From a virus, in IMG/VR virus record IMGVR_UViG_3300009124_000017, positions 1-54,695 of that record: a DNA stretch of 54,695 nt, one strand, 5' to 3'. Within the stretch, counting starts at the first letter, position 1; the number at the start of each line of letters is the position of its first letter. A program made the position numbers and the translations under genes. The notes under the pieces are model-generated. The model did no database searches. It was given only the letters and a program-made list of their open reading frames with translations, and had not been told where the DNA came from. This document shows positions 1 to 54,695 of the stretch, one piece after another.

Positions 1-1386
1 AGGATCATTTTCATCAAACCTAACTTGAATAGGTTGAGATGCTCTGATTTCAACAGGGATGTCGATATCATCTACAAGAAGAGGATTACTCAATACAGTA
101 TCTTCGTCTGGAGAAACGACAGGATCTGTAGATGGTGCCAATTCTATTCTGTCAGGAACATTAATGTTTTCTGGCAACCTATCAATATTGACTGTTTCTG
201 TTTGAAGACGAGTTACTGTTCCTCCTAATCCTGTTGCTGTCACTAATATATCTATACTTTCTGGTCCGAAGTCATTCCATGGAATTGCTGGTGTGAACTC
301 TTGCTCAATAGAAACACCACTTTCTGAACTTTCATTAGGAGTTAGATTTATAGTTGCGGTATCAGTTGTTCCACCAAAATATAAGTAAGTGAGATCTACT
401 TTGACTTCAGAAGAAGCATATGTTGTAGAGACTGACATCTGCCTGTCAATACCATAATCATAAGTACCTGGAAATGTGACTGCTAACTCTGGTCTTTGAT
501 ACACAGTAATTGTAGCAGTATCACTATCCGACCCACCAAGACCCGATGCATTTAATGTATAAGTTGTAGTTGATGATGGAGATATAGTTTGAGAACTACT
601 AAACAATACTGTTCCAATACCTTGATCAATAGATGCAGAAGATGCAGAACCAGTTACACTCCAAGACAAAGTAGCATTACTACCGTTAACAATTGATGTT
701 GGAGATACAGTAAGAGTAGCTTCTACTGGTTGATAGACTGTAATGGTAACAGATGCACTACTTGATCCACCAGAGTTATTAGCTGTATATGTGTATGTTG
801 TACTGCTCCCTGGCGAAACAGTAGCACTTCCACCAAATCGGTTAGATGTAGTTAGTGTGACGCCAGGTAAAGATGCACTTGACAATCCTATTCCTGATGC
901 ACTCCAAGATAATGTAGAGCTACCAGGAGCAATATATGACGCTGGTGATGCTGATAAACTAACTGTTGGTTTAGCATAAGTACATGATCCATCATCAACT
1001 GTGGCTCTTGAGTTGTAATTTGTAGCCCTTGAATCAGTGCATCCAGCAACAGGAGGTGGTGGACATGCTCCAAGTCCGCCCCATCTATGCCTTGCCCCAT
1101 CTCTAGCAGTTCTATCAGATCCTGCAGCATTATTATAAATCGCGTTTGCGATGTAGGATTGAGTCCTATTATTAACTACCCAGTCATAAACATAACTCTC
1201 TACACCAGTAAGTCCGCCAATTGTTTCACCATATCTACCAAAATAAGCATAATAATATGATGATACGATATTGCGCTTTCCATCATTACCATCAATAGTA
1301 GGACCAGAACCAGGAATCCAAAACCTGCGTCCATAATTACAAGTGGTTCCACCATTAACAAAAAAATGTCCTGCAAGATATCCCAT
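1..1386 (-). CDS. Ig-like virion adhesin, partial at window edge
   Basis: An open frame runs from an ATG at 1386 to the window edge with no stop; it begins MGYLAGHFFVNGG. The N-terminal ~120 residues include a Cys-flanked motif (CTDSRATNYNSRATVDDGSC) of a kind seen in marine surface proteins. After it come three Ig/PKD-like beta modules of ~80 residues, each with a WSVTG- or WSASG-type core and ending near TVYQP, then a conserved C-terminal region. Residues encoded by about 1-950 are closely similar to the C-terminal half of the neighbour at 1399-3123. By that alignment only about a dozen C-terminal residues are missing. It is the last visible gene of the fibre operon and starts 12 bases after its neighbour stops. 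A role in the virion tip or adsorption is inferred from context. Confidence 0.8.
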   Translation of the reverse strand, partial: MGYLAGHFFVNGGTTCNYGRRFWIPGSGPTIDGNDGKRNIVSSYYYAYFGRYGETIGGLTGVESYVYDWVVNNRTQSYIANAIYNNAAGSDRTARDGARHRWGGLGACPPPPVAGCTDSRATNYNSRATVDDGSCTYAKPTVSLSASPASYIAPGSSTLSWSASGIGLSSASLPGVTLTTSNRFGGSATVSPGSSTTYTYTANNSGGSSSASVTITVYQPVEATLTVSPTSIVNGSNATLSWSVTGSASSASIDQGIGTVLFSSSQTISPSSTTTYTLNASGLGGSDSDTATITVYQRPELAVTFPGTYDYGIDRQMSVSTTYASSEVKVDLTYLYFGGTTDTATINLTPNESSESGVSIEQEFTPAIPWNDFGPESIDILVTATGLGGTVTRLQTETVNIDRLPENINVPDRIELAPSTDPVVSPDEDTVLSNPLLVDDIDIPVEIRASQPIQVRFDENDP

Positions 1387-1398
1387 CTGTTACACCTA

Positions 1399-3123
1399 CT
1401 ACGATATTTGTCTTAAAGATTTCCAATTAGATTCAATATCAGGATCATCATCATCAAATCTTACTTGGATAGGTCTGGAAGCTCTAATTTCAACAGGAAT
1501 GTCGATATCATCTACAATAATAGGATCACTTAAAACAACATCATCTTCAGGTGAAACAACAGGATCTGTATCTGGTGCTAATTCTAATCTGTCGGGAATG
1601 TTGATGTTATCAGGTAATCTATCGATGTTAACAGTTTCAGTTTGAAGACGAGTTACTGTTCCTCCCAATCCTGTTGCCGTCACCAATATATCAATACTTT
1701 CTGGTCCAAAATCATTCCAATTAATAGTTGGAGTGAAAGTTTGTGTTGTTGCTGCTCCACTCTCAGAACTTGCGTTAGGAGTTAGATTTATGGTCTCAGT
1801 ATCAGTAGTTCCACCAAAATACAAGTATGTAAGATCTACTTTAACTTGACTCGATGCGTATCTTGTAGTAACCGACATTTGTTGATTGATGCCGTAATCA
1901 TAAGTACCTGGGAATACTACAGACAATTCAACAGGTTGATATACTCTAACAGTAACACTATCACTGTCTGATCCACCATTACCTGACGCACTTAACGTAT
2001 AAGTTCTAGTTGATGCTGGCGATACGTTTGTGGAACTAACAAAAAGAACACTACCAATACCTTGATTAATTGACGCAGAAGATGCATCGCCAGTTACACT
2101 CCAAGACAATGTAGTGTTATTGCCTCTCACAATAGGATTAGGAGATGCACTAATGGTAGTTTGTACTGGTTGATATACTGTTAAGGTTACCTGTTTTGTA
2201 GTCGTTCCTCCTGGTCCAGTTGCTGTGAGTGTATATGTTTTTGAGTTTGAAGGACTTACATTTACAGTTCCAGATGAAGCTGGGTTGCTGACTCCAGTTA
2301 ATGTAATACTGGTAACTAACCCACTAACAGACCAAGATAATCGTGCGGTTTCACCATTATTAATAATACTTGCTTTGTTTAATGAAAGAGTTGCAGTTGG
2401 TGGTGGCGCAGTTTCCCAAGAAATAGTAAGCGTTCCCTCGGAAGATGTTTGACCAGTATTAGCAGATCCAGCAGTAACGTAATCACTACGATATGTTGAT
2501 CCACCAGCACCGCCTCCACCGCCGCCGCCAGAGTTGTCGGTTCCTCCACCGCCTCCTCCTGCACCATTGTCTCCAGCGCCGCCTCCGCCGCCTCCACCAC
2601 CATCAGTACCGCCTGGGTCTCCACCACCACCACCGTTAGTGGGAGTAACTGAAGAAACATTAGATGCCAATCCAGAATTTGCACCACCATTTCCACCACC
2701 TCTGTTGTTGGAAGCACCACCTCCACCACCAGATCCTCCCATACAAATAACTAAAACCCCATCAATAGCAACTCCAGAGGCACCGCCTCCACCACCGCCT
2801 CCGCCTGAGTAGGGAGGATCACCAGCATTGCCACCACGACCACCAGTTCTCAAACCAGAACCACCAGCACCACCAGCAGCATTAGGAGCACTATTTACAC
2901 CATTGCCTCCATCATCTGCAACATAAAGAGTAAATCTTCTTGCCCGATAATTTTGATTGACAACAAAACTTTGTCTTGTAGTTGTTCCACCCCCACCACC
3001 TTGAGCAGCTGCGTCAGTCCCGCCACGTCCACCACGAGCACCACGAAGAGAGATATTGATGTTATATGCATCTGCACCAAGATCTAAAGTATAAGTTCCT
3101 GGCGTGTATGTATTAGAAGGCAT
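1399..3123 (-). CDS. Glycine-rich head plus Ig-like repeats, putative receptor-binding tail protein
   Basis: A 574-residue protein. Residues ~25-215 are dominated by glycine runs (up to nine in a row) broken by short beta-like stretches. This resembles the polyglycine-II sandwich of the T-even/S16 gp38 adhesin, where stacked glycine helices present variable receptor-binding loops. Residues ~240-400 hold Ig/PKD-like modules and residues ~400-574 a C-terminal domain shared with the truncated gene at 1-1386. It lies one base after the collar-like gene at 3125-4015 in the late fibre operon. Receptor binding is inferred from architecture and position; no enzymatic motif is visible. Confidence 0.8.
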   Translation of the reverse strand: MPSNTYTPGTYTLDLGADAYNINISLRGARGGRGGTDAAAQGGGGGTTTRQSFVVNQNYRARRFTLYVADDGGNGVNSAPNAAGGAGGSGLRTGGRGGNAGDPPYSGGGGGGGGASGVAIDGVLVICMGGSGGGGGASNNRGGGNGGANSGLASNVSSVTPTNGGGGGDPGGTDGGGGGGGGAGDNGAGGGGGGTDNSGGGGGGGAGGSTYRSDYVTAGSANTGQTSSEGTLTISWETAPPPTATLSLNKASIINNGETARLSWSVSGLVTSITLTGVSNPASSGTVNVSPSNSKTYTLTATGPGGTTTKQVTLTVYQPVQTTISASPNPIVRGNNTTLSWSVTGDASSASINQGIGSVLFVSSTNVSPASTRTYTLSASGNGGSDSDSVTVRVYQPVELSVVFPGTYDYGINQQMSVTTRYASSQVKVDLTYLYFGGTTDTETINLTPNASSESGAATTQTFTPTINWNDFGPESIDILVTATGLGGTVTRLQTETVNIDRLPDNINIPDRLELAPDTDPVVSPEDDVVLSDPIIVDDIDIPVEIRASRPIQVRFDDDDPDIESNWKSLRQIS

Positions 3124-3124
3124 C

Positions 3125-4015
3125 TTAGAACTTAATAATGTAACTTACAATAATAAATGGAGTCGATACGTTGTCTAATTTTTTAATATCTTCAACTCCA
3201 ATATTCAAAGTGGTATATACACCATCGGCAGGAATATCAAATGTAGAATGTTGATATTGGAAGTTGTGAGTATAAGTTACTGGTTTTGTAATTTTATGAG
3301 AGTGAGTAGATAGAATTGTAGAGTTAACGTCTGAAATTTCAAGAATGTTTCCTGCACCAGAGTTTCCGCTAAAATTTCCACCATCTTTACCATCACCGCC
3401 TGTCTGGTGTTGTGCAGAATAGTTTACATATCCAACACCAGTAACATTGTGAGCATGACCCTGAAAGTTTTCAATGTCCAAGGTTGTTTCCGAAGAAATT
3501 GTCTCAAACACATATTTTGGGTTGGAGTTAAAATCGTAATTTGTTTGAATTGGATTACCGATAAAATTTCCTACAAAATCACATCGAAGAGAGTTTCCTT
3601 CGTTACTAAAAACTTCAACTTCTGGTCCAACTCTATTAGAACCATCCTGTTCTGTTAGGTCATTAAAATACTGCCCAACTGATCTGTTGGGAATTAATAC
3701 TTTAGATCCTAAGTCGGGGAGTTGAAACTGCCCAAGTTCTCCCGTTTCAGTATTTTCTTGCCTAAGAGTTACACTTTCTTTTTTGAACTTACTTTCATCA
3801 CCAACACCAAGAACTTCACCTAATGCATAGTATTCACTTTTATTCTGAATAGATCCGTCACATTTTAAATAACCAGCAGGAATGTGCTGTTTAAATGTGT
3901 CTGTGTTTGGATCATTAGATCCTTGAATATACGGAGTCGCATGAACTTGAATGGACCCCACGCATCCACCAAACTTTCCTTTGATTTGAGTGTAGTTATT
4001 GGTATTTGCTGCCAT
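3125..4015 (-). CDS. Tail-collar/short-fibre-like protein (gp12-type fold)
   Basis: A 296-residue protein with a phage tail-collar signature near residues 45-70 (GYLKCDGS followed by a Y-x-x-L-G helix), as in T4 gp12 and related short fibres. The C-terminal half is rich in Gly, Asn and His, with several H-x-H or HSH patterns (for example STHSHKITKP). These resemble the metal-binding histidines at the tip of gp12-like trimers. It starts one base after the stop of the larger collar protein. A virion location on the baseplate or fibre tip is inferred. Confidence 0.75.
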   Translation of the reverse strand: MAANTNNYTQIKGKFGGCVGSIQVHATPYIQGSNDPNTDTFKQHIPAGYLKCDGSIQNKSEYYALGEVLGVGDESKFKKESVTLRQENTETGELGQFQLPDLGSKVLIPNRSVGQYFNDLTEQDGSNRVGPEVEVFSNEGNSLRCDFVGNFIGNPIQTNYDFNSNPKYVFETISSETTLDIENFQGHAHNVTGVGYVNYSAQHQTGGDGKDGGNFSGNSGAGNILEISDVNSTILSTHSHKITKPVTYTHNFQYQHSTFDIPADGVYTTLNIGVEDIKKLDNVSTPFIIVSYIIKF

Positions 4016-4016
4016 C

Positions 4017-5342
4017 TTAGTAAGCTCTAATTAGGTAAAGAGTAGTAACTCCTGGTTGAGTTGTGTTGAAGTTAACTTGTAGAACTCCCTGATTTCTTGT
4101 ATTATCCAAGTTTAGGTTAGAAGCAGGAGCAGTAACATTAACGTTAATAGTAGTATTTGGTCTTAATCCAGATACATCAAAATTAACATCAAACTCATCA
4201 TGAGTATGAGTTCTAATTACATCAGATACACCAGCAGACTGTGTTGTTCTTGTAAAATCCCATCCTTGGTTTGAGTTAAAAGTATCATAAGTTGTTGCTG
4301 TATTTGCATCAGGATAGAAGTTTGTATATCCTGTTGGAATAGTAACTTCATTTCCACCTAATCCATATTTAACAGTTCTTGCTTCACCATCTCCAGAATT
4401 ATAACCAGAAATGCCACCAGACCAAGCATTAACTCCAGAAGTACCATTAATATTTCTAAGATTACTTGGTTCTGTGTAATCTTCTTTAATAGGATTCCAA
4501 ATTAAATTTTGTGGAGTAAAGTTGACAGGTGGGTTTTCTGCATTGATACCACCAACTGTTCTTCCTGGTCTTCCTCCACCAAAACCATTTGGACCTCTGC
4601 CGAAACCAGTGGTACTAAAAGACACAAACAGTTCGTCACCCTGGGGTCCTGGTTCTTCGTCTTTAACTGCTAATCCAAAGTCATACTGAATTGTACTCCA
4701 TGGAATAACACCATCTCCAGGTTGAGTTTGTGGGTTTGGATCAATAGAAGCAACGTTTCTTCCTCCATGTTTGTGACTTCTTAAGTGACCTCTTCCGAGT
4801 TTTCTTGGACCAAAATACATTATTTTTGATCCCTGTGCAGAACCATCAGCAATAGTATTTCCTCTCAGTCTTCCACTGTAATATGGATTGCCATCTGGAG
4901 TTTGATTTCTTTCATTCAAAGTAAAAATAACATCTGTTGCGATGTCATTCCATGTTGTATTAATACCATTATCAGTATTAGGACCAATATAGGGAGTAAC
5001 TTCAGCAGCTGCAATATTGTCTGTGTGTGCATCTGCATCCACTTCAATTGGAGAACTTGATCCAAAATACGAAGTTTCAATATCACATAATGGTCTATTC
5101 AAGATTGACGGAAGAACAATATTTCCTGTGTAGTTAGGGAAGACACCATTGAATGTTGATGTCGTCCCTGAGTTATAAGTATCTTGCATTGCTCTTGCAA
5201 GAAGAGGATAATCAACGGCAGGAATTGCTGATCCATCACAAATAATCCACCCAGCAGGAATGGACGAGATGTTACCCGTCCACGGCATGATAGTGCCTAT
5301 TGCTGCTGCCCTTGCTGTTTTTGATTCCTGATAGAATGGCAT
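4017..5342 (-). CDS. Tail-collar-domain fibre protein
   Basis: A 441-residue protein. Residues ~15-60 carry a clear tail-collar domain (IGTIMPWTG, then AGWIICDGSAIPAVDYPLLA), typical of gp12-like short tail fibres. A glycine-rich middle and several His clusters (HLRSHKHGG, RTHTHDEFD) follow, consistent with a trimeric tip stabilised by metal. The ATG at 5342 lies five bases after the stop of the giant protein, so the two are probably co-transcribed. It has the same domain as the 296-residue neighbour but otherwise diverges, so the pair probably arose by duplication or functional splitting. Confidence 0.8.
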   Translation of the reverse strand: MPFYQESKTARAAAIGTIMPWTGNISSIPAGWIICDGSAIPAVDYPLLARAMQDTYNSGTTSTFNGVFPNYTGNIVLPSILNRPLCDIETSYFGSSSPIEVDADAHTDNIAAAEVTPYIGPNTDNGINTTWNDIATDVIFTLNERNQTPDGNPYYSGRLRGNTIADGSAQGSKIMYFGPRKLGRGHLRSHKHGGRNVASIDPNPQTQPGDGVIPWSTIQYDFGLAVKDEEPGPQGDELFVSFSTTGFGRGPNGFGGGRPGRTVGGINAENPPVNFTPQNLIWNPIKEDYTEPSNLRNINGTSGVNAWSGGISGYNSGDGEARTVKYGLGGNEVTIPTGYTNFYPDANTATTYDTFNSNQGWDFTRTTQSAGVSDVIRTHTHDEFDVNFDVSGLRPNTTINVNVTAPASNLNLDNTRNQGVLQVNFNTTQPGVTTLYLIRAY

Positions 5343-5347
5343 TTAAA

Positions 5348-8300
5348 TTATACCTCGATTAGATACCAACCTGCCTTCGATGCAGGTGCTCCTGGGTTAC
5401 CATCAGCAGTTGATGTTCCAGCATATACAAGTGCAAATGCCGCATTAGGAGTCTGAACAACCAGTTCACCACCACTATGGGTAGAAGTATACTGAGAAGT
5501 TGGTACACCTCCTAACATTGCTCCTCCAGTGTTGCTGGTGGTGCCCTGAACAGAGACCAGAGATGGAGCACGAACAACCAAAGATTGATTATAAGTTAGA
5601 GTTCCACCAATATCTATAATGCGAATCATATCGCCCATTTGAGCACTTGTAGGCAATTTAACAATAGTATTACCCGAGACATTCAAGAAGTAGTTGACGT
5701 TTGCTTCAGCATTAATAACAGACTCAGCAGAATACTCCCACTTACGTCCACCAGTTGGACTGAAGTAATTAGTAATTCCAGCAATGTTAACAGAACCGTC
5801 ATCATCAACTGCAAAGACTTCAGTTCCACCCGAGTTGACTACCAGATCACCACCATTAACTTCAAGATCTCCAGTAATTTCAACAGGACCACCGAATGTA
5901 GAGGTTCCATCTCCAAGTGCAGAGAATGAACCATAGGTAGTAAAGTCACCAGAAGCATTGTTGAATGTTAGACGTGGTGTAGTTCCATCAGTTCCGAAGA
6001 TATTGATGTTACCACCATTCATGGTTAGATTACCAGTTGCACTGTCAATCTGGAATGTGGTTCTCAGTGGAACGGTATCCGAACCACCGTTTGTAATCTT
6101 GAAGAACTCAGTGTTCGTAACAGTAGAACCGTTTAATGTGATAGTGTTCTCAACGGTGAGAGTTCCAGCAATGTTAGTATTGCCGTTTGAACCATCTACA
6201 GTTAGTTTGTTGTATCCTTGTCCTACACCAAGATCTCCAGAAAGAATGGTGTCACCAGTTGTAGAATCAACTTGGAACTGAACAACAGCAGGATCACCAC
6301 CGTCGTTGACTTGCAGAACCTGAACATCAGCAGAAATAATATCTGCAATGCCAACAAATTCAGACTGACTCAATCTCAAGAAGTCTTGAGTGGTTAGAAC
6401 TCCACCGAATTCAGCAACACCCATTCTGACATTGGTAGTGCCAGCACCAAATCCTGTTCTTGGTTCATCAAGAACATCATCATTATTACCATCAACACCA
6501 GTAATAAACGATGCTGCTGCTTGCTTATTAAGTTTTGCGATAATGCAACCATCGGGGTGATCGGTCCAACCTTCACCAGTTGAAGGATCACCAGTTCCTT
6601 CCTGTGCTCTTCTAACAGCAATTCTAAATCCGTCTGAATCCTCAGGATTAGTAAGGTTAGTTAATCCAACAACACGAACGATTTCAGATTTAGCTTGATC
6701 ACGAAGACCAGTGATTGACCCACCACCCTGAACAGTTACAGAGTCAGGTGATGCAGCATTACCACGATCAAGTAAGAGTAGATCACCGATGTCAAAGTCT
6801 GTTGCATCAGGTGTGCTGATTGGCAGGATGTATACATCGCCAGGATCATTAACACCATTAATTTGAAGTGTAATGTTGGGAGCACCACCGCCACCAACAC
6901 TGGAATCAAGAATGGTCAGAAGTTCATTATCGTTATATCCTGTACCAGTGCTTACAATCGTAAGAGTTACAGTGCCATCAAATGCAACATTAACATCAAA
7001 TGCAGCACCAGCACCACTACCACCAGTTGGAAATACAAAGTTGTAGTTACCAGAAACACGAAGACCACTTGGATCAGAAGTATTAACGTTATCAAATCCA
7101 GAGATTTGACCACCACCTTGCAGGTCCGCGTTACCACCCCATGGAGCAACACCCTTAGTATCAATAACTCTACCAGTTGTATTGTACTTATAGAAGTCAA
7201 TGTTTGGTGTATCAAGAGAACCAGTGTTGTGCAGGATTGGAGTTGTAGAGAATCTTCCTCTTACAATCTCGATAATACCTGCACTTGTTCCACCATTTAG
7301 GATGATGTTAGAGTCTGCTCTCAGTGATGCTTGAACGTTCAGTGCGTTTCTGATAGTAGTAGAACCACCAAGTGATGCAAGATTTAAGTTGTTTGCACTT
7401 AAGAATGCATTAACCTCGGTCGTTCTGTCGTCGTCAAAGAGTCTTGCAATCTTGGTCTGAGAGAATAGTCTTGCAGTTCCAGTTCCAGCAGCAATATTGT
7501 AACCAATTTCAAGAGTACCAGCAACAATAGTTTGTCTGGTTCCAAGTAATGTAGATGAGTTGGTATTTTCGTATGCACCACCAATTGCAACTTCACAAGC
7601 ATTAGTTGCTGCATCATTTACAGATGCAATGTCAACTGTTGCATTAGTTGCTTGTGGATGTACACTAAACAGTGTAGTGCCAGCATTTGCACCGATTCTC
7701 AGAACTTGGTTCTGAGTTGAACCACCGATAGAGATGGTTTGATCGTTAGCAGTGTTGTTAGCAATGTTAATTAACTGACCATCACCGAACATGTTCAGGA
7801 TAGTAGCATTATCATTGATAAAGTTGAATGTTCCAGCAGTTGTATTAATGTCTCCACCATCAACGCTGATATCATCGGAAATCAGGAAGTTACCTGTAAT
7901 TCTACCATCACCAATAACAACGAAGTTGCGATCAAGTTCTTTCTCAGCAGTTAATCCAAGAGTAGTATTAATGCCAAGTCTGCCACCATTTACATAAGTG
8001 GAAGTTACTGGGGTCGTTACGTCCGAAGTAGAAACACGAAGTGTTGCTTCTCTTTCAAGATCGTTGCTGTCTCCACCAACTAACAGTGCATTGTCTTGAG
8101 GAATGAATCCTTGGTTAGCAAGATTAGTTCCAGTTAATGCCTCTCTTTGATCGGAGTTAAGATCATGATCGTCATAACGGTTGTCAGTAAGATCACCAGA
8201 AGCATTGTAAGTAGCAAGAGTTTTACCACTAATGAATGCTGTACCAACAACATCAAGGTTGGCACGGGGATCAGTAAACTCGTCAACGTTACCTGTTAGA

Positions 8301-11300
8301 ACGGCAGCATGATTTGATCTTGCGATAGTGTTAATACCAAGTCTCAAATCACCTCTAACATCGGTAATCGTTCTGATTGCTTCAGCACCAAGAACACCAA
8401 CTTCTTTCCAGTTAGAAGCAGATGCAAAAATGTCTGCACCAGTGCCTTCATCTGCCCAGGAATAGGTAATACCAGTTGTTAGAGCATTTGCAATAGTGAA
8501 CTGGAATGATGTACCATTTGGATCAAATCCATCAGCACGAACGTTCCAAGTTCCATTAACAACAGGGTTGCTAAAGTTAACAACTCTAATCTTAGTATTG
8601 ACACCAACACCAGCACTGGAGTTAGTTACAGTAGCAATCCAGTTGACAGTTAGATTCAGTGATCCATCAGTTGTAATATTAAATACTTGACTTTCAATAG
8701 AGTTGTACTGGTTAGAGTAGATCCAACCAAGTGAACCAGATCTGTTGACAGAGCTTCCTTTGAACAGAATGTCTCCTGGTTGTGGTGCATTTCCTGCACC
8801 ATACTCAACTTCCTGAGAAGTATAATACTGCTGTCCAGTAGGTTGCCAGGGAACAATGTTAGATGGTTCTCCAGCAAGATAGTTAGTTCTGAAGGAGTAT
8901 GATTGACCTGCTTCACCACCCAGTTTAGGACGTGCGTTTAGGATGAATACTGCAGACTTAATTCTATTTTCTGCAATAACAATGTCACCATCAACAACGT
9001 TTCTCCATGAACCACGGAAGAGTGTTTGATCATCGCCAGTTTCAATCTTAGACTGAACACGAAGCGCATCGCCTTCTGCTGGTTCTACATTAATCTCAAC
9101 AGGACCGTTGAGAGTTGCCTTGCCTGCAACTGTGATTGTATTGTTGAACGTTACAGGCGAATCAAACGTCGTAACGAGTGAACCGATATCCTCATCCTCG
9201 TCCTCAGAATCAAGAAGTTCTGCAGATTCAAGGAATGTCTCTTCGCCTGTAATAGCGTTGACTTTCTTGTTACCGATGTAGAGGTCACCATTGCTGTTCA
9301 GACCCGTGTAGAAGACGATACCACCGTCTTCACGCTTCGCTTGAGCATAGAAGTCCTGTTTGTCAGTTAAGACGACTTCCTGGCGCAGTGGGAAACCAGT
9401 GGAGTAGTTACCAGGACCGAAACCAAGGTATTCAAACGTGTGGTTACCAGATCTTGCAATCGAAGGACGACGCAGTTCAAGGTAAAGTTTACGCTCAGTT
9501 GGGAACTGAGAGTCACCAGAGATAGGAATTAGTCTATCTTCAGAACCTGAAGTTGCGTTACCTTCCTGTGCTCTGATTCTGTTATCGATGATGTCACCGT
9601 TAGAATCAGTTGTGTTGTTAGTGTAAGTGAAGTAGTTTAATGCAGAAGTCTTAATGATGTCTTCAATACCTTCCTTAGTTTCACTACCCTTAGCATCATT
9701 AACAGTAACTAAACCGTGAACATAGTTGTCAGCAGCAGAGTATGTCTGAGGAACATCCAGAACAGATGTGTCTCTTGTTCCTGTCAAACCATCATATTGG
9801 AACCACAGTGGGTCGTTCTTGTAGTTGATAGGATACAGTTGGGAGATAGGTTGTGAGAACTTGAAGTTTCTGAAGTTCTCACCAACACCAGATCCAGTTG
9901 GGAATGGAGAGATGTTACCACGAATACATGTTAAGTAGTAAATACCATCCTGTTGGTTAGGAATACGCTCCTGAAGCGTATCAATATCGAAAATGTAGAA
10001 TGTGTCATCAAAATCACCTTGATCATCAATATCAGCAATATAATAACCATTACCAGCATCGTCAGTGATTGTATCACCATAACCAGCAGTATAAACGTTA
10101 GCACCCTCTACTCTGTAGAGATAGTTTTCGCGAAGTGACTTATCCTTTCCACCATCAAGTCCAAGACCAATATCTGGATCACCAAAAGAGTTTGGAGTTG
10201 CAACAAGACGACCAATGATGTCTCCTTCTGCAAGAACAATTGTATTACCACCACCATCAGTAGTAGTTGCATTACCTGCAGGAGGGAATGATTGCTTGAA
10301 TTGTACAGTAGAGTTTGAATTCCATTCAATGATACCTTCAACATTCTTAAGAACCAGAGTCTTGACAGAGTTGGTAATATCATCCAATACTGCCTGAATG
10401 TATGCTGAACCCGAAGACTTGTTAGAACCTTCGATCACTTCCCAAGTAATTCTGTTAGCAGGTACACTCTGAGTAGAGTTAGCAGTAAAGTTACCACCTT
10501 GGATATTGCTAACACTTACTAAAGTAAAGATTTCATTCTTAACTGATTGATTAACGATCGTATGATCGAACAGAGTTACCTCAAGGAATTCCTCAGATTC
10601 TCCTGGGGGAATAATTTTTCTTGCTGACTGAATTGTACCAGCAATTTTTGAATCAAATTCTAGAACTTTTGGTGAAACATATGGATCATATAGATTCTGC
10701 TGTTCAGGTAGCAGATCTACAACAGATGGATCAATAGTTCTAATCTGATCTGCAATCAGTTCAGACTTAGTTAGACCGATCTGCTCACCAGCACCTGCAG
10801 GGTTATAGAATGATGCGACAGTATTTGGATTACCTTGGATTGGTCTCAGAAGAAGTCTTTGTGGAACAAGGCGACGCTTGTCGTCAGTTCTTGTCTTGAG
10901 AACAAAACCATTGAGAGGATCACGAACCGTCTCCAGATAGTTAGGAATGACATAACGCATTCTATAAACTCTATCTTCTTTCTCTCTACCATCTTCAATA
11001 CGAAGATAGCGAGTATCAAGAGTTGGGTCAGTCTTAGTCTGATAATCATCTGCTTCCTCAGCACCACCATGGAATCTGGAAAGAATGCTATATCTGTTAT
11101 AACCAGTGGATCCAACAGTAGACTCATCTTCTACATTAACATACCATAGACCAGTTGTATTGACATCAGAAGTAAACTCAGGGTCAAATCTAATTGGAGA
11201 CTCACGCTTATCAGCAAATACGAAGAAGTTTACACCAGTGCCGCTAACAAATGTAAGTGCTCTATCACCAGATTCTGCATCAGCAGCAGTTGTGTGTAGA

Positions 11301-14300
11301 GTAAATCTCTTGTTAGATACGTATCTTACATAGTATAGAGTCTGTGTAGAGATTGTAGAGGAAGTTCCACTTAGTTGTGGTAGTGAAGATCCTTGAATAC
11401 CATTTGCGACTCTAACAAATACTCTCTGGGAAGTCGTGTTTGGAGAAGGAACATCAAAGATGTGTGCAACAGAAGATTCAATCTCAGAAGCACCAACGAC
11501 ATTACACTTGTACTTATGTAGATCATAGTTGTTGTCAAGAACGAACGACTGCAGTTCAATCTGTACATCAGGATCAACAGAGTCAGTCTCTGGAGAATAC
11601 ATGTAGATACCTGCTGCTGCATTCTCAGGTGAGGTTGCAAGCATCAGTTTGTTAGTTGCAGTAGAGTCAAATACACCAGGATATTCTGCAGCGGTTACTG
11701 CAGTAATCTCAATCTCAAGATCTGCAGCACCCTGACCACCAATCTGTGCGTCAGAAATAACAACAATGTCTCCCTGTTGATATCTTGAACCACCATTTGC
11801 AATCGCATCAAGACTTAATGCAGTAGAACCAAGTTCGATAGAACCATCAGCATTAACAGTAATGTTAAAGCGTAAACCAGTTCCAGATGCTAATGCGGTT
11901 CCATCGGTGTCAATCTTAGGTTGTGCAACCAGTGAACGGTAAACACCAGCAGCACCTGCTCTGGTTGGATTAGAAGCAGTAAGACTTGTTCCTGCTGCTT
12001 CAGTTACAGTAATTACTTGATTAGATAGTGCAAAGTTTTCTGGATAGAGATTTCTACCAGGAGCAATAACATAATACTTGGTATTAGTATTAAATCCATT
12101 TGGAAGTCTGATAACTCTCTTATCTGGATTTTGTCCTGCAACTGGTTTTGGAACCAATCTTACAGGAGTTCCAGTCTCAAGATCGTGTGGGTTAGGATTA
12201 CCACCAACATTTCCAGTAGCAAGAGTGAATAGAGTTGCTCTGGAAGCAAGACCACTGAGATCAGAAGTAGGATCAACTCTGGTTACAGTAGAGAACGATG
12301 GTAAAGTCTTAGTGCCAGGAGCAGTACCATTAATAGCACCTGTAATAATAGCAGTCAGTGTAGTGATTGCTGTTGCAATATCTGCACAAGGAGGAGTTAC
12401 CAGAGCACCATTTGCATCATACTCAGGAGCAACATTAGTATCAATAGTTTGTGTTAGTCCATGATCTCCTTGAATAGCAATTGTCTGTTGACGCATTGCT
12501 TCAATTGCTAAGTCTCTTGCAATGTTAAATGCAGCAATTGATTCTGCCTCTTCACCTGCAACATGAGCACCAGTTAAATACAGAGTTGCTGCATCAAATA
12601 CCTGATTGTTGCCGCCAAACTTGATGTTATAAGCAATCGCAGCAAGAGTATTCTCAATGTCGTCTACACAGGCATCCTGAATAGTCTCACCAGTCGATGC
12701 TAACAGACCTTGACCCAGTTTAGTGCCAGCATATGCAGGGTCGTTAGCGACTCTGTAAACTGCTTCTGCAGCAATAAAACGCTTGTTAGCAATAATAGCA
12801 TTATACGCATCAGCTTCTCTACCACCAAGAATGGTATAACCTTCATTCAGAATCAGGAAGATTTGTTCAAAGTATCCAGCAATAGTTGTAGCAATATTCT
12901 GACACTCAGGAAGAGGATTACCAAACTCATCAAGTTGGGAATCTTGAGTAATTGTATCGTCGGTAGAAACTAAGATAGATGTCCAACCACCACTTGCTTC
13001 CATCTCAAAATAGAGATAAGCAGATGAATTTGATCCAATTGCTGGTTGTGTAGGACCACTGCTCAGTTTAGCACCAGCAACACCAAGTTCAATCTGAGTG
13101 TCGCTAATAATCTGCTTAACGAATACATTATTAGTAGGAATGTTTGTACCAATTGGAGTAGCACCTGCATTCAGTTTGCCATTGGTAAAGTCAGCGAGAG
13201 CATACTCTCTAACAGTCATGCCAACCAAAATACCTTCGGTTGAAGGAACTGTAACGATAGCAGAGTTTTCTACAATTTCTGCATCTCGTACAAGATAATC
13301 AAAGTTACGCATTGCTGCAATCATGATGTTCTTGACATAATCAAGAGCATCAATTGTCTCATTTAGTTCACCAGAGACATATGCAACATTGCCACCAATA
13401 AAGTAACCTTCTGCTGCCTGAATAGAGTTGATGTTACCACCAAGTCTCAAGTCATTGACAACAGCATCAACGAAGTATCCAATGTCTCTTTCGCACTTAC
13501 TGATGTTAATAGTTTCTTTGAGAGCAAGTGCTGGATACTTCTGGAGAATATACTGATATGCTTCAGATTGAATAAACTCTTTGTTTGCTTCAATCAAGTT
13601 AGCAGAGTCTTGGGCATAGTTATCAACATTAGCACTGGATGGTGTCAGTGTTTCAATGCCAACATTCCAAGACTTAAATCCATTTGGAGATAGCAGTGAA
13701 CTAAACTCGTTAGGACCAGTTGGTTCTGCAGGATATCTGTCAAGTGTTACATAAAGTCTTTCTTGACTTCTTGCACCAATTCTATAACCATTGATAGAAG
13801 TAGCGGGTCTGTTTTCTGGATCGTCTAAGTTATCTCCAGCAAGATAAACTTTAGTGTGATTTGATCTGGAGTTAGAACCATCAACATCTAAAGTATACCA
13901 CTGATTGATAGCAATGTTGTTCTCATTGATAGTCTCGGGAGGAACAATGTCAGTGATGTATCCACCTTTGTCCTGGTTAAAGGAGAATCCTTTGAAACCA
14001 ACAGAGTGTAGAGATGTGTTACCGAAGTTAGAGTTAGAGTTGGTGATCGACATGTCACCACCTGACTCCATCAGGAAGTGATCGAAGAAACCAACAGCGA
14101 AGACCGAGACGCACTGGATAAAGGAGTCATCAGAAGCACGGATGTGGAAGTTTCTCCAGTCATCTTTCCAGTATGCATCACCCTTGGTGTGGTAAGGGAT
14201 CGTAGCAAATGCATCAGTGAGTGATGCTTGGTTCCAGGTATTGGTAAGTCTGTCGTAACGGATGAATGCACGATCGTCTTTCTGTAGAGAAACACCCGTG

Positions 14301-17300
14301 TACTGAGCAACAACCATGGATTTGAATCCAGTTGCCTTGGATCCATCCGCCCACATACCGCACTGACCCCAGGTAGAGCGGATTGAGCAGTTGAAAACAT
14401 ACGGAGATGCGGACTCAACAGAGTCAATTTCCGCAAGAACTACCGCATTTGTGGAGACTCCACCAACTTCACCAGACAGATATGTCTGTCCAGTAACAAG
14501 TCCAAGTCCTGCTGCGGTATTGAATACCTCATACTTGAAGACTTTTGGATTATCTTGATCAATTTCCGTAACTTTCCACGTACCATTGATCTCATCAGAC
14601 AGTCCAGAATTGATAATTGCTACATACTGACTCTCGAAATAACCATGATCGATCTTTGTGGTAACAGTGATCTTGGTATATCCAAATGATGCGGTAAAGT
14701 TGATTGCTCCACTTCCGCTAATTGCTTGAGACAGAGTAACTGTAGTTCCAGCAATAGACTCAATTCTGGTATTTGGAGGAACAACTGCATTTACATCAGT
14801 TGATGTGATTTCATAACCAACTTCAAGTTCCGAAGCATTAATTACATTACTCAATACAGTTGAGTTGCTTGCATTACCAACGAAAGTAGTGGAATCATCT
14901 ACCTTCATGCTTTCAATGGTTCTGCTATCAGACAGAGGACCAACAATTCTGTTTTCCTGTACCAGTGCTTCCAGTCCACCCTCATCAATATCAGTTTGGA
15001 ACTGCTGGAATGCTTTGCCTACCTTATCATAGTAGTTATCAAGATCTGATTTGTCTGCATACTCCATGATGCAGATCTTGTGGTGAGAATATTCAGGAAT
15101 TGCAAGATCTGTCGAACCTTTCTTGAAGTAAACTTTACCTACACCAGCAGATGCATCATACAGAGGAGATTGTGCAGAGAGGTCACCATCTTTGATGGTA
15201 AACTGCCATAGATAACAACCACCAGTTAGATTAAAGATAGATGTTCTTGCCTGTGTAGTATCAGCAGGATCGGGAACATACAGAGGACGAACAACAGTTC
15301 TTCTGAGGTCGTAACCAATAAGTGAACAACCTCTGGGAACAATACAACCACCAGTTGCAGCGTTAAACTTGTAGAGAACGTTATCAGGGTTTGCAAGATC
15401 AACAATAGAGTTGTCCTGCCACTCTTCCAGTGCTCTGTTATAGTTAAAGGAAGGAAGAACACCTGTAACTTTGATGTCTGCTAAGTTATCAAGGTTTCCA
15501 ACTTCGATAACATCAGTTAAAATCTTAACGAGAGTATCGATAGTTGCCTGAACGTCTTGACAGGTAGCAATATTACCAGATCCAGCATAAGGAATGACTG
15601 CAGTATTTGCACCTGCATATGCAGGACCTTCGGAAATAGTCAGATCCTTAGCAAACAGAGTATTAGTAACTGCTGCTTTTGCCCAAGTTCCAATTGCTTT
15701 GAATGCAGTTACAGATTCTGCTTCTTCGCCAAGCAAACCATTGCTGATTGGGTTACCGAAGCGATCAAAGTATGCCTTAGCATTAGTGATGGTATTTGCG
15801 TTGCCTTCTGTACCAAGGTCATCAACCAGACCATCAACAATGTAACCAGCATCACGCTTACACTTAACTTCACCTGCAGGGATCAAGTCAGATGTAGTCT
15901 CGTCAGGAAGATTACCAAGATTCTCATCAGAAACAACTGTCGTGATGATGCTACCAAGGTTTGCAATCAGTGTCTGAACGTCAGCACATGCAGCAGGGTT
16001 TCCAGAAGGTAGATTCTCTTGTGGATTTGTGGTGCCATAAACTGCATCACCCTCAGTTAGAGTCAGATCTTTGTAGGTAAACAGTTGATTGGTAACTGCC
16101 ATCTGCATCTTAGCAACTGCTTCGTTGAATGCAGTGATAGACTCAGCAGTTTCACCCTGAAGACCATTAACTACCCAGTTATTACCAGTAGAGTCAAAGT
16201 AGTTTTGTGCCAGTTTTCTGGTGTAAACGTTGCCACCAGCAGCATGAACATCAAGTGCCAGTGCATCAATGAATAGTCCTGTGTCACGCTTGCACTTTGC
16301 TTCGCCATCAGGAATGATGTCAGAAACAACTTCAGCAGGAAGAACATCACTCAAAAGGAAGTTGCCATTGTTTGCAGCAAGATCTGCATCATTCATTACA
16401 ACAGGAACAATTGCATATAGATTGTCCATGTATGTCTGGACATCAGAACATGCATTTTCATCTGTGTTAGTAACAGTTCCAGTGCCATCATTGTAAGTAG
16501 GATCACCAGCAGTTACAGTGAGATCCTGATACTCGCTACCAGGAGCAGAAGTAGAAGTATATCTGTTAGTGATTGCTTCTTTCATCAGGTCAAGTGCATG
16601 ACCAAATGCAAATAGAGATGAATTCTCTTCACCACGAAGACCAGCATCTACCCAGTCAGTTCCTGCTTCGTTAAAATAGTTTTGTACAAACTTTCTGGTG
16701 TACTTATTACCACCGCCTTGATGAACATCAAGAGAAATAGCATCAATTAAGAAACCGATGTCACGAACACACTTAGTAGCATAGTTATCAGGAAGTGGAT
16801 TTGGTGGAACCAAACCATTCATGTAATCAAATGCATCCTGAGCAATTAGATCTCTGTTTCTTTGAATTAAACGATATGCATCTTTGTAACGTGACCACTC
16901 ACCAGTCTGTGCATCCTGAGGATAATAGAAGTCAGGATGATCAACAGAGATTTTTGCAACTGCTCTGTCAATGATCTCTTCTCTATTCTTCTGAATTAGT
17001 CTGTAAGAATCCTTGTAGCGAGACCACTCGCCAGTTTGAGGATCACCAGGATAGTAGAAATCAGGATGATCAACGGCAACTTGTGCTACTGCACGGTCAA
17101 TAACCTCCTGACGGTTTGCACGTAGAAGATTAGACGCATCAAAATAACGCTGCTCAACATCAACTTCTGTTACCAGACCAGGACGGTTGTCAATATAGTG
17201 GTTACCAGGCATCAGCATGATGCTGAACTGGTCGAATCTATCGTTGTTTGCACCAGGCAGATACGAATATCTGGAAACTTCAATAAATGCCCTTTGGATT

Positions 17301-17431
17301 GTCTTGAATGGACGTAGAGGTGAGTTACCTCTATTGTCTAATTCATCGGTAGCATTAAAGTCGTCTGGTGATACGTAGAGGTACTTTCCAGTCTTACTTG
17401 AATACAGGTTATCAAGTCTTGTTAAAGGCAT
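5348..17431 (-). CDS. Giant 4027-residue virion/fibre protein
   Basis: A single uninterrupted frame of 12 kb. The N-terminal ~70 residues (VSPDDFNATDE, then RPFKTIQRAFIEVSRYSYLPG) match a beta-helix-type opening common in cyanophage structural proteins. A tandem pair of ~45-residue repeats (DHPDFYYP, TGEWSRYKD, RLIQ) follows, then five copies of a ~130-residue Cys-bracketed helical module. The middle contains long beta-rich stretches. The last ~1200 residues are tail-fibre-like, with repeated beta-hairpins of the type GN(L/I)T(V)NG and a terminal domain ending GWYLIEV. It is first in the fibre operon, 36 bases below a late promoter. No catalytic motif was recognised. A giant baseplate-attached fibre or side fibre is the likeliest role; a T4 gene number cannot be assigned. 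Confidence 0.85.
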   Translation of the reverse strand: MPLTRLDNLYSSKTGKYLYVSPDDFNATDELDNRGNSPLRPFKTIQRAFIEVSRYSYLPGANNDRFDQFSIMLMPGNHYIDNRPGLVTEVDVEQRYFDASNLLRANRQEVIDRAVAQVAVDHPDFYYPGDPQTGEWSRYKDSYRLIQKNREEIIDRAVAKISVDHPDFYYPQDAQTGEWSRYKDAYRLIQRNRDLIAQDAFDYMNGLVPPNPLPDNYATKCVRDIGFLIDAISLDVHQGGGNKYTRKFVQNYFNEAGTDWVDAGLRGEENSSLFAFGHALDLMKEAITNRYTSTSAPGSEYQDLTVTAGDPTYNDGTGTVTNTDENACSDVQTYMDNLYAIVPVVMNDADLAANNGNFLLSDVLPAEVVSDIIPDGEAKCKRDTGLFIDALALDVHAAGGNVYTRKLAQNYFDSTGNNWVVNGLQGETAESITAFNEAVAKMQMAVTNQLFTYKDLTLTEGDAVYGTTNPQENLPSGNPAACADVQTLIANLGSIITTVVSDENLGNLPDETTSDLIPAGEVKCKRDAGYIVDGLVDDLGTEGNANTITNAKAYFDRFGNPISNGLLGEEAESVTAFKAIGTWAKAAVTNTLFAKDLTISEGPAYAGANTAVIPYAGSGNIATCQDVQATIDTLVKILTDVIEVGNLDNLADIKVTGVLPSFNYNRALEEWQDNSIVDLANPDNVLYKFNAATGGCIVPRGCSLIGYDLRRTVVRPLYVPDPADTTQARTSIFNLTGGCYLWQFTIKDGDLSAQSPLYDASAGVGKVYFKKGSTDLAIPEYSHHKICIMEYADKSDLDNYYDKVGKAFQQFQTDIDEGGLEALVQENRIVGPLSDSRTIESMKVDDSTTFVGNASNSTVLSNVINASELEVGYEITSTDVNAVVPPNTRIESIAGTTVTLSQAISGSGAINFTASFGYTKITVTTKIDHGYFESQYVAIINSGLSDEINGTWKVTEIDQDNPKVFKYEVFNTAAGLGLVTGQTYLSGEVGGVSTNAVVLAEIDSVESASPYVFNCSIRSTWGQCGMWADGSKATGFKSMVVAQYTGVSLQKDDRAFIRYDRLTNTWNQASLTDAFATIPYHTKGDAYWKDDWRNFHIRASDDSFIQCVSVFAVGFFDHFLMESGGDMSITNSNSNFGNTSLHSVGFKGFSFNQDKGGYITDIVPPETINENNIAINQWYTLDVDGSNSRSNHTKVYLAGDNLDDPENRPATSINGYRIGARSQERLYVTLDRYPAEPTGPNEFSSLLSPNGFKSWNVGIETLTPSSANVDNYAQDSANLIEANKEFIQSEAYQYILQKYPALALKETINISKCERDIGYFVDAVVNDLRLGGNINSIQAAEGYFIGGNVAYVSGELNETIDALDYVKNIMIAAMRNFDYLVRDAEIVENSAIVTVPSTEGILVGMTVREYALADFTNGKLNAGATPIGTNIPTNNVFVKQIISDTQIELGVAGAKLSSGPTQPAIGSNSSAYLYFEMEASGGWTSILVSTDDTITQDSQLDEFGNPLPECQNIATTIAGYFEQIFLILNEGYTILGGREADAYNAIIANKRFIAAEAVYRVANDPAYAGTKLGQGLLASTGETIQDACVDDIENTLAAIAYNIKFGGNNQVFDAATLYLTGAHVAGEEAESIAAFNIARDLAIEAMRQQTIAIQGDHGLTQTIDTNVAPEYDANGALVTPPCADIATAITTLTAIITGAINGTAPGTKTLPSFSTVTRVDPTSDLSGLASRATLFTLATGNVGGNPNPHDLETGTPVRLVPKPVAGQNPDKRVIRLPNGFNTNTKYYVIAPGRNLYPENFALSNQVITVTEAAGTSLTASNPTRAGAAGVYRSLVAQPKIDTDGTALASGTGLRFNITVNADGSIELGSTALSLDAIANGGSRYQQGDIVVISDAQIGGQGAADLEIEITAVTAAEYPGVFDSTATNKLMLATSPENAAAGIYMYSPETDSVDPDVQIELQSFVLDNNYDLHKYKCNVVGASEIESSVAHIFDVPSPNTTSQRVFVRVANGIQGSSLPQLSGTSSTISTQTLYYVRYVSNKRFTLHTTAADAESGDRALTFVSGTGVNFFVFADKRESPIRFDPEFTSDVNTTGLWYVNVEDESTVGSTGYNRYSILSRFHGGAEEADDYQTKTDPTLDTRYLRIEDGREKEDRVYRMRYVIPNYLETVRDPLNGFVLKTRTDDKRRLVPQRLLLRPIQGNPNTVASFYNPAGAGEQIGLTKSELIADQIRTIDPSVVDLLPEQQNLYDPYVSPKVLEFDSKIAGTIQSARKIIPPGESEEFLEVTLFDHTIVNQSVKNEIFTLVSVSNIQGGNFTANSTQSVPANRITWEVIEGSNKSSGSAYIQAVLDDITNSVKTLVLKNVEGIIEWNSNSTVQFKQSFPPAGNATTTDGGGNTIVLAEGDIIGRLVATPNSFGDPDIGLGLDGGKDKSLRENYLYRVEGANVYTAGYGDTITDDAGNGYYIADIDDQGDFDDTFYIFDIDTLQERIPNQQDGIYYLTCIRGNISPFPTGSGVGENFRNFKFSQPISQLYPINYKNDPLWFQYDGLTGTRDTSVLDVPQTYSAADNYVHGLVTVNDAKGSETKEGIEDIIKTSALNYFTYTNNTTDSNGDIIDNRIRAQEGNATSGSEDRLIPISGDSQFPTERKLYLELRRPSIARSGNHTFEYLGFGPGNYSTGFPLRQEVVLTDKQDFYAQAKREDGGIVFYTGLNSNGDLYIGNKKVNAITGEETFLESAELLDSEDEDEDIGSLVTTFDSPVTFNNTITVAGKATLNGPVEINVEPAEGDALRVQSKIETGDDQTLFRGSWRNVVDGDIVIAENRIKSAVFILNARPKLGGEAGQSYSFRTNYLAGEPSNIVPWQPTGQQYYTSQEVEYGAGNAPQPGDILFKGSSVNRSGSLGWIYSNQYNSIESQVFNITTDGSLNLTVNWIATVTNSSAGVGVNTKIRVVNFSNPVVNGTWNVRADGFDPNGTSFQFTIANALTTGITYSWADEGTGADIFASASNWKEVGVLGAEAIRTITDVRGDLRLGINTIARSNHAAVLTGNVDEFTDPRANLDVVGTAFISGKTLATYNASGDLTDNRYDDHDLNSDQREALTGTNLANQGFIPQDNALLVGGDSNDLEREATLRVSTSDVTTPVTSTYVNGGRLGINTTLGLTAEKELDRNFVVIGDGRITGNFLISDDISVDGGDINTTAGTFNFINDNATILNMFGDGQLINIANNTANDQTISIGGSTQNQVLRIGANAGTTLFSVHPQATNATVDIASVNDAATNACEVAIGGAYENTNSSTLLGTRQTIVAGTLEIGYNIAAGTGTARLFSQTKIARLFDDDRTTEVNAFLSANNLNLASLGGSTTIRNALNVQASLRADSNIILNGGTSAGIIEIVRGRFSTTPILHNTGSLDTPNIDFYKYNTTGRVIDTKGVAPWGGNADLQGGGQISGFDNVNTSDPSGLRVSGNYNFVFPTGGSGAGAAFDVNVAFDGTVTLTIVSTGTGYNDNELLTILDSSVGGGGAPNITLQINGVNDPGDVYILPISTPDATDFDIGDLLLLDRGNAASPDSVTVQGGGSITGLRDQAKSEIVRVVGLTNLTNPEDSDGFRIAVRRAQEGTGDPSTGEGWTDHPDGCIIAKLNKQAAASFITGVDGNNDDVLDEPRTGFGAGTTNVRMGVAEFGGVLTTQDFLRLSQSEFVGIADIISADVQVLQVNDGGDPAVVQFQVDSTTGDTILSGDLGVGQGYNKLTVDGSNGNTNIAGTLTVENTITLNGSTVTNTEFFKITNGGSDTVPLRTTFQIDSATGNLTMNGGNINIFGTDGTTPRLTFNNASGDFTTYGSFSALGDGTSTFGGPVEITGDLEVNGGDLVVNSGGTEVFAVDDDGSVNIAGITNYFSPTGGRKWEYSAESVINAEANVNYFLNVSGNTIVKLPTSAQMGDMIRIIDIGGTLTYNQSLVVRAPSLVSVQGTTSNTGGAMLGGVPTSQYTSTHSGGELVVQTPNAAFALVYAGTSTADGNPGAPASKAGWYLIEV

Positions 17432-17466
17432 AATTACCCAAGCCCAGTTGTCGTTTTCCTAAAGTT

Positions 17467-17474
17467 TATTTATA
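17467..17474 (-). promoter_or_regulatory. T4-type late promoter box TATAAATA
   Basis: On the minus strand the sequence reads CGTATAAATAAAC, an exact T4 late -10 box, with the giant protein's ATG 36 bases downstream (17431). T4-like phages use this octamer with gp55 sigma and the gp33 co-activator, and a gp33-like gene lies at 39071-39292. Confidence 0.75.
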
Positions 17475-17494
17475 CGGCAGACGACGTTGTTAAA

Positions 17495-18091
17495 TCACAT
17501 TACTCGATGTTCAAGTCTTGCTGTTTGACCAAAACAGTTCCAAATAATGTGTTTTTGTCCAGATTTAACATCTGTGGATTTGTGAATAAAATATGGTCCA
17601 CATGGGAACATTAAAATACTACCTTTTTTAGGTTGAACTTTAAGTCTATCACTTAAAAATAATGTATTTCCACCATCAAAATTATCATTCAAATACAGTA
17701 TAAAAGATACTTTTAACTCCAGATCTGTATGTGATTTGTCTACATGCCAAACATAGTTGTCTTTAATATCATAAAAACGATATACAAAATTAGAGAGAAC
17801 GTCATATTCTCTCATAAGACAGTATCCTGCTAAAGGACAATCTACAAGATATTTGTTAAGGAACTCGTATCCAATTTTAAAGCACATATCTTCAATGTAC
17901 TTTATTTCTGGTTCATTGCGAAACATCGCAAAATAATGTGCGTCGTTTTTACGACGATCGTTTCTCTCATTTTGAATGAGATTACGACCTTTCATTTGTT
18001 TTGAACATACGTTAAAAATTTCGTCAACTGTTTCATCAGTTACTGCATTTTCGTATTCGTAAATCCACTGTGTGTGTTTGATTAAATTCAT
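17495..18091 (-). CDS. 2-oxoglutarate/Fe(II)-dependent oxygenase-like protein
   Basis: A 198-residue protein of the 2OG-Fe(II) oxygenase superfamily. The iron triad is visible as H116-x-D118 (WHVD) and H170 (FIHKST). The NFDGGNTLFL strand lies between them, and a basic residue about ten positions after the distal His is the likely 2OG anchor. Such proteins are common auxiliary or modification genes in T4-like cyanophages, but the substrate is unknown. The ATG sits almost directly on the 3' end of the tRNA-Leu gene (discriminator base at 18093) with no Shine-Dalgarno in between. The mRNA freed by tRNA 3' processing may therefore be essentially leaderless. Confidence 0.8.
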   Translation of the reverse strand: MNLIKHTQWIYEYENAVTDETVDEIFNVCSKQMKGRNLIQNERNDRRKNDAHYFAMFRNEPEIKYIEDMCFKIGYEFLNKYLVDCPLAGYCLMREYDVLSNFVYRFYDIKDNYVWHVDKSHTDLELKVSFILYLNDNFDGGNTLFLSDRLKVQPKKGSILMFPCGPYFIHKSTDVKSGQKHIIWNCFGQTARLEHRVM

Positions 18092-18092
18092 A

Positions 18093-18174
18093 TGTCGCTG
18101 AGAGGACTTGAACCTCCACGAATTACTTCACTGGAACCTAAACCCAGCGCGTCTACCAATTCCGCCACAACGAC
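18093..18174 (-). tRNA. tRNA-Leu(UAG)
   Basis: The minus-strand cloverleaf has acceptor GTCGTTG/CAGCGAC, a D-arm beginning GGCGGAATTGGTAGAC, anticodon stem CTGGG/TCCAG with loop TTTAGGT (anticodon TAG, codon CUA), a short variable arm, and T-loop TTCAAGT. CCA is not encoded. Confidence 0.93.
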
Positions 18175-18177
18175 GAA

Positions 18178-18250
18178 CTCCTCCACCTGGGCTCGAACCA
18201 GGGACATTCTGATTAACAGTCAGACGCTCTACCGACTGAGCTATAGAGGA
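18178..18250 (-). tRNA. tRNA-Asn(GUU)
   Basis: The minus-strand cloverleaf has acceptor TCCTCTA/TGGAGGA with discriminator G, anticodon stem TCTGA/TCAGA around CTGTTAA (anticodon GTT), and T-loop TTCGAGC. CCA is not encoded. It is three bases from tRNA-Leu(UAG), so the two are co-transcribed. Confidence 0.94.
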
Positions 18251-18254
18251 ATGA

Positions 18255-18764
18255 TTAATGTCCCCAAATTTGAATCGTAAAACGACATTCGGGAACATTA
18301 AATGATACTGGAGTTACCATATGGTCTTCATGATTATCATTGACTACCATAGTGTTTTTTTGAGGAACAAAGGCATTCATGTTGCCTGTGTTTTTTTGTT
18401 CTTCAGTTTGATAAAGAAAAATTCCTCCTCCATTGATATACCATTTTTCGTTTAGGTATATTGTAGCACCAAATTTCTTTCCTTGGTCATTATGCCATGC
18501 AATTGCTGACATAGGTTGCCAAACATAAAACTGAACAACAGTTTTATCGAATGGAGGAACATTGTGCTTTACTTCATCTAAAATACGAGTTTTTAGATTT
18601 TCAGGTATCAAAGTAGAAATACAACTACCTTGGATACCTTGATTTAAAGGAGGTGTCCAAGTCAAACTACTTGAAGACCATACTTGATATGGTATTAATT
18701 GTTTGATAGTGCTTAAGCACTCTTGATATAAATTATCACTTAGAACATTATTAATGATTTTCAC
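18255..18764 (-). CDS. 2-oxoglutarate/Fe(II) oxygenase-like protein
   Basis: A 169-residue protein starting at a GTG (18764; MKIINNVLSDNLYQ). A strong Shine-Dalgarno AGGAGG sits five bases upstream of the GTG, and the longer frame upstream would run into tRNA-Ala. Iron-binding residues are H91-x-D93 (AWHND) and H145 or H148 (NDNHEDHMV), with R161 as the probable 2OG contact. GATIYLN and GGGIFLY form the expected jelly-roll strands. It resembles small prolyl-hydroxylase-like phage oxygenases; the substrate is unknown. It lies between tRNA-Asn and tRNA-Ala and is only distantly similar to the oxygenase at 17495-18091. Confidence 0.82.
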   Translation of the reverse strand: MKIINNVLSDNLYQECLSTIKQLIPYQVWSSSSLTWTPPLNQGIQGSCISTLIPENLKTRILDEVKHNVPPFDKTVVQFYVWQPMSAIAWHNDQGKKFGATIYLNEKWYINGGGIFLYQTEEQKNTGNMNAFVPQKNTMVVNDNHEDHMVTPVSFNVPECRFTIQIWGH

Positions 18765-18782
18765 ATTAACCTCCTGGTTATG

Positions 18783-18804
18783 TTCGCTATTCGCAAATAG
18801 CGAA
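18783..18804 (-). other. Perfect 9-bp hairpin abutting tRNA-Ala 3' end
   Basis: TTCGCTATT and AATAGCGAA form a perfect 9-bp stem with a 4-base loop. The element starts on the base next to the tRNA-Ala discriminator (18805) and ends 18 bases before the AGGAGG-preceded GTG of the oxygenase. There is no U-run, so a processing or mRNA-stability element is more likely than a terminator. Confidence 0.7.
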
Positions 18805-18877
18805 TGGAGAATAGGAGACTCGAACTCCTGACAGCCTGCTTGCAAAGCAGGTGCTCTACCAACTGAGCTAATTCCCC
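18805..18877 (-). tRNA. tRNA-Ala(UGC)
   Basis: Acceptor GGGGAAT/ATTCTCC with discriminator A, D-arm TAGCTCAGTTGGTAGAGC, anticodon stem CCTGC/GCAGG around TTTGCAA (anticodon TGC), and T-arm CAGGAGTTCGAGTCTCCT. CCA is not encoded. Confidence 0.95.
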
Positions 18878-18880
18878 TGG

Positions 18881-18954
18881 AGCCACAAGTCGGACTTGAA
18901 CCGACGACCTACGGTTTACAAAACCGTTGCTCTATCCAGCTGAGCTATAGTGGC
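18881..18954 (-). tRNA. tRNA-Thr(UGU)
   Basis: Acceptor GCCACTA/TTGTGGC has one T-T mismatch at the sixth pair. The anticodon stem ACGGT/ACCGT surrounds TTTGTAA (anticodon TGT), and the T-arm is TCGGTTCAAGTCCGA. The discriminator is T and CCA is not encoded. It lies three bases from tRNA-Ala. Confidence 0.92.
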
Positions 18955-18960
18955 GAATGC

Positions 18961-19003
18961 TAATGTAGGACTTACAAGGCAGCGTCTGCTGATGCCTACA
19001 TTA
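18961..19003 (-). other. Inter-tRNA stem-loop
   Basis: TAATGTAGG (18961-18969) and CCTACATTA (18995-19003) form a perfect 9-bp stem closing a 25-base loop, which contains a smaller CAGC/GCTG stem. The structure fills almost the whole 53-base gap between tRNA-Thr and tRNA-Asp. It is not a tRNA and has no terminator-type T run. Function unknown; a processing element or small RNA is possible. Confidence 0.55.
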
Positions 19004-19007
19004 ACAA

Positions 19008-19081
19008 CGGGACTGAAGGGACTTGAACCCTCGACTTCCTGCGTGACAGGCAGGCGCTCTAACCGACTGAGCTACAACCCC
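19008..19081 (-). tRNA. tRNA-Asp(GUC)
   Basis: Acceptor GGGGTTG/CAGTCCC with discriminator G, D-arm TAGCTCAGTCGGTTAGAGC, anticodon stem CCTGC/GCAGG around CTGTCAC (anticodon GTC), and T-arm GAGGGTTCAAGTCCCTT. Its 5' ten bases overlap the 3' end of cpeT. CCA is not encoded. Confidence 0.94.
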
Positions 19082-19602
19082 ATACGTTTGAATTGAAAAG
19101 GACCATTTTTTGAACCCCAAATTTGTTCTTTGGTGTCAAGGTCAAATCCTTTGTCTTCTACATTATACCACGAATCTCCAAGAATTGCAGTATTTTCTAA
19201 GTAAGTGTCTTTGTTTCCCCATCGGACAAAGCAATTACATCCTGGTTGAATTCTTCCTATAAAATGATCACCCATGTCCTCAAAAATTGTATCACACCCT
19301 CGTTTGTATGTCAAGGGACTTCCAGAAACTAAGTGAAGATTTTTGAAACCAAGATAACGTGACTTATCTGCTGGTTCCATTGATCTTACGATAATTCTAC
19401 CACGACATTCAGAAATTTGCAAGAAAAACTGACGATATGGTGTCTGGGTTTTGTTGAAGTATGCTTGCTCACCATAAAATAAACCGTGATTGTTTACTCT
19501 ACGATGTTCAACAACAATATATGCGTATTTTGATGGGTATGAAAATGCTTGAATTCTATTAGTAAATTTTCCTTCAAACCATTCATAAAATTTATCAATC
19601 AT
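19072..19602 (-). CDS. cpeT: CpeT-like phycobiliprotein lyase family protein
   Basis: A 176-residue protein with hallmarks of the CpeT/CpcT family: a Y/F-rich N-terminal barrel, YRQFFLQISECRGRIIVRSM, LTYKRGCDTIFE, and a Cys/Trp segment RIQPGCNCFVRWGNKDTYLE. Cellular CpeT and CpcT attach or chaperone bilins on phycobiliproteins. Phage copies are frequent in T4-like cyanophages, where the exact role (pigment handling during infection) is unsettled. The start overlaps the stop of the upstream small gene by eight bases, suggesting translational coupling. The 3' end overlaps tRNA-Asp by ten bases, so maturing the tRNA should cut the cpeT mRNA at its stop codon. Confidence 0.85.
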   Translation of the reverse strand: MIDKFYEWFEGKFTNRIQAFSYPSKYAYIVVEHRRVNNHGLFYGEQAYFNKTQTPYRQFFLQISECRGRIIVRSMEPADKSRYLGFKNLHLVSGSPLTYKRGCDTIFEDMGDHFIGRIQPGCNCFVRWGNKDTYLENTAILGDSWYNVEDKGFDLDTKEQIWGSKNGPFQFKRMGL

Positions 19603-19867
19603 CTTGGGGCAGCATAGAGGGATTATCTAATGGCAGTTCAAACATTAGTGGGTGCATTTCTTCTTCCACAAGATACGAAGAAACTTTATAAAGTTCTTCC
19701 ATATCAAAATCTCTGCTTCCGAGTGCTTCAGTTTGAATCTGAGGCATCTCTTCAACACCTTTAGGAAGTTCGTCGAAAGTATACGGCAGACCTTGTATGA
19801 AATACATACGCACAACACTACCTTCAAGATAAACGTATCTTTGAGTTAATTGGTAGGTTACAGTCAT
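19595..19867 (-). CDS. Small acidic hypothetical protein upstream of cpeT
   Basis: Starts at the ATG at 19867 (MTVTYQLTQRYVYLEG), with a GGAGGG Shine-Dalgarno four bases upstream; a start further upstream would add MIAEGG. It encodes 90 residues, acidic, with a beta-rich N-terminus and a Met/Pro-rich C-terminus. I do not recognise a domain. The eight-base overlap with cpeT suggests the two are made together. The gene lies just downstream of tRNA-Leu(UAA). Confidence 0.7.
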   Translation of the reverse strand: MTVTYQLTQRYVYLEGSVVRMYFIQGLPYTFDELPKGVEEMPQIQTEALGSRDFDMEELYKVSSYLVEEEMHPLMFELPLDNPSMLPQDD

Positions 19868-19891
19868 GCCGCCCTCCGCTATCATTATTTA

Positions 19892-19975
19892 TAGGACCAG
19901 AGGGACTTGAACCCTCACGACCTAACGGTCAACAGATTTTAAGTCTGCAATGTCTACCAATTCCATCATGGTCCC
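19892..19975 (-). tRNA. tRNA-Leu(UAA)
   Basis: Acceptor GGGACCA/TGGTCCT with discriminator A, D-arm GGAATTGGTAGAC, anticodon loop CTTAAAA on stem GCAGA/TCTGT (anticodon TAA, codon UUA), a class II variable arm, and T-arm GAGGGTTCAAGTCCCTC. CCA is not encoded. It is the second leucine tRNA of the cluster. Confidence 0.93.
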
Positions 19976-19979
19976 AAGG

Positions 19980-20051
19980 TGGGAAATGGTGGATTTGAAC
20001 CACCGACCTCCGCGTTATCAGCACGTTGCTCTACCACTGAGCTAATCTCCC
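19980..20051 (-). tRNA. tRNA-Ile(GAU)
   Basis: Acceptor GGGAGAT/ATTTCCC with discriminator A, D-arm TAGCTCAGTGGTAGAGC, anticodon loop CTGATAA (anticodon GAT) on stem ACGTG/CGCGG whose outer pair is A-G, and T-arm GGTGGTTCAAATCCACC. CCA is not encoded. Confidence 0.92.
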
Positions 20052-20089
20052 AATGAGACAATCATACCTTAAAGGCAGTGGATTGTCAA

Positions 20090-20162
20090 TAGTCCCTACG
20101 GGATTTGAACCCGTGTCGCCTCCGTGAAAGGGAGGTGTCCTAAACCACTAGACGAAGGGACC
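20090..20162 (-). tRNA. tRNA-Glu(UUC)
   Basis: Acceptor GGTCCCT/AGGGACT (first pair G-T) with discriminator A, D-arm GTCTAGTGGTTTAGGAC, anticodon stem CCTCC/GGAGG around CTTTCAC (anticodon TTC), and T-arm ACGGGTTCAAATCCCGT. CCA is not encoded. The D-arm contains one of the rare CTAG tetranucleotides of the window. Confidence 0.93.
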
Positions 20163-20166
20163 AAGG

Positions 20167-20239
20167 TGGGTTATGTTGGATTCGAACCAACGACTTACAG
20201 GTTAAAAGCCCGCTACTCTACCAACTGAGTTAATAACCC
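20167..20239 (-). tRNA. tRNA-Lys(UUU)
   Basis: Acceptor GGGTTAT/ATAACCC with discriminator A, D-arm TAACTCAGTTGGTAGAGTA, anticodon loop CTTTTAA (anticodon TTT) on stem GCGGG/CCTGT with G-T pairs, and T-arm TTGGTTCGAATCCAA. CCA is not encoded. Confidence 0.93.
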
Positions 20240-20242
20240 TGG

Positions 20243-20333
20243 CGGAAGTGGTTGGATTTGAACCAACGGATACATTATAGCATGTATCGGAGGATTAGCA
20301 ATCCTCTGCATTAAACCGCTCTGCCACACTTCC
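20243..20333 (-). tRNA. tRNA-Ser(GCU)
   Basis: Acceptor GGAAGTG/CACTTCC with discriminator G, D-arm GGCAGAGCGGTTTAATGC, anticodon stem GAGGA/TCCTC around TTGCTAA (anticodon GCT). It has a long class II variable arm (GATACATG..AATGTATC) and T-arm TTGGTTCAAATCCAA. CCA is not encoded. It is the most upstream tRNA of the cluster. Confidence 0.94.
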
Positions 20334-20349
20334 ATGGGGGTTCTTAAAA

Positions 20350-20472
20350 TTAAAGAAGCATTAGTTTCTTCTTGAGCATTTTAGCACGTTTTTTGGCAGA
20401 ACGCAATGCCTGAGGTTTCAGATGTCGTTTTTGCTCCTTCTTGCTATGGTGCTGCCAGTTTGGCGTGGTCAT
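20350..20472 (-). CDS. 40-residue highly basic protein
   Basis: The minus-strand frame starts ATG at 20472 and encodes MTTPNWQHHSKKEQKRHLKP and 20 further residues ending KKKLMLL. About 40% of residues are Lys, Arg or His. The ATG overlaps the TGA of the upstream glutaredoxin-like gene (ATGA, 4-base overlap), the same coupling used along this chain of small genes; this is the main evidence that it is real. The composition suggests nucleic-acid or ribosome binding, but no family is recognised. It is the last gene before tRNA-Ser. Confidence 0.65.
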   Translation of the reverse strand: MTTPNWQHHSKKEQKRHLKPQALRSAKKRAKMLKKKLMLL

Positions 20473-20714
20473 TGGAATAGTCCTTTGTCTCTCATGTAGT
20501 TTAGTGTATCCTTGATTGACCCAACATGCAACGCCCCCAGTGCCACTTGTGGAAATGGCGCACCCTCACCAAATTCTGCCTCGAATGCTCTCATACTGAA
20601 ATGTTGATTAAGACGATACTCAAGAAATTCACCACCCAATGCTTTGAGTAGTTGTGCCATGCGTTCGCACTCTTGTGATCCGTTGCTGTAAATAACTGCT
20701 GTATCTGCGATCAT
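20469..20714 (-). CDS. Glutaredoxin-fold protein lacking the nucleophilic cysteine
   Basis: An 81-residue thioredoxin-fold protein. Strand AVIYSN, then S13-Q14-E15-C16 where glutaredoxins have C-x-x-C, a helix (MAQLLKAL), the cis-proline strand (PFPQVALG) and the H-V-G region that normally binds glutathione. The first active-site Cys is Ser and only the second Cys remains, so normal dithiol chemistry is unlikely. A regulatory or scaffold role is possible. It overlaps its neighbours on both sides by four bases (ATGA). Compare the canonical CAYC glutaredoxin at 45103-45351. Confidence 0.7.
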   Translation of the reverse strand: MIADTAVIYSNGSQECERMAQLLKALGGEFLEYRLNQHFSMRAFEAEFGEGAPFPQVALGALHVGSIKDTLNYMRDKGLFQ

Positions 20715-20893
20715 TTGTTTTCGTGGTTGAATTCGATTACAATCTTTTCGTGCTTAGTAGTTCTATCAGAAACGTAGTAATGTGATGCAGTTCCACCTAA
20801 AAGTTGTTCAATGCTACTTACAAGATTAGCAGCAATTGCTTTGTTAGTTGCTTCTCGCCAGTTTCCTTTAATACGTGGTTCGTTTTCAGTCAT
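20711..20893 (-). CDS. 60-residue hypothetical protein
   Basis: MTENEPRIKGNWREATNKA onward. The N-terminal part is helical and the C-terminus (HEKIVIEFNHENK) is a probable beta strand. No known domain is recognised. It overlaps the upstream 45-residue gene by eight bases (ATGACTGA) and the downstream glutaredoxin-like gene by four, consistent with a translationally coupled operon. Confidence 0.65.
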   Translation of the reverse strand: MTENEPRIKGNWREATNKAIAANLVSSIEQLLGGTASHYYVSDRTTKHEKIVIEFNHENK

Positions 20894-21023
20894 GTGCTAA
20901 AGAATATAGATGATTGAGAATTTCATTTAATTCATTATAACGTTTAGTATTAAATTGTTGTAAAGCACGTTCTTGTTCTCTACGAACAATTGCTTCTACT
21001 TCTTGCCATTGACGTTGGTTCAT
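20886..21023 (-). CDS. 45-residue helical protein
   Basis: Starts ATG at 21023 and encodes MNQRQWQEVEAIVRREQERA followed by 25 residues ending YSLAHD. It is predicted to be mostly one amphipathic or coiled-coil helix rich in Glu, Arg and Gln. The start overlaps the TGA of the 52-residue gene by four bases, and the stop overlaps the next gene's start by eight. Function unknown; the regular overlaps are the main evidence that it is expressed. Confidence 0.65.
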   Translation of the reverse strand: MNQRQWQEVEAIVRREQERALQQFNTKRYNELNEILNHLYSLAHD

Positions 21024-21178
21024 GGAAATTTTGGTGTGTTTTGTTGGTGGCGAAGTCCCTTAGTATAACCCATAAGGTATACTTTTTCAACTAATTGATC
21101 CATTTCACGTTGAATCTGCAATAATGCTTCATCAACTTCAAGTTGCTCATCTAATGTGATATGTGGTTTGTCAGTCAC
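21020..21178 (-). CDS. 52-residue helical protein, GTG start
   Basis: Starts at GTG 21178 inside the last codons of the 105-residue gene (GTGACTGA, eight-base overlap) and reads MTDKPHITLDEQLEVDEALL onward to a TGA overlapping the next ATG by four bases. Acidic and helical with a basic tail (GLRHQQNTPKFP). No family recognised. The GTG is chosen because it reproduces the eight-base overlap seen at the 45/60-residue junction. Confidence 0.6.
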   Translation of the reverse strand: MTDKPHITLDEQLEVDEALLQIQREMDQLVEKVYLMGYTKGLRHQQNTPKFP

Positions 21179-21488
21179 GTTGTCTCCAGTCGTCAGGTTT
21201 GTCTTGTTTGAACCAGTCTACAATTTCATCAGCAGACTTGAACCCCGTTCTGTGATTGGATGGGTCGGGGTCACCTAATCCCATCCTATTCATAAAATCA
21301 TCCATACTACCATCCTGCATATCTGGGTTGGCAGCTGCACGTCTTGCTTTCTTGAGCATCTCATTAGCAGTAGTGTTTGCTCTGCCAAGTTTATCTGCCC
21401 AAATCATGTCTTCAAGTTTTACTTCCTCCCCGTTAGCGATACACTTGCAAATGAACTCTAATCTTAGTCTATATTGTGTAGAAAGCAT
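21171..21488 (-). CDS. Conserved cyanophage-type hypothetical protein (105 aa)
   Basis: MLSTQYRLRLEFICKCIANG onward: an N-terminal helical domain, a basic RRAAANPDMQDG linker and an acidic C-terminus (ADEIVDWFKQDKPDDW). I recall this type of protein from other T4-like cyanophages but know no function. It follows the 65-residue gene with one base between them and overlaps the 52-residue gene by eight. It is probably the second gene of an early operon. Confidence 0.75.
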   Translation of the reverse strand: MLSTQYRLRLEFICKCIANGEEVKLEDMIWADKLGRANTTANEMLKKARRAAANPDMQDGSMDDFMNRMGLGDPDPSNHRTGFKSADEIVDWFKQDKPDDWRQRD

Positions 21489-21489
21489 T

Positions 21490-21687
21490 TTACTCTTCCG
21501 ACAGATAATGTTCTAACTGATTAATTCTGGAGAATTCTTGATATGCCAATTCTGAACGAATATGAAGAATATCACGAATATCATCCATGATGAATGTTGG
21601 ATCGACACCATCATCAAGGTATTTGTCAATCGATTCTTTTAAATATCGATATCTATGCCACTCAGGACTATATGGTTTGTAGTGCAT
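21490..21687 (-). CDS. Conserved cyanophage-type small protein (65 aa)
   Basis: MHYKPYSPEWHRYRYLKESI onward: Tyr/Arg-rich at the N-terminus, then two predicted helices with acidic patches (DDGVDP, MDDIRDIL). It resembles a small protein frequently found in T4-like cyanophages; no function known. It is the first gene downstream of both an early-type promoter (21748-21776) and a late-type box (21709-21715), so it probably heads the operon that runs through the small genes toward the tRNA region. Confidence 0.72.
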   Translation of the reverse strand: MHYKPYSPEWHRYRYLKESIDKYLDDGVDPTFIMDDIRDILHIRSELAYQEFSRINQLEHYLSEE

Positions 21688-21708
21688 AATGAAGAATCAT
21701 TCAATAGT

Positions 21709-21715
21709 TATTTAG
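21709..21715 (-). promoter_or_regulatory. Late-type promoter box CTAAATA
   Basis: The minus strand reads GACTCTAAATAACT, with the ATG of the 65-residue gene 22 bases further on. It matches the cyanophage/T4 late -10 motif. Together with the early promoter just upstream it would give the small-gene and tRNA operon both early and late expression. Confidence 0.45.
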
Positions 21716-21747
21716 AGTCACTATGACCCTTGAACCCTTACAGAGTC

Positions 21748-21776
21748 ATCCTACTCGGTTTATGGGGATTTGTCAA
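21748..21776 (-). promoter_or_regulatory. Sigma70-type early promoter
   Basis: On the minus strand there is a perfect -35 TTGACA (21771-21776), a 17-base spacer and -10 TAGGAT (21748-21753). The first base upstream of the -35 side begins repeat copy A (21777-21834), whose A/T tracts could serve as an UP element. It drives the 65-residue gene at 21490-21687. Confidence 0.6.
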
Positions 21777-21834
21777 GCTCGACTTTTTTGGCAATTTTTG
21801 GGCGGAGAAAATTTTTCGACTTTTATGTAATCAG
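21777..21834. repeat. Dispersed AT-rich intergenic repeat, copy A
   Basis: On the plus strand the copy reads GCTCGACTTTTTTGGCAATT, then TTTGGGCGGAGAAAATTTTT, then a tail ending ATGTAATCAG. It shares blocks TCGACTTTTTT, GGCGGRRAAAATTTTTCG and ATGTAATCA with copies at 29519-29580 and 37508-37575. It lies between the stop of the beta-helix spike gene and the early promoter of the small-gene operon. Confidence 0.75.
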
Positions 21835-22910
21835 TTCAGGAAAATCGATTTACCGTTGATTTTAGTAGCACCTTTTGCTTTGATGTTAAGCACAGTAGTG
21901 TCGAAGTCTGATGTGCCGACGAACTTACCTTTAAAGAATGATGCTGCTTTGATTTCAAGAGATCCTTGTGTACCTGCACCCAAATCGAGTAAATATACGG
22001 GATCTTTCTGTCCCTTAGGTGATGTTGAGCGACCAGTAATTTTTGATTTCTTCGTTCCTCTAACTTCTTCGACAGAACTACCACCAACAATAGTAGCAGT
22101 ACCACCTCTTGTTGCTTTAAACAATAGGTGACCAGTTTCGGATTCAAATTGCATATCACCTTTTGACTTTATGCTATAGTTTCCAGAAACAACATGATTA
22201 ATGTCACCAACCGTATTAATAGACGCTGATGCTCCTACCTTATCTTTCTGGTTGACAGCAAATTCACCTGTTCCATCAACATAAAAACCACCACTGGTAG
22301 TAAATCTTGCAAATGATGAATCTACATTAACATCAGCACCTGACATGTTAATTTTACCTTGACCCTCAGCAGATTCTATGTTAATATTCTCTCCTGCGCG
22401 TAAGATAAGATTATTGACTGCATTTAATGTAATATTGTCACCTTTAATGCCAACGTCACCGCCTTGTGACTCTAATGCAACATCACCTTCGACATAAATT
22501 GAGTATGCAGGAGTTTTTTTAGTATCACCAGTAGTATCTTCCTCTGTCTCTTCGTCGTTACCTTTTACATGTAAATTATAAGAACCTGTAGATTCGTGGT
22601 GATTATTAGAGTGAATGATTACTTTACCACCACATCCAGATTGTCCTGGTTTTCCTGTTGCTAATACAATGTTTCCATTTATATCAAAGTGGAACATTGA
22701 TTGTCCATTTGATAAAATAAATCCCGTGGTTCCATCGCTGTTTGTATAGGAACCCATCGTCCATCCATGCTTTGTTGCAATGACATGGAAGTCATCATTA
22801 CAAAACTGACCTTCTTCCTGTGCATCAGAACCTTCTGGTCTTGCTGCGCCTTTCTTTTGAAAGTCTTTTTGTTTTGTACTTGGTTGTTGGTGTATATCTT
22901 TGTGTGCCAT
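21831..22910 (-). CDS. Baseplate spike-like beta-helix protein
   Basis: A 359-residue protein. After a Gln/Lys-rich N-terminus, the body is made of short repeated strands with G-x-I/V and N-I-x-L periodicity (DNITLNAVNNLILRAGENIN, then KINMSGADVNV). This is the pattern of the triple-stranded beta-helix of T4 gp5 C-terminus and VgrG spikes. It starts 11 bases after the OB-fold hub gene, suggesting that the cyanophage encodes the spike separately from the hub. No lysozyme domain is visible. The stop overlaps repeat copy A. Confidence 0.7.
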   Translation of the reverse strand: MAHKDIHQQPSTKQKDFQKKGAARPEGSDAQEEGQFCNDDFHVIATKHGWTMGSYTNSDGTTGFILSNGQSMFHFDINGNIVLATGKPGQSGCGGKVIIHSNNHHESTGSYNLHVKGNDEETEEDTTGDTKKTPAYSIYVEGDVALESQGGDVGIKGDNITLNAVNNLILRAGENINIESAEGQGKINMSGADVNVDSSFARFTTSGGFYVDGTGEFAVNQKDKVGASASINTVGDINHVVSGNYSIKSKGDMQFESETGHLLFKATRGGTATIVGGSSVEEVRGTKKSKITGRSTSPKGQKDPVYLLDLGAGTQGSLEIKAASFFKGKFVGTSDFDTTVLNIKAKGATKINGKSIFLN

Positions 22911-22921
22911 TATCTATTCTC

Positions 22922-25858
22922 CTATGGACAATCAACGTAGGAACCAGTACCAATCTTAGCGTAACCCTTACGCTCAAGTTCATTACTATCTAGGCATACC
23001 ATATTAGGCAAGAATCGTGCTCCTCCACCTCCACCACCAAAGATAATAATCTCTGGCATTGACTCATATCGTTTAGATCTATCGGTAGGTTGTATACTAA
23101 CAACAAATCCTCTCTCATCGATAATTGCTTTTGCAAGATCTCTCTCACCACCAACAAGAACAGTTGGTGCTTGTTCGTATCCACTACCAGGAGAGAGCAT
23201 TGTGAATGAATCTACAACACACTGTAGATTATTATTTCTTGGTGTATTTGGGTTATAATTAACACCTTGTCTTGTAACTCTAACTTCAGTAACAAATCCT
23301 CTGTCATCGATTAGAGCAACACCACCTCCACCATATCCAGGACCAGTGACGATAATTTGCGGTGCTTTTTGATAAGGTCCTCCAGGTACAACGATAGGAA
23401 TCTCAATAATAGAACCATTATCATCAGTGATTGGAGAACCTGCAACTGGTTTCTTGGGAATAAAATCATCCTCTGGAGTTGGATCATCGATTTCATTATC
23501 TCCACCCTCTGCATCTTCACCAATTCTGAAGTTAGTTGAAGCACCTTTCTCTGCAATGATCAAGGTAACTCTTTCGATTCCCTCAACTTCTGTATCATCT
23601 TCAATGCCAATGACAAAGGCAGCAATATTATTTGTTACCGTGAAAGTTCCTGTTAGAGAATTTGAAACAAAATCAGAAGCAGATACATTAGCACCGACCA
23701 TAAAGAATGTTGCTTCTGTGCCGTCAGGAACATTTGTTGTGCTCACTGTCACCAATACATCTTGACCTTCTTGATAGAATTTTTTATCTGTAGTTACGCT
23801 CCAAGTAGAGATAAGATCTCCCTCATCAATCTCTTCATCTGGATTAAATCCTGTGATATCAATAACAACATCCGTTGACGCATCAAGTGGATATGTAGTG
23901 GTTACATCATCCTCATCAGTTTGATCGACACTACCTGTAGCAACAAACGACAACAATTCAGGTGATGTTTCAGTGACACCATCATCAGCAATAAGAACAC
24001 TAACTGTTGCTGTATTATTATTCATGATGAACGTACCTGTTAAGTCACCATTAATATCAGTTTCAGTAATGTTTGGTCCCGATAGTTCGTATGTAAACAC
24101 AGTTCCATTTGGAATGTTTAATCCAACGATAGTGTAGATAATAGTTTCGCCTTCATTGTATAAAGTATTGTCAGCATAACAATCAATGTAAGGTTCATCC
24201 TGAATAGGTAGAGTTACAGGATCTTCGTCATCATCTTCTGGGAACTCAGGAGTTGCATCAATATCATCATCATCTACAATTTCCTCATCTTCTTCATCCT
24301 CTGGTGGATCTATATCAGGAATAGGATAGTCAGTTGTTGCATCACCATCTGGTACTGTATTTGCAGGAGGATCTGTGAAATCATCAAACACACCACCGAT
24401 GAAGAAGACTTCGTTGGCAGCTTTTGGTGGTACATTTTTTGCTTCATTACAAACAAATTGACCGAAGTCACCAATACCAGATTCAATTGCTGCAAGAAGT
24501 TTATCTAATGAATCATCTTCTTTTGTTCCACAATCAGTACACTTTTCTTGGATTGGTTCACACTTTTGTGATGGTCCTGTACATGTGATACCCAAAAGTT
24601 TCATGAAATTATTGATGATACCACCAATGAAGTTCAGTGGTGCAGCAATAGCATCTAAGATTGCTTGAATAGGTGCTAAAATTCTTTGAACCAGTGCATC
24701 AAACTGTGCAAGAATTTCATTCAAGATACCGTCAATAAGATTATCAATAAAACATGCTGCTGCATTGAATACATCAGACAGGTAACCCATGATCAGATCA
24801 GTAATAAATCTTGCAATAGTATCAGTGATGTCTGCAATACTACAACCAAGATCTTTAAAGATATTGTCAAAGATTTCTTTTACTTTCTTGAGTTTATTAC
24901 TTTTCTCTTTGATAGGTTTAAATGCTTCATCTGGGTCTTTGTAAGGACCTTGAGCAACATAACCTACAGTTTTCTCTGTTGTTAAGATAGTTTTATTGAG
25001 ATAATCAATAGCACCACGAAGTGACTTAACAACTTCAGTCTTTCCTCTTGCAATAAAACTTTTAACGAGTCTTACAACACGACTAATGTGATATCGTGCT
25101 TGAGCTACACCATCATAGAGTAAACCATTGATCTTACTGACATAAAAGTCTCCGATCTGTCCACCAGATGCTTGGTTAGCAGCAAGAAGATCTCCCATGA
25201 TTCTGGTGAGACCATTCTTAAGATTGTTTTCTTGACCGCAGTTGGGGTTAGCAATAACAACGCAACTCTTTCCTCCAGTAGGATTAGTTTCTGAATGCTT
25301 AGCATATGCTGCTAATAAAACTGGCGGTGCTCCGTTCTTTTGATCTGCTTTGTCTGCATCAATAACACCTTTGTCAGTGTTGCCACCAGAATCATTCTTA
25401 CCTGCTGGTGTATCTGTAGATCTATTTTGTTTGGGATTAGTCTTAGGATCTAAAACTGCTTTGAAGTTTAGTGGAGCACTTGGGTTGTCATCGTTATTAG
25501 ATTCTTTAGTTGCACCCTTGACACCACCAACAGATCCCATGATAATAGGTTTCTGTTTATCATTGTCCAAATAAAATCCGACTACAAAGCAACCACGTTG
25601 CAGTCCAGGAGATGCACCACCAGTACCACCCTCAATGAATGGTGCGGTGACAGGCATCATGACATGTGCCCAAGGTAATTCTGCTGTAGGTGTAGCATTG
25701 TCACCTGTCTTTAGGTGCTGTCCAATAATACGCACACGGTATCTACCTGACCTTTTAGGGTCATCTTTCTTATTGGTTTCTACCTGACCGATCCACCAAG
25801 AGAATCCGTCAGAACCAATTTGATGTATAGGATACAGCGATGATAAAGATTGATCCAT
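22922..25858 (-). CDS. gp5: Baseplate hub protein with gp5-type OB fold and Calx-beta-like domains
   Basis: A 978-residue protein. Residues ~18-125 form an OB-fold like the N-terminus of T4 gp5 (WWIGQVETNKKDD, RYRVRIIGQH, PWAHVMMPV, FVVGFYLDNDKQKPIIMGSV). A long helical central region (~200-420) and a Cys cluster (TCTGPSQKCEPIQEKCTDCG) follow, then a very acidic linker. Two Calx-beta-like domains (YNEGETIIYTIV; YQEGQDVLVTVS) come next, then a C-terminus of G-x-G-Y / P-x-I/V-x-V-x-G-G-G repeats with DDRGFV or DERGFV turns. The lysozyme domain of T4 gp5 is absent; cell-wall hydrolase domains lie in the two tail proteins further upstream. It is followed by the separate spike gene. Confidence 0.75.
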   Translation of the reverse strand: MDQSLSSLYPIHQIGSDGFSWWIGQVETNKKDDPKRSGRYRVRIIGQHLKTGDNATPTAELPWAHVMMPVTAPFIEGGTGGASPGLQRGCFVVGFYLDNDKQKPIIMGSVGGVKGATKESNNDDNPSAPLNFKAVLDPKTNPKQNRSTDTPAGKNDSGGNTDKGVIDADKADQKNGAPPVLLAAYAKHSETNPTGGKSCVVIANPNCGQENNLKNGLTRIMGDLLAANQASGGQIGDFYVSKINGLLYDGVAQARYHISRVVRLVKSFIARGKTEVVKSLRGAIDYLNKTILTTEKTVGYVAQGPYKDPDEAFKPIKEKSNKLKKVKEIFDNIFKDLGCSIADITDTIARFITDLIMGYLSDVFNAAACFIDNLIDGILNEILAQFDALVQRILAPIQAILDAIAAPLNFIGGIINNFMKLLGITCTGPSQKCEPIQEKCTDCGTKEDDSLDKLLAAIESGIGDFGQFVCNEAKNVPPKAANEVFFIGGVFDDFTDPPANTVPDGDATTDYPIPDIDPPEDEEDEEIVDDDDIDATPEFPEDDDEDPVTLPIQDEPYIDCYADNTLYNEGETIIYTIVGLNIPNGTVFTYELSGPNITETDINGDLTGTFIMNNNTATVSVLIADDGVTETSPELLSFVATGSVDQTDEDDVTTTYPLDASTDVVIDITGFNPDEEIDEGDLISTWSVTTDKKFYQEGQDVLVTVSTTNVPDGTEATFFMVGANVSASDFVSNSLTGTFTVTNNIAAFVIGIEDDTEVEGIERVTLIIAEKGASTNFRIGEDAEGGDNEIDDPTPEDDFIPKKPVAGSPITDDNGSIIEIPIVVPGGPYQKAPQIIVTGPGYGGGGVALIDDRGFVTEVRVTRQGVNYNPNTPRNNNLQCVVDSFTMLSPGSGYEQAPTVLVGGERDLAKAIIDERGFVVSIQPTDRSKRYESMPEIIIFGGGGGGARFLPNMVCLDSNELERKGYAKIGTGSYVDCP

Positions 25859-25877
25859 CTTTTAATAACTCCTACTC

Positions 25878-27272
25878 CTATTTAACCTTGGAATCATACT
25901 CTTTAATACCCATAGTGTCACGAATTAATTCTAATCTGGTATGAAACTCTGGGTTTCCATTGTCCATAACAAAAGCATAGTTGTGAGACAATGCAGCAAT
26001 TAAGTAAGTTCCACTTGCTTCCTCATCATATGGTTGTTCATTTCTTAGTTTTTCTGCTACCATATTAGGTAACATAATTTTAATCTTGTCTCCTACTTTT
26101 AGATCGGAGTTACCAGAAATTTCAATCTGAACTTTATGTGTCTCCATTAAGTATCTTCTACCAATAGCTTGTGCAGTATAAAACTTTGCATTGTCTGGGA
26201 AGTCTGCATCACCATCTTCTTCTGGGTTAGCAATATCTTCTCCGCTATACCATGCCTCATGATCCAGCAGAATACTCATAATTCTACTGGGTTTTGATCC
26301 TAATTCTTTTTGATATTTTGCTAACGTTGTTTGACTTCCAAGATGTGACATGTTGTTAAATGTTTTTGACATATCATAAGTATACTCTTCGTATTTTTGA
26401 GAAGAAATATCAAAATAACACATGTGGGTGGAGAAGATACCGTTGTTTAACTTTTCAGATATATCAATGTCTCCATCAAATGCATAGTTCTCAATGTTAT
26501 AAAAGACTTGATCTGGTTGCATTCCAACAGAAGGTCTTGAGTAATATGTTGCTACAGGTTTACTTCCACCGAAAGAATCTGAACCATCGGAACACAATCT
26601 ATCCATGGATTGAAAATAGAATCCATCTTTGTTCTCAAAGAATAAGTATCCTGCTGTACCAGATGCTTGTTTCTTATTGTTGCCACCCAATTCTGACTGA
26701 CTATTTTTAGTACCACCTGTGCTTCCCTTAGTAAACTTGGTTGACTTGGCAACAGTTTTATACATCAATGACTGCACTAATGCATGACACTTCTTTCCAT
26801 TGGGGAAAATACTCATCTTAAATTGAGATGGTTCTGAATACAATTCTTTCTTAGTCTTTAAGATATTTTTAAGAACATCTTGTACAATTGCTTCTGGATT
26901 TGCTTTATATTTTTCTGTAACTCTTGCAGTATTATTTTCAATCCCTTCACTTGATGTAAGAACCAAAGTATAGTATTGCATTTTACCATCAACAGATCTA
27001 TTGACAATTTTTAGGACACGTAAATTATATTCTACTTCTTCGCCCTGTATATTATTCAATTTAACAATGACTTCTTCTCCACCTTGAATAGGTAAGTTCC
27101 CAATAAAGTTTTGTCCACTATCAATCATCAGCATGTTACCTGTAACAAATGGTTGATAGATGTCCTCGTAGTAAGAAAACATTCCAACTGCTTTAGTTAC
27201 ATCATATTGTTTACCACTAACATCTACGATGGTTACCTTTTGAGGTTCAAATTTCTTTGTTGAGTTTGACAT
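25878..27272 (-). CDS. gp27: Baseplate hub subunit, gp27-like
   Basis: A 464-residue protein (T4 gp27 is 391). The N-terminal half (TIVDVSGKQYDVTKAVGMFS, GEEVIVKLN, VEYNLRVLKIVNRS) fits the tube-like beta domains of gp27-type hubs. The middle has a Lys/Ser/Gly-rich insertion and the end a second beta domain (VGDKIKIMLPN). It lies directly upstream of the OB-fold gp5-like hub, as gp27 and gp5 form one hub complex. The start overlaps the stop of the M23 protein by one base (TAATG). Confidence 0.7.
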   Translation of the reverse strand: MSNSTKKFEPQKVTIVDVSGKQYDVTKAVGMFSYYEDIYQPFVTGNMLMIDSGQNFIGNLPIQGGEEVIVKLNNIQGEEVEYNLRVLKIVNRSVDGKMQYYTLVLTSSEGIENNTARVTEKYKANPEAIVQDVLKNILKTKKELYSEPSQFKMSIFPNGKKCHALVQSLMYKTVAKSTKFTKGSTGGTKNSQSELGGNNKKQASGTAGYLFFENKDGFYFQSMDRLCSDGSDSFGGSKPVATYYSRPSVGMQPDQVFYNIENYAFDGDIDISEKLNNGIFSTHMCYFDISSQKYEEYTYDMSKTFNNMSHLGSQTTLAKYQKELGSKPSRIMSILLDHEAWYSGEDIANPEEDGDADFPDNAKFYTAQAIGRRYLMETHKVQIEISGNSDLKVGDKIKIMLPNMVAEKLRNEQPYDEEASGTYLIAALSHNYAFVMDNGNPEFHTRLELIRDTMGIKEYDSKVK

Positions 27273-29518
27273 TATGCATTAGCTCCTGACAATGATGGTT
27301 CTCCATTAGGGTTTCTTACTGGAAGATTAGCACCTGATGCAGATGCTCTTCTTGCTTGGGCAGCTGCTGATCTTCTATCTTGTGTTCCTGGTGCTGGTAG
27401 TACAATAGGTGGTAATGTTGTTGGTCCTGCTGGTGCTGATGGTGGTGCTGATGGTGTTTGCGGTGTCGCTGTAGGAGATGCGGGTGCTGCAGGTGGGGTT
27501 GTTGGTGTAGTTATTTGACCACCAACAGTAAAGTATGAGTCTGCAAGACCAGCGCCGTCAGCAGGGTTGCCAGCTGATGTATAATATTCCCAATGTAAGT
27601 GTGCTCCTGTCGAACCACCCCCTCCAGGATTTCCAGGAACACCACCAACTTTACCAACCAACGTTCCAGGATAAACTGTTTCACCGTTACTCACACTAAC
27701 TTCACTTAGGTGAACATATCTCGATTCTGTTCCGTCCTCATGTTGAACTCTAACAATACCAGAGACTTCACCTCCTCTTGTAGGAGGAGCGACTTCTACT
27801 ACTTTTCCTCCTTTCTTTAATCCAATAGGTTCACCTTCTGGAATAGCATAATCAATACCCCAATGCATTTTTTGAGTTCCATAGATAGGATGTCTTTGCA
27901 TACCATATCCACGACTTGCTCTGTATTGACCAACAGATCCTCCACCTGTAACCATTCCACCTGCACTAATACCTGTGGCATTTCCTCCAGTAGCTGCATT
28001 AACTGCATTACCTGTTCCAGTTTTACCATTACCTTTACCTGTTCCTGGTGATCCAACCATCATCGATGCCTGTGCAGGAGCACCAAAGAATGCGGTAATC
28101 AGATTAGCAGGTAATCCAAATGCAGCAGCAGCAGGAACAAACAAACGTGACAAAACTGGACGGAACAGTTTAGCAATGCCACCCATGTTGTTGATAACAT
28201 TACCAACGACAGACATAAGTAAACCACCTGCTGCCATCGTAGGTAATTGCAATACCTTAGCAAAAGGATCTGCTTTCTTTGCGTTTTCTTGATTGCCTTG
28301 AACTGCTGATGTCAGTTTGTTCTGTGGAATAATTGCTTGTCCTGTTGTTGGATTGTCAACAATACCACCAGCAGCAAATTTCTCTCGGGGAGTAGGTTTT
28401 GAGTGTTTAATGACTCCACCACTTGCAAACTTTGTTGGCGAAGATTCCATCCTTGGAGTAAATTCACCCTGTCCATGCATTCCTCCACGATCACCAGCAC
28501 CTCTACGTGCCCATGGTGTGGGAGAGTTCATCGGTTGTGGTCCGATAGGAGCAGTGTATTGTGTCCTGCCTCTGCTCAAGTTGCGTGATGCACCTCTGCG
28601 TCTGCCACGCCTACTGAACATACCTAAATTAAATCCACCTCTTCGACGACCACCTCTTCTTCTGCCACGACGACCACGACGACCACCAAAACCAAGTCTG
28701 TCCAGACCAAAGTCAAGCAGTCCACCAAATAGTTTTTTTAATGTAGATCCTTCTCTACGATTATCAATGCCTGCAGTACCAGCACCTGGATCTCTAGCTT
28801 CTGCTAATGCTTCTGCTCTTGCTTGCTTTGCATCATCAGCTTCTTCTTTTTGCTGTTCTAACTGCTCCTGTGAAATCTTTAACTGCTTTTCTTCAATCTT
28901 ATTATTCTTAGAGAAGAACTTTCTAATGCTACCTACATTCTTACTGAGATTTACTACAGTCTTAGGTGTCTGATCTTTTTCTTCTACAGATTTAAGATCA
29001 CTAATTTTTTTCTCAAGAAGACTAATCTTCTGAATAATATCAGTAGCAAGTGATCCTAAGATGCCACCATCTTGAACTGCTTTTGGTGACTGCGGTGTTT
29101 CTCCAGGTGGTGTTTGTTTTCCTACCGATTCTGCTCTTAGCAGTGCTTCAAATCTTTTCTTCTTATCTAATGCTGGATCATTTTGATCAGCAGGATCCAT
29201 TTGGAAGAAACCTTTGGTTCTTCTTTTCAGATCTCCACCAAACTCAGCACCAAGTGCTTTCTTTGCAATGAAACCAAACTCTTGAGAATCTAAATCTTCT
29301 TTTCTTTTTTGTAAGTCTTTTAGTTGCTGCTTCTCTTCGTCTGTTTTGTCTTCTTTTTTGTCCAGTTCAGCAATCTGTTTAGATAGTACACCCTTCTCCT
29401 CATCACGCTTTCGTCTTGATTGTGCTGCCATCGTTAGAGCACTACCAATCTTCCCGCCAATAGCTCCAGCGAGATTTCCATATTGGGGTGCTTCGTAACC
29501 TACGGTGCCTGCTGCCAT
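27272..29518 (-). CDS. Tail hub/tape-measure-like protein with M23 peptidase domain
   Basis: A 748-residue protein. Its N-terminus is charged and helical, with a domain at ~85-130 (FGGDLKRRTKGFFQMDP) shared with the 1102-residue neighbour. A coiled-coil and Arg/Gly-rich stretch (~250-310) and a hydrophobic Gly/Ala segment (~430-495) follow. Residues ~545-645 form a LytM/M23 metallopeptidase with both zinc motifs (MHWGIDYA and HLHWEY). The C-terminus is Pro/Ala/Thr-rich. M23 enzymes cut peptidoglycan cross-bridges, so it may open the host wall during DNA injection. Its ATG directly abuts repeat copy B. Confidence 0.78.
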   Translation of the reverse strand: MAAGTVGYEAPQYGNLAGAIGGKIGSALTMAAQSRRKRDEEKGVLSKQIAELDKKEDKTDEEKQQLKDLQKRKEDLDSQEFGFIAKKALGAEFGGDLKRRTKGFFQMDPADQNDPALDKKKRFEALLRAESVGKQTPPGETPQSPKAVQDGGILGSLATDIIQKISLLEKKISDLKSVEEKDQTPKTVVNLSKNVGSIRKFFSKNNKIEEKQLKISQEQLEQQKEEADDAKQARAEALAEARDPGAGTAGIDNRREGSTLKKLFGGLLDFGLDRLGFGGRRGRRGRRRGGRRRGGFNLGMFSRRGRRRGASRNLSRGRTQYTAPIGPQPMNSPTPWARRGAGDRGGMHGQGEFTPRMESSPTKFASGGVIKHSKPTPREKFAAGGIVDNPTTGQAIIPQNKLTSAVQGNQENAKKADPFAKVLQLPTMAAGGLLMSVVGNVINNMGGIAKLFRPVLSRLFVPAAAAFGLPANLITAFFGAPAQASMMVGSPGTGKGNGKTGTGNAVNAATGGNATGISAGGMVTGGGSVGQYRASRGYGMQRHPIYGTQKMHWGIDYAIPEGEPIGLKKGGKVVEVAPPTRGGEVSGIVRVQHEDGTESRYVHLSEVSVSNGETVYPGTLVGKVGGVPGNPGGGGSTGAHLHWEYYTSAGNPADGAGLADSYFTVGGQITTPTTPPAAPASPTATPQTPSAPPSAPAGPTTLPPIVLPAPGTQDRRSAAAQARRASASGANLPVRNPNGEPSLSGANA

Positions 29519-29580
29519 GCTCGACTTTTTTTGCTAAAAATTGGCGGGAAAAATTTTTCGGGATTTATGTAATCAAATAG
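29519..29580. repeat. Dispersed AT-rich intergenic repeat, copy B
   Basis: The plus strand starts GCTCGACTTTTTTTGCTAAA, continues with TTGGCGGGAAAAATTTTTCG and ends ATGTAATCAAATAG. It contains the 10-base palindrome AAAAATTTTT. It lies exactly between the ATG of the M23 protein (29518) and the stop region of the transglycosylase-like protein. Copies A and C are at 21777-21834 and 37508-37575. Confidence 0.8.
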
Positions 29581-29600
29581 TGAATTTAGTTTCACCTATG

Positions 29601-29608
29601 TATTTATC
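29601..29608 (-). promoter_or_regulatory. Possible late promoter box GATAAATA
   Basis: The minus strand reads TTGATAAATACATAGG, matching seven of eight positions of TATAAATA. It overlaps the stop codon of the 29607-32915 gene and lies 83 bases upstream of the M23 protein. It could give a secondary late start within the hub operon. Confidence 0.4.
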
Positions 29609-32600
29609 AATTAGTTTGCAACCTTGCTGCCTTTAAGTTAGCAAGAGTTGTTTGTCTTCCTGTACTATCATAGTAGAACTTAGCAATGCCTTCACCAGTA
29701 TCAACACTCTTTTGATAACCAATAGGAACAGTTTCTCCTGAGTATATGATAGGTTGAATTTTAATCGCATCAAACCTATCGTTTGCTTCCATCTTTGCAA
29801 GGTTAGCAGGCATAGATGGTGCTGTAATTTGAGGGGTGTTTAAAGGAGCATTTGGATTACCACCAAGTGCAGTAATAGCTGCAGTAACTTGATCCATAGA
29901 GAGAGGAGAAGTTGGTGGTGCATGTGGATTCTCTGGTCCTACATGATCTGCTGAACTGTCTGCTGCTGATGGTGATGGTGGAGCAGATGGTGGTGGAGCA
30001 GTAGGAGCAGTAGGAGATCCTCCTGCCTTCACTGCCTCTAACGATCCTCTAACATCTGCTGGAGTTATGGAACTTGACTGTCCTGGGTAAGCAAATGATC
30101 CATCAGACTTTGGTAATGCAGCCCATTCATATGCCAAATTATCCATAAATGCTTCTGTAGATAGTTTGCCCGCTAACCAATCATCTCCACCTCTACCAGG
30201 AATATTAACTTTAGATGCTATTAAGTCTTGGTTTGCTGGACTATACAAATCTGTATCTGGATCTAAACCAGCTGATCTTGCTCTGCCAACAAGATGTTCT
30301 GGGAGTTGTTGATACATACCAACTGCGCCAGTCGCTGTTCTAGCAACCTCAGAAATTGTCATAGTAGTTGCTCCAGGTAACGTTGTGCTTGGATACATTG
30401 CTTCGTAGTTACCACCAGATTCTTTAGAGGCAATAAGTGATAATAATGGACCCCACTTGCCACCTACAGGTCCACCCCTATATGGATTTACTGCTGGTGC
30501 ATTACTTGTCATAGAACTTTGAGCAGATGCACCGCCTGATCCACCACCACCGCCACCACTTCCAGGAATGTTGATGCCTACCTTCTGTCCAACAGATTTA
30601 ACAGCATCAACACCTTTGCCAACAACTTGTGAGACATTAAAGTTTGCAATACCAAACAGTCTCTCAAGTGTTCCAATCTCTTGCTGAATGTATGGTTTTA
30701 CAGGACCAGATAAAGTTTCAGTAATTTGAGAAACAATACCAAGAATAAATGGCATTGAAGATAGTGCAGTATTCTGTACTGATGATACTTCATCAACTAC
30801 CTTCCTACCTTCAGTAGAACTGAGACTAAAGTGCGATTCTGGTCCTGCTTCACCAGTCATGATGCCACCAGATGCAAACTTGGTAGGTCCATGCAATCCT
30901 AATGGATCATTGAGATCATTAGGAAGATTTTCTACGGAACCACTGCCACCTGCATCTTCTAATCGTGATCCTTGAACCAGTGCTTCTCTATCACCAGCAG
31001 ACATGTCCTCTGTGCTTGGTGCTTCTTTCAATGCTTCACGTTTACTATCATCTGCTTCATCTCTTGCTGACTTGGGAGCACTACCAACACCTCCTTCGCC
31101 AGTAACTGCATCATAGATAGCACCACCAACTAAGTCACCAACAATACCACCAGCAATCGTGCCGACACCAGGGATAGGAATCAGTGAACCTAATGCAGCA
31201 CCAAGTGTAGCACCAATTGCTTTTGCTGCTGCTCTACCTACAGATTCTCCCAGTGCAAGAGACACAACGAAGTCAATCAGTCCACCAACAATAGGGATAC
31301 GTTTGAAGATAGGACGCAAGAATCCAATGACTGCTCTGCTTGAGATACCAGTTGCTACTCTGCTTACTACTGCCTGAGTGGTTCTTACTGCTGCAGACTG
31401 TGCTAATCTCCTACCACCAAGTCTTAATGCTAACCTTGTTCCTGCTCTTCTGGCACCACGTCTACCAATTCTACTTGCTGCTCTTTCTGCACCCTCAGCA
31501 CCAGCATCTAATAAAAAATCATCTCCTGTAATAAAATCCAGAGCACGATCCAACATGCTTCTGTCATTGCCACGATCATCACCACCATCATCATCGTCGT
31601 CTTCATCTTCTTCATCATCACGGCGATTATCAACCTCTGCCGTGTCTGCCATTGGATCTCTTTCTTCGGCAGTATCCTCTACCTCAAGAAGTTCAGCATC
31701 ACCTTTCTGTTCATTAGTAAATGCTATAAAATCTTTCTGAATTTCAACAGATTTTTTCTTTAACTCATTACTCTCTTTGATTTCTTCGGTAGCTTCCTTA
31801 ACTTCTATCTGTTGAATTTCATTTGCTACCTTAGATTGCTCTGCTTTCTTTTTCTTAAGAGCAATAAGTTCATCTAATTTTGCTGCTACTTTATCAAATG
31901 CACCAGGAATACCTGACCTTTGTGGTCCTTGGACTGGAGGAGGGAGTGGTCCCTGCTCATTCATGTAAGGTTTTATACTCGCAGCAAACCTTTGACTCCT
32001 ACTTAGTGCAGGATCTTGTGTATCATCTGGGTTAGCAGAAAAATATCCTTTAGTTCTGTTTACTAAATCACCACCAAACTGATTAGTTAATGCCTTACCA
32101 AGATAAAACATTGGTTTCTTGGCAAGTCCTTTGTCAGCACGTCTTGCTTGTGCTGCCATCTTAAATGACTGACCAACTTTAGCACCAAGAAACTCAGCAA
32201 GAGTATCACTCTGTGGAGTTTTTTCTACAGTGATAGCACTTGCGCGTTGCTTTCTTGATACTAATGTTCTTACTACCTCACGCTTCTTTGCTGGTGCAGT
32301 ATCTTCATCTGGATCTTGGATGCTTTTGATTAGTGGACCAAGAAGGTTGCTTTCAAATGCTTCGCCCATTCTCTGGGCAGTGCTAACCTTCTCTTGTGTA
32401 TCAACTTCTTTAGTTGCACCACGATAAATTATACCACCAGACCTACGGCGTGGTAGTTTTATATATTTCTTTGCTACAAAGGGTGCCTCTACTGTGACCC
32501 TAAGTGGTTCTGGTTTATCTGATTCTGGTGGGGGAGCAGGAATTTCTACGACTTGTAGTTCAACTGCAACATCTTTAGGTCCAGGATCTTCTGTTGTGGT

Positions 32601-32915
32601 ATTGGATGGTGGAGGAGAGACTAAATATCTGTCAATCAACCATTCTTGATACTCTCTTTCTGCTTCGCCACTGGTGCTACCAGTTTGAAGCATAGGATAT
32701 CCATCCTCATCCTGCTTCATGTTAGCAATAATCTTATCAGCATCACTGGAAGACAACTGCCTGTCATGAAGCTTGAAGTAACTGGTGCCGCTATCATCTT
32801 TGCCACCAATTAGTTTTGCTTTGACACGATTGAAGATCGCATCCTTCTGACCGCCACCAGGCACACCACTTCTATACCATTCTACTGATGCTGGTGCGGG
32901 CAGATTAAACTTCAT
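29607..32915 (-). CDS. Tail protein with lytic-transglycosylase-like domain
   Basis: A 1102-residue protein. Residues ~275-320 (FGGDLVNRTKGYFSANP) match the domain in the 748-residue neighbour. Coiled-coil and acidic linkers follow (a D/E run near 440-460). Next is an Arg-rich then hydrophobic Gly/Ala segment (~495-610; FVVSLALGESVGRAAAKAIG) that may be membrane-active. A soluble transglycosylase-like domain lies at ~820-930: catalytic Glu in IASKESGGNYEA, then GAVGMYQQLP. The C-terminus is Pro/Ser-rich. In context it is probably a tape-measure or hub component that degrades peptidoglycan glycan strands during injection. The start overlaps gp51 by four bases (ATGA). Confidence 0.75.
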   Translation of the reverse strand: MKFNLPAPASVEWYRSGVPGGGQKDAIFNRVKAKLIGGKDDSGTSYFKLHDRQLSSSDADKIIANMKQDEDGYPMLQTGSTSGEAEREYQEWLIDRYLVSPPPSNTTTEDPGPKDVAVELQVVEIPAPPPESDKPEPLRVTVEAPFVAKKYIKLPRRRSGGIIYRGATKEVDTQEKVSTAQRMGEAFESNLLGPLIKSIQDPDEDTAPAKKREVVRTLVSRKQRASAITVEKTPQSDTLAEFLGAKVGQSFKMAAQARRADKGLAKKPMFYLGKALTNQFGGDLVNRTKGYFSANPDDTQDPALSRSQRFAASIKPYMNEQGPLPPPVQGPQRSGIPGAFDKVAAKLDELIALKKKKAEQSKVANEIQQIEVKEATEEIKESNELKKKSVEIQKDFIAFTNEQKGDAELLEVEDTAEERDPMADTAEVDNRRDDEEDEDDDDDGGDDRGNDRSMLDRALDFITGDDFLLDAGAEGAERAASRIGRRGARRAGTRLALRLGGRRLAQSAAVRTTQAVVSRVATGISSRAVIGFLRPIFKRIPIVGGLIDFVVSLALGESVGRAAAKAIGATLGAALGSLIPIPGVGTIAGGIVGDLVGGAIYDAVTGEGGVGSAPKSARDEADDSKREALKEAPSTEDMSAGDREALVQGSRLEDAGGSGSVENLPNDLNDPLGLHGPTKFASGGIMTGEAGPESHFSLSSTEGRKVVDEVSSVQNTALSSMPFILGIVSQITETLSGPVKPYIQQEIGTLERLFGIANFNVSQVVGKGVDAVKSVGQKVGINIPGSGGGGGGSGGASAQSSMTSNAPAVNPYRGGPVGGKWGPLLSLIASKESGGNYEAMYPSTTLPGATTMTISEVARTATGAVGMYQQLPEHLVGRARSAGLDPDTDLYSPANQDLIASKVNIPGRGGDDWLAGKLSTEAFMDNLAYEWAALPKSDGSFAYPGQSSSITPADVRGSLEAVKAGGSPTAPTAPPPSAPPSPSAADSSADHVGPENPHAPPTSPLSMDQVTAAITALGGNPNAPLNTPQITAPSMPANLAKMEANDRFDAIKIQPIIYSGETVPIGYQKSVDTGEGIAKFYYDSTGRQTTLANLKAARLQTN

Positions 32916-33094
32916 CGCTGATTTTGTTGCGCTTTGATTTGTTCTTCTTTTTCTTTAATCCACTGGTTAAGAAGAGAGACGTAGACAGTCCTCTCCCATG
33001 GCATCATACCTTCAATCTCAGTCAAAGAATATTTATGGTGTTGCATGAGAGAGAAGTTTGTTCTAAAATAGTTTTCTAACGTATTATAGAACAT
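32912..33094 (-). CDS. gp51: Baseplate hub assembly catalyst, gp51-like
   Basis: A 60-residue protein (HHKYSLTEIEGMMPWERTVY then a helical tail). The sequence Y-S-x-x-E-I-E-x-M-x-P-W-E-R is the pattern I know from the short cyanophage homologues annotated gp51; T4 gp51 is much longer. It lies between the gp26-like gene and the long tail proteins, starting two bases after the gp26-like stop, which fits hub assembly. The identification rests on memory of the motif and on synteny. Confidence 0.6.
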   Translation of the reverse strand: MFYNTLENYFRTNFSLMQHHKYSLTEIEGMMPWERTVYVSLLNQWIKEKEEQIKAQQNQR

Positions 33095-33096
33095 GC

Positions 33097-33813
33097 TTAT
33101 CCGAAAAAAGACTGCAAGCCCTCCAACGTGTAAGTCGATTCAACACCAGTCTTAGGATTAGTTACCTTGAATTCATGACGAAGCACAGGCATAGATGTAA
33201 AGAATTGTTTGACGCTTTCAAATTGTTTCTGTGTAAGTGACTCTACAAACTGAATCTTTTCTTCCATTGTAGTAGTGCTATCATCATACACTTCTTCACC
33301 TTCATAAATTTGATCGATGCAATTAGCAACAGTTTCAAATACTTTTTGAGGATCATCCAGGTCAGTGCCCATCAGTGTTAAGTCAACAAATTCATCCAGT
33401 CCAGGATACTTCATGATCATACCAACATTATCTGTTAGTTTGATTTTTTTATCGTGACCTTCAGGAATAGAAACTTTTACACTTGAGATGTCAAGTTTAT
33501 AATCTACTCTGGTTTCATTGTCATCCAGACAGGTGATCTTCATGTCAACATCTTCACCAACAGATGCTGCTCTGATCTTTAGGAACAAATATTCCAAGTC
33601 AAATGTTGCAAGATCTTCAATTTTAATTCTTGATAAGACGCAGCTCTTTACAATATTTTTGACTGCATCTTTTACTTCTTTCCTGTCCTCACTTTCTGTA
33701 GCAAGTAACAAAATCTTCTCTTCTTTTACAAGGAAAGGACGATACTTAATCTTCTTTCCTGTAGATGGCAACTCAGTTTCATAAGTTGGTGTTGCCAATG
33801 ATGGTAATGCCAT
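33097..33813 (-). CDS. gp26: Baseplate hub subunit, gp26-like
   Basis: A 238-residue protein (T4 gp26 is 208). MALPSLATPTYETELPSTGK opens it, then a conserved block KYRPFLVKEEKILLLATESE that is characteristic of the T4 baseplate gp26 family, and a helical remainder. It sits between the gp54-like tube initiator and gp51, consistent with central hub assembly. The family call is by motif recall and synteny. Confidence 0.7.
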   Translation of the reverse strand: MALPSLATPTYETELPSTGKKIKYRPFLVKEEKILLLATESEDRKEVKDAVKNIVKSCVLSRIKIEDLATFDLEYLFLKIRAASVGEDVDMKITCLDDNETRVDYKLDISSVKVSIPEGHDKKIKLTDNVGMIMKYPGLDEFVDLTLMGTDLDDPQKVFETVANCIDQIYEGEEVYDDSTTTMEEKIQFVESLTQKQFESVKQFFTSMPVLRHEFKVTNPKTGVESTYTLEGLQSFFG

Positions 33814-33818
33814 AATAA

Positions 33819-34604
33819 TTAACCAGAATATCGTTGAATGTTGTTGTAGGTAATGGTATGTTTAGAATAATAAAAGTTTGCCGTCACTTTAGTTGCTTGA
33901 GATGTTCCTGCAGATAGAGGAACAGCATCAATAGCATAAGGGAAACAGTCAAGCAATGTATATGCTACTGATGCTCTACCATTAGAAGCATTCTGTCCCT
34001 TCTCAGTCTTAGTGATCAAACATTTTGCCATGTAATCTTCAGGATAATTCAATCTAACTGTTCTTTCAGATAGAATGTTGTTGCCCTCGGTGGCATTTTC
34101 TTTGACTGTTGAAAGTCTTTGACCATTTACAGTAACTGGAGCAATACGTTCGTTATTAGTAGAATACTCCTCGAAGATATGACCATACCAAGTGTTTAAG
34201 AACTTCAATGGTGTCAAGTCTGCATCACAAATCCACCCCAATTGAAAATCAGTGTAGAGTCTGGTGTGTGCATAGTTTACCTGACCTTCGCCAAGTATTC
34301 TACCAGTAGTTTGACCAGTCATCGCAGAAACGTTTGGAAGTTGTGCTTCCTCACAAAAATATTTCAGCACCATGCCCTTTGAGTTAACTGCTCCTCCAAA
34401 AAGATTACCAGCAACAGAACCTTCTTGGTCACCAACACCTTGGGTTCCACCCAGTTGTAAATTAAATCCAAGCTTGCCAAGTTTACTAATTAATGAAGTT
34501 TGTTGATTGTTTACGGTAGGAAACACCCATTCTACATCATAATTATTGCTATACGATATGCCGCCATGAGCAACAATCGTTTGCATGAAGTTTTTAATTG
34601 ACAC
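33819..34604 (-). CDS. gp54: Tail-tube-like protein, probable gp54 tube initiator
   Basis: A 261-residue protein with features of the gp19/gp54/gp48 tube fold: VEWVFPT, FCEEAQLPN, a flexible loop, LYTDFQLGWICDADL, FLNTWYGHIFEE and RTVRLNYPEDYMAKCLI. It is longer than a typical cyanophage gp19 and lies across the divergent promoter from gp48, so gp54 (baseplate tail-tube initiator) is preferred over gp19. The 34604 start is GTG with little Shine-Dalgarno; an ATG at 34586 (MQTIVAHGG) is an alternative start. A late box lies 20 bases upstream of the GTG. Confidence 0.62.
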   Translation of the reverse strand: MSIKNFMQTIVAHGGISYSNNYDVEWVFPTVNNQQTSLISKLGKLGFNLQLGGTQGVGDQEGSVAGNLFGGAVNSKGMVLKYFCEEAQLPNVSAMTGQTTGRILGEGQVNYAHTRLYTDFQLGWICDADLTPLKFLNTWYGHIFEEYSTNNERIAPVTVNGQRLSTVKENATEGNNILSERTVRLNYPEDYMAKCLITKTEKGQNASNGRASVAYTLLDCFPYAIDAVPLSAGTSQATKVTANFYYSKHTITYNNIQRYSG

Positions 34605-34605
34605 G

Positions 34606-34612
34606 CTAAATA
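34606..34612 (+). promoter_or_regulatory. Late-type promoter box CTAAATA for the gp4 operon
   Basis: Plus-strand CACGCTAAATAATTG, with the gp4 ATG 23 bases further on (34636). It lies inside a ~30-bp region that also carries the divergent late box for gp54. Confidence 0.6.
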
Positions 34613-34624
34613 ATTGTGGTGGTA

Positions 34625-34632
34625 TATTTATA
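34625..34632 (-). promoter_or_regulatory. Late promoter box TATAAATA for the gp54-gp26-hub operon
   Basis: On the minus strand the sequence reads CATAAATATAAATATACC, with an exact TATAAATA at 34625-34632 and an overlapping CATAAATA. The gp54 GTG at 34604 is 20 bases downstream. It overlaps the transcribed leader of the plus-strand gp4 operon. Confidence 0.65.
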
Positions 34633-34635
34633 TTT

Positions 34636-35073
34636 ATGGCATATTCAGGGATCTATAAGCCCAAACATCCACAGAAGTATAAGGGTAACCCTACCCGTAT
34701 CGTTTACAGAAGTCTGTGGGAACGTAAGTTTATGTATTTCTGTGACATGAACACCTCCATAGTTGAGTGGGGTAGCGAGGAAGTTATCATTCCTTACCGT
34801 TGTCCAACAGACGGACGGATCCACCGCTACTATCCTGACTTCTATATCAAAGTCGTGTCTAAGTCAGGCATGGTCAGTAAATATCTGATCGAAGTTAAAC
34901 CCAAGAAACAAACACAAGCACCGAATGAGAATCCAAAACGTAAGACTGCCTCTTGGAAGAGGGAAGTCCTAACCTACGCGAAGAACCGCGCTAAGTGGTC
35001 CGCAGCGGAGGACTTCTGTGAGGACAGGCAGATGAAATTTTTAATCCTCACCGAAGAACACTTAGGAGTCTAA
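34636..35073 (+). CDS. gp4: Head completion protein gp4
   Basis: A 145-residue protein, the size of T4 gp4 (150). MAYSGIYKPKHPQKYKGNPT then IVYRSLWERKFMYFCDMN and RYYPDFYIKV are hallmark segments of the gp4 family, which completes DNA-filled heads before tail joining and has an endonuclease-like fold (Y-x-P-D-F and the later E-V-K-P). The ATG at 34636 is used because the upstream extension to 34585 lies across the promoter region. First gene of the plus-strand late operon. Confidence 0.85.
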   Translation: MAYSGIYKPKHPQKYKGNPTRIVYRSLWERKFMYFCDMNTSIVEWGSEEVIIPYRCPTDGRIHRYYPDFYIKVVSKSGMVSKYLIEVKPKKQTQAPNENPKRKTASWKREVLTYAKNRAKWSAAEDFCEDRQMKFLILTEEHLGV

Positions 35074-35075
35074 CA

Positions 35076-35738
35076 ATGGCACAAGGATTTAAGTCTGTTC
35101 AACGCACTAAGACTTATACCAGAACCAACACTCTATTTGAAAAAGTATCTAATGCAGCAGGAGGAGAGAAGCAAACTCTCTCATGGTATAAAGCTACAGT
35201 AAAGCAAGCAGCATCAAGTTACAAGCAAGACTTAAGTAAGTTCGTAAGAGACGAACATCAAACTAACCAAGATGAAAATACCCTTCGTCGCTTCACTAAA
35301 GAAGGGCACTTGTTTATGTTTGAATACAAAGCAAAGATGAAACATCTTCCATACTATGACAAGAATCCTCTGGTGTATGTCGTTAAGGCATCACCAACAG
35401 AATTCTTTGGAGCAAACCTACACTACATGAATCCAAAGAAGAGGATCCAAGCGGTGCAAAAACTTATGAAGGGTAGGATTGACATTCCTAAGATATGTTT
35501 TCATAAATACCTACAGGATCATGTTGATGGTCTCCTTCTGGACATTGCTGCCGACGAATGGGACACCGCTATACTATTACCAACTGAAGACTTTGTAAAA
35601 AATATTGGTTCTACTCAGTTCCCTTACGATAAAGAACTTGTCTGGGAAGAAACAGCAGAATCTTTCTACGATAAGATCAAAGGTAGCAGAGTAATCAAAG
35701 GTTACGGAACTAAACAGTCTAAGGAGATGGCGAAGTAA
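35076..35738 (+). CDS. T4-like conserved protein between gp4 and gp48
   Basis: A 220-residue protein: basic helical N-terminus, then LPYYDKNPLVYVVKASPTEF and FFGANLHYMNPKKR. This Y-Y-D-x-x-P-L / G-x-N-L-H-Y pattern occurs in T4-type proteins encoded near head-completion genes. Some homologues are called DNA end protector gp2, but I cannot separate that from a tail structural protein. It starts three bases after gp4 and its TAA overlaps the gp48 ATG by one base. Confidence 0.6.
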   Translation: MAQGFKSVQRTKTYTRTNTLFEKVSNAAGGEKQTLSWYKATVKQAASSYKQDLSKFVRDEHQTNQDENTLRRFTKEGHLFMFEYKAKMKHLPYYDKNPLVYVVKASPTEFFGANLHYMNPKKRIQAVQKLMKGRIDIPKICFHKYLQDHVDGLLLDIAADEWDTAILLPTEDFVKNIGSTQFPYDKELVWEETAESFYDKIKGSRVIKGYGTKQSKEMAK

Positions 35739-36850
35739 TGGCATATAGTTCTGCCGAAGAAACACAAAATACAGACCCGAATGGTGCTGAAGCAGCACAG
35801 ACTTCTAATGCTGCTGCCTGGGAAAAGGGTGAAAAAGTAAAGTATTCTTTCAAAGGAGACAGAAGTGCTCAACCTACATTAGATTCAAAGAGCAGACTTT
35901 CATATCCATACGATAAAGTTTACTCAAATTTCACTGACTATGTAAAGTTTACTTTTGTCGAATACAATCCTCCCTTTTCTAATCTTGGATCAAATGAATT
36001 TATTGACAAGGATGGTAAACAAACAGCCCTAAAAGGTGGCGAAGCACTTAACATTTACAACAATAGCATTGGAGAATTTGTGAATGCTGGACTCCCTACT
36101 ATTGTAATGTACATGCCCGAAGATGTTGGTGCATCGTATGGTGCTAGCTGGGGTGGTAAAGGATTTACAAACACTGGTGCAGATATTATGCGTGGGGCAG
36201 GAAACCTCCTGAACAGTGGCAGTGCTATTGATAGCATTGGATCAACCCTACAAAACATGGGCAATGCAATGAAGAGAGGAGAAGCATTATTAGCTAGCGG
36301 TATTTCTGGAGCAATGAATGCGTTGCCTGGTAAAATTGGTGGTTCAGTTGACGTTAATGATGTTCTCGGTGGAATTGGTGGTGTCATTCTTAATCCTAAT
36401 GCTGAACTGTTGTTCACTGGATTTGAACTAAGAAAGTTTGATTTAAATTTTAAGATGGCACCTCGTTCTGAAAAAGAAGCAATAATGATTCGTGACATCT
36501 GCACTACATTTAAACGTGCATCCTTACCTAACTTTGGTGCATCACCTGGCAATACATTAAACAATGTATTCAATAAAGGAAACAAACTCGCGCAAGAAAA
36601 CAACAATAGAAACTATATTGGTGTTCCCAACCTTTGTATTGTTGAATTCATGAAGGGAGAAAGTCCTCATCCATACTTAACTCAATACAAACCATGTGGA
36701 ATTCAGGGAGTCAGAATTACATACACACCTGACGGACAGTATTCTACATATAGAGATGGTTCTCCTGTAGCAACAGGTCTATCTCTCGACTTTATCGAAA
36801 GCAAACTTGTATACAGCAACGAAATTTCATACGGAGGATCTTCTTACTGA
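35738..36850 (+). CDS. gp48: Baseplate tail-tube cap protein, gp48-like
   Basis: A 370-residue protein (T4 gp48 is 364). The N-terminus is disordered; then KVYSNFTDYVKFTFVEYNPP, a central Gly-rich helical insertion (~130-210), and a C-terminal tube-fold half (NAELLFTGFELRKFDLNFKM, RDICTTFKRASLPNFG). These suit the gp48/gp54 tail-tube-like family. It overlaps the upstream gene by one base (TAATG) and gp53 by one (TGATG). Confidence 0.75.
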   Translation: MAYSSAEETQNTDPNGAEAAQTSNAAAWEKGEKVKYSFKGDRSAQPTLDSKSRLSYPYDKVYSNFTDYVKFTFVEYNPPFSNLGSNEFIDKDGKQTALKGGEALNIYNNSIGEFVNAGLPTIVMYMPEDVGASYGASWGGKGFTNTGADIMRGAGNLLNSGSAIDSIGSTLQNMGNAMKRGEALLASGISGAMNALPGKIGGSVDVNDVLGGIGGVILNPNAELLFTGFELRKFDLNFKMAPRSEKEAIMIRDICTTFKRASLPNFGASPGNTLNNVFNKGNKLAQENNNRNYIGVPNLCIVEFMKGESPHPYLTQYKPCGIQGVRITYTPDGQYSTYRDGSPVATGLSLDFIESKLVYSNEISYGGSSY

Positions 36851-37509
36851 TGCCATACTTCAGATATCTACCAGACATTAAGTATGATACTAAACCTATC
36901 AGTTATCCGTTCTCGGAATCTGATTTTGTTGTAGCAAAGAATTTCTTTCGTAGGTTTAAACTATCAGATGATTTCCAACAGTATGCTGTATTCTTTAGAC
37001 AGTATCAGATCGGAGACTTTGAAAAACCATGGCAAATTGCCGATCAATTTTATGATAGTCCCAACTATGATTGGGTTATCTTATTAACAAATAATATAAT
37101 TAATCCATTGTTTGATTGGCCAATGGATTCATATACTTTCAGAAAGTATCTTGAAGGTAAGTATGCAGATCCATATGGAACCATCAAACACTACGAAACA
37201 TATGAAGTAAAAGATTCTGCTGGTGTAATCCAACAACAAGCAGGACTGATTGTAGACAAAGCATTCTTTGATGGTTCTAAGAAGTTTCGTGACTCTGGCA
37301 CAGGAATCACTGCACCTACGCAGGGCAGCAGTCTGTGTAAACCAGTAACTATATTTGAATGGGAAGAAGCACAGCAAGAGAAGTCAAGAGAGATCTTCAT
37401 TTTGAAACCACAATACCTTGATGGATTCATCAGTCAGTTCAGACAAGCAAACAAGTATAAAGATTCAACTGACTTCATCTCTACCAGACTGAAGAAGACT
37501 GGAGTCTGA
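36850..37509 (+). CDS. gp53: Baseplate wedge subunit gp53
   Basis: A 219-residue protein (T4 gp53 is 196). MPYFRYLPDIKYDTKPISYP, VVAKNFFRRFKL, AVFFRQYQIGDFEKPWQIAD and PNYDWVILLTNNIINPLFDW are typical of the gp53 family, a wedge protein that joins wedges to the hub. Last gene of the plus-strand operon; its TGA is followed directly by the terminator hairpin with repeat copy C. Confidence 0.85.
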   Translation: MPYFRYLPDIKYDTKPISYPFSESDFVVAKNFFRRFKLSDDFQQYAVFFRQYQIGDFEKPWQIADQFYDSPNYDWVILLTNNIINPLFDWPMDSYTFRKYLEGKYADPYGTIKHYETYEVKDSAGVIQQQAGLIVDKAFFDGSKKFRDSGTGITAPTQGSSLCKPVTIFEWEEAQQEKSREIFILKPQYLDGFISQFRQANKYKDSTDFISTRLKKTGV

Positions 37510-37575
37510 TCGACTTTTTTGCATAAAAAATGGCGGGAAAAATTTTTCCCCCGCCATGAAATCGTTAATCAAATT
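37508..37575. terminator. Bidirectional terminator carrying intergenic repeat copy C
   Basis: ATGGCGGGAAAAA (37530-37542) pairs with TTTTTCCCCCGCCAT (37543-37557) through a 13-bp stem with a two-base bulge. It is flanked by T-rich stretches and lies between the converging ends of gp53 (plus) and the 62-residue gene (minus). The left half (TCGACTTTTTT, then TGGCGGGAAAAATTTTTC) is shared with repeat copies A and B. A terminator for both directions is the simplest role. Confidence 0.65.
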
Positions 37576-37753
37576 TGGAAACAAGTCTCTTGCACTTCTC
37601 TAAGTTTTTCTTACAGTAGTTGTGGACATAACTGTCAGCATCAAGACTCATAGTGTAGTGAGCATGGGTGTGAAGTCCCTGAACTAAGATCAGGAACCCC
37701 ACGACCAACAGGTTGAAGTGTGTGATGGGGGAGAAGAAAATCTTCTTCAGCAT
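37565..37753 (-). CDS. 62-residue single-pass membrane protein downstream of gp32
   Basis: MLKKIFFSPITHFNLLVVGF and then LILVQG form a signal-anchor-like hydrophobic segment (~10-27), followed by a His/Cys-containing soluble tail (LHTHAHYTMS, YCKKNLEKC). The ATG overlaps the gp32 TGA by one base (TGATG), so it is translated with gp32. No function known; it ends at the gp53 terminator. Confidence 0.68.
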   Translation of the reverse strand: MLKKIFFSPITHFNLLVVGFLILVQGLHTHAHYTMSLDADSYVHNYCKKNLEKCKRLVSKFD

Positions 37754-38628
37754 CAGTCTTCAGCAGCAAGACGAGCAAAGTAAGACAGAGCATCGTCGTC
37801 TTCTACAACAGGTGCTGCTTGACGTGCAGGTGCAGCAGAGACAGGAGCAGGATCATACTCTTCGTCCTCGAAGGTAGGAGCAGGTGCTGCCTTGGGTTTG
37901 CCGATGCCAAGAACAGTGTTCAGGCGATCTTCCAGAGCATCATAGGACTTGAACTCGGAAGGAGCAGTGAATGCTTCCAGTGAATACTGTTGACCATAGA
38001 TGGTCTCCAGTTCGTCATCATCAGCACTGAGTGCGGAGGGAGAATCAAACTCAGACGAATCGTAGTTCCAGTAACCAGCAACGGTCTTGATCTTCAGTTT
38101 GAAGTTAGCACCTTCCCAGAAGTCAAAGACGTTGACAGGAGTCTCGTCTTGGAACTCAGGTTGCATAGCAGCAAGGATCTTGTCGTGGATCTTCTTACCA
38201 AACTTGTAGAGGAAGACCTTACCCTCGTTCTCAGGGTGCTTAGGATCCTTCACGACAAGGACATTAGCATAGTAGGAGAGTTTGCGCTTTTGCTTGCGAG
38301 CAATTTCTTTATCGGACTCAACACCACTGTTCCACAGACCATTGTTGTGGGCACAGACAGGGCACTTGTCACCCTGAGTGGTGAGGCAGTTATCAATCAA
38401 CCACCCACCAGGACCTTGGAAGGCATGGGAGTAGACTTTTGCCCAAGGGAGAGACTCTCCTTCGGGTGCAGGCAGGAAACGGAGAACTGCATAACCGTTA
38501 CCTGAAGCGTCAAGTTCTGGTTTCCACAGGCGTTCGTCGGCACCGCCTTCGGTGCTGGACTTGGTGAGTTCCTTCTGCAGGAAGTCAAAGTTTGCCTGAG
38601 ACTTGCGCTTAAGATCTGCGAATGACAT
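37753..38628 (-). CDS. gp32: Single-stranded DNA-binding protein gp32
   Basis: A 291-residue protein starting at MSFADLKRKSQ (38628), preceded by a GAGG ribosome site; the longer frame upstream would read through the promoter region. The zinc ligands are visible: H68, C81, C89 and C92 (GDKCPVCAHN), the T4 gp32 pattern. Basic and aromatic OB-fold strands (KRKLSYYANVLVVKDP) and an acidic C-terminal tail (VVEDDDALSYF) that recruits partners are present. Key replication and recombination protein. Confidence 0.93.
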   Translation of the reverse strand: MSFADLKRKSQANFDFLQKELTKSSTEGGADERLWKPELDASGNGYAVLRFLPAPEGESLPWAKVYSHAFQGPGGWLIDNCLTTQGDKCPVCAHNNGLWNSGVESDKEIARKQKRKLSYYANVLVVKDPKHPENEGKVFLYKFGKKIHDKILAAMQPEFQDETPVNVFDFWEGANFKLKIKTVAGYWNYDSSEFDSPSALSADDDELETIYGQQYSLEAFTAPSEFKSYDALEDRLNTVLGIGKPKAAPAPTFEDEEYDPAPVSAAPARQAAPVVEDDDALSYFARLAAED

Positions 38629-38682
38629 GTTAGATACCTCGGATTTGTTAGATATGGTTGCGTGACCCCCAACCACTTACAC

Positions 38683-38723
38683 ATAATACTACGGCACAGG
38701 GGTGGGAGTCAACCCCCTGTGCC
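38683..38723 (-). promoter_or_regulatory. gp32 early promoter with -35 inside a hairpin loop
   Basis: On the minus strand, -35 TTGACT (38707-38712), an 18-base spacer and -10 TATTAT (38683-38688), 55 bases above the gp32 ATG. The -35 lies in the loop of a perfect 10-bp hairpin, GGCACAGGGG/CCCCTGTGCC (38693-38723), which directly follows the stop of the DUF1825-like gene. It resembles the promoter-early-stem-loop (PeSL) elements described in T4-type phages. Confidence 0.6.
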
Positions 38724-38729
38724 ACTTTT

Positions 38730-39074
38730 TCATGCGTCCATACGACGCTGTGCTTCTGCTCTCATCTTCTCCACCTTCTCCAGGAGACCGTTGAACATCT
38801 CCAGGAGGTTCTCTCCAGGTTCAGCACCCAGCAGGACAGCACCATCCTTCATGGACTTCAGCATCTCCTGTGCTTCTGGATCATCAGACAGAGACAGTCT
38901 GGTGTAGAAGATCTTCTGCTTTTCAATGAGAGTCATCAAGACATCAAAGTATTCATACTGCTTCTCTGGTGCGAGAGCAGGGAAAGACATCATTGCTCGC
39001 ATACAATACTGCTGCAACTCTGCCATCTCTTGAATGTCCCCACGGACCATTTCGTTCTTGAAAAAATCACTCAT
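38730..39074 (-). CDS. DUF1825-like protein
   Basis: A 114-residue helical protein (MSDFFKNEMVRGDIQEMAEL, then FDVLMTLIEKQKIFYTRLSL, then SDDPEAQEML). The F-F-x-x-E-x-V opening and the R-x-x-L-S-D-D-P-E-A core match the small cyanobacterial DUF1825 family. The function is unknown even in hosts, and capture from a host is plausible. It sits between gp33 and gp32, overlapping gp33 by four bases (ATGA), so it may influence replication or transcription timing. Confidence 0.65.
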   Translation of the reverse strand: MSDFFKNEMVRGDIQEMAELQQYCMRAMMSFPALAPEKQYEYFDVLMTLIEKQKIFYTRLSLSDDPEAQEMLKSMKDGAVLLGAEPGENLLEMFNGLLEKVEKMRAEAQRRMDA

Positions 39075-39292
39075 AGTAGCATCAACTTAGCTCGACTTGT
39101 CTTCTTCATGAAGTTTAACTTCTGTGCATCATACTTAAGTTTCTCCTTAAGTGGTTTGCTTACCAGTTTTGATACTGATTCAATTTCAATCTCATTAATT
39201 TCACAGTAATGTATCACAGCATCAATGTAATTCATGTCAGAATTATTCAACACTAATTTTTCAACATCCTGCGAGAATCTCGCAGCGGTCAT
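39071..39292 (-). CDS. gp33: Late transcription co-activator gp33-like
   Basis: A 73-residue helical protein, MTAARFSQDVEKLVLNNSDM then NYIDAVIHYCEINEIEIESV and KPLKEKLKYDAQ. The motif Y-x-D-A-x-x-H-Y-C-E-x-N is typical of cyanophage gp33, which bridges gp55 sigma and the sliding clamp at late promoters. The ATG at 39292 is favoured by a GGAGG eight bases upstream; a start at 39319, overlapping the exonuclease stop, is also possible. The late boxes TATAAATA and CTAAATA in this window agree with its presence. Confidence 0.75.
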   Translation of the reverse strand: MTAARFSQDVEKLVLNNSDMNYIDAVIHYCEINEIEIESVSKLVSKPLKEKLKYDAQKLNFMKKTSRAKLMLL

Positions 39293-39308
39293 AAATTTAT
39301 CCTCCAGA

Positions 39309-39986
39309 TTATCTGCCATGTTTGTCTTGGTATTCCTGAATGTATTCCTGCAAGCGAAGAAAGTATTCTTTCTTGGGTTCTACAATAGAAACTTGGACTT
39401 CACCATTCTCGCAAGCAACAATGGTTACTAATTGCTCAACAGTAATACCATACAATTCTTGAAGGCAGCAAGCATATGCTGTCTCTTGAACGTAGTAGTC
39501 ATACAACCAAGCTTCTTTCTTTTGTTCAGCAGACGTTTTGAAATCGATGATAGAAAGTTTACCATCATATTCTGCGATGCAGTCAACGCGACCAGCAACC
39601 TTAAGGTAATCAGAATATAACGCTGCTTCTTGTAGGTATACTTTATTTATCTTGTCTAAAATATGCTTGCTTGAGTGGAACATGATCCAAGGAAGAGGCA
39701 TGTCCTTATACTTCTCGGTGTCCAACTCATTGTTGATGTAGTCTTCTACCAGTTTGTGATAACGAGTGCCTCTACCTGCTGCACGGTTAGATACTGCTTG
39801 TGCTTTATCTTTACCAACTCTGTTACGCCAGCGAGCAAGACTTGCCTGCTTCTTAGAGTTGTTACTGATCACAGTGGTGATGGATGGATACTTACCACCA
39901 CTTGGAGTGACATAGTATCTCTTCCCATCGATTGTTTCAGTTGTCATCTCAATGGGATCCATCCCAACATGATCAAATACGTGCAT
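39309..39986 (-). CDS. PD-(D/E)XK superfamily exonuclease
   Basis: A 225-residue RecB/Cas4-like nuclease. Motifs in order: GRGTRYH (71-77), GRVD (132-135), IDFKTS (147-152) with the catalytic D-F-K, and QETAY (167-171). The Cys cluster of Cas4 iron-sulfur enzymes is missing. The start overlaps the phoH stop by one base (TAATG). It probably acts in DNA turnover or recombination alongside gp32. Confidence 0.85.
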   Translation of the reverse strand: MHVFDHVGMDPIEMTTETIDGKRYYVTPSGGKYPSITTVISNNSKKQASLARWRNRVGKDKAQAVSNRAAGRGTRYHKLVEDYINNELDTEKYKDMPLPWIMFHSSKHILDKINKVYLQEAALYSDYLKVAGRVDCIAEYDGKLSIIDFKTSAEQKKEAWLYDYYVQETAYACCLQELYGITVEQLVTIVACENGEVQVSIVEPKKEYFLRLQEYIQEYQDKHGR

Positions 39987-40741
39987 TAGAATCCCAAGTT
40001 AAGTTTAGCAATTAGATAGTTCTTGACCAGACCAGAACGAACGATGTCTTCAATACCATATTCAATCATGGCAAAGTCATCAGTCATACTGGCAACGATC
40101 TTCTGGAAGTCCAGGATGCCTGTCTTCTCATTGATCTTCTGCAGGTCAGACTGGTTGGAGTCACCACAGAACATGATCTTTGTGTCCTGACCACAGCGAG
40201 TCATGATCGAATCAAGTTCATGGAAGTTCAGGTTCTGACACTCATCGATGATGACGATAGAGTTGTCCAGTGTAGTGCCACGAAGGAAAGATGTAGACCA
40301 GAACGATACAGTTTCCTGTGCCTTTAGGTTCTCATAAAGCATCTCGAATGCAGCATCATCAGGCATCTCAAACATGCTTTGAACCATGTTCTTGTAAGGA
40401 ATCTGATACAAGGATGCTTTATCTTCATGGGTGCCAGGGAGGAAACCAATCTCTCTCGTAGCAACCAGTGAACGAACGATGTAAACTTTATCGTATGGTG
40501 TGTATTCATCCAGCACATCTCTCAGTGCCAGGTATAGAGCTACGAAAGTCTTACCTGTTCCAGCACATCCAGAAGCATAGATGTTCTTGCCTTCACCATA
40601 CTGTTCAAACATCAGTCGCTGATTATCTGTCAGCGGTTCAATGTTCAGAAGGTAGTCAGAATTAATTGGTTTCTTTCTACGCATCTGCTTTGCAGACATA
40701 CCGTTAATGTCAGGTTGTGTTTTCTTTCTAGCTCTTGGCAT
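39986..40741 (-). CDS. phoH: PhoH-like P-loop ATPase
   Basis: A 251-residue PhoH-family protein. Walker A GCAGTGKT (58-65) and Walker B SIVIIDECQN (161-170), with the family motif FLPGTHEDK (~100-108). PhoH is among the commonest auxiliary genes of T4-like cyanophages and is often linked to phosphate stress, although its biochemical role (possibly RNA helicase or nuclease partner) is open. It is followed by the exonuclease and preceded by a small T4-like gene. Confidence 0.93.
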   Translation of the reverse strand: MPRARKKTQPDINGMSAKQMRRKKPINSDYLLNIEPLTDNQRLMFEQYGEGKNIYASGCAGTGKTFVALYLALRDVLDEYTPYDKVYIVRSLVATREIGFLPGTHEDKASLYQIPYKNMVQSMFEMPDDAAFEMLYENLKAQETVSFWSTSFLRGTTLDNSIVIIDECQNLNFHELDSIMTRCGQDTKIMFCGDSNQSDLQKINEKTGILDFQKIVASMTDDFAMIEYGIEDIVRSGLVKNYLIAKLNLGF

Positions 40742-40747
40742 AAATGT

Positions 40748-40990
40748 TTACCACTCTACAGTTGAACCAGGCATGTTTGCCATTTTTTTCATGTGCTCAC
40801 CCCAACCAGGATGAGTCTTATTCATTTTGTTTTTCCAGTCACCGACCTCACCAAATCCAGGTGCGTTCTGAGGAGTGAAGTAGCGTTCCCAGTCTGGGTT
40901 ATCAACTTTCCATTGATCCCAGTCGTGAATGCTCATCTTCACTTCCTTAGTCTCACCAGTTTCTTTGTGTCGTACAGGGTATGTAGCCAT
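40748..40990 (-). CDS. Small T4-like conserved protein between thyX and phoH
   Basis: 80 residues starting at MATYPVRHKETGETKEVKMS (40990), an ATG that overlaps the thyX TAA by one base; an upstream in-frame ATG would sit inside thyX. It ends in a Trp/Gly/Pro-rich tail (GFGEVGDWKNKM, HPGWGEHMKKM). I recognise the type from other T4-like marine phages but not a function. Confidence 0.7.
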   Translation of the reverse strand: MATYPVRHKETGETKEVKMSIHDWDQWKVDNPDWERYFTPQNAPGFGEVGDWKNKMNKTHPGWGEHMKKMANMPGSTVEW

Positions 40991-41625
40991 TAAATCCACT
41001 CCATTGCTTCTGCTACGATAGGAAATTGCTCACAGAAGATTGTCTTACATGCTTCTGCAATGTCCATGTGTTCTTTTTGTGTGCCATTAGCACTACGTAG
41101 ATCTATATAGTGGATCCAAGAACGAACTGATCCTGTCATATAAATGCGAGTAGGAGTAGCGAGAGGAAGAACAAAACGGGCGCACTCTTTAGCAACCCCT
41201 TCACGGAGTAACTCATTATAGAGATCAAGACCCTCGGTAAAATACTTCTGAATCTGCCCTTGAAGTATAGACTTCTTTTCGGGGCTGATATCATCCACTG
41301 AGTTCTGTCTATTCTTGAGATCTTGAGATCGAAGATCTGGGACAGGTATCTCATTACTAAGGAGATTTGTGTCTGCATATCGTTGTGAAAACTCTTGATA
41401 TGTGAAACTGCGGTGGCGTAGGATCTGAGCCGCGATTCCACGGGTAGTATTTATCTCAAGAGTCATGTGTGCTTGCTCGAACACAGACCAGTGGTTGTGT
41501 TTGATGCAATACTTTAGCAGACCAGAAACCTTAGGGTTCTCCTGGTTGTTTGGGTTGCTCACGCGAGCAACATACCCCATAGTCTTCTCAGCATCTGGGG
41601 TTACAGTGATAAGTTTTACTTCCAT
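40990..41625 (-). CDS. thyX: Flavin-dependent thymidylate synthase ThyX
   Basis: 211 residues starting at MEVKLITVTPD (41625) with a GAGGAG ribosome site; the longer frame has MLMEV. The ThyX signature is present at residues 70-82 (RHRSFTYQEFSQR). It makes dTMP from dUMP using FAD and methylene-tetrahydrofolate, supplying phage DNA synthesis. The start overlaps the upstream 59-residue gene's TGA by one base. Confidence 0.95.
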   Translation of the reverse strand: MEVKLITVTPDAEKTMGYVARVSNPNNQENPKVSGLLKYCIKHNHWSVFEQAHMTLEINTTRGIAAQILRHRSFTYQEFSQRYADTNLLSNEIPVPDLRSQDLKNRQNSVDDISPEKKSILQGQIQKYFTEGLDLYNELLREGVAKECARFVLPLATPTRIYMTGSVRSWIHYIDLRSANGTQKEHMDIAEACKTIFCEQFPIVAEAMEWI

Positions 41626-41804
41626 CAACACTCCTCTTTGTTAAATTTTTTGCGACATTTCTTCACATCCTTCAGTTCATCCTTGATCATCTGGTAGGCA
41701 TCCTCGGCGGAAATCTTTCGTGCCATTTCCATAGCCGTGATAATTTCTACTCTTGTGCCGAAATGCTTTAGTGCTTCTTCAAAGCAGTTTAGTTCTTCAT
41801 ACAT
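41625..41804 (-). CDS. 59-residue helical protein upstream of thyX
   Basis: ATG at 41804 encodes MYEELNCFEEALKHFGTRVE and 39 more residues ending FNKEEC. Predicted helical, with an acidic N-terminal and basic C-terminal half. The ATG overlaps the TGA of the upstream 56-residue gene (TGATG), and its own TGA overlaps the thyX ATG in the same way. The coupling supports a real gene. No family recognised. Confidence 0.68.
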   Translation of the reverse strand: MYEELNCFEEALKHFGTRVEIITAMEMARKISAEDAYQMIKDELKDVKKCRKKFNKEEC

Positions 41805-41974
41805 CAGTCAGGATACCCATCGTCATCATCATTGCTGTAGTCAAACCCAAACTTCTTTGGGTCTTGTTGTAACTCAATCTTGTATGCAGATGTATCTGAA
41901 TACACTTCAGACTTCAATGCTTCTACAAGTAGCTCTAAGTTCTTTACGATCAATTTAAGTTTGTCTTTCTCCAT
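41804..41974 (-). CDS. Small acidic helical protein
   Basis: 56 residues starting MEKDKLKLIVKNLELLVEAL (41974) and ending in an Asp-rich tail (SNDDDDGYPD). The longer frame upstream would cross the -10 region and terminator. It resembles small cyanophage conserved proteins. It is the first gene of the thyX operon, below the promoter at 41997-42025. Confidence 0.7.
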   Translation of the reverse strand: MEKDKLKLIVKNLELLVEALKSEVYSDTSAYKIELQQDPKKFGFDYSNDDDDGYPD

Positions 41975-41996
41975 TAGAAGCGAAGATACTGTATGA

Positions 41997-42025
41997 ATTA
42001 TAGCATAAAAAAAGAGGGGTCGCAA
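41997..42025 (-). promoter_or_regulatory. Early promoter of the thyX operon
   Basis: On the minus strand: -35 TTGCGA (42020-42025), a 17-base spacer ending TTTATGC, and a perfect extended -10 TGCTATAAT (TATAAT at 41997-42002). The -35 is the loop of the terminator hairpin at 42007-42031. The 56-residue gene starts about 23 bases below the -10. Confidence 0.7.
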
Positions 42026-42031
42026 CCCCTC
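42007..42031 (-). terminator. Rho-independent terminator after the DUF4278-like gene
   Basis: Stem GAGGGG/CCCCTC closing the six-base loop TTGCGA, followed on the minus strand by seven Ts. It ends the speD-side operon, 25 bases after the stop at 42056. Confidence 0.8.
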
Positions 42032-42055
42032 TCTCCTCTTATTGTATGATCAATA

Positions 42056-42220
42056 TCACTTGTTATAAGTGTGACCACGATAGCAGAAGGTGCCGTGGGT
42101 TTCCCCTTCACCTTGCTTGCACTCATACTGAACACCACGATAGGATGTCATATGAATTTGTGCATCGTGAATAGCAGCTGCTTTCTTGATCTGATTACGA
42201 ATGAGGTTAAGTGTGTTCAT
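42056..42220 (-). CDS. DUF4278-like small protein
   Basis: 54 residues from MNTLNLIRNQIKKAA (42220), preceded by an AGGAGACC ribosome site; the longer upstream frame overlaps the small gene above. The C-terminal half has two Y-R-G-x-x-Y elements (SYRGVQYECKQ and FCYRGHTYNK), the pattern of cyanobacterial DUF4278 proteins. Function unknown. A riboswitch-like sequence (42240-42288) lies just upstream and a terminator below. Confidence 0.65.
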   Translation of the reverse strand: MNTLNLIRNQIKKAAAIHDAQIHMTSYRGVQYECKQGEGETHGTFCYRGHTYNK

Positions 42221-42239
42221 TGTAGGTCTCCTAAAGGAT

Positions 42240-42288
42240 GGGTGAGTTAACTCCCGTTCCTTCAGTCGTGTGCGTCCCACTTACAGTG
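42240..42288 (-). ncRNA. Second, weaker glutamine-riboswitch-like element
   Basis: On the minus strand: hairpin CACT-GTA-AGTG, then GGGACGCACACGACTGAAGGAACGGGAG, given in parts as GGGACGCA, CGAC, GAAGGAACG and GGAG, then the palindrome GAGTTAACTC. It shares GTGGGACGCA and GGAACGG with the clearer copy at 42437-42480, but the upstream CGTTC partner of GAACG is not seen. It overlaps the 3' end of the 53-residue gene and leads into the DUF4278-like gene. It may be degenerate or a different structure. Confidence 0.35.
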
Positions 42289-42423
42289 AGGTGTTGCTTC
42301 CTTTATGGTTTCAACAATCTCTGTTCTGATAATTTTACTCATGTTTTCATTTGCTTCAATGCGACCGATCATCTCGGTAGCATCTTGGCAAGCAATAGAA
42401 GCATAGAGTAAAAGTTCAAGCAT
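42262..42423 (-). CDS. 53-residue protein downstream of the riboswitch candidate
   Basis: ATG at 42423 encodes MLELLLYASIACQDATEMIG followed by 33 residues ending KWDAHD. It looks like a small helical protein conserved in T4-like cyanophages (L-Y-A-S-I-A-C opening). A GGAG ribosome site lies ten bases upstream, inside the riboswitch-like leader. Function unknown. Its position matches the 'Downstream-peptide' arrangement, in which a glutamine aptamer controls a short frame. Confidence 0.68.
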   Translation of the reverse strand: MLELLLYASIACQDATEMIGRIEANENMSKIIRTEIVETIKEATPHCKWDAHD

Positions 42424-42436
42424 GGGATGAACGCTC

Positions 42437-42480
42437 CGTTCCGCGACTTACTTGCGTCCCACCCGAGAGCGGGATGAACG
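42437..42480 (-). ncRNA. Candidate glutamine riboswitch (Downstream-peptide/glnA type)
   Basis: The minus-strand leader folds as P1 CGTTC/GAACG (42476-42480 with 42437-42441), P2 CCCG/CGGG, and P3 GAC/GTC around GCAAGTAA, with GGGACGCAAGTA as the E-loop-like core. This is the layout I know for the glnA and Downstream-peptide RNA motifs of cyanobacteria and marine phages, which bind L-glutamine. A second CGTTCATCCC lies at 42424-42433, just before the ATG, and could pair with the same GAACG, masking the GGAG ribosome site. The family assignment is from memory and needs a covariance-model search. Confidence 0.55.
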
Positions 42481-42516
42481 TATGGTAATTATACCATACT
42501 ATGTATGCTATGACAA
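42480..42516 (-). promoter_or_regulatory. Sigma70-type early promoter with inverted repeat over the -10
   Basis: -35 TTGTCA (42511-42516), a 17-base spacer and perfect -10 TATAAT (42488-42493). The -10 is wrapped by an inverted repeat, GTATGGTA/TACCATAC (42480-42499), a possible operator. The -35 shares two bases with the hairpin at 42515-42536. It drives the riboswitch leader, the 53-residue gene and the DUF4278-like gene. Confidence 0.7.
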
Positions 42517-42536
42517 CTGTATCGGTTGATACAGTT
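42515..42536 (-). other. 9-bp hairpin linking the speD stop to the -35
   Basis: AACTGTATC/GATACAGTT with a four-base loop, starting at the first base of the speD stop and ending inside the -35 TTGTCA. There is no T run, so termination would be weak; a PeSL-type junction or operator is possible. Confidence 0.55.
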
Positions 42537-42865
42537 TAACCTCTCTTAACGTGTTCGATTGTAAAATCTTTCGAGTTTAGTTGAGTGCGAATGATTTGAC
42601 ATGCCAGTGCAGAATCACAATCTCCACATGTATAGACATCAACTGCTGCTTTTCTATCCTCTGGCCACGTATGAATACTGATGTGACTCTCAGCAAGCAT
42701 AACAATACCAGTCACACCCTGAGGATAGAACTTATGTGTCATGGTATTGAGGATTGTCATGCCAGCACAGTATGCTGCATCATGAAGAAGTTTTTTAATT
42801 AGTTGTTCATCATCCAACTTGTCTGCATCACATTGATACAGGTCCAACAAATAATGTTCACCCAT
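42536..42865 (-). CDS. speD: S-adenosylmethionine decarboxylase proenzyme SpeD
   Basis: 109 residues from the ATG at 42865 (MGEHYLLDLYQCD), overlapping the previous TAA by one base. The bacterial class signature is at 59-69 (ESHISIHTWPE); Ser60 is the expected self-cleavage site that becomes the pyruvoyl cofactor. The size matches short archaeal/bacterial-type SpeD. It makes decarboxylated AdoMet for polyamine synthesis, a known auxiliary activity in T4-like cyanophages. It is followed at once by a hairpin and the next promoter. Confidence 0.9.
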   Translation of the reverse strand: MGEHYLLDLYQCDADKLDDEQLIKKLLHDAAYCAGMTILNTMTHKFYPQGVTGIVMLAESHISIHTWPEDRKAAVDVYTCGDCDSALACQIIRTQLNSKDFTIEHVKRG

Positions 42866-43158
42866 TAAGTTACCCAAAATTTATCTTTACCTCTTTTGTT
42901 GCATGTCATGATCTTAACATCATACCCTTTAGAAATAAGAAATTTACCATGAACGAGTGCATCTGCTACACTTCTGTACATAAAAACTTCTGAGTATTTT
43001 TGTGTAGAGACAGGAACACCATTAGAATTAATTCTTCTCAATACTTTTTTATCAGACTTAGGACCATCTGCCATCTTCCAGAATAGCAGACAAAAGTTTT
43101 GATCTCTTGATGGTGTTACTCTTGAGATTTCTCTTTGTTCTTGAGGTGTAATTTCCAT
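42865..43158 (-). CDS. 97-residue hypothetical protein upstream of speD
   Basis: MEITPQEQREISRVTPSRDQ onward; basic, with a central strand-rich part (YSEVFMYRSVADALVHG) and a Lys-rich end (CNKRGKDKFWVT). No domain recognised. It starts two bases after the upstream stop and its TAA overlaps the speD ATG, so the pair is probably coupled. Confidence 0.65.
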   Translation of the reverse strand: MEITPQEQREISRVTPSRDQNFCLLFWKMADGPKSDKKVLRRINSNGVPVSTQKYSEVFMYRSVADALVHGKFLISKGYDVKIMTCNKRGKDKFWVT

Positions 43159-43160
43159 TT

Positions 43161-43412
43161 CTATTTTTTCTTAGGTGGGTTCCACATTTTAGGATTTATT
43201 CGACCTTCTGTTTGGGTCATGCTGATTAAATCATGACGATACTTATCCCAATATTCATCAAAGATATCTACTCTTTTATTGCCAGAAGCAATATCAAAAT
43301 GTGTCATACCGTCTTGTAGATACTCAACCAAGTATGATGTATAAGGAAGACTGCGATCTTCAGCAAGAGATGGATCGCAGTCTCGGTGCAAAACTTTACA
43401 GCTCTTCGCCAT
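43161..43412 (-). CDS. 83-residue hypothetical protein
   Basis: Starts at the ATG at 43412 (MAKSCKVLHRDCDP), overlapping the TGA of the 144-residue gene (TGATG); upstream codons belong to that gene in another frame. Charged, with a short hydrophobic stretch (SYLVEYLQDGMTHFDIA) and a Pro/Lys-rich end (KMWNPPKKK). No family recognised. Confidence 0.68.
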   Translation of the reverse strand: MAKSCKVLHRDCDPSLAEDRSLPYTSYLVEYLQDGMTHFDIASGNKRVDIFDEYWDKYRHDLISMTQTEGRINPKMWNPPKKK

Positions 43413-43846
43413 CAGGAACGACCCCCCCACTTGATCTGAGGAAATGCTTCCTCTACACAAGCACGGGTGATCTTATATTTCTTTTGCAGTGCCTTGTCCT
43501 TGACCAGGACCAAGAGGTTTGCTTCCTCTTCACACAGACCCTCCAGGAGTTGAATGAAGAGGTTCTCACGCTGGGTCTGCTTCAAGGATGAGTTACCACC
43601 TTTGAAGAACAGATACAGGCGACGATACTCTTTCTCCAGGACGCTGTGATCAGTGCCCTTAGGAGCATCGTTAGGAGTGAAGGGAACGTTACCTTCGGGA
43701 AGTAGAGAAACAATGCTCTCGTCGTAGTTAGCAATCAATAGAGAGCGTAGAGCATTAGTGTTATGCTCTTGCAGAAGTTTGACCTTCTGTGATTTAGTTT
43801 TAGCGTTGCTCACTTTTTGGAGCACTTCAGAAATTAACAGTTTCAT
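43412..43846 (-). CDS. DUF6433-like conserved helical protein
   Basis: 144 residues: MKLLISEVLQKVSNAKTKSQ, KVKLLQEHNTNALRSLLIA, EYRRLYLFFKGGN, LLVLVKDKALQKKYKITRAC. I recall this as a conserved family of T4-like cyanophages and pelagiphages (DUF6433) of unknown function. It overlaps RNase H by four bases (ATGA) and the 83-residue gene by one, placing it in the replication operon. The T4 gp59 loader was considered, but I see no matching features. Confidence 0.7.
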   Translation of the reverse strand: MKLLISEVLQKVSNAKTKSQKVKLLQEHNTNALRSLLIANYDESIVSLLPEGNVPFTPNDAPKGTDHSVLEKEYRRLYLFFKGGNSSLKQTQRENLFIQLLEGLCEEEANLLVLVKDKALQKKYKITRACVEEAFPQIKWGGRS

Positions 43847-44709
43847 TTTTTAAAAGGTGTTGAACTACGAAAGAAATATTCTTGCATCAGATCATTCAAT
43901 TGATGCTGCTGAAAGTATTCCAGTGGAACTTGTTTCCCATCAATATTTAGGGAGTTATATTCTACCATAATTGCATCCTCAATTTCAACAGGGATGCAAT
44001 CAAAATCAATAAGACGTTGATTTCTATGATAGTTTTCCAGTTGTTCTTTGCTTGAACAAAACTCATGTGGTTTAAGATCAACCCACTTAGCAAGGTTCTT
44101 TTGACTAATAGGACGTTGACGTTCTCCTTTTACAAAACAATCATCGGGTGACAGAAAGTTCGGAATGCCATCCGACTTGTCTCCCTTGATGATATGTTCT
44201 TTGATAAAAGCATGGGGATTATCATACCCCAGACTCTTCTTAGTAATAGGATTGTATTGGTAGACTCCAGGATACTTGTGCAGTTGGATGAAGTCTTTGT
44301 CTCCTGATAGAATTAGTATTAGTTCTTTCGGACCTTTGTTTTTACACAGGGTAGAGATAACATCGTCTGCCTCTGCGCCAAGAACTTCTACTACTTTGTA
44401 TGGGAAGTAAGTTTTGATCTCGTCTCGGATCTTATTCAAGACCTCAAAGATTGAAGACCAGTCGTGACCAGATCGTTCTCGATCTTTCTTTCTATTTTGT
44501 TTGTAGTATGGGAAGACTTCTTTTCTCCAATATTGTTTGGAGTCATAGGCGAGAACCATCTCGCCATACTTCTCCCCATACTGTTTCTCATAAGAGCGTA
44601 ACGAATTGAGAACCATGTGTCGAACAAGTTTCTCATTCAATCGATCGCCTTTCAACTGTGCCATCAGATTACTAATCATAATCTGATTCATGTCAATAAT
44701 AATCATCAT
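43843..44709 (-). CDS. rnh: RNase H-like 5'-3' exonuclease
   Basis: 288 residues of the FEN/T4 RNase H family. Metal-ligand motifs in order: IIIDMNQ (D6), MVLAYDSK (D56), GAEADDV (113-116), SGDKDF (135-140), GDKSDGIPN (176-184). T4 RNase H removes lagging-strand primers and acts with gp32. The catalytic D6 requires the first (44709) or second (44706) ATG; a GGAGG lies directly upstream. The start overlaps the upstream gene by 17 bases. Confidence 0.88.
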   Translation of the reverse strand: MMIIIDMNQIMISNLMAQLKGDRLNEKLVRHMVLNSLRSYEKQYGEKYGEMVLAYDSKQYWRKEVFPYYKQNRKKDRERSGHDWSSIFEVLNKIRDEIKTYFPYKVVEVLGAEADDVISTLCKNKGPKELILILSGDKDFIQLHKYPGVYQYNPITKKSLGYDNPHAFIKEHIIKGDKSDGIPNFLSPDDCFVKGERQRPISQKNLAKWVDLKPHEFCSSKEQLENYHRNQRLIDFDCIPVEIEDAIMVEYNSLNIDGKQVPLEYFQQHQLNDLMQEYFFRSSTPFKK

Positions 44710-44920
44710 CCTCCTCTTCTTCGTTAACGAATTTTACTGATAGTAGCTCTTCATTGATCCACACTCCATCCTCATCATACATTTCTGGATGTGAGATCTC
44801 ATTTTTCTTCTGAATTAAATTATAAACTACGTCATTGATATGCCAACCAGCAATGATACCGACAATCAATGATAAGAAAACAAAAACTCCAGAGAAGAAA
44901 AGAATTACTGATGTTTGCAT
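44693..44920 (-). CDS. 75-residue single-pass membrane protein
   Basis: MQTSVILFFSGVFVFLSLIV then GIIAGW form one transmembrane segment (~5-27). The rest is a soluble acidic tail (MYDEDGVWINEELLS) ending in an E/D/Y run. The pattern (hydrophobic anchor, Y-D-E-D-G, acidic tail) recurs in small cyanophage proteins next to RNase H. AAGGAG precedes the ATG. Function unknown; an inner or thylakoid membrane location is inferred. Confidence 0.7.
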   Translation of the reverse strand: MQTSVILFFSGVFVFLSLIVGIIAGWHINDVVYNLIQKKNEISHPEMYDEDGVWINEELLSVKFVNEEEEDDDYY

Positions 44921-44935
44921 CGGGGGGACTGCTCC

Positions 44936-45103
44936 TTAGTTGTTAGGAACCTCCCAAGTAAATTCAAATTTGATTTGGAATTTACGCTTCAGGAGGTTGA
45001 ATGTGTGTTCTAAGATAGCACCTTTTCTTTCAGGTGCAGGTTTCTCTCTCCTGAGCATGAGCTCTATGCCTTTATTTATTTTGGTTTCCTCATCATTATT
45101 CAT
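44936..45103 (-). CDS. 55-residue basic protein downstream of glutaredoxin
   Basis: ATG at 45103 encodes MNNDEETKINKGIELMLRRE and 35 more residues ending FTWEVPNN. Acidic start, Lys/Arg-rich middle, beta-like end (FQIKFEFTWEV). The ATG overlaps the glutaredoxin TAA by one base (TAATG), and AAGGAG for the next gene follows its own stop. Function unknown. Confidence 0.65.
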   Translation of the reverse strand: MNNDEETKINKGIELMLRREKPAPERKGAILEHTFNLLKRKFQIKFEFTWEVPNN

Positions 45104-45351
45104 TACTTTTTTGATGATACTAATCCTTTTTGAACAAATAGTTTTGCGGTCTCGACCAAACCTCCAACTGGTTCCCCATCAATTATAACATACGGATAGG
45201 TTTTTGCATCAGGGTAAGCAGAATAAAATTCTTCTTTTAAGATTTCATTAGTGACATTGATCTCTTCATACTCAAACCCCGCACGTTGCATGAGTTCTTT
45301 TACTTGAGAGCAATAAGCACATCCAGGTTTGGTATAGATTTTAATCTCCAT
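45103..45351 (-). CDS. Glutaredoxin
   Basis: An 82-residue monothiol/dithiol-type glutaredoxin: active site C11-A-Y-C14, cis-proline strand (TYPYVIIDGEPVGG) and C-terminal helix. It probably supplies electrons to ribonucleotide reductase or repairs glutathionylated proteins. It lies below the psbD terminator; the ATG comes two bases after the T run (one C lies between). Confidence 0.9.
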   Translation of the reverse strand: MEIKIYTKPGCAYCSQVKELMQRAGFEYEEINVTNEILKEEFYSAYPDAKTYPYVIIDGEPVGGLVETAKLFVQKGLVSSKK

Positions 45352-45352
45352 G

Positions 45353-45376
45353 AAAAAAGGGGGTCGTTTGACCCCC
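45353..45376 (-). terminator. Rho-independent terminator after psbD
   Basis: Stem GGGGGTC/GACCCCC with a four-base loop (AAAC), then six Ts on the minus strand, eight bases after the psbD stop region. It should separate psbD from glutaredoxin, though partial read-through would be needed if no promoter lies between. Confidence 0.8.
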
Positions 45377-45384
45377 CCATTATA

Positions 45385-46440
45385 TCATAGAGCATTGCCT
45401 CTTGGCAACACTTCTTCAGGGAACACAAAGTTCTCATGTGGTTGATCGACTGGTGCCATCCAGGCACGTAGACCTTCATTCAATAGGATGTTCTTGGTAT
45501 AGAACGTCTCGAACTCAGGATCCTCTGCTGCTCTCACCTCCTGACTTACAAAGTCATAAGCACGAAGGTTAAGAGCAAGACCAATAATGCCAATGGAAGA
45601 GGTCCAAAGACCCATAACAGGAACAAAGAGCATGAAGAAATGAAGCCAACGCTTATTGCTAAACGCAATTCCGAAGATCTGTGACCAGAATCTGTTCGCA
45701 GTGACCATCGAATAGGTTTCTTCTTCTTGCGTCGTATCGAATGCTTTGAATGTGTTTGCTTGTTCGCCATCTTCATAAAGAGTATTTTCTACAGTAACAC
45801 CATGAATTGCTGACAGCAGAGCACCACCAAGGATACCTGCTACACCCATCATGTGGAATGGATTCAACGTCCAGTTGTGGAATCCTTGTAGGAAGAGTAG
45901 GAATCTGAAGATTGCTGCGACACCAAAACTGGGAGCAAAGAACCAGGACGATTGTCCCAGAGGATAGATAAGAAATACGCTGACAAACACAGCGATAGGA
46001 CCAGAGAAAGCAATAGCATTGTACGGACGGATACCTACTAAACGACTAATTTCAAATTGGCGAAGCATGAAACCTATGAGAGCAAAGGCTCCGTGGAGCG
46101 CCACAAAATTCCAGAGTCCCCCAAGTTGGAACCAGCGGACGAGATCTCCTTGAGACTCAGGACCCCAAAGTAGAAGAAGAGAATGACCCATAGCGTCAGC
46201 AGGAGTTGACACTGCTGCCGTGAGAAAATTAGCACCCTCAAGATAAGAAGACGCCAACCCGTGGGTATACCAGCTTGTAACAAACGTCGTGCCAGTAAGC
46301 CAGCCACCAATTGCCATATAAGCAGTGGGAAAAAGAAGTAGTCCAGACCAGCCCACAAAGACAAAGCGGTCGCGTTTAAGCCAGTCATCCAAGACATCGA
46401 ACCATCCTCTCTGCGGGGGTGAAAGTGTTGAAGCAGTCAT
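45385..46440 (-). CDS. psbD: Photosystem II D2 protein PsbD
   Basis: 351 residues, close to the usual cyanobacterial length (352). Five transmembrane helices and the conserved D2 segments are clear: [43 protein letters not shown] with the special-pair and iron-ligand His, and the C-terminal [24 protein letters not shown] lies eight bases upstream of the ATG. Phage psbD helps keep photosystem II active during infection, together with phage psbA 1.7 kb upstream. Confidence 0.97.
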
Positions 46441-46443
46441 TAA

Positions 46444-46734
46444 TTATACTCCATATTTGTCGAAAGTTTTTCTAATGTTCTGTGTGATCTGCATACCTCC
46501 CGTGAAAGATTCTAACATCTCACCAGCATCATCTGTGACAATGAGAACTGGAGTAGCAGTAACCTTATACTGTTTTGCAAGTGCAAGGTTTTCTTCTGGA
46601 ATAGGAATATCACTAAAGTCTTCAAGGTCAACCTTTTCAATTAGAGATGTACGTTCATCCTTAATAGACTTCATGTATTTGTCTACAAGAGCACAAGGAC
46701 CACAAGATTGCTTAGAGAATAATAGAAATTTCAT
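46444..46734 (-). CDS. Thioredoxin-like protein
   Basis: 96 residues with thioredoxin active site C11-G-P-C14, a Y-K-V-T-A-T-P-V cis-proline segment and a G-G strand (FTGGMQITQ). Slightly shorter than cellular thioredoxins. It lies between psbD and the methyltransferase gene and is preceded by a CTAAATA box (46769-46775) and a small 7-bp hairpin (46749-46765). It may reduce phage ribonucleotide reductase or host redox targets. Confidence 0.85.
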   Translation of the reverse strand: MKFLLFSKQSCGPCALVDKYMKSIKDERTSLIEKVDLEDFSDIPIPEENLALAKQYKVTATPVLIVTDDAGEMLESFTGGMQITQNIRKTFDKYGV

Positions 46735-46768
46735 TGGTATACATTCGTAAAGTTTTGTAAACTTTCCT

Positions 46769-46775
46769 TATTTAG
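46769..46775 (-). promoter_or_regulatory. Late-type promoter box CTAAATA upstream of thioredoxin and psbD
   Basis: The minus strand reads ATCCTAAATAAGG, directly after the methyltransferase stop, 35 bases before the thioredoxin ATG. Between box and ATG is AAAGTTT/AAACTTT, a perfect 7-bp hairpin (46749-46765). It could give psbD late expression. Confidence 0.5.
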
Positions 46776-46779
46776 GATA

Positions 46780-47535
46780 TCATCCTTGAAGGAATTTGTC
46801 AAGGGGAGCGTGCTTTGCAATTCTAAGTTCTGCAGTTTCACAGTAAGACTTGCTCATGTCAATGCCAATGTATTTTCTCCCAAGTTTATGTGCAACATAG
46901 GTGGTGGTGCCTGCTCCATTAAAAGGATCAAGAACCACGTCACCCTTGTAAGAAAATAGTTTCAAGCAACGCTCTACTAATTCTTCGGGAAACATTGCTG
47001 GGTGTCCATAGTCTTTCATCTTAGTCTCTGGTGCCATAGACCAGTGACCATTGACATACTTAATGAATTCATCTTTAGTAATGTCAATGTCTTCTTTGTT
47101 TCCAGGATGCTTGAGAGTATCTTTACTGAAAACTTCAATGAACTCAAATGGATACGATAGATATGGACATGATGGTGACTTCCAACTACCCCATGCTGTG
47201 AGCTTTCGGAGATTATTCTTCAACCAAATAATCTCTCCTCTCCAGATCATACCTTCACCAATCATTCTCTGGGTGATCTTGTGATGAGTAGGGAAGTATT
47301 GTTTATAGTTGGGTTGGATGTTGATAATAAGTCTGCCACCAGACTTCAACACACGCTTACACTCAACAAAGACTGCAAGAATTTTCTCAAGATATTCATC
47401 AGCATCACCATCATCATCGTGAGTATCATACTCCATACCATAGTTGTATGGAGGTGAAGTCAAAACAATATCAACAGACTCATCGTCCATTTCTTTCAGT
47501 GCAACGAGAGAATCTGAACAGATGATCTCATTCAT
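46780..47535 (-). CDS. N4-cytosine-type DNA methyltransferase (type II R-M partner)
   Basis: 251 residues. The catalytic motif TSPPY (26-30), most often found in N4-cytosine methyltransferases, comes before the AdoMet-binding motif DPFNGAGTT (203-211), i.e. beta-class order. GRKYIGID (219-226) is the next motif. The start overlaps the endonuclease gene's TGA by four bases (ATGA). With that neighbour it forms what looks like a complete type II restriction-modification pair. Its methylated site is unproven; CTAG is predicted from the endonuclease family. Confidence 0.85.
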   Translation of the reverse strand: MNEIICSDSLVALKEMDDESVDIVLTSPPYNYGMEYDTHDDDGDADEYLEKILAVFVECKRVLKSGGRLIINIQPNYKQYFPTHHKITQRMIGEGMIWRGEIIWLKNNLRKLTAWGSWKSPSCPYLSYPFEFIEVFSKDTLKHPGNKEDIDITKDEFIKYVNGHWSMAPETKMKDYGHPAMFPEELVERCLKLFSYKGDVVLDPFNGAGTTTYVAHKLGRKYIGIDMSKSYCETAELRIAKHAPLDKFLQG

Positions 47536-48050
47536 ACAATCTTAACTCCTTTAGATCCATTAGTATAGTAGATGATGCGATAAGGAATAGTTTCCTTGCC
47601 AGCATTGATAGTCTTCTTATAAGTGTTCGGTTTGATTGAGACTGGTTCGTCACCAATGAAACCATCAATGCCTTTTGCTTCTTCCTCTACGTTAGCAAGA
47701 CGATAAGACTTACCAGCAGCACACAATTTTAGCACATCGAGTTGAATTTGCAACCCTGAGTGAGTCTTATTGATGATAAGATCTTTGGTCCATGCACGAA
47801 CATCATCTTTAGTAAGTTCGTTAAGGTTCTCTTTCATAGCAAGGACACATTCCCAGATCTTATCTGCTGCAGCATCAATCTTATCATCACCATCATAGAA
47901 CTTCTCCCAGTCATTAACTTCATGACTGGCACACTGATCTCTAAACTGCTGAATCAATTCACTCATCTGACCCACATGTTTAGGTCTGGTTGCCTGCGAA
48001 AAACTGTTAGCAAGGTTGATGACGGATCCAATGTATTTGAGAAGTGCCAT
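47532..48050 (-). CDS. MjaI-family type II restriction endonuclease
   Basis: 172 residues. The N-terminal block (INLANSFSQATRPKHVGQMS) and the core (INKTHSGLQIQ, KGIDGFIGDEPVSIKPNTYK) match what I recall of the RE_MjaI family. MjaI cuts CTAG. The core fits a PD-(D/E)XK active site: D129 in GIDG, then I-K140. Such genes are unusual in cyanophages. It is transcribed with the methyltransferase and lies just below the psbA terminator and a -10-like TATAAT. Unprotected host DNA with CTAG sites could be a target. Confidence 0.75.
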   Translation of the reverse strand: MALLKYIGSVINLANSFSQATRPKHVGQMSELIQQFRDQCASHEVNDWEKFYDGDDKIDAAADKIWECVLAMKENLNELTKDDVRAWTKDLIINKTHSGLQIQLDVLKLCAAGKSYRLANVEEEAKGIDGFIGDEPVSIKPNTYKKTINAGKETIPYRIIYYTNGSKGVKIV

Positions 48051-48071
48051 GCTTGGTTGTTAACTGAAGTT

Positions 48072-48106
48072 ATTATAGCATAAAAAAGGACCCCAGTGGG
48101 GTCCTT
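48072..48106 (-). terminator. psbA terminator followed by an extended -10
   Basis: Stem AAGGACCCC/GGGGTCCTT with loop ACT, then a T run on the minus strand (48082-48106), ending psbA. Directly after it comes ATGCTATAAT (TATAAT 48072-48077), an extended -10 that could start the R-M transcript at about 48065. TTTTTTATGCTATAAT is identical at the thyX operon promoter, though no good -35 is seen here. Confidence 0.7.
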
Positions 48107-48128
48107 GTGTCAGTTATTCAGTTGGATA

Positions 48129-49211
48129 TCAACCGATAGCAGGTGCGGTGAGAGCAACAGGAGTGCTTTCAGCAGCAGCAAGGTCGAGGGGGAAGTTGTG
48201 AGCATTGCGCTCGTGCATCACTTCCATGCCAAGACCAGCACGGTTGAGAACGTCTGCCCAGGTGTTCAGGACTTTGCCCTGACTATCCATGATGGACTGG
48301 TTGAAGTTGAAACCGTTGAGGTTGAATGCCATGGTGCTAACACCAAGAGCAGTGAACCAGATACCGACAACAGGCCATGCTGCGAGGAAGAAGTGCAGCG
48401 AACGGGAGTTGTTGAAGGAAGCGTATTGGAAGATCAGGCGACCGAAGTAACCGTGAGCAGCAACGATGTTGTAGGTCTCTTCTTCTTGACCGAACTTGTA
48501 ACCATAGTTCTGGGACTCAGACTCAGTGGTTTCACGAACCAGCGAGGAAGTAACCAGAGAACCGTGCATCGCACTGAACAGAGAACCACCGAACACGCCA
48601 GCAACGCCGAGCATGTGGAAGGGGTGCATCAGAATGTTGTGCTCTGCTTGGAAGACAAGCATATAGTTGAAGGTGCCACTAATACCCAGGGGCATAGCAT
48701 CGGAGAACGAACCTTGACCGAAAGGATAGACCAGGAAGACAGCAGATGCTGCTGCAACAGGAGCTGAATATGCAACACAGATCCAGGGGCGCATACCCAG
48801 GCGGTAAGAAAGTTCCCACTCACGTCCCATGTAAGCATAGATGCCAATCAGGAAGTGGAAGATAACAAGTTGGAAAGGACCACCGTTATAGAGCCACTCA
48901 TCGAGAGAAGCAGCTTCCCAGATGGGATAGAAGTGCAGACCGATTGCGTTGGAAGAGGGCACAACAGCACCAGAGATGATGTTGTTGCCATACATGAGGG
49001 AACCAGCAACTGGTTCACGGATGCCGTCAATGTCCACAGGGGGAGCAGCAATGAAGGCAACAATGAAACAGATAGTAGCAGCAAGGAGGCAAGGAATCAT
49101 GAGGACCCCGAACCAACCAACATAAAGACGGTTGTCAGTGCTGGTTACCCAGTTACAAAACTGTTCCCATTGAGAAGTATTCTGTTGTTGTGAAAGAGTA
49201 GATGAAGCCAT
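48129..49211 (-). CDS. psbA: Photosystem II D1 protein PsbA
   Basis: 360 residues from the ATG at 49211 ([20 protein letters not shown]); the frame can be extended four codons to a TTG, which is less likely. Canonical D1 segments include [30 protein letters not shown], the [19 protein letters not shown] iron/QB region and the C-terminal [13 protein letters not shown] processing site. At the position equivalent to residue 130 (MGREWEL) it has Glu, as in high-light D1:2 forms, rather than Gln. Intron-free. It maintains photosystem II during infection. Its own promoter lies at 49384-49412. Confidence 0.97.
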
Positions 49212-49383
49212 TGTTTTGAACAAAAAAGTAAGACCATCAGGGACATGGTGGAGTTACTATTTCCCAAGACCCCTCGCCTTGGGATATGAGAGACGTGATT
49301 TAGACACCCTATAGGTCTCGGTTTGGGGTGTGGTGAGACATGTTACAAACTCGTTAAAGTTCGTTACATTGCTTCATATATTT
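49212..49383 (-). other. psbA 5' leader with stem-loop
   Basis: About 160 bases separate the psbA promoter from the ATG. The minus-strand leader contains TCCCAAG/CTTGGGA (49262-49284), a 7-bp stem with a nine-base loop, plus AT-rich repeats near the start (TAACGAACTTTAACGAG). I see no ORF. The remaining ~190 bases up to 49577 hold the promoter, a TATAAT on the minus strand at 49470-49475 without a -35, and the plus-strand late box. Confidence 0.55.
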
Positions 49384-49412
49384 ATTGTAGCATGGTTCGG
49401 TTTCCCCGTCAA
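49384..49412 (-). promoter_or_regulatory. psbA early promoter
   Basis: On the minus strand: -35 TTGACG (49407-49412), a 17-base spacer and -10 TACAAT (49384-49389) with an extended TGC. The -10 runs into AATAAATA, a near late-promoter box, so the site could also be read late by gp55-type polymerase. Confidence 0.75.
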
Positions 49413-49535
49413 CCCCCAAAATTTAAGCATTTTTACTCATTTGAGGCGGTGTCTCTCGAACACTCCGTTATTATAGCAGATCCAGAAAGCAACCGTGGAC
49501 CCCTGTGACAGTTGTTTGAGTGTCCTCTCCGCTCC

Positions 49536-49543
49536 TATAAATA
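49536..49543 (+). promoter_or_regulatory. Late promoter box TATAAATA for the tail fibre operon
   Basis: Plus strand CTCCTATAAATAACCATAG, an exact T4 late box 35 bases above the ATG at 49578. Confidence 0.8.
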
Positions 49544-49577
49544 ACCATAGAAATAAAAGCAATCTCGGCAGAGTGTA

Positions 49578-52500
49578 ATGGCAGATCGTTTTCCACTTAT
49601 TGTTAATGCGAGTTCAAGGAAGATTGAAGAACTTGTAGCAGGTGACAATTTAGATCTTACTGGCAATGGTATTGTCATCAATGGCGATGTAGGTGATGGA
49701 AAATATCTAAAGAGTGATGGAGGATTTGCAATCTGGGACAATCCTGGTGATGTATATTTAACTGCTACTCAAACAGTTACCAACAAAGTATTTGAAACCT
49801 GTACCCTCTCAGGCACACTTAATACTATAACAAACATTCCAAATACTTCCTTAGTAAATCCTGGTATCACTATTAATGGTTCTACAGTTGCATTAGGAGC
49901 ATCGATAACTACTCCAAATGATAATACAACTTATGAAATTAATGCTGTAGATGGTCTAACTGATGCACAAAAAATTATTAGATTAACAGATAGTTCTTCA
50001 AACACAGATGATGTTACTTTTTCTGTAGGAACACCTGCAACTATTCCAACAGGATCAAATGCTCTAAGTTTATTTTTAACCAGAAATGGTGACAATATTA
50101 CATTATCTGGTCACGTAATTGATAATAATACTGTCACCACAGTTCAATCTTTTAGTGGAGGCACTGCTCAGTCTGGAGCAATTATCTTAAAAGGATCTGG
50201 CGGTGCTACAATCACTCAAGATGTTCAAACAAAAACTATTCAAATTGATACCAGAAACGATGACACCATTACTCAGTTAAGAACTGGTCTTGCTGGTGTG
50301 TATGCTGATGGAGATTTTACCTTCCTACAGGGAGGAGCAACCACAGTATCCCAAGCAGCAAATGGAACTACAGGCGATCCAGAAATTACCATCAGTTCTA
50401 CAGATACTGTAACCAGAGTAAGAGGTGGATCTACTTCATCATTCCTACCATCTACTACAGGAACTGCTAACACCGACGTAACATTTATTGGCGGTTCACA
50501 TAGAGATAGTTCTGTCTCTGTTGTTCAGAATGGAAATAACATTGAGATCGATGCTTTCAATACCGATACTGTAACTAAAATTGGATCTGTAGCTTCTAAT
50601 GGTACGTTTGCTGTACAGTCAGGTGACTTTAGATTTACTTCTTCAGGTGATGCTGAACTAACTCAAACCACAAACGGTGGTGTCACTGAAATTGATATCA
50701 GTTTCACTAACACTGATACTGGTGCTGGTCTTGGTGCTGCTAACGGTATCATCCTAAACAGCGGAAACTTTGAACTTAAAAATGCTGGAGCACTAACAGA
50801 CCAGAAATTGGTGAAGTGGGACTCTGCTAATGCTCAGTTAGTTAATAGCTTAGTAGAAGATAACGGAACAACAGTTACTATTGCTGGTAACTTGAACGTC
50901 ACAGGAACCACAACCACGTTCGACAGCACTGTTTTGAAGGTGGCAGATCCTATCATTGAATTGAGAAAAGGAGCAAGTCTAACTGGTGCTGATGGTGGTA
51001 TCCAAATCAACAGAACAACAACTGCTGATAGCGTTGTTTCGCAATGGATTCAACTACAATGGTATGAAACTGGTGGATATTTTAGAACTTTAGATAACAG
51101 TGGTGTTGCTAAAAGATTAGTAACAGAATCCGACGAACAAACACTAACAAACAAAACTTTAGAGAGTGCTACCTTTACTGGTACTTCTGCTCTTGGTGTT
51201 GCTACTGCCACGACTATTAATGGTCTGGCAATCAGTCAAACGATTAGTTCTACATTAGATTTTGCTGATCAAAAAACATTAACAGTCAATAACACACTAA
51301 CATTTAATGCGACTGATGGTGCAGTAATCAACTTTAGTGCTGGTGGTGGTACTGGTGCTTTGGTTGCATACAACTCATTTAACTTAGGTCAATTTGCTAC
51401 AACAACTTCTGTTCAACTTAGAGGAACAATTAGTGACCCAACAGGTAGTGGACAATTAGTATTCAATACTACCCCAACTATCTCTACTGCTATCAACACA
51501 AGTGATGCTTCATTCTCGGTATTTAATATTAATGCTCAAACTATTAATGCTTTTGGTGCTGCTACTTCTCTCAATCTTGGTGCTGCCACAGGTACAACAC
51601 TTATTAAAAATAGTTTAGATGTTAACGGTGATGTAGTTTTAAATACGAATGATACAGATACATTTGTTGTCGAAGGTATTCCAAACTTCGACAAAAACGA
51701 TATTACTATTCGTGGAACCAGCACCAACCCAATGACAATTGGTAGAGGTAATGGAGGAGTTTCAACTAACACTGCTATTGGACACGAAGTTTTAGGATCA
51801 AACCAAAGTGGATCTCAAAACACTGGTGTTGGATTTGAAGCATTAGGACTAAACGTTTCTGGTCTCGGTAACTGTGCCTTTGGTGATGGAGCACTGGTAT
51901 CTAATGATGTTGGAAACAACAACGTTGCCATGGGTAAGAATGCTGCTCTAACAAACACTGGAGGAGATCATAACGTAGCAATTGGTAATGATAGTTTATA
52001 CTCAGCAAACACTGGAAACGATAACGTTTGTATCGGTGCATTTGCTGGTTACAATATGACTGGCAGCGGTAACGTTCTTATTGGTAGTGGCAGACCAATT
52101 GGCGATCCTGCTATTGCTGGTGCTACATACCAACCTCCTTCTGTTGGCGGTAGTGTTCAGTTAGTAATTGGTAGCACTACAGAAGTTTCAGGATCAAGAG
52201 TATCTGGTACATGGATTAAGGGTGACAATCAATTCAATGTCACCATGGAGAACAATGTTTCTGTTGGTGGAGAACTAACAGTTGATGGTAACCTTACTGT
52301 TAATGGTACAACCACAACTATTAACGTACAAACAATTCAAATTGATGATAATGCTCTTGAGTTAGCAGCAGTACAACTTGCTCAATTTGGTGGTAATGTC
52401 ACCAACGGAAGTCCATTTGTCACTAACGTACAGTCACTGACTGGTGTCGTTCCTGGTATGGAGGTTCAAGTTGTTTCTGGTACTTCACTGCCAGCAGGAA

Positions 52501-53240
52501 CGACAAGAGTTGTAAGTGTCGATACTGCCCAGGGAATCGTTGAACTCTCTCAAAACATCACTGGTTCTGGTGGTACTGGTGTATTCGAAGCACTCGGACC
52601 AACAGATGAGGCAGCTAATGGTGGTGGATTGATTCTGAAAGGAACAACTGTAGATAAAACAATCCTATACGATAACAACAGAGCAAATAAGTATTGGACA
52701 TTCTCAGAAAACATTGAGATCAAAAACAACAGACACATTGCTATCAATGGTGTTGAACTACTCACTGGTACTACACTTGGAACAACTGTTGTCAACTCTT
52801 CACTGACATCTGTTGGTACTCTTCAATCTCTTGCTGTTACTGGTGCTGCATCATTTGGTGGTCGCATCAAAGAAAGCAATGACAATGCATTTGACACTAT
52901 TCTATCACCAAATGCTGGTGTCCTTACAATTAATACTGCTACTTCTAACACTATATGTGGAGCACCAACAGCAAACTCTATTAACACATGGGCATTCACT
53001 AATGTCAATCTAAATAATGGTGAGACACTAACTGTTACTCTTGTATTAGATTCAAATACAAGTGCTTTGTACGGAGACGATTGTACTGTTGACGGTAACA
53101 CTATTACTAATGGTGTTAAGTGGTCTGGAGGTTCTCCACCACTACCCACAAATAATTATGACATTCTCACCTTTATCATTGTAAAGGATGGTGATGGAAC
53201 TATCCAAGTATTTGGTCAAGGTAACACAGACTTCAGCTAA
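49578..53240 (+). CDS. Long tail fibre protein with YadA-like head repeats
   Basis: 1220 residues. The start MADRFPLIVNASSRKIEELV and several 'NLTV-NG-TTT' hairpins are hallmarks of cyanophage long fibres. The middle (~710-850) has tandem repeats built on N-V/T-x-I/V/M-G and A-x-x-x-N-x-x-G (for example NNVAMGKNA and NNTGG-type turns). This is the left-handed beta-roll of trimeric autotransporter (YadA) heads. Low-complexity Thr/Asn-rich strands dominate the N-terminal half. It is likely a distal or proximal long-tail-fibre subunit for host recognition. First gene of a late operon. Confidence 0.82.
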   Translation: MADRFPLIVNASSRKIEELVAGDNLDLTGNGIVINGDVGDGKYLKSDGGFAIWDNPGDVYLTATQTVTNKVFETCTLSGTLNTITNIPNTSLVNPGITINGSTVALGASITTPNDNTTYEINAVDGLTDAQKIIRLTDSSSNTDDVTFSVGTPATIPTGSNALSLFLTRNGDNITLSGHVIDNNTVTTVQSFSGGTAQSGAIILKGSGGATITQDVQTKTIQIDTRNDDTITQLRTGLAGVYADGDFTFLQGGATTVSQAANGTTGDPEITISSTDTVTRVRGGSTSSFLPSTTGTANTDVTFIGGSHRDSSVSVVQNGNNIEIDAFNTDTVTKIGSVASNGTFAVQSGDFRFTSSGDAELTQTTNGGVTEIDISFTNTDTGAGLGAANGIILNSGNFELKNAGALTDQKLVKWDSANAQLVNSLVEDNGTTVTIAGNLNVTGTTTTFDSTVLKVADPIIELRKGASLTGADGGIQINRTTTADSVVSQWIQLQWYETGGYFRTLDNSGVAKRLVTESDEQTLTNKTLESATFTGTSALGVATATTINGLAISQTISSTLDFADQKTLTVNNTLTFNATDGAVINFSAGGGTGALVAYNSFNLGQFATTTSVQLRGTISDPTGSGQLVFNTTPTISTAINTSDASFSVFNINAQTINAFGAATSLNLGAATGTTLIKNSLDVNGDVVLNTNDTDTFVVEGIPNFDKNDITIRGTSTNPMTIGRGNGGVSTNTAIGHEVLGSNQSGSQNTGVGFEALGLNVSGLGNCAFGDGALVSNDVGNNNVAMGKNAALTNTGGDHNVAIGNDSLYSANTGNDNVCIGAFAGYNMTGSGNVLIGSGRPIGDPAIAGATYQPPSVGGSVQLVIGSTTEVSGSRVSGTWIKGDNQFNVTMENNVSVGGELTVDGNLTVNGTTTTINVQTIQIDDNALELAAVQLAQFGGNVTNGSPFVTNVQSLTGVVPGMEVQVVSGTSLPAGTTRVVSVDTAQGIVELSQNITGSGGTGVFEALGPTDEAANGGGLILKGTTVDKTILYDNNRANKYWTFSENIEIKNNRHIAINGVELLTGTTLGTTVVNSSLTSVGTLQSLAVTGAASFGGRIKESNDNAFDTILSPNAGVLTINTATSNTICGAPTANSINTWAFTNVNLNNGETLTVTLVLDSNTSALYGDDCTVDGNTITNGVKWSGGSPPLPTNNYDILTFIIVKDGDGTIQVFGQGNTDFS

Positions 53241-53250
53241 GGAACGATAA

Positions 53251-54695
53251 ATGCCAGTAAGTTATAGCAGTCCCGCAAGAAATCTGTTCTTGTTAGGTAC
53301 TACAGGACAGGACGTAGTAACTAATTTCTTTGACAAAATTGACAGATCATCATCTGGATATTTTAGTTTTCTTCCTGTAGAAGTTATTAAAAATAATGTC
53401 GATGAAGAAATTCTCATTGGTTTGAATGCTGATGAAGTATCTCCATCTCAAAGAAATTTTGGTATCATTGAAAAAAGATTAGAGGATGGTACTCAAGAGT
53501 GGGAAACTTTTGTTTCTGCTACCGATCCTAATCAACAAGCATTTCTTCGAGACATTCATTTAGATAGTAACAATAATATTATTGCTTGTGGTGAGGCTGG
53601 TGGATTTCCTTGGATTGCTAAGTATTCTAATGGTGGTGTAATTGATTGGACTTCAACCTCATCAAGCGGAAGTGTTACATACAACGGAGTATCTTCTGAT
53701 AGCAGCGGACAATACTATGCCTGTGGCAACACACCAGAATCAGGAGAAGCACGAGCATTTGTAGAGAAGTTTGATGGCAGTGGTAATCCTGATTGGGGTA
53801 AGTCTGCTTTCATGTTAGGCAGAGATGTTGTCCTCAATGATATTGCTGTTAATGATAGAGGTCATGTAGTTGCTGTTGGTTATCTTGAAGACGATAGTGC
53901 AGACAAAGCATATATTATCAAGATTGATACTAACACTGGTGAAGTTCTATGGGACAGAACTTTATCAAAGTCTGTGGATGTTAGAGCACTTGCTATAACC
54001 ATCGACGATGCAGATGAAATTTATATTGCTGGTGTAAGTGGAACAGAAGATGTCGATACCGATGGTTTTGTCGTCAAATATACTGCCGAAGGTAATATGT
54101 TATGGCAATCAGAAACAGACATCGGTAGCACCACTAATGACTGGATTGTTTTCTCAGACATTGCTGTTGATAATTCTTCTAAGAAAGCATCTATAGGTGG
54201 ATATACTTCTGCTGGGGCAATTGTTATTTCAAGATATGAATCAGATGGAAGATTGTCATGGAGAAGAGAAGCATATCAAGTCACTGCTGGACATCAATAT
54301 ACTTCCATTGATGTAGATCAATCATTTACCTATTTCTTATTTGACGATGGACTTAATCAATATGATTACACTTTCGGAAAAGTAAGTGCAACTGGTAATG
54401 GTTTAGGTGACTTTGAATATAACAATGGAGACGGTTCAGGAATTCCAATTCAGTATGTTCCAACTACAAGTCAAAATGGAACTAATATCACAGAGAAAAT
54501 CGGTAAACTATCTGATGGTTCTGTAAGAAACGACACCAGCGATCTCATCACCTATCCATTCAACGCTAACAAACTACTCTTTGATGACCTTGCTACTCAG
54601 GTCTCTAACAAGAGAAGGCAGATGGATAGTGCTGATAGCTTTGAGTATAGTGGTAGTCCTGCTATTAGACCAGTAGATTTTCCTTCTCTCTACTT
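53251..54695 (+). CDS. Beta-propeller-like virion protein, partial
   Basis: Begins MPVSYSSPARNLFLLGTTGQ at 53251, with an AAGGA seven bases before the ATG, and runs open to the window edge (481 codons seen). Repeated units of ~45-60 residues each carry a strand like D-I-x-x-x-x-x-x-N-I-I-A-C-G or Y-I-A-G-V, then V-x-K-Y/F-x-x-x-G-x-x-x-W. This is the pattern of SBBP/quinoprotein-type beta-propeller blades. Co-transcribed with the tail fibre, so a fibre accessory or receptor-contact role is inferred. Confidence 0.7.
   Translation, partial: MPVSYSSPARNLFLLGTTGQDVVTNFFDKIDRSSSGYFSFLPVEVIKNNVDEEILIGLNADEVSPSQRNFGIIEKRLEDGTQEWETFVSATDPNQQAFLRDIHLDSNNNIIACGEAGGFPWIAKYSNGGVIDWTSTSSSGSVTYNGVSSDSSGQYYACGNTPESGEARAFVEKFDGSGNPDWGKSAFMLGRDVVLNDIAVNDRGHVVAVGYLEDDSADKAYIIKIDTNTGEVLWDRTLSKSVDVRALAITIDDADEIYIAGVSGTEDVDTDGFVVKYTAEGNMLWQSETDIGSTTNDWIVFSDIAVDNSSKKASIGGYTSAGAIVISRYESDGRLSWRREAYQVTAGHQYTSIDVDQSFTYFLFDDGLNQYDYTFGKVSATGNGLGDFEYNNGDGSGIPIQYVPTTSQNGTNITEKIGKLSDGSVRNDTSDLITYPFNANKLLFDDLATQVSNKRRQMDSADSFEYSGSPAIRPVDFPSLY

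Follow-up and report, generated by a model that had tools for sequence, protein, structure and literature searches.

A putative CTAG-specific restriction-modification cassette of T4-like cyanophages and the depletion of CTAG in its carriers

Between the photosynthesis genes psbA and psbD of a 54,695-base virus sequence (IMGVR_UViG_3300009124_000017, analysed over its whole length and referred to here as the window) lies an overlapping pair of genes that is very probably a functional, complete type II restriction-modification cassette, its cleavage and methylation activities being inferred. CTAG is the sole tetranucleotide depleted together with the endonuclease gene, which makes it very likely that the enzyme works in nature with CTAG as its recognition sequence, cleavage being an inference made without biochemistry. 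We hold with considerable confidence that the endonuclease cuts CTAG, the methyltransferase protects CTAG and the pair attacks foreign DNA, with attendant loss of sites. In this scheme the family, the pairing, purifying selection, CTAG-only depletion, zero sites in a complete genome lacking the methyltransferase and the varied positions of the cassette are computed, and cleavage, methylation, timing and target DNA are inferred.

Organisation of the cassette and its two proteins

The window aligns with Synechococcus phage S-H9-2 (Kyanoviridae) at 95.3% identity over 54.2 kb; the carrier is a lytic T4-like cyanophage of the Kyanoviridae, close to S-H9-2. All features of the locus are on the minus strand. 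The upstream neighbour of the endonuclease gene is psbA (48129-49208), and between the two is an intrinsic-terminator-like hairpin (48086-48106; 9-bp stem, AAGGACCCC-ACT-GGGGTCCTT, then a T run) that is identical in S-H9-2 and S-RIM32 and nearly identical in contig L011. A putative -10 element, TATAAT with TGC just before it (48072-48077), would belong to a putative cassette promoter for which there is no experimental test; a promoter scan of the region reported no matching -35. There follow the genes for a 172-residue RE_MjaI-family type II restriction endonuclease (47532-48050; CTAG recognition inferred) and a 251-residue beta-type DNA amino-methyltransferase (46780-47535; CTAG protection inferred), which overlap, endonuclease gene first, in a four-nucleotide start/stop ATGA (47532-47535), and downstream of these a 96-residue thioredoxin-like ORF (46444-46734) and psbD (45385-46440). 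The first-pass annotation had read the ORF positions, the ATGA overlap and the protein motifs correctly, and its placing of the pair between psbD and psbA is confirmed. This order of psbA, pair, thioredoxin-like ORF and psbD is common to S-H9-2 and S-RIM32, and an ORF pair with such family matches and conserved order is far beyond chance. A promoter-like TTGACA-17-TATCCT (10 of 12 positions) is also present at 46774-46802, also on the minus strand, in the stretch separating the end of the methyltransferase gene from the thioredoxin-like ORF; matches of this kind are no more numerous in the region than chance would give.

The endonuclease, which contains KGIDGFIGDEPVSIKP, was earlier said only to resemble the RE_MjaI family, an assignment now secured by a profile search: Pfam RE_MjaI (PF09568) matches across the whole domain (positions 3-164 of 164) at 157.3 bits and E 3.9e-46, the gathering cut-off being 22.7 bits, and PADLOC REase_II matches at 3.2e-46. 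Residues E124, G127-I128-D129-G130 and I139-K140 are invariant in 26 endonuclease sequences, down to about 42% identity, and with a dN/dS of about 0.095 the gene is under strong purifying selection. In a confident AlphaFold model of the protein (pLDDT 90.1, pTM 0.64) the order of helices and strands in the C-terminal half is compatible with PD-(D/E)XK, and the (D/E)XK motif reads S/Q-I-K, its acidic position being occupied by S or Q, with E124, D129 and K140 invariant. Foldseek gave no significant match for the model (the top hit, at E 0.54, was 3ndh, a restriction endonuclease) and a PDB sequence search gave chance matches only; a PD-(D/E)XK fold is, as far as model and Foldseek go, not established. 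The corresponding psbA-psbD interval of S-PM2 houses a homing endonuclease, F-CphI. A homing endonuclease at this site in the window is ruled out by the lack of a matching domain, as neither protein of the pair has a Pfam match to HNH/endonuclease VII, GIY-YIG or LAGLIDADG.

The 251-residue protein has TSPPY near residue 26 ahead of DPFNGAGTT near residue 203, which is the beta order of amino-methyltransferase motifs IV and I, and matches Pfam N6_N4_Mtase (PF01555, 4.2e-46) and PADLOC MTase_II (2.4e-72). Among solved structures it is related, at E about 1e-22, to the DNA cytosine-N4 methyltransferases 8s9m/8s9n, and other amino-methyltransferases of known structure match as well; its dN/dS is 0.067. 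The two genes are separate and adjacent in the window, and the pairing is kept across relatives, the methyltransferase adjoining the endonuclease in 20 of 25 IMG/VR loci (isolates and the distant L034 left out). The overlap, the Pfam and PADLOC matches and the conserved pairing bear out the earlier suggestion of a matched partner, and the conserved pairing rules out an orphan methyltransferase beside an unrelated neighbour.

In all, the endonuclease was found in 29 IMG/VR loci, most of which have the methyltransferase directly after it; S-SM2 and its relatives among the contigs, L019-L023, have no methyltransferase there. Archaeal and bacterial relatives of the endonuclease are about 40-43% identical, and in a Candidatus Zipacnadia MAG (L039, 5001-5432) an RE_MjaI-like frame that is interrupted by a stop codon, apparently through decay of the gene or an error in the sequence, has a divergent methyltransferase nearby. 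The genes are not new, being named in public records: isolate annotations give a type II restriction enzyme and a methylase in S-H9-2, S-RIM32 and S-CAM3, and the enzyme alone in S-SM2. The pair, presented earlier as an unusual find in the photosynthesis cassette, does lie at the psbA-psbD site, and it had been recorded before. The annotated orthologues are 92-99% identical (62% in S-SM2) and share the overlap where paired, but the records supply a name only, with no specificity, activity or relation between orphan and zero sites, and a literature search on this cyanophage restriction-modification system found nothing specific. What is new is the genome-wide test of function.

CTAG depletion in carriers of the endonuclease gene

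An endonuclease that is active and reads CTAG would be expected to cost its carriers their CTAG. Observed against composition-expected counts, made on fetched DNA and with the CTAG content of host genomes outside the comparison, are 10/199 in the window, 61/676 in S-H9-2, 32/696 in S-RIM32 and 79/728 in S-CAM3, so that the window and the isolates with both genes retain 5-11% of the composition expectation. By comparison, 12 non-carrier genomes, in which absence of RE_MjaI was checked with the Pfam profile, have 0.85-1.18 of the Markov expectation. No other of the 136 strand-merged tetranucleotides divides the carriers completely from the non-carriers as CTAG does (z -33.9, or -29.6 after adding two more non-carriers). 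The carriers are partly related, representing about three independent lineages plus contigs. Three of these IMG/VR contigs have CTAG counts of 70/391 (G009), 16/196 (G011) and 77/151 (G003); with the contigs counted as carriers CTAG keeps the lowest score (z -11.8), and full separation is lost because of G003, which has both genes and is hardly depleted (77 observed vs 91 Markov), a weak depletion that needs recent acquisition as its explanation. Set against a gp23 background, the metagenomic MjaI contigs again have CTAG lowest with other words close behind, and the isolate comparison is therefore the main test.

The same loss is seen site by site. When S-RIM44, which lacks the endonuclease, is aligned with S-RIM32, which has it, only 8 of 402 S-RIM44 CTAG sites (2%) persist, whereas the other palindromes occurring in S-RIM44 persist at 25-51% of orthologous positions. 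A compositional artefact is ruled out by the Markov expectation, the orthologous-site test and the all-tetranucleotide comparison. CTAG as the target, put forward at first by reference to the type member of the family, is supported, indirectly, by independent genome-wide depletion and orthologous-site loss.

Under-representation of a restriction site is familiar in phage genomes, where it is attributed to host enzymes (PMC6286503), and the selecting enzyme could here too be the host's, with the phage pair merely carried along, or with its methyltransferase serving anti-restriction while the endonuclease stays idle; avoidance of host restriction-modification sites is common among phages (PMC6286503), and the methyltransferase could ward off host restriction without the endonuclease. 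However, among four phages recorded on strain WH8102 the gene and the shortage of CTAG are both confined to S-H9-2; Sf-CH1a, S-H35 and S-SSM5 have normal CTAG. That same-host phages differ according to presence of the gene is evidence against a host cause, and makes host-driven avoidance unlikely. The depletion moreover tracks the endonuclease gene and leaves no site at all in the one isolate without the methyltransferase, and the endonuclease is under strong purifying selection; we regard the host explanation as very improbable. In the CTAG carriers the selecting enzyme would, unlike that in the earlier work, be the phage's own.

Under the preferred explanation, a working phage cassette, a single transcript would yield both a CTAG-cutting enzyme and its protector, the RE_MjaI endonuclease cutting unmethylated CTAG and the overlapping methyltransferase shielding the CTAG sites of the phage itself. 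In the infected cell the endonuclease would attack unprotected CTAG in the host chromosome, in co-infecting phage or in both. Self-cutting would have selected away nearly all CTAG in carriers, so that protection would come from methylation and site loss together.

Endonucleases without a methyltransferase

In S-SM2, CTAG is absent from all 190,789 bp (Markov 290, composition 686), and the genome has neither a homologue of the cassette methyltransferase nor a PF01555 protein. Residual CTAG is found, among isolates with the endonuclease, only where the methyltransferase is present, and none remains in the endonuclease-only S-SM2; the orphan-endonuclease contigs L019 and L020 keep two CTAG each. 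Orphan restriction enzymes are normally lethal to their owner. In this lineage too the endonuclease has a dN/dS of about 0.1 or lower. The order at the S-SM2-type site is ORF065-endonuclease-methyltransferase-helicase in L031 and L033 and ORF065-endonuclease-helicase in L019-L023, which is most simply read as loss of the methyltransferase in the S-SM2 group, a direction inferred from these gene orders. With the methyltransferase gone, protection in this lineage would rest on total absence of sites.

The rule that an endonuclease without a methyltransferase goes with zero sites is repeated by an unrelated cyanophage enzyme at GTAC. A 203-residue 'hypothetical protein' of S-RIM44 (55575-56186; L055:5575-6183), which belongs to T4-like cluster GC495, is recognised by the PADLOC profile REase_II (4.5e-16), and has a near-identical copy in Syn1 (Syn1_065) and another in S-SSM5 (S-SSM5_058). 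GTAC counts over whole genomes are 0 of 713 expected in S-RIM44 and 0 of 694 in Syn1, neither of which encodes the GC467-type methyltransferase of S-SSM5 or a PF01555 protein. In S-SSM5 the GC495 protein gene is overlapped by that methyltransferase gene, and GTAC stands at 322/631. IMG/VR loci with GC495 follow suit: GTAC is zero in ten without an identified methyltransferase (in two of these the DNA ends too early downstream to judge) and nearly always non-zero where one is adjacent. GTAC is present without an adjacent methyltransferase in L283 and L284, which have one elsewhere, and in L291, L292 and L299. The GC495 protein is likely to be a GTAC-specific phage restriction enzyme.

Other adjoining or overlapping pairs occur in T4-like cyanophages, in ACG-2014j (an endonuclease annotated R.RsaI and a methyltransferase) and in Sf-CH1a, where genes annotated as a GIY-YIG nuclease and a D12-class methyltransferase overlap in restriction-modification-like fashion (52516-53939; L056:2516-3939). 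Both involve other endonuclease families, and ACG-2014j has no extra loss of GTAC (285/671). Relatives of the Sf-CH1a nuclease are also present in S-P4 and S-PM2.

Further words are missing from these genomes. CCGG occurs 0 or 1 times in the counted DNA (up to 198 kb) of the window and most cyanomyoviruses examined, and is present in S-SM2, ACG-2014j and contigs G003, G009 and G011. A 110-residue ORF with a weak PDDEXK_15 match (161639-161971 in S-RIM44, 96298-96627 in S-H9-2) is found in eight genomes, none of which has more than one CCGG in the counted DNA, and is absent from S-SM2 and ACG-2014j; the case for it as a possible cause of CCGG loss is weakened by six other CCGG-poor genomes without the ORF. 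In the 80 kb of P-SSM2 sampled (L256-L259) CGCG, GCGC and CCGG are all zero, possibly through further phage or host enzymes.

Mobility, target DNA and significance

The CTAG cassette occupies three genomic sites spanning different genera, psbA-psbD (S-H9-2, S-RIM32), regA-hsp20 (S-CAM3) and beside the GC36 helicase (S-SM2 group), with empty counterparts at psbA-psbD in S-CAM3 and at regA-hsp20 in S-H9-2. Since the pair also sits at two sites outside the photosynthesis cassette, the psbA-psbD position is probably unconnected with photosynthesis. TATAAT precedes the endonuclease gene at the psbA site and at several regA-site loci, and the cassette therefore probably carries a promoter of its own, predicted from the recurrence of this element and without experimental test. 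In L010, L013, L014 and S-CAM3 the -10 element upstream of the endonuclease is flanked by inverted repeats that differ between loci (in L010, for example, TTTGATTGAATA ... TATTCAATCAAA) and that might act as operators or form RNA hairpins.

These varied sites, with their empty counterparts, would also suit a working restriction-modification pair that persists chiefly as a selfish element, furthering its own passage from phage to phage without profit to the phage, as would the identity of the endonuclease and methyltransferase DNA to that of S-H9-2 (99.2-99.5%, vs 93.8% for psbA and 95.3% for the whole window). An addiction model does not, however, predict that the endonuclease of S-SM2-like phages should stay under constraint once the methyltransferase is gone, nor is an added benefit to the phage excluded, and we consider a mainly selfish role unlikely. 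The cassette is best read as a mobile restriction-modification system that lytic phages turn against the DNA of the host or of rivals, the victim being inferred.

Within this best explanation, the main target could be rival phage DNA (superinfection exclusion) and not the host chromosome. Non-carrier cyanophages hold hundreds of CTAG (642 in S-RIM44, 631 in Syn1) that would be cut in co-infection, but in chloroviruses, which have been studied most closely, the virus restriction enzymes are held to act on and degrade host DNA and are reported not to bring about mutual exclusion (PMC7019647), and a mainly rival-directed role is a tentative possibility. Chloroviruses are the closest functional parallel, sharing a virus-encoded endonuclease with an adjacent methyltransferase and proposed action on host DNA; they differ in being algal viruses with methylated genomes whose endonucleases are packaged in the virion (PMC7019647).

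Among known systems, that of MjaI from Methanocaldococcus jannaschii, which recognises CTAG, is one of the closest. The cyanophage enzyme belongs to the same family (PF09568, far above cut-off) and has the same inferred target, and M. jannaschii was the only control genome to match the RE_MjaI profile. MjaI serves a cell, whereas the cyanophage version resides in lytic phages whose genomes are CTAG-poor and of which one lineage lacks the methyltransferase.

It is probable, though held with less assurance than the reading of the cassette itself, that lytic T4-like cyanophages use restriction enzymes as weapons and make themselves immune in one of two ways: they methylate their DNA and lose part of the sites, or they remove the sites totally from a genome of about 190 kb, after which the methyltransferase is dispensable and orphans are stable. 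The CTAG and GTAC enzymes are the instances of this, and CCGG hints at more. What a phage restriction enzyme recognises, and whether it is active in nature, can be read out from sequence alone, and words at zero can lead to further phage restriction enzymes that have escaped notice and to their specificities. The findings point to discrimination of self from non-self in which the phage's target sites are deleted and not marked, and make testable the breakdown of host DNA, or the exclusion of competitors, by lytic phages in abundant marine photosynthetic cells.
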